Shown here piece by piece: positions 1-37,122 of a stretch of 37,122 bases of DNA (the first letter of the stretch is position 1; each line of letters begins with the position of its first letter). The stretch comes from Flavobacteriaceae bacterium (GTDB lineage Bacteria; Bacteroidota; Bacteroidia; Flavobacteriales; Flavobacteriaceae): NCBI GenBank assembly GCA_027080135.1, contig JALWUJ010000161.1, positions 1 to 37,122 on the forward strand, written 5' to 3'. The notes beneath the pieces are model-generated. The model was not told the origin of the DNA. It did no database searches and worked only from the letters and a program-made list of their open reading frames with translations. The translations under genes were made by a program, and so were the position numbers.

Positions 1-2
1 TC

Positions 3-1103
3 CTAATAGGAAGTAAAATCCAAATTTATTATGATGGAAACAAGTTTGGAAATAAAGATTTTATTCTTCTAGATGAAATAGAATATAAAAGCAACAATCC
101 AAAAGGGTTGGAATTTATAAAGTTGTCTGACAAAAGTAAATTAAATAAAATAAATTTAGAAAACTATATCAATAATAAACTAAGTAAAATTCAAGACATT
201 GAGTTAATCCAAAAGTTAAAAAAAGAACTTAAATCCGACGACATATCACTTTTAGTAAAAAAACTACTAAAAACAGAGATGAAAGAACGGTACAATAAAA
301 TCGTTATTGAAAATGTTTTTAAAGACATAGAAATAATAGTTCATTGTAATTTAAGAGACGAAAAAGAAAACGGCAACCTCACGTCCATAAAAATACCTAA
401 GGGGATCGAAATAATAACATTACCTAAATTAAGTGATACTATGAAGGAAGCCACTGTTGTTATTTGGAATAAAAAAATAGGTGACATTGTTAAAGAAGGT
501 GATATTCTTGCTGAAATCGAAACTGAAAAAGCAACTATGGAATTCGAGTCTTTTTACACTGGAGAATTACTCGCCATAGGAATTAAAGAAGGTGAAACAG
601 CAATTGTAGACTCCGTTTTGGCGATCATAGGCCCTAGTGGAACTAATGTTTCAGGAATTATCGAAAACTTTAATGCATTATCTAAAAATTCTGTAATTAA
701 TAATAAAAATAATTCTAATGAAAGAATTAAAAAGAAAGAAGCGTTATCAATTATAAATACTTATTTATATAAAATTGGTCAATCTACCATTCTTAATAAA
801 AATACTATTTACTCAAATAAAAACTCTGCAAATGATAAATGGTGGTTTGAACCAAGTCCAAAAATGTTTAACCAAAATTTTAATTTAGTTTTGAACGATT
901 ATAAAACAAAAAAATTGTTTTTATTTGAAATACAAAAAAATGACTTTAATTCATTAGATGATTTTTTCTATTATAGAAATAAAGTAAATAGATATTCAAT
1001 TACAATTGAAGGGAATGACACAAAATATTTTGAAGATAAATTAGGGTCTTTAAACAAAGTTAAATTTATAAAATATTTATTACACACTATTAGTTATAAT
1101 TAA
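3..1103 (+). CDS. Uncharacterised protein with embedded biotinyl/lipoyl-attachment domain (5' end outside window)
   Basis: Frame stays open to the window edge upstream of the listed TTG start at 108. Contains TLPKLSDTMKEATVVIWNKKIGDIVKEGDILAEIETEKATMEFES..., an E2-type lipoyl domain with the ETEKA lysine motif. Flanking sequence is not E2 catalytic or peripheral-subunit-binding domain. Confidence 0.75.
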   Translation, partial: LIGSKIQIYYDGNKFGNKDFILLDEIEYKSNNPKGLEFIKLSDKSKLNKINLENYINNKLSKIQDIELIQKLKKELKSDDISLLVKKLLKTEMKERYNKIVIENVFKDIEIIVHCNLRDEKENGNLTSIKIPKGIEIITLPKLSDTMKEATVVIWNKKIGDIVKEGDILAEIETEKATMEFESFYTGELLAIGIKEGETAIVDSVLAIIGPSGTNVSGIIENFNALSKNSVINNKNNSNERIKKKEALSIINTYLYKIGQSTILNKNTIYSNKNSANDKWWFEPSPKMFNQNFNLVLNDYKTKKLFLFEIQKNDFNSLDDFFYYRNKVNRYSITIEGNDTKYFEDKLGSLNKVKFIKYLLHTISYN

Positions 1104-1201
1104 AATACTTTAATTTAAAAGAACTGTTCAAAATAAATCACTCAACAAATTCAATCTTAAATTAAAATATTTTTCAACAATTCCTCTTTCCAATAATCAA
1201 A

Positions 1202-1235
1202 AATAGCGTTATATTTGCACAGACATAACGCTATT
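1202..1235. promoter_or_regulatory. Perfect 11-bp inverted repeat AATAGCGTTAT-N12-ATAACGCTATT (ModE-box-like) around the moeA -7 element
   Basis: Arms 1202-1212 and 1225-1235. Overlaps TATATTTG (1210-1217), which matches the Bacteroidota -7 consensus TAnnTTTG. Core CGTTATA...ATAACG resembles ModE operators. Confidence 0.7.
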
Positions 1236-1239
1236 AAAA

Positions 1240-2433
1240 ATGATAACCGTAGAAGAAGCTTTTGAACTCGTTCAAAAAAACATAATTCCGACCACAAAAA
1301 CACAAAAACAATCCATTAGTAAGTCTTTAGGGTTTGTCTTGGCAGAAACCGTTTTATCACCTATCAATATGCCTCCTTTTCGGCAGTCGGCAATGGACGG
1401 TTATGCGCTTCATCCCGATAGTAATCGGGAGCAAGAAAATTCCATTTACACCATTATAGATGAAGTAAAAGCAGGTGATGGTCATCATCCTATTTTAAAA
1501 GCTGGGGAAGCAGTTCGTATTTTTACAGGTTCCGCCGTTCCAGATTCAGCTAACACGGTGATTATGCAAGAAAAAGTAACTGCGGAAGGAACCCAACTCA
1601 CTATCAACGAAACTTTCTCTATCAACGAAAACATTAGACCTTTAGGAGAACAAGTAAAAAAAGGTGCCATTGCATTAAAAAAAGGCACCCAACTAACTCC
1701 TGCTGCCATTGGATATTTAACCACTTTAGGAATTTCTGAAATTGAAGTTTTCACCAAACCATCCATCGCAATTGTCACCACCGGAAACGAATTAATTGAA
1801 GCTGGACAAGAACTTACCTACGGAAAAATTTACGAAAGCAACTCCGTAATGTTACAAACCGCCTTGCAAAGTTTAGGCTTTGATCAAGTGACCATAACAA
1901 AAGTGAAAGACGACTTTATTTCAACTAAAAATTCCTTAGAAAAAGCTATTTCAGAAAATGATTTAGTACTTATTTCTGGCGGAATTTCTGTTGGAGATTA
2001 CGATTTTGTTGGTAAAGCATTATTAGAATTAGGCATCGAACAGATATTCTATAAAGTAAAACAAAAACCTGGAAAACCGCTTTTCTTCGGAAAAATGAAA
2101 AATAAACCCGTATTTGCACTTCCTGGAAATCCCGCTTCAGCATTAAACAGTTTCTATGTGTATGTACAACCATCGCTTCAGAAACTATCTGGAAATTTAG
2201 ACTTTTCATTAAACAGATTGAAGGCAAAATTAACCGCCGATTATTTCAAAAAAGGGCCAAGAGCACAGTTTTTAAAAGCTTCGGTAAAAAATGGAAAAGT
2301 AACTATTTTGGAAGGTCAGAGTTCAGCGATGTTATACACTTTTGCTATTGCAAATGCTTTTGTGTACGTACCAGCAGAGGTTAACAATTTATCTAAAGGT
2401 GACTCGGTGGAAGTGATTATGTTGCCTGTTTAA
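1240..2433 (+). CDS. moeA: Molybdopterin molybdenumtransferase MoeA
   Basis: 397 aa; MPPFRQSAMDGYAL, GGISVGDYDFV, KPGKPLFFG and ALPGNPASALNSF motifs. Confidence 0.96.
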   Translation: MITVEEAFELVQKNIIPTTKTQKQSISKSLGFVLAETVLSPINMPPFRQSAMDGYALHPDSNREQENSIYTIIDEVKAGDGHHPILKAGEAVRIFTGSAVPDSANTVIMQEKVTAEGTQLTINETFSINENIRPLGEQVKKGAIALKKGTQLTPAAIGYLTTLGISEIEVFTKPSIAIVTTGNELIEAGQELTYGKIYESNSVMLQTALQSLGFDQVTITKVKDDFISTKNSLEKAISENDLVLISGGISVGDYDFVGKALLELGIEQIFYKVKQKPGKPLFFGKMKNKPVFALPGNPASALNSFYVYVQPSLQKLSGNLDFSLNRLKAKLTADYFKKGPRAQFLKASVKNGKVTILEGQSSAMLYTFAIANAFVYVPAEVNNLSKGDSVEVIMLPV

Positions 2434-2497
2434 CATTTCGACTACGCTCAATGACCAATAAAATTATGGAATAAAAATAAGAGGAAAGGAAAAAAAT

Positions 2498-2600
2498 CTC
2501 CTGCAAGGTTTCAAAAACCTTGTAGGTATTAATAAAAATAGCAGAAGTTAAGAACATCCCGAAATTTCGGGACTGCCTTCGTAGGAATTATGAAATATAA
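2498..2600 (+). repeat. Composite intergenic repeat copy 1 (CTCCTGCAAGG..CCTTGTAGG IR + ATCCCGAAATTTCGGGACTGCC..AGGAATTATGA)
   Basis: Same two modules in same order and nearly the same spacing as 4760-4860; ends across the modE start codon. Confidence 0.85.
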
Positions 2601-2928
2601 AATAAAAAGCAGAATCTGGATTGAAGCCGATAACAAAGTATTAATTGGCGAAGGACGAGTACGTTTATTAAAAGCAATTGAAGAAACGGGTTCGCTTTCA
2701 AAAGCAGCGAGGAGTATTCAGATTTCGTATAAAAAAGCGTGGACGATGTTGGACTCTGTAAATAAATCTGCCAAGAAACCCGTAACTGAAAGTAGCACTG
2801 GCGGAAAAGGTGGCGGTGGTGCTGTTTTAACAAAATACGGAAAGGAATTAATCAACGCATTTGAAGCTATTAATAAAAACTGTTGGTCACATTTAGACAC
2901 TCAAATTGAGAAAATAAACTCTTTGTGA
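2590..2928 (+). CDS. ModE-like N-terminal winged-helix regulator (LysR-type HTH, no Mop domain)
   Basis: 112 aa; EADNKVLIGEGRVRLLKAIEETGSLSKAARSIQISYKKAWTMLDSVN...GGKGGGGAVLTKYG is typical of the ModE DNA-binding domain. Confidence 0.88.
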   Translation: MKYKIKSRIWIEADNKVLIGEGRVRLLKAIEETGSLSKAARSIQISYKKAWTMLDSVNKSAKKPVTESSTGGKGGGGAVLTKYGKELINAFEAINKNCWSHLDTQIEKINSL

Positions 2929-3099
2929 TCCCGAAACTTCGGGAGTGCCTTCTTTGTGGACTTTGTGATTAGCTTTTTACAAAAAACACCGAATACTGAA
3001 CCGCAGAATAACGAATGATGAAGTAAAATAAAAAATAAAAATTGAAACAAAAATCAACATACTATTTCAAATCAAAAACTTCGATATTCAACATTTAAA

Positions 3100-3843
3100 T
3101 TGATATTAGAAATAGAACATATCTGGCTTTTCCTTCTCATCCTTCCGGTGATTTCTTTCCTATATTCAAGCGTAGGTCACGGAGGAGCAAGTGGTTATTT
3201 AGCTTTAATGAGTTTGTTTTCATTTCCGCATTTGGTGATGAAACCCACCGCTTTATTGCTCAATTTATTTGTGGCAGGAATTTCGTTTTTCTACTATTTC
3301 AAAGGTGGATTTTTTAAGAAAAAACTGTTTTTATACTTTGCTGTTGCCTCAATTCCAATGTCTTTTTTAGGAGGAACCGTTGACCTTGACGCAACACTTT
3401 ATAAAAAGATTTTAGCAGTTTTATTAATTTTCGCAGTTTTAAAAATGTTGAATGTATTTGGAAAAGAAAGCACTAAAATTAAAGACATCAAACTCTGGCA
3501 AGGACTTCTTGTGGGAGGTGCGATTGGATATTTTTCGGGGCTTATTGGAATTGGTGGAGGCATCATTTTAAGTCCGATAATTCTCTTATTACATTGGGGA
3601 AATATGAAGGAAGCCGCAGCAGTTTCCGCCTTGTTTATTTGGGTGAATTCTGCAGCAGGATTGTTTGGTCAGCTGAGTAATGGCGTGACTTTGAGTTCAC
3701 ATTCTTTTGGTTTGGTGGCAATCGCCATCGTGGGAGGGATTTTTGGTGCTTACTTCGGAAGTAAAATCGTTAATAATAAAACTTTGAGATATGTTTTAGC
3801 CTTTGTTTTGGTATTGGCATCTGTAAAATTATTTTTTATCTAA
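3100..3843 (+). CDS. TauE/SafE (DUF81) family sulfur-oxyanion/anion permease
   Basis: 247 aa polytopic; YSSVGHGGASGYLALM and GGAIGYFSGLIGIGGGIILSPIIL motifs; apparent TTG start. Confidence 0.85.
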   Translation: MILEIEHIWLFLLILPVISFLYSSVGHGGASGYLALMSLFSFPHLVMKPTALLLNLFVAGISFFYYFKGGFFKKKLFLYFAVASIPMSFLGGTVDLDATLYKKILAVLLIFAVLKMLNVFGKESTKIKDIKLWQGLLVGGAIGYFSGLIGIGGGIILSPIILLLHWGNMKEAAAVSALFIWVNSAAGLFGQLSNGVTLSSHSFGLVAIAIVGGIFGAYFGSKIVNNKTLRYVLAFVLVLASVKLFFI

Positions 3844-4421
3844 TGAACAAAAAAAGAAACATAACCGCTATTGTACTCGCAGGAGGAAAAAGCTCCCGAA
3901 TGGGAACCGATAAAGGTTTTGTAAATTTTAAAAACAAACCTTTTGTACAGCATATTATTGATGTAGTTCGTCCTTTGGTTAATGAAATCATCATTATAAG
4001 TAACCATCCAAATTACGATATTTTCGGATTAAAACGCTTTAATGATATCATCAAAAATGCAGGTCCTTTAGCCGGAATTCAAGCAGGATTACATGAGTCT
4101 GAAACTGAAAATAACTTAGTTATAAGCTGTGATGTCCCTTTAATTTCTTCTGAATTATTAGAATTATTAATTACTGAAATCAATACTACTTCTGAAGTCA
4201 TTCAATTACAAAGTGGCGATAAAAAAATGCCGCTCATTGCTATTTATAAAAAAAGTTGTGAAGCAAAATTTACCGAAGTATTAATTCAAGGCGAACGAAG
4301 AGTACGAAAGGCAATAGAACAATGTAAGGTTAAAACAATTATCATAGAAAAAGCTTTAGAAAAACATACGGCTAACATCAATACCAAAGAAGATTTAAAA
4401 GAAATAGAAAACGAAATCTAA
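3843..4421 (+). CDS. mobA: Molybdenum cofactor guanylyltransferase MobA
   Basis: 192 aa; AIVLAGGKSSRMGTDKGFVNFKNKPFVQHI nucleotidyltransferase signature; overlaps preceding stop. Confidence 0.92.
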   Translation: MNKKRNITAIVLAGGKSSRMGTDKGFVNFKNKPFVQHIIDVVRPLVNEIIIISNHPNYDIFGLKRFNDIIKNAGPLAGIQAGLHESETENNLVISCDVPLISSELLELLITEINTTSEVIQLQSGDKKMPLIAIYKKSCEAKFTEVLIQGERRVRKAIEQCKVKTIIIEKALEKHTANINTKEDLKEIENEI

Positions 4422-4466
4422 CAGATTTTTAAAACCTGTTAGGAATAAAAAAACAAAAATGAATCA

Positions 4467-4700
4467 ATGGAATTAAGCATTAAATATTTTGGACTTTTAG
4501 CAGAAATCACCAATTGCTCTGAAGAAAATTTATCTTTTTCAGGAAAGACGGTTTCGGATTTAAAAGAACATCTATTTCAGAAACATCCAACATTGAAACT
4601 TAACGATTTTCAAATAGCTCAAGACAACGAATTAGTAGAAAACGAAACAGAAATAATAGGGATTGAGATTGCTTTGCTTCCTCCTTTTGCGGGTGGATAA
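4467..4700 (+). CDS. moaD: Molybdopterin synthase sulfur-carrier subunit MoaD
   Basis: 77 aa, ubiquitin-like, C-terminal LLPPFAGG. Confidence 0.92.
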   Translation: MELSIKYFGLLAEITNCSEENLSFSGKTVSDLKEHLFQKHPTLKLNDFQIAQDNELVENETEIIGIEIALLPPFAGG

Positions 4701-4759
4701 ATACAACAAGCCATAACCCTTCCCGTTTCGAAGCTTCGGAATAAACTCAGGAAGGGTTA

Positions 4760-4860
4760 CTCCTGCAAGGTTTTTATACCTTGTAGGTATAAAATAAAGT
4801 AAAGAAGATAGGGAGATCCCGAAATTTCGGGACTGCCATCGCAGGAATTATGAGATACAA
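4760..4860 (+). repeat. Composite intergenic repeat copy 2
   Basis: CTCCTGCAAGGTTTTTATACCTTGTAGGTAT + ATCCCGAAATTTCGGGACTGCCATCGCAGGAATTATGA; compare 2498-2600. Confidence 0.85.
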
Positions 4861-5908
4861 CAGACATATCATCCTTTCAGAAATTGGCAAAAATGGCCAA
4901 GACAAACTAGCTAAAGCCAAAGTATTGGTAATTGGTGCAGGCGGATTGGGCTGCCCGGTTTTGCAATATTTAACCGCTGCAGGTGTTGGTACTATTGGGA
5001 TTGTAGATTTCGATATCGTTTCAGAATCCAACTTACAACGTCAAGTTTTATACGGTACTTCTTCCCTTGGAAAAAATAAAGCCGAAGCTGCAAAAACAAG
5101 ATTAGAAGATTTAAATCATCAAATTTCCATCATCGCTTATCCAGAAAAACTCACTCATAAAAATGCAATTTCTATATTTCAGAAATACGACATTATTGTT
5201 GATGGCACCGATAATTTCGCTACTCGTTATTTAGTAAATGATACTTCCATTATTACCAAAAAACCATTGGTGTATGCTGGAATTTATAAATTTGAAGGGC
5301 AAGTTTCAGTATTCAATTTTAAGAAAGGTCCAAGTTATCGTTGTTTGTTTCCAAATCCACCAAAAAAAGGTACGATTCCAAATTGTTCAGAGGTTGGTGT
5401 TTTAGGAGTTTTACCTGGAATTATTGGAACACTTCAGGCAAACGAAGTTTTGAAAATAATTTTAGAAATCGGAAATATTCTTAACAGAAAAGTTCTTTAT
5501 TACAATGCTTTAAACAACAAAACCAATATTTTAAAAATCCATCGTTCTGAAAATGAAATTCAAAAAGTTTTAAAGTCAGAAGCTATTTTTGAAACTTTAG
5601 ATGAAGAGGATAATTGTGATATTTCAGTTCAAGAAATTAGTCTGAAAGAGTTGATGAAAAAGCAAAACTTTCAACTAATAGACGTTCGAGAAAAGAACGA
5701 AAACCCTAAAATTGAAAGCAATAAAATTATTCACATTCCATTAAATGAATTAGAAAAAAATATAGATAAATTAACTTCAGAAGAACCTTTGGTTTTTTTC
5801 TGCCAAGCAGGAATTAAAAGTAAGAGAGCGGCTTCCAAAGTTATAAATAGTTATAGTTTGCAGGAAGGAGCTTCAGAAATAATAGAATATTTAAAAACAT
5901 CCCCCTAA
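4850..5908 (+). CDS. moeB: MoeB/ThiF-family adenylyltransferase fused to C-terminal rhodanese domain
   Basis: 352 aa; RYNRHIILSEIGKNGQDKLAKAKVLVIGAGGLGCPVLQYL, DGTDNFATRYLVND; rhodanese LIDVRE...VFFCQAGIKSKRA. Confidence 0.92.
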   Translation: MRYNRHIILSEIGKNGQDKLAKAKVLVIGAGGLGCPVLQYLTAAGVGTIGIVDFDIVSESNLQRQVLYGTSSLGKNKAEAAKTRLEDLNHQISIIAYPEKLTHKNAISIFQKYDIIVDGTDNFATRYLVNDTSIITKKPLVYAGIYKFEGQVSVFNFKKGPSYRCLFPNPPKKGTIPNCSEVGVLGVLPGIIGTLQANEVLKIILEIGNILNRKVLYYNALNNKTNILKIHRSENEIQKVLKSEAIFETLDEEDNCDISVQEISLKELMKKQNFQLIDVREKNENPKIESNKIIHIPLNELEKNIDKLTSEEPLVFFCQAGIKSKRAASKVINSYSLQEGASEIIEYLKTSP

Positions 5909-6020
5909 CCCCTTTCAAAGGAGGAATTCATTCTAAGAAAATGTAGAGATAAAAATTAAGTATAATTAAACAGATACCCGCTGTAGTTTATGTTATGCGG
6001 AGTCGAAATACGAGCATATT

Positions 6021-6464
6021 ATGAAAACCAAAAAACCAAAAAACATATTTAAAGAAGGAGCAATTTCTTCGGAATTTATAGCAAATTCGATTGCACATCA
6101 TCAAGTAAAAACACAAATTGGTGCTCACAATATATTTTTAGGACAAGTACGTGCCGATGAAATTGATGGAAAAAAAGTAGCATCAATCGAATACACTGCT
6201 CATGAAGAAATGGCAAATCAAAAATTTCACGAAATTAGAGAAGCTGCTTTTGAAAAATTCGACTTGAGCTGTATGCATATTTATCACAGTTTAGGAAAAG
6301 TAAAAGCAGGCGAAATCTGTTTATTCGTATTTGTTTCATCACCTAGAAGAAAAGAAGTTTTTCCGGCAATTAAGTTTATTGTAGAAGAAATAAAAGAAAA
6401 TGTTCCTGTTTTTGGGAAAGAGATTTTTGAAGACAAAAGTCATCAATGGAAAGTAAATACATAA
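6021..6464 (+). CDS. moaE: Molybdopterin synthase catalytic subunit MoaE
   Basis: 147 aa; GAHNIFLGQVRADEIDGKKVASIEYTAHEEMA, HSLGKVKAGE, VPVFGKEIFED. Confidence 0.93.
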   Translation: MKTKKPKNIFKEGAISSEFIANSIAHHQVKTQIGAHNIFLGQVRADEIDGKKVASIEYTAHEEMANQKFHEIREAAFEKFDLSCMHIYHSLGKVKAGEICLFVFVSSPRRKEVFPAIKFIVEEIKENVPVFGKEIFEDKSHQWKVNT

Positions 6465-6659
6465 CTCTTTGTGAGCCTTTGTTCCTTCTTAGTGTTCTTT
6501 GTGGTTAAATTATTTCACAGAGTTTCACAAAGAATCACAGAGTTACACAGAGAAAAATTAAAAAATATCGAATACCAAACTGCAGAATGTTGAATAATGA
6601 AGTTCCTTATTAATAAACTTCTAAATTCATAATTCAACATTTATAATTTATAATTAACT

Positions 6660-7571
6660 ATGGTCGACATCACAAACAAATCCACCACACTCCGTACTGC
6701 AATCGCACAAGCCATTGTAAAAGTGAGTAAGTCCGAAACTATCGAGGCAATAAAAAACGATACCGTTCCGAAAGGAAATGTTTTTGCAATGAGCAAAGCC
6801 GCAGGATTATTAGGCGTTAAAAAAACACCTGAACTCCTTCCCGATTGCCATCCAATGCCTATTGAATTCTCCGGAATTGAATACGAAATCAACGGTTTGG
6901 AAATTACAGTGCTCTTCAGCGTAAAAACCATTTACAAAACGGGCGTTGAAGTGGAAGCAATGCACGGAGCAAGTGTCGTGGCTTTAAATATGTACGATAT
7001 GTTAAAGCCTATTGACAAAGGAATCGAAATCCATCAAATAAAATTATTGAAGAAAAAAGGAGGTAAATCCGACTTTAAAGATCGCTTCCGAAAAGATTTA
7101 ACCGCTGCGGTGATTGTGTGTTCCGATAGTATTTCAGCAGGGCAAAAAGAAGATCGTGCAGGCAAAGCAATTATTAAAAAGTTGGAAGAAAGTGATGTGG
7201 CAATTTCAGATTATATCATTATTCCAGATGAAAAAGAGGTAATTCAGGAAAAAGTAAAAACCTATCAAAAACAAGGAATTGATATGGTAATCTACACAGG
7301 CGGCACCGGACTTTCAAAAAGAGATGTCACACCGGAAGCATTGATTCCTTTATTAGACAGAAGAATTTCCGGAATTGAAGAAGCTATCCGAAATTACGGT
7401 CAAGACCGAACACCCTATTCTATGCTTTCCAGAAGTGTTGCCGGAACCATCGAAAAAACCTTAGTATTAGCATTGCCAGGTTCTACCAACGGAGCAAGAG
7501 AATCTATGGAAGCTATATTTCCTGCTGTATTACATTTATTTAGAATTTTAAAAGGTGCTCGTCACGATTAA
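6660..7571 (+). CDS. moaCB: Bifunctional MoaC-MoaB/MogA fusion protein
   Basis: 303 aa; MoaC half ([51 protein letters not shown]) followed by MoaB/MogA half ([31 protein letters not shown]). Confidence 0.93.
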
Positions 7572-8578
7572 TGAAGAAACAGACTCCCATATTAACCGAT
7601 AGTTTTAAGCGAAAACACAGTTATTTACGTATTTCGCTCACAGAACGTTGTAATTTAAGATGTACGTATTGTATGCCTGCCGAAGGGGTTCCACTAGTTC
7701 CAAGGTCTCATATTATGACTTATGATGAGATTTACAAAATCGCCAAAACCTTTACAGATAATGGCGTTACAAAAATCAGATTAACAGGCGGTGAGCCTTT
7801 AATTAGGAAAGATATTCCTGTAATTTTAGAAAAACTGGCTTCCCTTCCTGTGGAAATTGGTATTACTACCAACGGAATTACTATCGATAAACAAATCGAG
7901 ACATTAAAACAATTCAACATCAAAAATATCAACGTGAGTTTAGACACGTTGAATGAAGCAAAATTTAAGGAAATCACGCGTCGGAATCATTTTGAAAAAG
8001 TATATCAAAACATACTTCTTTTAGTTGAAAATGGATTTGATGTAAAGATCAACGCAGTGCTTATTAAAGATTTTAATGATAATGAAATTATCGATTTTAT
8101 TGAAATGACTAAGAAGCTTCCTGTATCCTTTCGGTTTATAGAATTTATGCCTTTTGACGGAAATAAATGGGATTTAAAAAAGATGGTTTCTTATTCTGAA
8201 ATAATGAAAAAAGTAAATCATCATTATTCTGAAGCAAAAGTAGAACGACTCCAAGATGCAGAAAACGACACTTCAAAAAATTACAGAATTAAAGGTTTTA
8301 AAGGAAGCTTTGCAATTATTAGTTCAGTAACCAATCCGTTTTGTGATTCCTGCAATCGTTTGCGATTAACTGCCGATGGGAAATTAAAAAACTGTTTATT
8401 TTCGGCTACAGAATCTGATATACTTACGATACTTCGAGAAGGAAAATCCATAGAACCTATCATTCAAAAAGCGGTGCTTGGAAAATTTAAAATCCGAGGA
8501 GGAATGGATACTTTAGAAAAACTTCAAGAGCCTGATTTACATTCCAAAAATAGGAGTATGATTTCTATTGGTGGGTAA
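7571..8578 (+). CDS. moaA: GTP 3',8-cyclase MoaA (radical SAM)
   Basis: 335 aa; RISLTERCNLRCTYCMPAEG (CxxxCxxC), RLTGGEPLIRKD, NPFCDSCNRLRLTADGKLKNCLF, terminal GG. Confidence 0.97.
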   Translation: MKKQTPILTDSFKRKHSYLRISLTERCNLRCTYCMPAEGVPLVPRSHIMTYDEIYKIAKTFTDNGVTKIRLTGGEPLIRKDIPVILEKLASLPVEIGITTNGITIDKQIETLKQFNIKNINVSLDTLNEAKFKEITRRNHFEKVYQNILLLVENGFDVKINAVLIKDFNDNEIIDFIEMTKKLPVSFRFIEFMPFDGNKWDLKKMVSYSEIMKKVNHHYSEAKVERLQDAENDTSKNYRIKGFKGSFAIISSVTNPFCDSCNRLRLTADGKLKNCLFSATESDILTILREGKSIEPIIQKAVLGKFKIRGGMDTLEKLQEPDLHSKNRSMISIGG

Positions 8579-8692
8579 TAGTTTTCAGATAATAACTAAT
8601 TTATGTTAGTACAAAGATATTTTTAGAGCCTATTTGTATTAGTCTATTGATATATAATAAATTATTTCTGTCCAGAAATTTCATAATAAAAT

Positions 8693-8737
8693 ATTGAAGG
8701 ATTTTCAAAACAGACTATGATTTCTATTGGAGGTTAA
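8693..8737 (+). pseudogene. Remnant of a second moaA 3' end (..IEGFSKQTMISIGG*)
   Basis: In-frame FSKQTMISIGG-stop about 155 bp after moaA, whose own C-terminus is HSKNRSMISIGG-stop; nucleotides ATGATTTCTATTGG are identical. Confidence 0.6.
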
Positions 8738-8900
8738 ATTTCGGCTACTTTTAATTATCATTAGTTGGATTAGATAACAAAGTGTTCTGGTTAGTTACAA
8801 TAAAGTCTTTGTTCATACAGTGAATTGTTCTTACATCATATATCTAATTTTTCTTCATTTAAAATAAAAAAATGAACCTATGGTAAGAAATTAAATTATT

Positions 8901-8916
8901 AAGACAATATTGTCTT
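8901..8916. promoter_or_regulatory. Perfect palindrome AAGACAATATTGTCTT upstream of the 601-aa gene
   Basis: AAGAC-N6-GTCTT; same architecture as 10783-10802 and 23479-23496. Confidence 0.7.
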
Positions 8917-8967
8917 TTATCTGTTTTTTATGAAGTACTTTTCGGACGTTATTATAAAAAATAAACT

Positions 8968-10773
8968 ATGAAAAAGTCACATTCATTTCATATCCCAGTA
9001 ATGGGAATAGGATTTACCATAGACACACCTATTAAAGTTGCACAATACGGTATGGATTCTGTAATTTCTTTGGTAGATGATATTTTATTGGAGAAGTTGC
9101 GAAAAATGTATAGCGAAAAATTTGAGATTCCTTACCATGAAATTTCAGATAAAGTAGAGGATTTTAGAGCAAAACGCATTACTTCTTATTTAAATTTAAT
9201 CAATGATATTGCCATAGAAAAATTTGAGTCATTGAAAAATGTTTCCGAAGAAAAAAGCAATGAAATTAAAAAATATGTCAGCTTTTTACCAGAATATTCA
9301 AGCCTTAAAAAAGAATTTTTAAAACTTACTTCTTCAGGAGTAAATTATTCTGAAATTAAAAAATGGGCAAAGAAAAACCTTACCATGGGAAGTATTGATG
9401 TAAACATCATGACCAAAGTGGATAAGGATAATTACAAAGAAAATGAGAAACTAAGCGGAGAATTTAACGATGCTCACGCGGCACTTCGAGGATTTGCGAA
9501 CAGTAATTTAAAATCTTCGGTAGTTCTTTCCGCAGGAATGAATCCTAGATTATACGCTTATATGTCTCAGTTTGATGATTTTTATCCCAACGAAAAAGGA
9601 GAGATCAACAAGAAGATTATTTTAAAAGTGAGCGATTATCGTTCGGCAATGATTCAGGGTAAATTTTTAGCTAAAAAAGGATTATGGGTCTCAGAATATA
9701 GAATCGAATCTGGATTAAATTGTGGAGGTCACGCTTTTGCAACCGACGGATTTTTACTAGGCCCTGTATTGGAAGAATTCAAAGAAAAACGAACGGAATT
9801 AATCGATTCTATTCAAGGTATATTAAATTCAGTCTTAGAAAGTCAGAACAGAACTATTCCAACAAACCCTTTATCCATAGAGATTACCGCTCAAGGAGGT
9901 GTTGGAACCGAAGAAGAACACGACTTTTTATTAGATCATTATCAAGTAGATTCTGTAGGTTGGGGAACGCCCTTTTTATTGGTTCCAGAAGCGACAACGG
10001 TAGATAAAAAAACGCTTCAACAATTAGCAGAAGCCAAAGAAAAAGACCTGTATTTAAGTGACATTTCACCACTTGGAATTCCGTTTAATAATCTTCGTGG
10101 AAACACCAAAGATTTAGAAAAAGAATCAAAAATTGATATTGATAGACCAGGATCTGTTTGCCCAAAAAGATTTGTCGCTTTAAACAAAGAATTTAGTGAA
10201 AAAGGAATTTGTACCGCTTCCAGAGATTATCAAAGAAATAAAATTAAGGAGTTAACTTCCGAAAATTTACCAGAACAAGAGCACCAATTTAAACTTAATA
10301 AAATAACCGAAAAAACCTGTACCTGTGTAGGTTTAGGAACTTCTGCCCTCCTAGCTTACGGTTTGGATACCAAGGTGGAAGGCGAAGGTGTTTCGGTGTG
10401 CCCAGGACCAAATATGGCGTATTATTCTAAGGTGATGAGTTTAAAGGAAATTACCAATCACATCTACGGAAGGCAAAATGTAATGACCAGAAACGATCGC
10501 CCAAATATGTTTATTAAGGAATTGAATATTTACATCGATTATCTTAAAAATAAGTTGGAAGAAACCAAAGGAGAATTAGATAAGAAGCAAGAAAAATACT
10601 TCTCAACTTTTTCAAATAATTTAAAGGAAGGGATCTCTTATTACAACAACTTATTTACTACGGTAAAAGATACTTTTGAAGCCTCAAAAGCAACTGTTTT
10701 AAATGAATTAGAATTCAGTAAAAACAAATTACAAGTCATTAGTATTGCAATTGAAAACAGCAAGAAAATATAA
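8968..10773 (+). CDS. Uncharacterised Cys-rich protein, possible FMN-binding TIM-barrel/Fe-S oxidoreductase with coiled-coil C-terminus
   Basis: 601 aa; ITAQGGVGTEEEHDFLLDHYQVDSVGWGTPFLLVPEA resembles phosphate/FMN-binding loops of TIM-barrel flavoproteins; cysteines in SGLNCGG, GSVCPKR, GICTASRDY, KTCTCVGLG, SVCPGPN. Family not recognised. Confidence 0.6.
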   Translation: MKKSHSFHIPVMGIGFTIDTPIKVAQYGMDSVISLVDDILLEKLRKMYSEKFEIPYHEISDKVEDFRAKRITSYLNLINDIAIEKFESLKNVSEEKSNEIKKYVSFLPEYSSLKKEFLKLTSSGVNYSEIKKWAKKNLTMGSIDVNIMTKVDKDNYKENEKLSGEFNDAHAALRGFANSNLKSSVVLSAGMNPRLYAYMSQFDDFYPNEKGEINKKIILKVSDYRSAMIQGKFLAKKGLWVSEYRIESGLNCGGHAFATDGFLLGPVLEEFKEKRTELIDSIQGILNSVLESQNRTIPTNPLSIEITAQGGVGTEEEHDFLLDHYQVDSVGWGTPFLLVPEATTVDKKTLQQLAEAKEKDLYLSDISPLGIPFNNLRGNTKDLEKESKIDIDRPGSVCPKRFVALNKEFSEKGICTASRDYQRNKIKELTSENLPEQEHQFKLNKITEKTCTCVGLGTSALLAYGLDTKVEGEGVSVCPGPNMAYYSKVMSLKEITNHIYGRQNVMTRNDRPNMFIKELNIYIDYLKNKLEETKGELDKKQEKYFSTFSNNLKEGISYYNNLFTTVKDTFEASKATVLNELEFSKNKLQVISIAIENSKKI

Positions 10774-10782
10774 ATAAATATT

Positions 10783-10802
10783 AAAAGACTATTTTGTCTT
10801 TT
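10783..10802. promoter_or_regulatory. Inverted repeat AAAAGAC-TATTTT-GTCTTTT upstream of norQ
   Basis: 7-bp perfect arms with N6 spacer, 58 bp upstream of the norQ ATG. Confidence 0.7.
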
Positions 10803-10860
10803 TATTTCGTTTTCACGCTACTATTTAGTAACTTGCGGGTAATTAAAATCACTAATTACT

Positions 10861-11640
10861 ATGAGTAATCATACACCCTATTATCACGAAGTTGGAAAGG
10901 AAGTTGAAGTTTTTGAGCAAGCCTACAAAAACAAACTTCCTTTTCTTTTAAAAGGACCAACAGGTACCGGAAAATCTCGTTTTATTGAATATATGGCGAG
11001 TAAACTGGAAACAAAAATCATTACTATTTCCTGTCATGAAGAAACCTCATCTACAGATTTAGTTGGGCGATATATTATCAAAGGCGCCGAGACCGTTTGG
11101 TTGGATGGGCCTTTAACCACTGCCGTTAAGGAAGGTGCAATTATATATTTGGATGAAATTGCCGAAGCTCGCCCCGACGTTATTGTTGCGATACATTCCT
11201 TAACCGATCACCGTCGAGAATTGTTTATCGACAAATTAGGTGAAGTGGTAAAAGCACATTCAAATTTTATGTTGGTTGCTTCATTTAATCCCGGATATCA
11301 AAGAGGGTTCAAAGAATTAAAACCATCTACAAGGCAACGATTTGTAGCGATGACATTTGATTATCCTTCCGAAAAAATTGAAACTGAGATTTTAATTAAT
11401 GAAACCGAAATAGATTCAAGTACGGCAAAAAAACTAGTCAATATTGGAGGGAAAATCAGAAATTTAACCGAATTAGGATTAACCGAAACCGTTTCAACTC
11501 GTTTGTTGGTTGATGCTGCGAAGTTAATTTCTAGTGGTTTGGCAAAACGACTTTCTGTACATGTTGCAGTGGTCGAACCCTTAACAGATGATGTGGAAGT
11601 AGCTACTGCATTAAAGGATTTATGTGATTTGATGATATAG
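10861..11640 (+). CDS. norQ: NorQ/CbbQ-type MoxR AAA+ ATPase
   Basis: 259 aa; Walker A GPTGTGKS, Walker B IIYLDEIAEARPDV, SFNPGYQRGFKELKPSTRQRF. Confidence 0.9.
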   Translation: MSNHTPYYHEVGKEVEVFEQAYKNKLPFLLKGPTGTGKSRFIEYMASKLETKIITISCHEETSSTDLVGRYIIKGAETVWLDGPLTTAVKEGAIIYLDEIAEARPDVIVAIHSLTDHRRELFIDKLGEVVKAHSNFMLVASFNPGYQRGFKELKPSTRQRFVAMTFDYPSEKIETEILINETEIDSSTAKKLVNIGGKIRNLTELGLTETVSTRLLVDAAKLISSGLAKRLSVHVAVVEPLTDDVEVATALKDLCDLMI

Positions 11641-11697
11641 TACAGTCTTCAGTTGGTAGTACTCAGTCTTCAGCCAGCTGAATAAAAAAAACAAACA

Positions 11698-13473
11698 ATG
11701 TTCGAGTTCGAGCCAGATGAATATATTTTTACCAAGTTCGCTTTCTTTTTCAAAAACCGAAAAAAGAAAAAAGAAGCACAACTTCAATACGCGGTAAATT
11801 TAAGTGATATTAAATCTCGACTTACCATTTTCGCAAGAGCTGTCACTGGAAATGCCATTGAAATATACGATGCAGAACGAGAAGGCGGTTACCGAAACAA
11901 CAACTTCTTTTTACCTTCAAAATTTTCAGAATTTAAAAAGATAGAAGATAATATCTCCTACTATTTATTTCGGATTTTGTATTTATCCATTCAGAAAAAC
12001 TTAGATTTAAATTGGACAGGTGCTGAAGAACACGAACTAAAAGAATCTCAAGAAGCAGCTAAAAACCATTCCGATAAAGTATTGAAAGAATTGTTCCTTC
12101 AATTTCCAATTACCGAAAAATACCATCAAGATTTATTAGCGTACTATTCCCAAAAAACAAAAAAAGGTAAAGAGGTGGACACTACGTTTATCTACGGAAA
12201 ATGGATGCGTAATAACCCAGAAGATGAAACGGAAAAAAAATTAAAAAACTTTAGCGATAAAGTTAAAAAAGCACCAAATGAAAAGCCAAAAACGGTTTTA
12301 AAAAACAAAGCGGTAGAGGAGATTATTTCTGTTCAGATAGATCAGAAACAAGTGGAAGATATGGTCTTACAACATCAGTTTGAAAAAGTAGAAACTGCTG
12401 AAGAATTTGGTGGAAACTTTAGAGATATGGATGGCGATGATGATTTACAAGACCACGAAAATGCCTTGGAAGAATTGAATATGAAATACACTGTTCGTGT
12501 TGATGACACGGTACATTCAGTATATCAAGCAGATTTTATTGAGAACACGACTGTTTCAGAAAGTGCCGAAGCAGCATCTAGTAATTATCATATCGAATAT
12601 GATGAATGGGATTATACCAAACGTAAATACAAAGAGAATTTCTGTAAAGTATATCCTAAAAACATCACTGAAACCAATATTCCGTTTTATAAAAAAACCA
12701 TTCGTGAAAACGCTTCGACATTGATGGGACTCCGGAAAATGTTGACCAATGTAAATAATAAATTTCAGCAACAACGTAGACAAACTCAGGGGGAGGAATT
12801 CGATTTAGATTCGTTGATAGATTTGTATGTTGATGTTCATAGTGGGCACACTCCTTCCGAAAAAATATACCTATCCAAACGTAAAAAAGAAAAAGACCTT
12901 TCCATTTTAATGTTGCTAGATGTTAGTTTGTCAAGTGATGGTTATGCTGCCGGAAATAAAGTAATTGACGTGGAAAAACAGGTTTCTATCTTATTTGGAG
13001 AGATTTTAAATGAGTTTAATGTTGATTTTTCCATCGATTGTTTTCATTCAAAAACTAGAAATTATTCGACCTATCAAACTATTAAGTGTTTTGATGAAGA
13101 TTGGGACAAAGCCAAATTCAAAGTGGGATCTATTCAACCCGAAGGTTATACTCGTATTGGTGCTGCGTTGCGGCATTCTGGAGCGATGTTAGACAAACGT
13201 GATACTAAAAATAAATGGGTGATTCTTATTTCGGACGGGAAACCAAACGATTACGATAAATATGAAGGAAAGTACGGTGTAAACGATGTAAAACAGGCCT
13301 TACGAGAACTAAACGAGCGAAATATTAATTCCTATGCATTGGCAATCGAGGCGGAAGCTAAGTATTATTTGCCGCAGATGTTTGGGCAAAATCACTATCA
13401 AATTTTAACCACTCCTGTTGAGTTATTAGAATCTTTGGTGAAGTTATATGAAAAAATTAAGCATCAATCATGA
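11698..13473 (+). CDS. norD: NorD-like VWA-domain protein
   Basis: 591 aa; C-terminal VWA with MIDAS-like LLDVSLSS, GYTRIGAALRH, LISDGKPNDYDKYEGKYG; follows norQ. Confidence 0.9.
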   Translation: MFEFEPDEYIFTKFAFFFKNRKKKKEAQLQYAVNLSDIKSRLTIFARAVTGNAIEIYDAEREGGYRNNNFFLPSKFSEFKKIEDNISYYLFRILYLSIQKNLDLNWTGAEEHELKESQEAAKNHSDKVLKELFLQFPITEKYHQDLLAYYSQKTKKGKEVDTTFIYGKWMRNNPEDETEKKLKNFSDKVKKAPNEKPKTVLKNKAVEEIISVQIDQKQVEDMVLQHQFEKVETAEEFGGNFRDMDGDDDLQDHENALEELNMKYTVRVDDTVHSVYQADFIENTTVSESAEAASSNYHIEYDEWDYTKRKYKENFCKVYPKNITETNIPFYKKTIRENASTLMGLRKMLTNVNNKFQQQRRQTQGEEFDLDSLIDLYVDVHSGHTPSEKIYLSKRKKEKDLSILMLLDVSLSSDGYAAGNKVIDVEKQVSILFGEILNEFNVDFSIDCFHSKTRNYSTYQTIKCFDEDWDKAKFKVGSIQPEGYTRIGAALRHSGAMLDKRDTKNKWVILISDGKPNDYDKYEGKYGVNDVKQALRELNERNINSYALAIEAEAKYYLPQMFGQNHYQILTTPVELLESLVKLYEKIKHQS

Positions 13474-13973
13474 AGCTGTTTTCAATTCTATTTTTAACAA
13501 CTCTATTGATTTCTTGTCAGCAAAAAGAAATTAATTATTCTGAAGTTATTTTAGAAAATGGAATTATAAACACTGAGTTTCTTCAAGAAATAGATGATTC
13601 TGAGAAAGCATTGATTAGCGGTTATTTATTTGCTTACGGAAATGAATGTACTTCAGAGAAAAGCCATATTAAATGCGATATTCTAAAGGAATTATCTGTT
13701 GAAAATGAATGTGATCCAGAACATATTTCAAAGCTTCAAAAATGGTTTTCAGAAGATCTAATGATGAGAATAAAATTATTGAATTGCCCTAATTTACCTC
13801 AAAAAGGAGCCATTCAAAATACAATTTATAAAATTGAATTAAAACGTAAAAACGACACGATTACTATAGTATTCAGCGTAAAAGGACTGAATAATTCTCA
13901 AGAAAAAAGTTGGGATATAGAGCAATCAAATTCATATATCATAAAAAATGAAACCTTTATAATTTTAAAATAG
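13470..13973 (+). CDS. Predicted lipoprotein of unknown function
   Basis: Signal peptide plus lipobox MKLFSILFLTTLLISC; ATGA overlap with the norD stop suggests translational coupling. Confidence 0.75.
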   Translation: MKLFSILFLTTLLISCQQKEINYSEVILENGIINTEFLQEIDDSEKALISGYLFAYGNECTSEKSHIKCDILKELSVENECDPEHISKLQKWFSEDLMMRIKLLNCPNLPQKGAIQNTIYKIELKRKNDTITIVFSVKGLNNSQEKSWDIEQSNSYIIKNETFIILK

Positions 13974-14555
13974 ATGGAAGCTACAAAAATCGATTATAAA
14001 AACGTCTATTATCCGCCAGGAGGAATCTTGCTCTGGATTATTATTTTTTTAGAACTCATCACTTTTGGTGTTGCATTAATAGCCTTGGTATTTTATACAA
14101 AAGAAGACCCTGTTTTGTTTCACGAATCTCGATTACATCTCAACGTTACTTTTGGAACCATCAATACTGTTTTATTACTAACCAGTGGATTTTTTATGGC
14201 AGTTACTGTTCATGAACTCAAACAAAATCAGAAAGAAAAAGCTAAAAAACACTTGCTTTTAACAATGCTTTTTGGAGTGTTATTTCTAGTGTTGAAATCT
14301 ATTGAATACAATGCAAAATTAGACGCAGGATTCCTAATAGGAAGCAATACATTTTTTACTTTTTACTGGATGCTAACTTTATTTCATGTGATTCATGTGA
14401 TAGTTGGTTTGGTGATTTTATCTTCGGTTTATTTTGGGTTAAAGAAGAAAAACTCAACTACTAAAATTGAAGATGTAGAAGCAAGTGCTGCCTTTTGGCA
14501 TATGTGCGATTTGATTTGGTTATTGCTTTTTCCTGTAATTTATTTAATCTTTTAG
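13974..14555 (+). CDS. norE: NorE-like cytochrome c oxidase subunit III family protein
   Basis: 193 aa, five or so TM segments; PPGGILLWIIIFLELITFG, FTFYWMLTLFHVIHVIVG, FWHMCDLIWLLLFPVIY. Confidence 0.87.
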   Translation: MEATKIDYKNVYYPPGGILLWIIIFLELITFGVALIALVFYTKEDPVLFHESRLHLNVTFGTINTVLLLTSGFFMAVTVHELKQNQKEKAKKHLLLTMLFGVLFLVLKSIEYNAKLDAGFLIGSNTFFTFYWMLTLFHVIHVIVGLVILSSVYFGLKKKNSTTKIEDVEASAAFWHMCDLIWLLLFPVIYLIF

Positions 14556-14557
14556 TG

Positions 14558-14794
14558 ATGAAAAAACAACATATAATTACTTGGGTTATTTTAATGATAT
14601 TAACTGTTACTTCTGGATTGGTTTCTCAGTCGGTTGCTGCTTTTGTAGTGCCTGTTATTCTACTTTTAGCTGCTTTTAAATTTATAGGTGTTGCTTTTAA
14701 TTTTATGGAAATGAAAAAGGCTAACATCTTTTGGAAAATATTGATTGTTGGGTATTTGGTGGCTTTTATTGGTGTTGTTTATATGGCTTTATAG
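14558..14794 (+). CDS. norF: NorF-like small membrane protein (COX4/prokaryotic cytochrome c oxidase subunit IV-like)
   Basis: Real start is likely ATG at 14558 (MKKQHIITWVILM), directly after norE, not the listed 14495 start. Confidence 0.75.
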   Translation: MKKQHIITWVILMILTVTSGLVSQSVAAFVVPVILLLAAFKFIGVAFNFMEMKKANIFWKILIVGYLVAFIGVVYMAL

Positions 14795-14850
14795 AAACAC
14801 GGATGTTACCAATTGAACGGATAATCACAAATAGGAAATCCTTGTTAACC

Positions 14851-14877
14851 TTTGCCAAAGTTTTAAACTTTGGCAAA
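14851..14877. repeat. Inverted repeat TTTGCCAAAGTTT-T-AAACTTTGGCAAA
   Basis: 13-bp perfect arms downstream of norF; possible terminator. Confidence 0.7.
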
Positions 14878-14955
14878 TCTGTTTAACAATATTGTATAAA
14901 AATCCGTGACAATCTGTAATCCCGTTATTTTAGTAATGTTTTAGACACAAATTTC

Positions 14956-14997
14956 ACTAATTACACGAATTATTTATTGATAATCCGTGTAATTAGT
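14956..14997. terminator. Inverted repeat ACTAATTACACG...CGTGTAATTAGT between convergent norF and acd genes
   Basis: 12-bp perfect arms ending next to the stop codon of the minus-strand acd gene. Confidence 0.6.
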
Positions 14998-14999
14998 AT

Positions 15000-17060
15000 C
15001 TATTCCTTCTCCACCCGAATCCGAACATCCACCGCAATTATTTCCTTTTCAGAACCTATAAGTGGGTTCATATCCATTTCTATAATTTCGGGAGCTGCTT
15101 CTACTAATGCAGAAACTCGTTGAATGATATCTACAAATAAATCGATGTTGATTCCTTCTTTTCCTCTGGCTCCTTGTAGCATTTTATAACCTCGAAGAGA
15201 TGCGATCATTTTCTGGATTTCAGGTTTTGACAAAGGACTTAATCCTGCCGAAATATCCTTTAATATTTCCACAAAAACACCTCCCAATCCGCAGACGATG
15301 GTATGATTAAACCCTTCCTCTTTATGAACACCAATAAACAATTCCAAACCAGGAATCATAGGTTGTGCCAACACTCCTCTAGCGTGTTTTATGTTTATTA
15401 AAGTATCGAAACTTTTGCCAGCTTCTTTCATAGAAGTGATATTTAAAATCACTCCTTTTACATCCGATTTATGAAGCGGTCCAATCACTTTCATCACCAA
15501 AGGAAAGTTCTTTTTTTCAAACTTTGAAAGCAGTTTTTCTTTATCACTTTCAAACACTTCTTTTACTCTAGGAATTCCTGCAGCATCTAATAATTTAGCT
15601 GTATTTCTTGGCCCTAAATAACCGTTTTCAGCAATTGAAATTACTGCTCTTATGGCTTCCGAATCTATTTCAGGCAAACTAATCTCTGCCTCCATAGGTT
15701 TTGGCGTTTTATATACTTGAGCCAAGGCTTTTCCTAAAACTACTTCGTCTGGAAAATTGATATTTCCTTTATTTAAAAAGGTGGCAATTTCCTTTTGAGC
15801 ATTTACCACAGAAGGCAACACCGGAAAAATAGGTTTTTTACAAATATCTAATTTTACACTCAACACATTATAAACATTCTCTACATCAAACAATCCAGGA
15901 GATCCAAAAACCACAATCATCGCATCGATATGATCGAATTTATGCTCGCAATAATCTATAATAATCCCCAATTGTTCTGCGGTTCCTGTGGCAAGAAAAT
16001 CGATTGGATTTGCCACCGAAGAACCCGGATGTAAATAAGTTAAAAGTTGTTTTGCGTCTTCTCCTTCAATAGCAGGAACATATAATCCACCTTTAGAAAG
16101 TTCATCGGCAAGCATCACTGCCGAACCTCCGGCGTGTGTGATAATGGCGATGTTTTTTCCTTGTAATTCTTTATAATTAAAAATGGAAGCCACACTCAAC
16201 AAATCTTCACGACTGCTACAATACACAATTCCTGCTTTTTTAAACAAGGCTCTTACCGTTACATCTGAAGAGGCAATAGCTCCTGTATGCGAAGTTGCCG
16301 CTCTGCTTCCTGCTGCAGTACTTCCTGCTTTGATGGCGGCTATTTTTGCTCCTTTTTTAATTAAAGAGGAAGCGTGTTTTAATAATTTTTGAGGATTCGA
16401 AATGGTTTCTAAATACAATAATTTTATGGGTGGATCTTCACCATGTTGGTAATGTATATCCATATATTCCAACACATTTTCAACGGTAGTTTGAGCTCCG
16501 TTTCCAACAGAATATACATTCGCAAACTTTACTCCCAAAGGCAATCCTGCTTCCATAATAAAAACAGCGGTGGCTCCAGAACCTGAAATTAAATCACATC
16601 CGTTGGGTTCGTATTTTGTAATTGGACAAGTAAAAACACCTTTGTAATTTTCATTGATAACACCAATACAATTTGGGCCAATTAAACAACCATTTACGCT
16701 ATTTACTATAGAAACGATTTCGTTTTCAATGGCTTTTCCTTGCTCTCCTGCTTCAGCAAAACCTGCTGAAATAATAATAAAAGCTTTGGTGTTTTTTTGT
16801 TTTGCTAAAATGGTAATCGTCTCTAAACAGAATCGTGCAGGAATGGCTAGAATGGCTAAATCGGTAGCTTCAATTTCAGTAACCGAAGCATAACTTTTTA
16901 ATCCTTGAACTTTGGTTTCTTTCGGATTTACAACTTCTAAATTTCCTTTAAATCCGCCATTAATCAGGTTTTTTACAATTTTACCGCCTGGTTTTTTGGT
17001 GTCGTTAGAACCTCCTATGATGACAATGCTCTTAGGATTTATTAACTGTTCATTCAGCAT
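15000..17060 (-). CDS. ADP-forming acetate/acyl-CoA ligase (fused alpha-beta, NDP-forming)
   Basis: 686 aa; CoA-binding PKSIVIIGGSNDTKKPGGKIVKNL, SHTGAIASSDVTVRALFKKAGI, C-terminal ATP-grasp. Confidence 0.9.
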   Translation of the reverse strand: MLNEQLINPKSIVIIGGSNDTKKPGGKIVKNLINGGFKGNLEVVNPKETKVQGLKSYASVTEIEATDLAILAIPARFCLETITILAKQKNTKAFIIISAGFAEAGEQGKAIENEIVSIVNSVNGCLIGPNCIGVINENYKGVFTCPITKYEPNGCDLISGSGATAVFIMEAGLPLGVKFANVYSVGNGAQTTVENVLEYMDIHYQHGEDPPIKLLYLETISNPQKLLKHASSLIKKGAKIAAIKAGSTAAGSRAATSHTGAIASSDVTVRALFKKAGIVYCSSREDLLSVASIFNYKELQGKNIAIITHAGGSAVMLADELSKGGLYVPAIEGEDAKQLLTYLHPGSSVANPIDFLATGTAEQLGIIIDYCEHKFDHIDAMIVVFGSPGLFDVENVYNVLSVKLDICKKPIFPVLPSVVNAQKEIATFLNKGNINFPDEVVLGKALAQVYKTPKPMEAEISLPEIDSEAIRAVISIAENGYLGPRNTAKLLDAAGIPRVKEVFESDKEKLLSKFEKKNFPLVMKVIGPLHKSDVKGVILNITSMKEAGKSFDTLINIKHARGVLAQPMIPGLELFIGVHKEEGFNHTIVCGLGGVFVEILKDISAGLSPLSKPEIQKMIASLRGYKMLQGARGKEGINIDLFVDIIQRVSALVEAAPEIIEMDMNPLIGSEKEIIAVDVRIRVEKE

Positions 17061-17071
17061 AACTAAATAAT

Positions 17072-17527
17072 TTAATCTTCTAAAGCATTGAAATCTTTAA
17101 GAGAAAGTACCCTTCCAGTAACCTTAATTTCTTTGGTAAATTGTGCGATGGTTTTATCTCTAAAATCGTTCAGTAATTTATCTTTAAACGGAGAAACTAT
17201 AAAATGAACTGGACACGGATTTTCATCACTACATTTAGAAAGTCCTAAAAAGCAATGGTCAAATTTTTCGGTTCCGTCGATACATTTTACAATTTCCCAA
17301 ATTGAATTGCTACAATTTTCTTTTGTAAGATAGAATCCGCCGTTAGGTCCTTTTATAGAAGAAACTAATTCGCTTTTTGCTAATTGTTGAAGTAATTTTG
17401 CCAAAAAAGGTTGAGGAGTTTCCAATTCTTCGGCGATTAACTTTACTCCTATTCTATTTTTTTCGTCGGAATGTATTGCTAAATAAAGCACCGACCTAAT
17501 TGCGTATTGACAAGCGTTTGATAACAT
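17072..17527 (-). CDS. Rrf2-family transcriptional regulator with three-Cys (Fe-S) motif
   Basis: 151 aa; CQYAIRSVLYLAIHSDE, LAKLLQQLAKSELVSSIKGPNGGFYL, CFLGLSKCSDENPC (C-x6-C-x5-C). Confidence 0.9.
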   Translation of the reverse strand: MLSNACQYAIRSVLYLAIHSDEKNRIGVKLIAEELETPQPFLAKLLQQLAKSELVSSIKGPNGGFYLTKENCSNSIWEIVKCIDGTEKFDHCFLGLSKCSDENPCPVHFIVSPFKDKLLNDFRDKTIAQFTKEIKVTGRVLSLKDFNALED

Positions 17528-17613
17528 AATTCACTCTAATATTTAAATCAAAGATACAAAAAAGGGAGCGGATAGTCCTTTATTTAAAAAATGTTTCAGA
17601 AATACGACCTTTT

Positions 17614-17627
17614 ATAACAATTGTCAT
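17614..17627. promoter_or_regulatory. Near-palindrome ATAACAATTGTCAT in the rrf2/tpl divergent region
   Basis: Shares ACAATTGTCATAT with 26273-26285 upstream of the yeeE pair. Confidence 0.4.
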
Positions 17628-17652
17628 ATAAATATATTCAAGATTAAAGTAA

Positions 17653-19065
<1,413 letters not shown>

Positions 19066-19085
19066 GGTTTAAAGTTATAATACCG

Positions 19086-19154
19086 ATGTCTGTTCGAGCA
19101 CAGTCGAGAACTATTTAATTAAGTTTTAGTTCTCGACTGTGCTCGAACGGACAT
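19086..19154. repeat. Long inverted repeat ATGTCTGTTCGAGCACAGTCGAGAACTA...TAGTTCTCGACTGTGCTCGAACGGACAT
   Basis: About 28-nt arms with one or two mismatches; related copy at 30047-30130. Confidence 0.88.
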
Positions 19155-19168
19155 TATAAATATTTGCT

Positions 19169-19176
19169 TAAATTTG
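19169..19176 (+). promoter_or_regulatory. Bacteroidota -7 element TAAATTTG
   Basis: TAnnTTTG match about 20 bp before ATG 19197; argues against the listed 19164 start. Confidence 0.5.
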
Positions 19177-19196
19177 AACAAAATAAAATCCACCTC

Positions 19197-21320
19197 ATGA
19201 AAAAACCCCTAAGTATATTTCTGTTATTATTTGTCACTATAATTAGTGCTCAAGAAGTAAAACATCTTAACCTTGAAGATGCCGTTTTAGGGTATTACAA
19301 AGGTTTATATCCAAAACAAAAATCCTTGCAATGGATGGAAGGAACCGACGACTATATAGTAACGGAAGGAGATATTGTTCAGGTGAATTATAATCTTTCA
19401 AAACGACCAGCATTGTTTAGTTTGGAAGATCTTCAGAAAGCAATTCCGAGTTTAAAAAGAATGCCTTATTCGTTTGAGAAAGTTACTTCAGATGTAGTTA
19501 CTTTCCCTCATAAAAATGCGATGGTAACTTATAACTATCGTACTAAAACGGTTTCAGAACTTAAGTATGCTGAAGAAGCTGAAAATAACGAGTATAATTC
19601 CGAAGCAAATGCAGTAGCTTATACCATCGAAAACAATCTGTATGTTGCCACTTCTAGCAATCCGAAAATTGCAGTAACGAATATTTCAGATAAAAATATT
19701 GTTTCTGGTCAGGCGATTGCACGTTCAGAAATGGGAATTACTAAAGGAACGTTTTGGAGTCCGAAAGGGAATTTTTTAGCCTTCTACCAAAAAGATGAAA
19801 GCAATGTAACCAATTACCCTTTGGTAGATGTTACTACCACGCCTGCAACGGTTGATAATATTAAATATCCAATGAACGGAATGGGCAGTGAAATTGCGAA
19901 AGTGGGTGTTTATTCTATGAAGAATAATTCGGTGATTTATTTGGACATCGATACTTCAGACGAGCATTATTTAACCAATCTTTCTTGGTCTCCAGATGAA
20001 AAATTTGTGTTTTTAGCCGAAGTGAATCGAGGTCAAAACCATATTTGGTTCAATATGTACGATGCTACTTCGGGAAAGAAAATGAAAACCCTTTTTGAAG
20101 AGCAAAACGATAAATGGGTAGAGCCAGAACATACGGCAGTTTTTGTACCCAACAGCAATTCCACCTTTCTTTGGTTAAGCGAACGCGATGGATTTATGAA
20201 TTTATATGAATATGATATCGACAATCAATCTGAAAGACAACTTACCCATTTTAGTTGGGTAATTAAAGAGATTTTGGGCTTTGATGAAAAAGGAAAAAAT
20301 GTAATTGTTACAGGAACTGGACCCGATGCCAGAGAAACCAAAGCGTTTAAAATTAGTTTAAAAAACGGAAAGATTACTATTTTGACTTCAGAAGAAGGAA
20401 CGCATTCGGTGCAATTAAGTCCGAATGGAAATTACATCATCGATAGTTATTCAAGTCTAGATGTGCCGAGAGTTGTAAAAAGAAAATCGATTAAAAATGA
20501 AGAGGAAGTAACGATTTATACTTCAGAAAATCCAATTGAAGGATACCAATTAGGAACCACAGAATTAGTTACTCTAAAAGCAAAAGACGGAAGTGATTTA
20601 TACGGAAGACTCATAAAACCCGCTAATTTTGATGCTTCCAAAAAATATCCTGTTTTGGTGTATGTTTATGGCGGACCTCATGCACAAATGGTAACCAATT
20701 CTTGGTTGGGAGGTTCTAATTTATGGATGCAATGGATGGCTGCTGAGAAAGATTATGTAGTGTTTACCCTAGACAATCACGGCTCCGCATATCGTGGTTT
20801 TGAGTTTGAAAGTGCAATTCACAGACAAGTAGGTGAAGTGGAAATGGAAGATCAACTTATAGGTGTAGATTATTTAAAATCATTGCCTTTTGTAGATGGA
20901 AATAGATTGGCAATTCACGGTTGGAGTTATGGTGGTTTTATGACCAACTCTTTAATGTTACGTCATCCAGGAGTTTTTACAACAGCCGTTGCTGGTGGTC
21001 CTGTAACCGATTGGAAATATTACGAAATTATGTACGGAGAACGTTATATGGATCGTTGGCAAGAGAATGAAGCTGGTTTTGAAAAAGCAAAAATTCATAA
21101 TTACGTAAAAAACCTTGACGGAAAATTATTAGAAATTATTGGAAGTGTAGATCCTGTAGTAGTACCTCAACATACCATGACTTTACTTCAAGAGTTTGTA
21201 AAAAATAAAGTGCAAGTTGACTTTTTTACTTATCCAATGCATCCTCATAATGTTCGTGGAGTAGATCGTGCTCACTTGATGAAAAAGGTGTTGGATTATG
21301 TTATTTTGAATAATAAGTAA
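19197..21320 (+). CDS. S9 family peptidase (dipeptidyl-peptidase IV-like), secreted
   Basis: Signal peptide MKKPLSIFLLLFVTIISAQ; DPPIV beta-propeller; catalytic GWSYGGFM and HPHNV. Confidence 0.92.
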   Translation: MKKPLSIFLLLFVTIISAQEVKHLNLEDAVLGYYKGLYPKQKSLQWMEGTDDYIVTEGDIVQVNYNLSKRPALFSLEDLQKAIPSLKRMPYSFEKVTSDVVTFPHKNAMVTYNYRTKTVSELKYAEEAENNEYNSEANAVAYTIENNLYVATSSNPKIAVTNISDKNIVSGQAIARSEMGITKGTFWSPKGNFLAFYQKDESNVTNYPLVDVTTTPATVDNIKYPMNGMGSEIAKVGVYSMKNNSVIYLDIDTSDEHYLTNLSWSPDEKFVFLAEVNRGQNHIWFNMYDATSGKKMKTLFEEQNDKWVEPEHTAVFVPNSNSTFLWLSERDGFMNLYEYDIDNQSERQLTHFSWVIKEILGFDEKGKNVIVTGTGPDARETKAFKISLKNGKITILTSEEGTHSVQLSPNGNYIIDSYSSLDVPRVVKRKSIKNEEEVTIYTSENPIEGYQLGTTELVTLKAKDGSDLYGRLIKPANFDASKKYPVLVYVYGGPHAQMVTNSWLGGSNLWMQWMAAEKDYVVFTLDNHGSAYRGFEFESAIHRQVGEVEMEDQLIGVDYLKSLPFVDGNRLAIHGWSYGGFMTNSLMLRHPGVFTTAVAGGPVTDWKYYEIMYGERYMDRWQENEAGFEKAKIHNYVKNLDGKLLEIIGSVDPVVVPQHTMTLLQEFVKNKVQVDFFTYPMHPHNVRGVDRAHLMKKVLDYVILNNK

Positions 21321-21341
21321 TTAATAGGAAAGCGAATTTTC

Positions 21342-21399
21342 GGATTGAACAGATACTCACGGAAAGCATAATAAAAATATGTGATTATCTGTTCAATCC
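21342..21399. terminator. Inverted repeat GGATTGAACAGATACTCAC...GTGATTATCTGTTCAATCC between convergent genes
   Basis: 19-nt arms with one mismatch. Confidence 0.6.
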
Positions 21400-21414
21400 A
21401 TTTTTATCAGTGGT

Positions 21415-22644
21415 CTATTTTTTAATTTGACTCTGTATTATTCCTCCAATTGCCACCAAAAACACTGCACTTGCTAAAAATAAAACGAGGTAATATAAAT
21501 CACCCGACCAAGAAAATATCCCATTTCCAAATAAGAGTATTTCGGTAAGTAAAAAAGCTAAAAAGTATAATTTATAAGTTGTTTTGGATATGCTGAAGAA
21601 TTTAAAAACACTTAAAAACAGAAAGATTGAAATACTTACAATTCCTAAAAACACCCAATGTAAATAGGCGATTATCAAATCTTTATTCATAGAAACAAGG
21701 TTTGCAATTACCGGGAAAGAACCAACTATTTGGAAAATAAGTTTCAGTATGAATAATAATTTTACCGTTTTTAATAATTGATTTTCTATTTTGGTAAGTA
21801 TTCCTTTTAATCGTTTTAGGAAGTGTTTAATAGATTCTAACAAAACAATATAGGCTGCAAATTGTAAAATACTACCTACTAAAGCAAGAGTGTTAAAAAG
21901 TATCGATGGTTTCATCCACAATACAGAATGAAAAAAAGTTAGAAAAACGCCTACTAAAAACAAATGATAAAACAATTTGAATTTTTTTTCCAGAATAAAA
22001 ACTCCTTTATTTTTAAATAAGCCAATTTCTAATAATACTAATGAATTTTTGTTTTTTTCAAGAACCACAAAAAACAAACCTAATAAAGCTACTATAAACC
22101 ATCCGTTATATTGAAAATGCAAGAAGAAATAAATGGCATTTCGGTACCAAGATGAACTGCTTCCGAGAGTGTTCATTATAATTCCCAAAGCCCAAGGACC
22201 AAGGCTTGAAAACACCATCAACCATAAAGCTGCTCTAATTAATTTATAGGAATATAATTGTTTTTGTTCTAAAGAAGTATGTTTTAAAAACAACCAAAGA
22301 AAGCCGTAGGAATTCAGTAAAAACAAAGTGGAAAAAACAATAGAAAAGAAAGCATACCCTGTAAATGGAAAGCTAAACATCATTCCAATAATGGAAATTT
22401 GAGTACTCCAAAATAGTTTGTTGAAGGTTTTATCTTTTCCTTTTTCAGAAAGAAATAGCTTGTAAATAAGAGTAGTTAATGCTGTATAAACCCAACCCAA
22501 TAAAGCAATATGGGAATGCGTATGCAATATGTTTTTGTAGTTGAAGGTAATATCAACCACGTGAAACATTCGCATAAACACTCCCAAAAGTGCGACTATA
22601 AAAAAGTAGCCAAAAGCTATTTTAATTTGTTGTTTTAGATTCAT
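21415..22644 (-). CDS. Polytopic His-rich membrane protein, possible heme/copper-binding (NnrS/COX1-like)
   Basis: 409 aa, about 12 TM; LHTHSHIALLGWVY, FFLHFQYNGWF, FFHSVLW, AYLHWVFLG membrane histidines; lies downstream of ric on the same strand. Confidence 0.55.
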   Translation of the reverse strand: MNLKQQIKIAFGYFFIVALLGVFMRMFHVVDITFNYKNILHTHSHIALLGWVYTALTTLIYKLFLSEKGKDKTFNKLFWSTQISIIGMMFSFPFTGYAFFSIVFSTLFLLNSYGFLWLFLKHTSLEQKQLYSYKLIRAALWLMVFSSLGPWALGIIMNTLGSSSSWYRNAIYFFLHFQYNGWFIVALLGLFFVVLEKNKNSLVLLEIGLFKNKGVFILEKKFKLFYHLFLVGVFLTFFHSVLWMKPSILFNTLALVGSILQFAAYIVLLESIKHFLKRLKGILTKIENQLLKTVKLLFILKLIFQIVGSFPVIANLVSMNKDLIIAYLHWVFLGIVSISIFLFLSVFKFFSISKTTYKLYFLAFLLTEILLFGNGIFSWSGDLYYLVLFLASAVFLVAIGGIIQSQIKK

Positions 22645-22725
22645 TTTTTGCCCCTACACTTCGACACTTCGACTTCGCTCAGTGTACTGAAGAAAATTAA
22701 AAATGCAATCTACATGAAATTAAAT

Positions 22726-23448
22726 CTATCCTAATAATTTTTTTTCTAAAGCGATTGCTTTTCCGTGTAAAATATTATTTTCTAAATGGATATGTTGATG
22801 TAAATCTTCTTCAAATTCTTGCAAACTAGCATATAAAGCTCTAAAAGTGTTACAGGCTTCTGCTGGAGGTGTATAGTTATTGCTAAGTTTTGCAATTTCT
22901 TTAAAAATATCTCCTACTGTTTCGTGTTCATGCTCCATCATATTAATGGGATTGTTCACCGTACCAAAATGAGCTGCTTTTAAATCGGTTCCTTCTTTAT
23001 CGGCTTTAATTAATTGTTTGATGAAAGGGAAAAGCACCAATTCTTCTTTCTTTAAATGTGCGGCTAGATCTGCAGCTGCTTCTTGAAACAAACGATTTAT
23101 TTCTATCACTTCTTCGTGATGATGTCCATGAACCGTTGCTACTTTCTCTGCATACTGACTAATAATAGGCAAACTTTGCTCCACATAAGTATGATGTACA
23201 TTTACAATATGATCGATTAGAAATCCTAATTCCCAACTGTTATAATCGTGAGATCTGTTTGGAGTTTCATCTACAGCAATTAATTCTTGCTCAAGCATTT
23301 TATAATCTACATTGTGTTTTGCACAGGCTTTTTCGAGTGAAATTCCTCCACCACAACAAAAATCGATTCCGTGTTTTTTAAAAACGTTGGATGCTTTAAT
23401 GTTTTCGGTAACTACTTCTGCTACTGTTTTATTTTCGTTAATATTCAT
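22726..23448 (-). CDS. ric: Iron-sulfur cluster repair di-iron protein (RIC/ScdA/YtfE)
   Basis: 240 aa; N-terminal KTVAEVVTENIKASNVFKKHGIDFCCGGG (ScdA_N), hemerythrin-like His/Glu set (HIVNVHHTYVEQ, HEHETVG, HQHIHLENNIL). Confidence 0.95.
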   Translation of the reverse strand: MNINENKTVAEVVTENIKASNVFKKHGIDFCCGGGISLEKACAKHNVDYKMLEQELIAVDETPNRSHDYNSWELGFLIDHIVNVHHTYVEQSLPIISQYAEKVATVHGHHHEEVIEINRLFQEAAADLAAHLKKEELVLFPFIKQLIKADKEGTDLKAAHFGTVNNPINMMEHEHETVGDIFKEIAKLSNNYTPPAEACNTFRALYASLQEFEEDLHQHIHLENNILHGKAIALEKKLLG

Positions 23449-23465
23449 AGTATTTTATTTTGATG

Positions 23466-23473
23466 CAAAAATA
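23466..23473 (-). promoter_or_regulatory. ric -7 promoter element TATTTTTG (minus strand)
   Basis: TAnnTTTG match 18-25 bp upstream of the ric ATG. Confidence 0.55.
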
Positions 23474-23478
23474 CAATA

Positions 23479-23496
23479 AAAGATTATATTATCTTT
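23479..23496. promoter_or_regulatory. Palindrome AAAGAT-TATATT-ATCTTT upstream of ric
   Basis: 6-bp perfect arms with N6 spacer, 31 bp upstream of the ric ATG; same architecture as 8901-8916 and 10783-10802. Confidence 0.7.
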
Positions 23497-23617
23497 ATTT
23501 ATTCTAAATAAAAAAGAAGACCGTTTAAAAATAACTCCCCGTGTCTTTTGTCCGCAAATTATTTTGGGTTAAAAAGACGTTAATTAAACAGCCTTGCTTT
23601 TATAAAATTAATTAAGT

Positions 23618-23956
23618 TTATTGCTTATTACCAAGCATTAAAAGCTCGTTGCAAACTACTTCGGTAGTGTAGCGTTTGTTTCCATCTTTATCGTCCCAAG
23701 TTCTTGTAGTAAGTTTTCCTTCAATGGCAACTTCTTTTCCTTTGGTTACGTAATTTTCAATAATCTCAGCAGTTTTTCCCCAAGCAACTACATTATGCCA
23801 TTGGGTATCTACTACTTTTTCGCCTTGTGAATTTTTGTAAGAATCGTTGGTGGCAATACTAAATTTTGCTAATTTTTTTCCAGAATCTAAATTGATAATT
23901 TCTGGGTCATTTCCTAAGTTTCCAATCAACTGTACTTTGTTTCTAAGTGTGTTCAT
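23618..23956 (-). CDS. ssb: Short single-stranded DNA-binding protein
   Basis: 112 aa OB-fold; NKVQLIGNLGNDPEI, TQWHNVVAWGKTAEI, KEVAIEGKLTTRTWDDKDGNKRYTTEV; no acidic tail. Confidence 0.93.
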   Translation of the reverse strand: MNTLRNKVQLIGNLGNDPEIINLDSGKKLAKFSIATNDSYKNSQGEKVVDTQWHNVVAWGKTAEIIENYVTKGKEVAIEGKLTTRTWDDKDGNKRYTTEVVCNELLMLGNKQ

Positions 23957-24436
23957 AATTTTAAATTTTTGTGTTAAACAGTTAAGTATTATCCTCGAGC
24001 TCGTCCCGGGGATCTTTTAAAATTGAAATTAAAACTTGAATATTGTATTAAGTATCCTCGTTCTAATATTTCAACAGGGCAAACATACGGCGACAAGAAA
24101 ATGAGAGTCGGTTGTTACCTACTTACTTTCGTTTATAGTTGTTTGCAAACGGTTGTAAATGTTTGTCTTTGTATAAATATTTTTAAAAACCATCTGAAAC
24201 CCCTTTATTTTTCTATATTTGAAAGCAATTTGAATTATTTTTCAGCTAAATAAAAAACCTTAACTAATTCTTTTAAAATAAATGACAGAAGTCTATTTTA
24301 ATCTGAAATATTTCATAAAAAGCAATATTATTTAAAGTTTTCATTTCACTTTAAAAAGAATTATTACTTTTGACTAACCCAAAACTGAAAGTTAAAATTT
24401 TTTTCTTCTAATCTATTTTGCTTTCGAATAATAAAG

Positions 24437-26200
24437 ATGAAAAAAATTCATAAAAAATTAAATGAACTTTCCGCAACAGCTATTTGTGGAAACGATATCA
24501 GTTCGTCGGTGCTATATGTTTCAGCATTAGCAATCGCATTTGCAGGTCAATATGCTTGGATTACCCTATTAATTGTTTCGTTTGTATTATTTCTTTTTAG
24601 AAAAATATATGGCGAAGTAGTGGGTGCACTTCCATTAAATGGTGGAGCTTACAATGCTTTGCTGAATACAACGAGTAAATCTACCGCATCGTTTGCGGCA
24701 ACGTTAACCCTGCTTTCCTATATGGCTACTGCGGTAATTTCTGGAAATGAAGCCATTCATTATTTACATCATTTAATTCCTAGTATGCCCATCATACCTG
24801 TTACAATTATATTGTTAGCAATCTTCGCCTTATTGGCTATTGGAGGAATTACTGAATCGGCAAAAGTAGCAATTGGTATCTTTTTGTTTCACTTAACTTC
24901 TTTATTTGTACTTGCTGGATTTACTATTTATTTTTTAATGCATAACGGACTTCAAACTTTATTTGAAAATTGGCATTTTCCAGTTCAAGAAGGGGGAATT
25001 ACAAGAGCTATATTTTTAGGTTTTGCAGCTTCTATGTTGGGGGTTTCGGGTTTTGAAAGTTCTGCCAATTTTGTGGAAGAACAACAAAAAGGAGTATTTC
25101 CAAAAACCCTTCGGAATATGTGGACAATTGTAAGTGTTATCAACCCATTGATGGCAGTTTTTGCATTGGCTTTATTCGCATTACCCGTTTTACAAAGCAA
25201 CGAATATCAAAACACATTACTTGTTGAAATGGGAAAACACGTAGGCGGAAGTTGGGTAGCCATCCTTATTGCCATAGATGCCTTTTTGGTATTAAGTGGT
25301 GCCGTTTTAACCAGTTTTGTTGGGGTAACAGGTTTATTAGAACGTATGACTTTAGACCGAATTATGCCTCCCTTTTTTCTGAAGAAAAATAAAAGAGGGT
25401 CTTCTTACCGAATTATTATTATGTTCTTCTTGCTTTGTGTTTCGGTTTTGTTAATCACCAACGGAAACGTAAAATTATTGGCGGGTGTTTATACCATTTC
25501 ATTTTTATCGGTAATGGCTTTATTTGGAGTAGGTAATATTTTATTGAAGGTAAAAAGAAGTCAAATCCCAAGACCCGAAAGAGCTTCTTGGTTAGCTGTT
25601 TTTATAGCTATTATCGCGGTAATAATTGCCTTAATTGGGAACGTGGTGATGCCTCCAAAAGATGATTCACCTAGTAACTTTATGGTTTTTCTCTATTACT
25701 TTATTCCATCGATATTGTTTATTTTAACCATGCTAAACAGAACTATTTTATTAAAATTAGTTTTAAAAACCATCGATGGTATTTTTGATCCTATTAGAGC
25801 TTTTGTAGTAAAATTAGACAAAAAAATACAGCGTACCGTAGATGAAATAAACTCACAGGAATTTGTATTTTTCACCAAAGGAGACAATATTGCAACCTTA
25901 AATAAAGTAATGCTTTACATTACCAAAAACGAACATACTAAGAAAATAAAAATTGTTCACGTGTTAAAACAAGGATACGAACTACCTGAAAATTTAGAGC
26001 AAGAAATAGACTTTTTAAATAAAGAATATCCTGAAATTGATGTGGAATTTGTGGTAGAAAAAGGAGATTTCTCCCCTGAACTAATTCGGAAACTTTCTAA
26101 GGAATGGTCTATTCCAATTAACTTTATGTTTATAGGTTCACCTACCAATAAGTTTAAATTTAAAATTGAAGATTTAGGTGGTGTTCGATTGATTATTTGA
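24437..26200 (+). CDS. APC-superfamily amino-acid permease with C-terminal soluble (USP-like) domain
   Basis: 587 aa; about 12 TM; LSATAICGNDISSSVLYVSALAI, GALPLNGGAYNALLN, GFESSANFVEEQQKGVFPKTLRNMW. Confidence 0.85.
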   Translation: MKKIHKKLNELSATAICGNDISSSVLYVSALAIAFAGQYAWITLLIVSFVLFLFRKIYGEVVGALPLNGGAYNALLNTTSKSTASFAATLTLLSYMATAVISGNEAIHYLHHLIPSMPIIPVTIILLAIFALLAIGGITESAKVAIGIFLFHLTSLFVLAGFTIYFLMHNGLQTLFENWHFPVQEGGITRAIFLGFAASMLGVSGFESSANFVEEQQKGVFPKTLRNMWTIVSVINPLMAVFALALFALPVLQSNEYQNTLLVEMGKHVGGSWVAILIAIDAFLVLSGAVLTSFVGVTGLLERMTLDRIMPPFFLKKNKRGSSYRIIIMFFLLCVSVLLITNGNVKLLAGVYTISFLSVMALFGVGNILLKVKRSQIPRPERASWLAVFIAIIAVIIALIGNVVMPPKDDSPSNFMVFLYYFIPSILFILTMLNRTILLKLVLKTIDGIFDPIRAFVVKLDKKIQRTVDEINSQEFVFFTKGDNIATLNKVMLYITKNEHTKKIKIVHVLKQGYELPENLEQEIDFLNKEYPEIDVEFVVEKGDFSPELIRKLSKEWSIPINFMFIGSPTNKFKFKIEDLGGVRLII

Positions 26201-26272
26201 TTTCAAAGTAAATATTACTTTCAAAATCGTATTTTGTAGTGAATTTTATTGATTAGGGAATAGAATACTAAT

Positions 26273-26284
26273 TGACAATTGTCA
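26273..26284. promoter_or_regulatory. Perfect palindrome TGACAATTGTCA upstream of the yeeE pair
   Basis: 12-bp self-complementary. Confidence 0.4.
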
Positions 26285-26339
26285 TATTTTTAAGGTATAT
26301 TTAACTTTAAATTTGCTTAATCAATTAATATCAAAAATC

Positions 26340-26984
26340 ATGTACGAAAAGGTTTTAGAAATGCAAGAGTTCATCAGCCAACCTTGGCCTTGGTGGATGG
26401 GTGGTATCGTTATAGGACTCACCCTTTATTTATTGTTTAAATTCAATAAAGATTTTGGTCTTTCGGCTAATTTAAGAACGATGTGTGCAGCAGATGGGGC
26501 TGGAAAATATGCCGATTTCTTCGAGTTTGATTGGGGAAAACAAGGTTGGAATTTAATGGTAGCATTGGGTGCTATGTTTGGTGGTTATGTTGCTGCCAAT
26601 TATTTTGGTGGTGATGGATTGGCACATATTTCTGACGCAGCCATAAACACACTTAATCAAATGTCTCCCGAGCCTTATTTAACGGCAGATAATGTTCATA
26701 TTGTTCCGGGAAAAGATGTGATGCATGGTGTAAATCTACCCGAATGGTGGAACCTTTATTCTTGGAAATCACTCTTTACACTTCGAGGTTTAATCATTAT
26801 AGTTGGTGGTGGATTTTTAATTGGATTTGGAGCTAGATACGCAGGAGGTTGTACTTCGGGACACGCTATTTCTGGTATTGCTAATTTGCAATTACCTTCT
26901 TTGGTAGCTGTTATCGGATTTTTTGTTGGAGGTTTAATTATGACTTGGTTAATCCTTCCTTACATTTTACAAATAACTATCTAA
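26340..26984 (+). CDS. YeeE/YedE family inner membrane (sulfur/thiosulfate transport-like) protein
   Basis: Likely ATG at 26340 (MYEKVLEMQEF); GFGARYAGGCTSGHAISGIANLQLPS signature. Confidence 0.9.
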   Translation: MYEKVLEMQEFISQPWPWWMGGIVIGLTLYLLFKFNKDFGLSANLRTMCAADGAGKYADFFEFDWGKQGWNLMVALGAMFGGYVAANYFGGDGLAHISDAAINTLNQMSPEPYLTADNVHIVPGKDVMHGVNLPEWWNLYSWKSLFTLRGLIIIVGGGFLIGFGARYAGGCTSGHAISGIANLQLPSLVAVIGFFVGGLIMTWLILPYILQITI

Positions 26985-27001
26985 CCTAAAAACTCAGAAA
27001 A

Positions 27002-27415
27002 ATGAAATTATTCAAATATATAATCATCGGTTTTTTATTCGGTTTCGGAATGTGGAAACTTGAAGCAATATCAACCTTTAGAATCATTGAAATGTTCCAC
27101 TTTCAATCCTTCCATATGTACGGAATTATAATGAGTGGAGTAGTGATAGGAATTATTATTACTCAGCTATTTAAAAAAGGAAAAATAAAAGCCGTTCACG
27201 GTGAAACAGTAAAATTTAATGATAAGAGTCACGAATGGTGGCGTTATATTTTAGGAGGAATTATCTTTGGAATGGGATGGGCACTTACTGGTGTTTGTTC
27301 AGGAATGATGTTTGTTTTAGTAGGCTCAGGATATACGGTATTTATCGTATTTATAGGTGCCGCATTACTTGGGACTTTTGCTTATGGTTATTTTAGAAAA
27401 TCACTTCCGCATTAA
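27002..27415 (+). CDS. YeeE/YedE family protein, second half-size subunit (DUF6691-type)
   Basis: 137 aa; GGIIFGMGWALTGVCSGMMFVLVGSG. Confidence 0.88.
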   Translation: MKLFKYIIIGFLFGFGMWKLEAISTFRIIEMFHFQSFHMYGIIMSGVVIGIIITQLFKKGKIKAVHGETVKFNDKSHEWWRYILGGIIFGMGWALTGVCSGMMFVLVGSGYTVFIVFIGAALLGTFAYGYFRKSLPH

Positions 27416-27434
27416 ACAAACCTAATTTTATCTA

Positions 27435-27468
27435 GAAAAACCATCAGCATTTTGTTGATGGTTTTTTT
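27435..27468 (+). terminator. Intrinsic terminator AACCATCAgcattttgTTGATGGTTTTTTT
   Basis: 8-bp stem followed by T-tract downstream of the yeeE pair. Confidence 0.8.
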
Positions 27469-27585
27469 GTTGTAATTTTTTTTAAACTTAAAGACCTTTC
27501 GTCTGTGCTCAAGGTGACATAATTATTTTGTTATTTTTTTTATTTTTAAATCTCATTACATTTCTACTTAGATAAAATCCTTTTA

Positions 27586-27601
27586 TTGTAACCATTTACA
27601 A
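27586..27601. promoter_or_regulatory. Palindrome TTGTAA-CCAT-TTACAA upstream of nrdGD
   Basis: 6-bp perfect arms with N4 spacer, the geometry of Crp/Fnr-family sites. Confidence 0.45.
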
Positions 27602-27716
27602 AAGTTTACCATTTTTTTATCTGTTAATAACATTTTTAATAACTCCTATTTTTAGTTTTCAATTTAGTTATTCTGAAAACTATCTTTATAAAGACTAATC
27701 ACTCTTTTATTTTGTT

Positions 27717-28166
27717 ATGTATTATTACGACTTTCAAGTGGTGCTTCAAGAAGTGCCCGGAGAGATTAGTCTTTGCTTTTCTATTTCGGGTTGCAAACTC
27801 CATTGTGAGGGCTGTCATTCCACTTTTCTTTGGAAAGAAGAAAATGGAAATCTCCTCACCGAAAGCGCATATACTTCACTACTAAATCAATATAAAAACC
27901 TGGCTACTTGCGTGCTTTTTATGGGCGGCGAATGGCATCAAGACGAATTGATAAAAATGCTTCAGCTAGCAAAAAAACATCATTTTAAAACCTGCCTTTA
28001 TACGGGTGAAGAAACTATTTCAGAAGAAATAAAAAACCATTTAACGTACCTGAAAACCGGAAGTTGGAAAATGGAACTAGGCGGATTAGAAAGCGAAGAA
28101 ACCAATCAAAAATTTATACATATACAGACCAACAAAAACCTTAATTATTTATTCCACAAAAACTAA
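27717..28166 (+). CDS. nrdG: Anaerobic ribonucleoside-triphosphate reductase activating protein
   Basis: 149 aa; radical SAM CKLHCEGCHS (CxxxCxxC), VLFMGGEWHQDEL. Confidence 0.92.
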   Translation: MYYYDFQVVLQEVPGEISLCFSISGCKLHCEGCHSTFLWKEENGNLLTESAYTSLLNQYKNLATCVLFMGGEWHQDELIKMLQLAKKHHFKTCLYTGEETISEEIKNHLTYLKTGSWKMELGGLESEETNQKFIHIQTNKNLNYLFHKN

Positions 28167-28170
28167 AAGT

Positions 28171-30042
28171 ATGATACGACTTACCCACTCTCAAGTTTCC
28201 GAAAAAATTAATTTTATCGACCATTACATCAATTCTTCCAATGCTGCCGATGGCTCCAAAGTAGATGCCAATGCTAATGTAACTTCAAAAAACATTGCTA
28301 CCATGGAAGCCGAATTGAATAAAGATATTAATATTCAGGTAAACAGGGCTTTGGTAAAACGTCAGATTGCTTCTCTTTTTGGAGATGATTTGGCAAACGA
28401 ATACATACGACAAATTGAAGCTCACGAAATTTATGTTCACGACGAAACTTCGTTAAAACCTTATTGTGTTTCGATAAGTATGTATCCGTTTTTGTTTGAC
28501 GGATTGACAAAATTAGGTGGCGAAAGTCAGGCGCCAAAACACTTAGAGAGTTTCTGTGGTGAGTTTGTAAATCTTGTTTTTGCCATAAGTTCTCAATTTG
28601 CTGGGGCTTTAGCAACGGTTGAGTTTTTAATGTATTTTAATCATTTTGCGAAAAAAGATTATGGCGAAAATTACCTCGAAAACCATCCTGATTTAGTTGC
28701 CAATCACCTTCAACATGTAGTATATGCTATAAATCAGCCTGCTGCTGCAAGAGGGTATCAGTCTGTTTTTTGGAACATTTCTCTATACGACGAAAGTTAT
28801 TTTAACAGTATGTTCGAAGATTTTCTATTTCCAGATATGTCCAGACCTCAATGGGAAGATGTTAAAAAATTGCAGGTCTTTTTTATGAAATGGTTCAACC
28901 AAGAACGCACCAAAGCCATTCTAACTTTTCCAGTGGTTACTGCTGCGATGTTGGTAAATGACGGGACTCCTGTGGATAAAGAATTTACCGAAATGTGTGC
29001 CCAAGAACTCAGTGAAGGAAATTCTTTTTTTATCTATCAATCCGAAAGTGCCGACAGTCTAGCTTCCTGTTGTCGCTTACGAAGTGAAATTAGCGATAAT
29101 ACATTTAGCTATTCCTTAGGAGCTGGTGGCGTGGCAACAGGCTCTATAAATGTGATTACTTTAAATATGAATCGCTTGATACAACAAGGTGCTAATATTC
29201 AAGAGGAAGTACAAAAAATTCACAAGTATCAAGTAGCGTATAGAAAGCTGATTGAAGAATATGAAGAAGCAGGATTACTGCCCGTTTACAAAGCTGGTTT
29301 TATCACATTAGACAAACAATTTTTAACCATTGGCATCAACGGAATGGTGGAAGCTGCCGAGAGTCAAGGAATAAAAGTAAGTAATAATACGGCTTATAAA
29401 AAGTTCGTCAATAAATACTTAAAAGTCATTTACGATGAAAACAAATTAGCTAAAAAACAATACGGTTATATGTTTAATACCGAATTTGTTCCTGCTGAAA
29501 ACTTAGGTGTTAAAAATGCGAAATGGGATCGTGCCGACGGACTTTTTGTTCCTCGTGATTGTTATAATTCGTATTTCTATGTGGTGGAAGACCATAAAAC
29601 CAACACCCTTGATAAAATTATTCTTCACGGAAATGAAAACATTCAATATTTAGATGGCGGTTCTGCACTTCATTTAAACTTAGAAGAAACACCCAACAAA
29701 GAGGGATTTATCAATTTACTGAATGCTACAGCTGCTGCGGGTTGTAATTATTTCTGTTTCAATATTAAAATTACTATTTGTAACGATTGCAACCATATAG
29801 ACAAACAAACCCTTCAGAAATGTCCTAAATGTGAATCGAAAAATATTGATTATGCCACACGAGTAATTGGTTATTTAAAACGGGTTTCTAGTTTTAGTAG
29901 CAAGCGACAGGTAGAACACGATTTGCGTCATTATCATATAAAACCACCAAAAGATTCCTTAGGAAAAAGCAGAGTTAGTACCTTTGTTGGAAGTACAAAA
30001 AAAGTACGAAACGTGTTTGAAGAATCATTGTATTCAGAATAA
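28171..30042 (+). CDS. nrdD: Anaerobic (class III) ribonucleoside-triphosphate reductase
   Basis: 623 aa; IYVHDET, SLASCCRLRSE, GAGGVATGSINVITLNMNRL, Zn site CNDC...CPKC, glycyl-radical region ATRVIGYLKRVSSF. Confidence 0.95.
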   Translation: MIRLTHSQVSEKINFIDHYINSSNAADGSKVDANANVTSKNIATMEAELNKDINIQVNRALVKRQIASLFGDDLANEYIRQIEAHEIYVHDETSLKPYCVSISMYPFLFDGLTKLGGESQAPKHLESFCGEFVNLVFAISSQFAGALATVEFLMYFNHFAKKDYGENYLENHPDLVANHLQHVVYAINQPAAARGYQSVFWNISLYDESYFNSMFEDFLFPDMSRPQWEDVKKLQVFFMKWFNQERTKAILTFPVVTAAMLVNDGTPVDKEFTEMCAQELSEGNSFFIYQSESADSLASCCRLRSEISDNTFSYSLGAGGVATGSINVITLNMNRLIQQGANIQEEVQKIHKYQVAYRKLIEEYEEAGLLPVYKAGFITLDKQFLTIGINGMVEAAESQGIKVSNNTAYKKFVNKYLKVIYDENKLAKKQYGYMFNTEFVPAENLGVKNAKWDRADGLFVPRDCYNSYFYVVEDHKTNTLDKIILHGNENIQYLDGGSALHLNLEETPNKEGFINLLNATAAAGCNYFCFNIKITICNDCNHIDKQTLQKCPKCESKNIDYATRVIGYLKRVSSFSSKRQVEHDLRHYHIKPPKDSLGKSRVSTFVGSTKKVRNVFEESLYSE

Positions 30043-30046
30043 AACA

Positions 30047-30130
30047 ATGTCTGGTCGAGCGTAGTTGCTGAGCTTGTCGAAGTACACTCGATACCTCATC
30101 AAGTAGTTCTCGACTGCGCTCGAACGGACA
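30047..30130. repeat. Copy of the TGTCnGkTCGAGC...GCTCGAACGGACA intergenic repeat
   Basis: Shares CTCGACTGyGCTCGAACGGACA with 19086-19154; contains an extra internal segment. Confidence 0.75.
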
Positions 30131-30152
30131 AACGTTACAATCAAACAACAAA

Positions 30153-30803
30153 ATGACAATTACCGAAATCCATCAACAATTAAAGAGGTATCAAAAGGAA
30201 AGGAAAAAGCTTTTTGTTACTTCTTCTTTTCAAACTCATAGCATTCCGTTGTTGCATATTTTAAAAACTTCTGGGGTTGAAATTGACGTATTATTTATCA
30301 ATACAGGATTTCATTTTCCTGAAACGGTTGCTTTTAAAGATGAAATTTCAAAATTACTCAATTTGAAGGTAATGGATGTACGATCTCAAGTTCCGAAAAG
30401 CCTTCAGAAAGATGAAGAAGGACATTTTTATTTTGCTTCCGATGCCGATTATTGTTGTTACTTAAACAAAATACAGCCTTTAGAACCGTATTTAATGCAG
30501 TACGATGTTTGGATAAATGGTGTGAGAGCTGGACAAAGTATGACTAGAAAAAAAATGAAAACAGAGCAAAAAGCACCTTTTCATACACTTCGGTTTCATC
30601 CTATTTTAGATTGGACTTCCAAACAGATTTATGAATATCGAAAACAATTTAATTTACCCGAACATCCCTTAGACCAACAAGGTTATGTAAGTATTGGTTG
30701 TGCTCCTTGCACTCGAAAATTTGATGTGAATGATGAACGTTCAGCCAGATGGTTTGGACAAAATAAAACCGAATGCGGTTTGCATAAAGACTTAATAAAA
30801 TGA
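30153..30803 (+). CDS. Phosphoadenosine/adenosine phosphosulfate reductase family protein (CysH-like)
   Basis: 216 aa; FINTGFHFPETV, DYCCYLNK, GCAPCTRKFDVNDERSARWFGQNKTECGLHK (CC..CxxC Fe-S type). Confidence 0.85.
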   Translation: MTITEIHQQLKRYQKERKKLFVTSSFQTHSIPLLHILKTSGVEIDVLFINTGFHFPETVAFKDEISKLLNLKVMDVRSQVPKSLQKDEEGHFYFASDADYCCYLNKIQPLEPYLMQYDVWINGVRAGQSMTRKKMKTEQKAPFHTLRFHPILDWTSKQIYEYRKQFNLPEHPLDQQGYVSIGCAPCTRKFDVNDERSARWFGQNKTECGLHKDLIK

Positions 30804-31720
30804 GAATATTAATTACCGGAGGAGCCGGCTATATTGGCACCGAATTGGTCTATTTATTAGAAAAAGAAAAAGCCATCAGCGAAATCGTTGTTTATGATAA
30901 TTTAAGCCGAAAAAACTTTAATTTATTGATAGGTAAATCAAAATTAACTTCCAAAAAAGTCCGTTTGGTCATGGGCGATTTATTAGATTCTAGAAAACTA
31001 AAAACCAAAGTAGAAAAAGCCGATGTGGTGTTTCATTTAGCCGCAAAAGTTACTACGCCCTTTGCAGATTACAATCCCCACGAATTTGACCAAACCAATA
31101 ATTGGGGAACCGCAGAATTTACTTATTTAATTGAAAATAGTAAGGTTTCAAAATTTATATATGTTAGTAGTGTTTCGGTGTATGGAGCTTCAGAAAAGGA
31201 GTTGAATATCAACGCCATTCCCAACCCAAAAACTTTTTACGGAATTTCAAAATGGAATGCAGAGAAGCATGTACAACGACTTCAAAACTCAAAATTAGAC
31301 ACCTATATTCTTCGGTTAGGAAATGTTTATGGTTATAGTAAAAGTATGCGTTTTGACTCGGTGATTAACAAGTTTATGTTTGAAGCAAATTTTAAAAATC
31401 ACATTCGCATTCACGGCGATGGCAACCAAATGCGTTCCTTTATTCATATTAAAAAAGTAAGTTCTTTATTGAAAAATCTATTGTTTTCAAACTTGCAACC
31501 CAATACTTATAATCTGGTTGAAAACAATTATAGTATTAATGAAATTGTGGATGTTTTAAAGCAGATTTATCCAGATTTAGAGTTTACTTATCTTACTCAA
31601 AATATGAATATGCGGAGTTTAAAAGTGAGTTCCGATTCTCGAATTAATTCGCTTTGCGAAACTAAAGAAAGTAGTTTGCTAGATTCGTTATTGGAATTTA
31701 AGCGGGAGTTTAGTTTTTAA
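30800..31720 (+). CDS. NAD-dependent epimerase/dehydratase
   Basis: 306 aa; MRILITGGAGYIGTELV, YVSSVSVYG, FYGISKWNAEK; ATGA overlap with the cysH-like gene. Confidence 0.92.
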   Translation: MRILITGGAGYIGTELVYLLEKEKAISEIVVYDNLSRKNFNLLIGKSKLTSKKVRLVMGDLLDSRKLKTKVEKADVVFHLAAKVTTPFADYNPHEFDQTNNWGTAEFTYLIENSKVSKFIYVSSVSVYGASEKELNINAIPNPKTFYGISKWNAEKHVQRLQNSKLDTYILRLGNVYGYSKSMRFDSVINKFMFEANFKNHIRIHGDGNQMRSFIHIKKVSSLLKNLLFSNLQPNTYNLVENNYSINEIVDVLKQIYPDLEFTYLTQNMNMRSLKVSSDSRINSLCETKESSLLDSLLEFKREFSF

Positions 31721-32471
31721 TGGTGTTTTCTAGACCACATATATCTTTGTAGTATTCAATAAATACATCTAACTTTTTTAACGAGATTATATTTTGCTCA
31801 AGGTCAGTTATAATAGCTGGACAATCTTGAAAATATTCTTTCGACTTTTTTAAAAATCGTTTTGTTTTTTCAACTTTTAATAAAGTACTGTCTTTTAATA
31901 AATAATAATGGTATGTAGGTGTAACTCCTGTTGCCATACCAGAATTTAAGCCATAATAATACGTATATCTGTAGGGTCTTATCAATTTTTTTCCATATGG
32001 TAATTCGATAGTATCAGACAATTTTAGTTTTTGTGAATAATTAACTCCTTCAAACCTCATTTGAGCCATCAATTCTCCCATGCTTTGTCTATTAATGTCT
32101 GAATAGAAAAGATCGTCAGAATCATTTGAACCTATATATATACTTAAAACATCCTCGTAAATTAATTCTACAAATATTTTATACTTACTGTAATTGTGGT
32201 TTAAATATTGAAATATTCGTTCATTTTCAGCTTCAGGATTGGTAATTATTTTATCAATAGTTTTATAATCTAACTTTCTAGATTTCCAGTTTTTATCGGT
32301 TTTTAATCTGGGGTTAAAGGCGGAATTTGCCATCCACAACATTCCTTCTTCACTTGTACCGTCTAAGTATATTATTTTGCTATTAATAGGTGGTGTTTTT
32401 CTTAATTCGAAGTCTTGGGAAAACAAATTAAAAGTTGAGAATATAATTAGTAGGATGACGACGTTTTTCAT
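31710..32471 (-). CDS. Secreted hypothetical protein
   Basis: Likely start MKNVVILLIIFSTFNLFSQ (signal peptide) at 32471; no recognised domain. Confidence 0.65.
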   Translation of the reverse strand: MKNVVILLIIFSTFNLFSQDFELRKTPPINSKIIYLDGTSEEGMLWMANSAFNPRLKTDKNWKSRKLDYKTIDKIITNPEAENERIFQYLNHNYSKYKIFVELIYEDVLSIYIGSNDSDDLFYSDINRQSMGELMAQMRFEGVNYSQKLKLSDTIELPYGKKLIRPYRYTYYYGLNSGMATGVTPTYHYYLLKDSTLLKVEKTKRFLKKSKEYFQDCPAIITDLEQNIISLKKLDVFIEYYKDICGLENTIKN

Positions 32472-32524
32472 TTTTAATGGGTTGTAATTCATGTTTATCA
32501 ACAACCAATATACAAAATTGCCTA

Positions 32525-34933
32525 TTAAAACTTATAACTAACCGCAGCAATAAAATTAAGCCCTGGAGCAGCCAGACCAGAAGAATAGGTTCGATACCGT
32601 TGGTTGGTTATGTTTTCTAAAGTTGCATTAATTTGAAAGGCTTTTGAAATCTGATATTGTGCGCTAAAATTTAAAGTGTACCAAGAAGGTGAATAGGGAT
32701 TTCCGTTTTTATCTAAAGCGTATAAATGAGGTTTGTTTTGTTCGCCTGGCGCTAAGTCTTCAAAACTAAACTCCCCGTTATATTCTGCAAAAACATCTAG
32801 TTTTAGTTTGTTGAATTTCCACGTTAAATGAGTGTTTCCAAATTGTGGTGCCACGTGGCGTACTGCTACGCGAGATCCGTCCTCTTCTTCTTGAAAACCA
32901 TCGGTAATATTATATTGTGAAGTCAATTGTACGTTTTTAGAAAAATTGATTTCAACTCCTGCTTCAAAACCATAAATTTCAGCTTTTCCTCCATTTTGTA
33001 TGGCTTGTACTTTGCTTAATTCTCCTTGATACATAATTTCGGTTTGACCGTTGATACTAAAATCTCTTCGTACCAAAGCATCTTCTAAAAAGGTCATATA
33101 GCCAGCAAAATCAAAAACAACTACATTTTCAAAATTTAAAGTGGCTGCTATTTCGCCATTATAAGCATATTCTGGTTTTAAGTCAGGGTTGGGTACGACC
33201 ACAGACCCAGGCTCAGAATCGAAAATCTTCCCTACATCGTCCACATTCGGTGCTCTAAAAGCTGTTGAAAAATTGAATCGCCAACCTAAAATATTACTTG
33301 CTTGCCAGTTAATCCCAGCGCTTCCAGTTAAAGCTCCTGTATTGATATCTGCTTCCGTAAAAGGAAAATCGTAATATGGAGTGTCAAAATCGGCGTATAA
33401 TAAAATATAGTTATATCGCAATCCTGCTTGTATTGAAAGAGTTTCAGTTAATTTAGATTGCAAACTCGCATAAGCTGCCATCGATTGCCAAGTAGAACCA
33501 TCTGGGTATCGTGAGGCGGTTTCGGAAGTATCGCCATTAAAAATATCGGTTTTCTTTCCGCTGGAATTTACTTTGTTATAAATATATTCAACTCCATAAA
33601 ACAATTTGCTTTTTCCAAACTTTTTTATAAAATCCAATGCTGATGTATAAGCATCTACTTTCTCTTGGGTTTCGTATAAAATAGTATCTTCAAAAGCCCG
33701 GTCTTTTCTTCCTTCTTTAAAATTTTGATACGATAAAGTCAAAATACTTTTGTCGTAAAAAGTAGTTCCGTTGTGAGTAATTTCAAGATTTCCATTTATC
33801 CATTCTTGTGGGGTATAATCCCAAACTGCCGATCTAAATTCACCGTTTTTCTTTCTTATTAAACGATCGTAACGAGAGTAATCGCTAGTAGTTGTATAAA
33901 ACAATCCTAAATTGAAGTCCCAATTTTCAGTTGGCATATACCTAATTTTCTGCATCGCATTAATTTGGTTATAACCTGTAGGTACTTGCACTCTTGGATC
34001 ATCATTTTCAATAACCGTATCTACACCATCGATGGTTTCTACATATTGGGGTCGTAAATAATCGTCTGGACCGTATTTCCCCATTTTTAAATCTCCAAAA
34101 TCTGTATAGGAAACACTGGTTAAAAATGCCCATTCTTTCAGCCCTATATTAAAATCTACATGACCTGTTTTTTCATTACTTGCCGTTGCATATCTTATTG
34201 TTGAATTTCCTGAAAATGAAGTTCCTTCTTCAAAAGAGAATTTGGCGTTTTTAGTGTAAAAATTCATAACGCCACCAATGGCATCACTTCCATAAACCAC
34301 CGATCCTGGTCCTAAAATTACTTCGGTATGTTCTATTGAGAAAGGATCGATTGAAATAACACTTTGTACATTTCCTCCTCTAAAAATTGCATTATTAAAC
34401 CTTACTCCATCTACTGTAATTAATAATCTATTGGTTGAAAAACCACGAATAATAGGACTTCCTCCACCTAACTGACTCTTCTGAACAAAGACATTTCCGC
34501 TGCTTTCTAGCAAATCTGCTGAAGTTTGTGGATTGGAAAACATAATATCTTCACTGGTAATACTCACAATTTTTTGAGGAATATCTTCTTTATTTTGTTT
34601 GAATTTTGAAACCGAAAGAATAACTTCTTCCAAAGTACTAGTGTCTATTTGTAGTTGTACTTTGTTATTAGATTCTAAAATTTGTTCTTTTGATATTGTG
34701 ATAATAACATGAGAGATGTGTTGAAATGTAATTTTTTCGTTTTTTAAAAATTTTGAAATCTCTACATATCCATCAAAATCTGAAATTTCAGATTTAGATT
34801 TATCCTCGTTAAAAACTGCAACACCAGAGATAGGTTCTTGAGTTTCTTTCTCAATAATTTGAATTTTTTGAGCGGTTAAAGAAATAAAAAAAAGGATAAA
34901 AAAAAGAAAGAATATGGGCAGTTTTTTGCTCAT
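32525..34933 (-). CDS. TonB-dependent receptor with N-terminal carboxypeptidase-regulatory-like domain
   Basis: 802 aa; signal peptide, plug (IIRGFSTNRLLITVDGVRFNNAIFRGG...YGSDAIGGVMNFYTK), C-terminal beta-barrel ending NFIAAVSYKF. Confidence 0.94.
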   Translation of the reverse strand: MSKKLPIFFLFFILFFISLTAQKIQIIEKETQEPISGVAVFNEDKSKSEISDFDGYVEISKFLKNEKITFQHISHVIITISKEQILESNNKVQLQIDTSTLEEVILSVSKFKQNKEDIPQKIVSITSEDIMFSNPQTSADLLESSGNVFVQKSQLGGGSPIIRGFSTNRLLITVDGVRFNNAIFRGGNVQSVISIDPFSIEHTEVILGPGSVVYGSDAIGGVMNFYTKNAKFSFEEGTSFSGNSTIRYATASNEKTGHVDFNIGLKEWAFLTSVSYTDFGDLKMGKYGPDDYLRPQYVETIDGVDTVIENDDPRVQVPTGYNQINAMQKIRYMPTENWDFNLGLFYTTTSDYSRYDRLIRKKNGEFRSAVWDYTPQEWINGNLEITHNGTTFYDKSILTLSYQNFKEGRKDRAFEDTILYETQEKVDAYTSALDFIKKFGKSKLFYGVEYIYNKVNSSGKKTDIFNGDTSETASRYPDGSTWQSMAAYASLQSKLTETLSIQAGLRYNYILLYADFDTPYYDFPFTEADINTGALTGSAGINWQASNILGWRFNFSTAFRAPNVDDVGKIFDSEPGSVVVPNPDLKPEYAYNGEIAATLNFENVVVFDFAGYMTFLEDALVRRDFSINGQTEIMYQGELSKVQAIQNGGKAEIYGFEAGVEINFSKNVQLTSQYNITDGFQEEEDGSRVAVRHVAPQFGNTHLTWKFNKLKLDVFAEYNGEFSFEDLAPGEQNKPHLYALDKNGNPYSPSWYTLNFSAQYQISKAFQINATLENITNQRYRTYSSGLAAPGLNFIAAVSYKF

Positions 34934-35649
34934 TCAAAAAGTTGGTTTAACACTAATAATGACTTTGGTTTTTTAAAACCGTGCAAATGTAATTGATAAT
35001 ATTGCAACATCAAATTTAGTACATTGGATCGTTGGTTTTTTTTTAGTTTTATTTGTGATATTGCATCAAAATCTATGCCGAAAAACTCTTTTAAATTTAC
35101 AACAACACTACCAGTTTCACAGAATTTTCCGGTATTAAAGTTTTGAAAATTACCTTCCACTAAATTAAAGTAAGGCTTGTTTGTTGAAGAACTATCTGGA
35201 AAAAATCCTAAATATTTGCTTAATTTTAATAAAAACAGAATATGAAAATTAGCAATTTCTGAATTACTATCTAGCCAAATGAAGGCGTTTTCTAAAAATT
35301 GAAATAAAGTTGAATCTTCTTCTTCTTGAGTAATTGAATTTGAAAGTATTTCAGCCATAAATATAACCAAGGTACTTTTTAATATATTGGTATGAAGTGA
35401 TTTGTATAAAAAAGACAATTTAACTTCTCTTATACTTTCTAAAGTACCTTTGTCTTTATGATTTGCTTCAATTTCAATAAGAGTTAATGGTTGAAAATAA
35501 GAAACCTTTAGTTTTCCTTTTTTGGATTTCAGGATTCTTCGGAGTAAATAGGTTTTCAATCCCGATGATTGGGTATAACATTTTACAATAAGGTCTGATT
35601 CGCCATATTTTATAGTTGAAAATACAATGGCTTTGGTGTTAACAATCAT
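34930..35649 (-). CDS. recO: DNA repair protein RecO
   Basis: 239 aa; MIVNTKAIVFSTIKYGESDLIVKCYTQSSGLKTYLLR. Confidence 0.93.
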   Translation of the reverse strand: MIVNTKAIVFSTIKYGESDLIVKCYTQSSGLKTYLLRRILKSKKGKLKVSYFQPLTLIEIEANHKDKGTLESIREVKLSFLYKSLHTNILKSTLVIFMAEILSNSITQEEEDSTLFQFLENAFIWLDSNSEIANFHILFLLKLSKYLGFFPDSSSTNKPYFNLVEGNFQNFNTGKFCETGSVVVNLKEFFGIDFDAISQIKLKKNQRSNVLNLMLQYYQLHLHGFKKPKSLLVLNQLFE

Positions 35650-37122
35650 TATCTAATAATCATAATTTTTGCTACCTTGGTTAGAAGATTATCGTCTGAT
35701 GTTATTAAAACCAAATATACTCCCGAAGCTACTCTATATTTTCCAAAAGCAGTGGTATCCCACTGTACGCTACCTCCTTCCGAGGTAGTTTCAAAAACCA
35801 GATTTCCAGTAATGTCAGTAATTTTTACATTTGCCTTGGCAGTAAGACCTTCGATAGTTACATTTCCTAAGAACTCAGGACGTACGGGGTTAGGGTAAGC
35901 AAAAACATTTTCCAAATCGTCTTGCGGTGCGGTTGAAGTTCCCTTATAAGCTACTAAACCATTTAGAGTAGCAAAATAAACAACTCCATTAGAGCTATCT
36001 ATGGCTATATCTTGAACATTATCTGAGGGTAAAGGCGAGTTGTCTGAGGTAAATCTTAAAAGAGTTTCTTGTCCGTTTGATGAGAGGTAAAACACTCCAG
36101 ATGTGGCAGTAGAAATCCATTTATTATTGGAACCATCAACTACAATATCTGTAATGGACTGTTCAAACAAAAGTTCTTGGGCTACACCGTCTTGTTCAAT
36201 AATAATTGCTTGGGTATCTGTATCTGTTCCTTCATCAAAAAAATCTCCTACAGAGTTTAAAACTCTTAAACCTCTTAGGGTTCCTATCCACAAACGATTT
36301 TGTTTATCAAAAGCCACAGCTCTTACGTTGGCACTAGGTAAATTTCCTGTCCCAACACCTTCACCAATTTTATAAGAATTATTAGAAGAAGGGTCATATC
36401 CTGCTAATCCTGTATCAACTGCACCAAAAAAACAATAACCTTCTCTACTTATTGCTAATTTACTTAAAGCACTTTCTTCTTCAGCATCAATATCTGAAAG
36501 GTCTATTACTTCAAATTGTCCTTCAGGAGAAAGTTTGATAAGTCCTTCGTTAGTTCTAGACTGTAAAAACCATAAGTTTCCTTCTCTATCAAACTCTGAC
36601 CCATATAGTCTAATACCAAGGGCTTCATTTCCACCTGGAATATCTAATGGACTATTGGTTTGGTTATATAAAATGGAGGGTGTTTGGTTATCTATTTTTA
36701 ATAATCCTTTTTGATAGGAGCTCATATAAACTTCTCTAAAATTATCTGGATTTATTTTTACAAAAGAAAGATCGTTTACATCTTCAACACCTAATTCTTC
36801 CTGTAGGCTTTCATAATCAATATTCGTCCAAGTTTCGTTTCTTAAATTGCTGATTCCTTTTCTTGTTAAGGGGTATGGATTAAAGAAGACATCAAAATCT
36901 CCATAAGCAACCCAAAGTTGTCCAGGTGAAGCATCTATTGCAAAAGGTTGATTAAAAAGAGGACCTTCTGGTAAGACTTGATCTGCACTGTTTGTACCAA
37001 AAGGAACTACTAGCATACCATCTTCTTCGGTTCCTAGGTAAAACACATTATTGAAAGCTAATCCAGACTGTAAAACAAAATCGAAATCTGGTAAGGTATT
37101 TACACTAGAAATTAAATTAAAC
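35649..37122 (-). CDS. porZ: PorZ-like T9SS protein (two-component-regulator propeller + C-terminal sorting domain), 5' end outside window
   Basis: Propeller repeats NRLWIGTLRGLRVL and NVQDIAIDSSNGVVYFATLNGLVAY; C-terminal AYPNPVRPEF...VYLVLITSDDNLLTKVAKIMIIR; adjacent to recO; frame open to the window edge beyond the listed GTG start. Confidence 0.8.
   Translation of the reverse strand, partial: FNLISSVNTLPDFDFVLQSGLAFNNVFYLGTEEDGMLVVPFGTNSADQVLPEGPLFNQPFAIDASPGQLWVAYGDFDVFFNPYPLTRKGISNLRNETWTNIDYESLQEELGVEDVNDLSFVKINPDNFREVYMSSYQKGLLKIDNQTPSILYNQTNSPLDIPGGNEALGIRLYGSEFDREGNLWFLQSRTNEGLIKLSPEGQFEVIDLSDIDAEEESALSKLAISREGYCFFGAVDTGLAGYDPSSNNSYKIGEGVGTGNLPSANVRAVAFDKQNRLWIGTLRGLRVLNSVGDFFDEGTDTDTQAIIIEQDGVAQELLFEQSITDIVVDGSNNKWISTATSGVFYLSSNGQETLLRFTSDNSPLPSDNVQDIAIDSSNGVVYFATLNGLVAYKGTSTAPQDDLENVFAYPNPVRPEFLGNVTIEGLTAKANVKITDITGNLVFETTSEGGSVQWDTTAFGKYRVASGVYLVLITSDDNLLTKVAKIMIIR

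Follow-up and report, generated by a model that had tools for sequence, protein, structure and literature searches.

We found that P0001, a 601-residue open reading frame with an ATG start at 8968-10773 on the forward strand, forms a family of its own within the FabX branch of the nitronate monooxygenase superfamily. The window, that is, the whole stretch of Flavobacteriaceae DNA analyzed here, comprises 37,122 nucleotides. Our preferred reading, to which we give slightly less than an even chance, is that P0001 is an FMN TIM-barrel acyl-ACP oxidoreductase with a C-terminal Fe-S subdomain, acting in an O2-independent lipid step, most simply a cis-dehydrogenation/isomerization.

The P0001 family represents a real and conserved gene that is present in single copy. 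The contig belongs to a 2.42-Mb genome (81% complete) carrying one P0001, and homologues were found in 73 of the 201 genomes sampled from Flavobacteriaceae, the family to which it belongs, as well as in 116 of 299 genomes drawn across the phylum Bacteroidota. Nearly all of them are full-length and intact, with 46-95% identity, and the closest relatives come from Flavobacteriaceae metagenome assemblies. A first-pass annotation, made from the letters alone, had described a cysteine-rich protein of no recognized family. Every segment that it quoted is present, and P0001 produced no match to Pfam and none to PDB sequences. One NCBIfam match, NF001645 (E 6.5e-4), was dismissed because it scored 19.7 bits against a cut-off of 162. 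Searches for plasmid copies found none, nor did searches for viral relatives by sequence (viral contigs) or by fold, and no description of the family was found in the open-access literature. The suggestion of an undescribed component holds for the family but not for its kind, as P0001 forms a new branch of the FabX/PfaD/nitronate monooxygenase superfamily. Within the FabX branch, the family is set apart by a cysteine pattern of its own and by two helical regions that have been added. The elements of the protein, placed on FabX, are as follows.

8968-10773, forward: whole coding sequence of the FabX-like protein P0001, 601 aa (open reading frame, homologues and AlphaFold2 model)
8995-9012, forward: first barrel strand and glycine loop PVMGIG (residues 10-15), at the GGMG FMN contacts of FabX (profile alignment; M12 and G13 conserved; contacts from PMC8626469)
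9124-9387, forward: mainly helical insertion, residues ~53-140, mostly missing in FabX (AlphaFold2 secondary structure; profile-alignment gap)
9397-9417, forward: DVNIMTK (144-150), with N146 at the FabX FMN ligand N99 (profile alignment; N146 in 78/78)
9631-9681, forward: helix 222-238, equivalent to the ACP-binding helix alpha7 of FabX (ungapped register, rank 1 of 564 offsets; R225 and K237 in 77/78)
9706-9732, forward: ESGLNCGGH (247-255), catalytic-His motif, with H255 at FabX H182 and C252 at S179 (profile alignment, ungapped register; roles from PMC8626469)
9880-9975, forward: FMN phosphate site, TAQGGVGT (~305-314) and VGWGTPF (~330-336) (profile alignments, ungapped register)
10036-10083, forward: AKEKDLYLSDISPLGIP (~357-372), equivalent to FabX KxEDIxxIKSPVGYP (profile alignment; S367, P368 and G370 in 78/78)
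10150-10332, forward: predicted Fe-S subdomain with invariant C398, C415, C451 and C453, between two FabX-homologous motifs (cysteines in 78/78; putative ligation)
10387-10455, forward: SVCPGPNMAYYSKVMSLKEIT, with C478 at the FMN-contacting F339 of FabX (ungapped match to FabX 339-357, rank 1 of 583 offsets)
10507-10770, forward: C-terminal helical extension (514-601), missing in FabX and weakly conserved (alignment and AlphaFold2 model)

The fold was assessed on an AlphaFold2 model built with 62 homologues (mean pLDDT 85.5, pTM 0.88). When this model was compared with the PDB by Foldseek, the top matches were all Helicobacter pylori FabX entries (E 3e-9, probability 1.00, TM-score 0.65 by target length), followed by PfaD, the enoyl-reductase domains DfnA and MlnA, and nitronate monooxygenase. 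Modeling another homologue, ~56% identical to P0001 (pLDDT 78.3), gave FabX first (E 5e-9) and the same order, so that both models support the FMN TIM-barrel fold. By query length, the TM-score was only ~0.4, because ~240 residues of P0001 have no counterpart. Profile comparisons relied on sequences from other Bacteroidota genomes, namely, a FabX-like protein of 361 aa (L175; E 3e-71 against the H. pylori FabX chain) and a family of 420-aa nitronate monooxygenase-like proteins (L177-L184; E 1e-27 against FabX). With hhalign, 78 P0001 homologues matched this FabX-like set at P = 1.8e-5 in local mode (197 columns) and 1.5e-5 in global mode, while none of 29 unrelated families did better than 0.018 and none of 20 column shuffles better than 0.19. 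A FabK-type set aligned in the right register at P 0.055, too weak alone, so that a query of greater diversity and the FabX-like set were both required; the 420-aa family taken by itself failed in global mode. P0001 is thus very probably a barrel protein of the nitronate monooxygenase superfamily, in line with the TIM barrel proposed at first reading.

The register of individual residues was derived from FabX of H. pylori, an FMN/[4Fe-4S] acyl-ACP dehydrogenase/isomerase (PDB 7E1Q) that inserts a cis double bond, using O2 in vitro (PMC8626469). Its catalytic histidine is H182, its ACP-docking helix carries K152, I156, K159 and R164, and its [4Fe-4S] cluster, ligated by C300, C304, C308 and C320, is required for activity (PMC8626469). 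The numbering obtained from the PDB alignment agreed with that publication at every residue checked. The ungapped FabX segments 147-184, 216-229 and 339-357 each found their best position, among 564-588 offsets, at P0001 residues 220, 306 and 478, respectively. The fourth segment, SPxGxP, needed a one-residue shift, since its first register ranked 161st and the shifted one fell in the top three. In these registers, P0001 R225, I229, K232 and K237 correspond without gaps to FabX K152, I156, K159 and R164, with R225, K232 and K237 conserved; G310-G311 correspond to G220-G221, and residues 331-334 lie at Q240-T243. The segment running from ITAQGGVGT to VGWGTPFLL, which the annotation had likened to the phosphate-binding part of an FMN barrel, is supported in that role by the structural matches, the FabX register and the profile alignment.

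Conservation followed the same map. H255, N146, GG310-311, S222, R225 and K237 show no or almost no variation, and H255, G310, G311 and G331 are both invariant and in register with the GGH and GG...GT(S) motifs of the superfamily. Long invariant strings mark the core (VNIMTK, SGLNCGGHAFA, QGGVGT, GWGSPF, CPGPN), while residues ~80-140 and the last 90 vary. The annotation had predicted a long C-terminal coiled coil; the region is indeed helical, but the model shows three poorly conserved helices (~514-597) rather than one coiled coil. Six cysteines, C252, C398, C415, C451, C453 and C478, were invariant in 100 of 100 aligned homologues and in all 78 of a reduced diverse set filtered to <80% identity. 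Two of these, C252 and C478, align with FMN-contacting residues of FabX (S179 and F339). The other four lie between the SPxGxP and C478 motifs, where FabX has its [4Fe-4S] segment, and this position between homologous motifs suggests that they serve as [4Fe-4S] ligands. The metal or Fe-S site suggested by the annotation is supported by this placement, with ligation as a prediction, and the C-terminal part of P0001 probably forms an Fe-S subdomain. Their spacing is C398-x16-C415-x35-C451-x-C453 instead of the Cx3Cx3Cx11C of FabX. Moreover, FabX E175, which contacts FMN and pantetheine, is replaced by S248, with E247 one position off. Given the altered spacing and this replacement, occupancy of P0001 by FMN and an Fe-S cluster is predicted only. 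Together with the ~240 extra residues, both differences count against the FabX reading.

We next considered the surroundings of the gene, which are listed below with three copies of a palindromic site.

8901-8916, no strand: perfect 16-bp palindromic operator AAGACAATATTGTCTT, ~50 bp before P0001
10785-10800, no strand: operator AAGACTATTTTGTCTT, upstream of norQ
10861-11640, forward: norQ (AAA_5, i.e., AAA+, and CbbQ_C; Pfam)
11698-13473, forward: norD-like gene (VWA domain; Pfam)
13974-14555, forward: COX3-like, norE-like gene (Pfam)
17072-17527, reverse: regulator of the Rrf2 family that may read the operator (Rrf2 genes are repeatedly found next to P0001 and nosZ)
22726-23448, reverse: ric/scdA, NO-responsive Fe-S repair protein (TIGR03652 above cut-off)
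23480-23495, no strand: operator AAGATTATATTATCTT, upstream of ric
27717-30042, forward: 4Fe-4S activase (nrdG-like) and nrdD, anaerobic ribonucleotide reductase

As the annotation had stated, P0001 directly precedes norQD, with norQ starting 88 bp after its stop codon and norD next. Between norD and the COX3/norE-like gene lies a 167-aa open reading frame (13470-13973, forward) that overlaps norD by 4 bp and has no family match. A 409-aa membrane protein (21415-22644, reverse) found no match in Pfam or NCBIfam; in other Bacteroidota (L166, L167, L170, L174) its homologues repeatedly lie next to ric, nosZ and P0001. A conserved operon for P0001 was rejected, as its neighbors vary (ppc, nadAB, an aminoacyl-tRNA synthetase, a gyrB-like gene, a helicase). 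Its frequent neighbors within Flavobacteriaceae are nadA/nadB and ppc; elsewhere it lies by unrelated genes. No fatty-acid gene was found as a recurrent neighbor, which counts against the lipid reading. In these loci, the nad, ppc and nos names come from reading the sequences and the remaining names from Pfam.

The palindrome before P0001, singled out by the annotation, is real but unremarkable taken alone, since the window holds four perfect 16-mer palindromes against 1.7 expected. It fits the pattern AAGAYWATWTTRTCTT, which has four exact occurrences in the 2.42 Mb; three are in the window, preceding P0001, norQ and ric, and the fourth is on contig 90. A copy with one mismatch immediately precedes a norC-norB pair on contig 92, and a second such copy is found ahead of a MauG-like di-haem protein. 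Because the genome-wide one-mismatch count (15) barely exceeded that of a backward control (12), the operator argument rests on positions. Across Bacteroidota, AAGA-N8-TCTT was found upstream of 8 of 8 ric-like genes as compared to 63 of 1420 other genes, nos genes included, and it therefore has the appearance of a genuine operator linked to NO, for which the Rrf2 protein may be the reader. The proteobacterial NsrR consensus is different (PMC1274295). We note it as a candidate Bacteroidota NO-regulon operator of ric-like genes, norC, norQ and several nosC (window positions 8901, 10785 and 23480; L210 position 1361; L163 and L166-L173). Its conservation across all P0001 homologues found no support, as only 7 of 129 carry it (the window and close relatives, L163, L173 and one chance-like case), which is not above background. 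Thus, co-regulation with nor genes would be at most a trait of this lineage and not of the family. The window also contains two identical perfect 16-bp palindromes, TCCCGAAATTTCGGGA, at 2557-2572 and 4817-4832, each 33 bp before an open reading frame (a ModE-domain protein at 2590 and moeB at 4850, respectively); they are probably the operator of a ModE-like regulator over Mo-cofactor genes.

The association with denitrification was then examined across genomes. P0001 and clade-II nosZ (TIGR04246) occurred together in 57 of 299 genomes (odds ratio 3.1, Fisher P 1e-5, uncorrected for phylogeny), and in 16 of these 57 they lay within 20 kb of each other, against ~0.6 expected. The 16 linked genomes fall into four family groups, with 11 in a single one. 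Mapped loci place P0001 near nosC-nosZ-nosL-nosD-nosF-nosY, an Rrf2 regulator, ric and hemN, and nrdD adjoins it in some. Of the 14 genomes with a gene of the norQ type (CbbQ), 13 also carry P0001. The link is a tendency toward denitrification or anaerobiosis and not a rule, since 59 of 116 P0001 carriers have no nosZ and only 9 of 20 nrdD genomes have P0001. The other 11 belong to other family groups, carry higher-scoring NrdD and are presumably strict anaerobes.

These data leave several functions to be weighed against each other. The annotation had suggested that P0001 could be a client of the NorQ/NorD chaperone pair, and a client or partner matured like NorB would suit both the placement directly before norQD, found in the source genome and three close relatives, and the presence of P0001 in nearly every norQ-type genome. 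The co-occurrence check that it called for spoke against this, since a CbbQ_C protein is missing from 103 of the 116 carriers and most homologues sit away from norQD. Among the 13 genomes with both genes, 8 have them on separate contigs and one has them 2.8 Mb apart. As most carriers have no norQ, we rejected P0001 as a strict NO-reductase accessory or NorQD client, and even a looser partnership is highly improbable. A wider version of the NO link makes P0001 a dedicated flavoenzyme of NO or nitrosative stress, either an Fe-S/FMN electron donor or a detoxifier, co-regulated with norCB, norQD and ric. The operator common to P0001, norQ, ric and norC in the source genome, the 13 of 14 norQ-type genomes and the physical linkage to nosZ in four family groups speak for such a role, and to this extent the NO link drawn by the annotation stands. 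We nevertheless consider it unlikely, because most homologues have no operator, half of the carriers are without nosZ and the nearest relatives of P0001 are acyl-thioester enzymes.

The relatives themselves offer two further readings. A nitronate monooxygenase detoxifying nitroalkanes would share the superfamily and the catalytic His motif with P0001, but such structures score below FabX and PfaD, no PF03060 match was found at E up to 1, and the conserved cysteines and the ACP-type helix would be left unexplained; this function is very unlikely. Alternatively, P0001 could be an enoyl or other acyl-thioester reductase of the PfaD or trans-AT ER type, working with a polyketide or lipid synthase in the reductive direction, in which case its FMN would receive electrons either from NAD(P)H or, by way of the Fe-S cluster, from a ferredoxin. 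In favor of this, PfaD, DfnA-ER and MlnA-ER come next after FabX structurally and share the barrel and a C-terminal cap with P0001. On the other hand, no conserved cysteine cluster is known in these enzymes, no PKS or pfa genes were recognized by P0001 in the mapped loci, and the PfaD model TIGR02814 (NCBIfam) gave no match at E up to 1. We therefore regard a reductase of this type as improbable, about as much so as a dedicated NO-stress enzyme.

An acyl-thioester is the rather likely substrate of P0001, and a role in unsaturated fatty-acid synthesis is possible, though a little less probable than the acyl-ACP oxidoreductase reading as a whole. We infer the acyl-ACP substrate, the direction of the reaction and the electron acceptor. 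According to this acyl-ACP oxidoreductase model, the acyl-carrier protein would dock on the basic helix 222-238, H255 would take a proton beside FMN, FMN would accept the electrons, and the putative [4Fe-4S] cluster at C398, C415, C451 and C453 would pass them on. Facultative, often denitrifying, Bacteroidota would in this way make unsaturated fatty acids without an O2-dependent desaturase. The occurrence of P0001 near nosZ, nor, hemN and nrdD, and its apparent absence from presumed strict anaerobes, fits such an O2-independent stand-in for a desaturase. That P0001 is specifically the O2-independent desaturation enzyme of denitrifying Bacteroidota, with the Fe-S electrons going to the N-oxide respiratory chain and not to O2 as in FabX, is a speculative extension with a low probability.

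If the lipid reading is true, it would explain how oxygen-using Bacteroidota make unsaturated membranes during N-oxide respiration, and it would bear on the electron acceptor of FabX-type enzymes without O2. For a protein with many invariant residues, carried by ~40% of sampled Bacteroidota species and previously unnamed as a family, the analysis supplies a fold together with probable cofactors and active-site residues. Given its linkage to nosZ, P0001 may also serve as a genomic marker of a low-oxygen lifestyle in important N2O consumers.

Last, we compared P0001 with the known systems. Nitronate monooxygenase and FabK (PF03060, TIGR03151) share its barrel and GGH motif, but their HMM matches were not significant, and the Fe-S-type cysteines set P0001 apart. 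The 420-aa nitronate monooxygenase-like family (L177, L184) matches PF03060, carries EKTCLCTGM, similar to EKTCTCVGLG of P0001, and has further cysteines after the barrel; it differs in the spacing of its other cysteines and in having no long helical extension, and it occurs in genome families without P0001. As a separate observation, this family with its Cys-rich C-terminal subdomain is itself unnamed (L177-L184; genome families f17 and f15) and is present in most or all sampled genomes of f17, a probably Prevotella-like group without P0001. PfaD and the trans-AT enoyl reductases DfnA/MlnA resemble P0001 in the FMN barrel with a C-terminal cap and belong to the acyl-ACP substrate class. A precedent for the lipid reading is a relative in Neisseria gonorrhoeae, the nitropropane dioxygenase-like protein NGO1024, which is induced anaerobically (PMC3032703) and, as cited in PMC11300592, is reported to be essential for anaerobic unsaturated fatty-acid synthesis, with the acceptor given as unknown. 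FabX, grouped with UfaA/NGO1024, was the best structural match in both models. The two proteins have only 14-16% identity, and P0001 (601 aa versus 363) adds the helical insertion and the C-terminal helical extension, with further differences in cysteine spacing and at S248, C252 and C478. They nevertheless share, in register, the catalytic His, the FMN glycine motifs, the basic ACP helix, SPxGxP and GxN..S..E, followed after the barrel by a Cys-rich subdomain that in P0001 holds at least four invariant cysteines (78/78).
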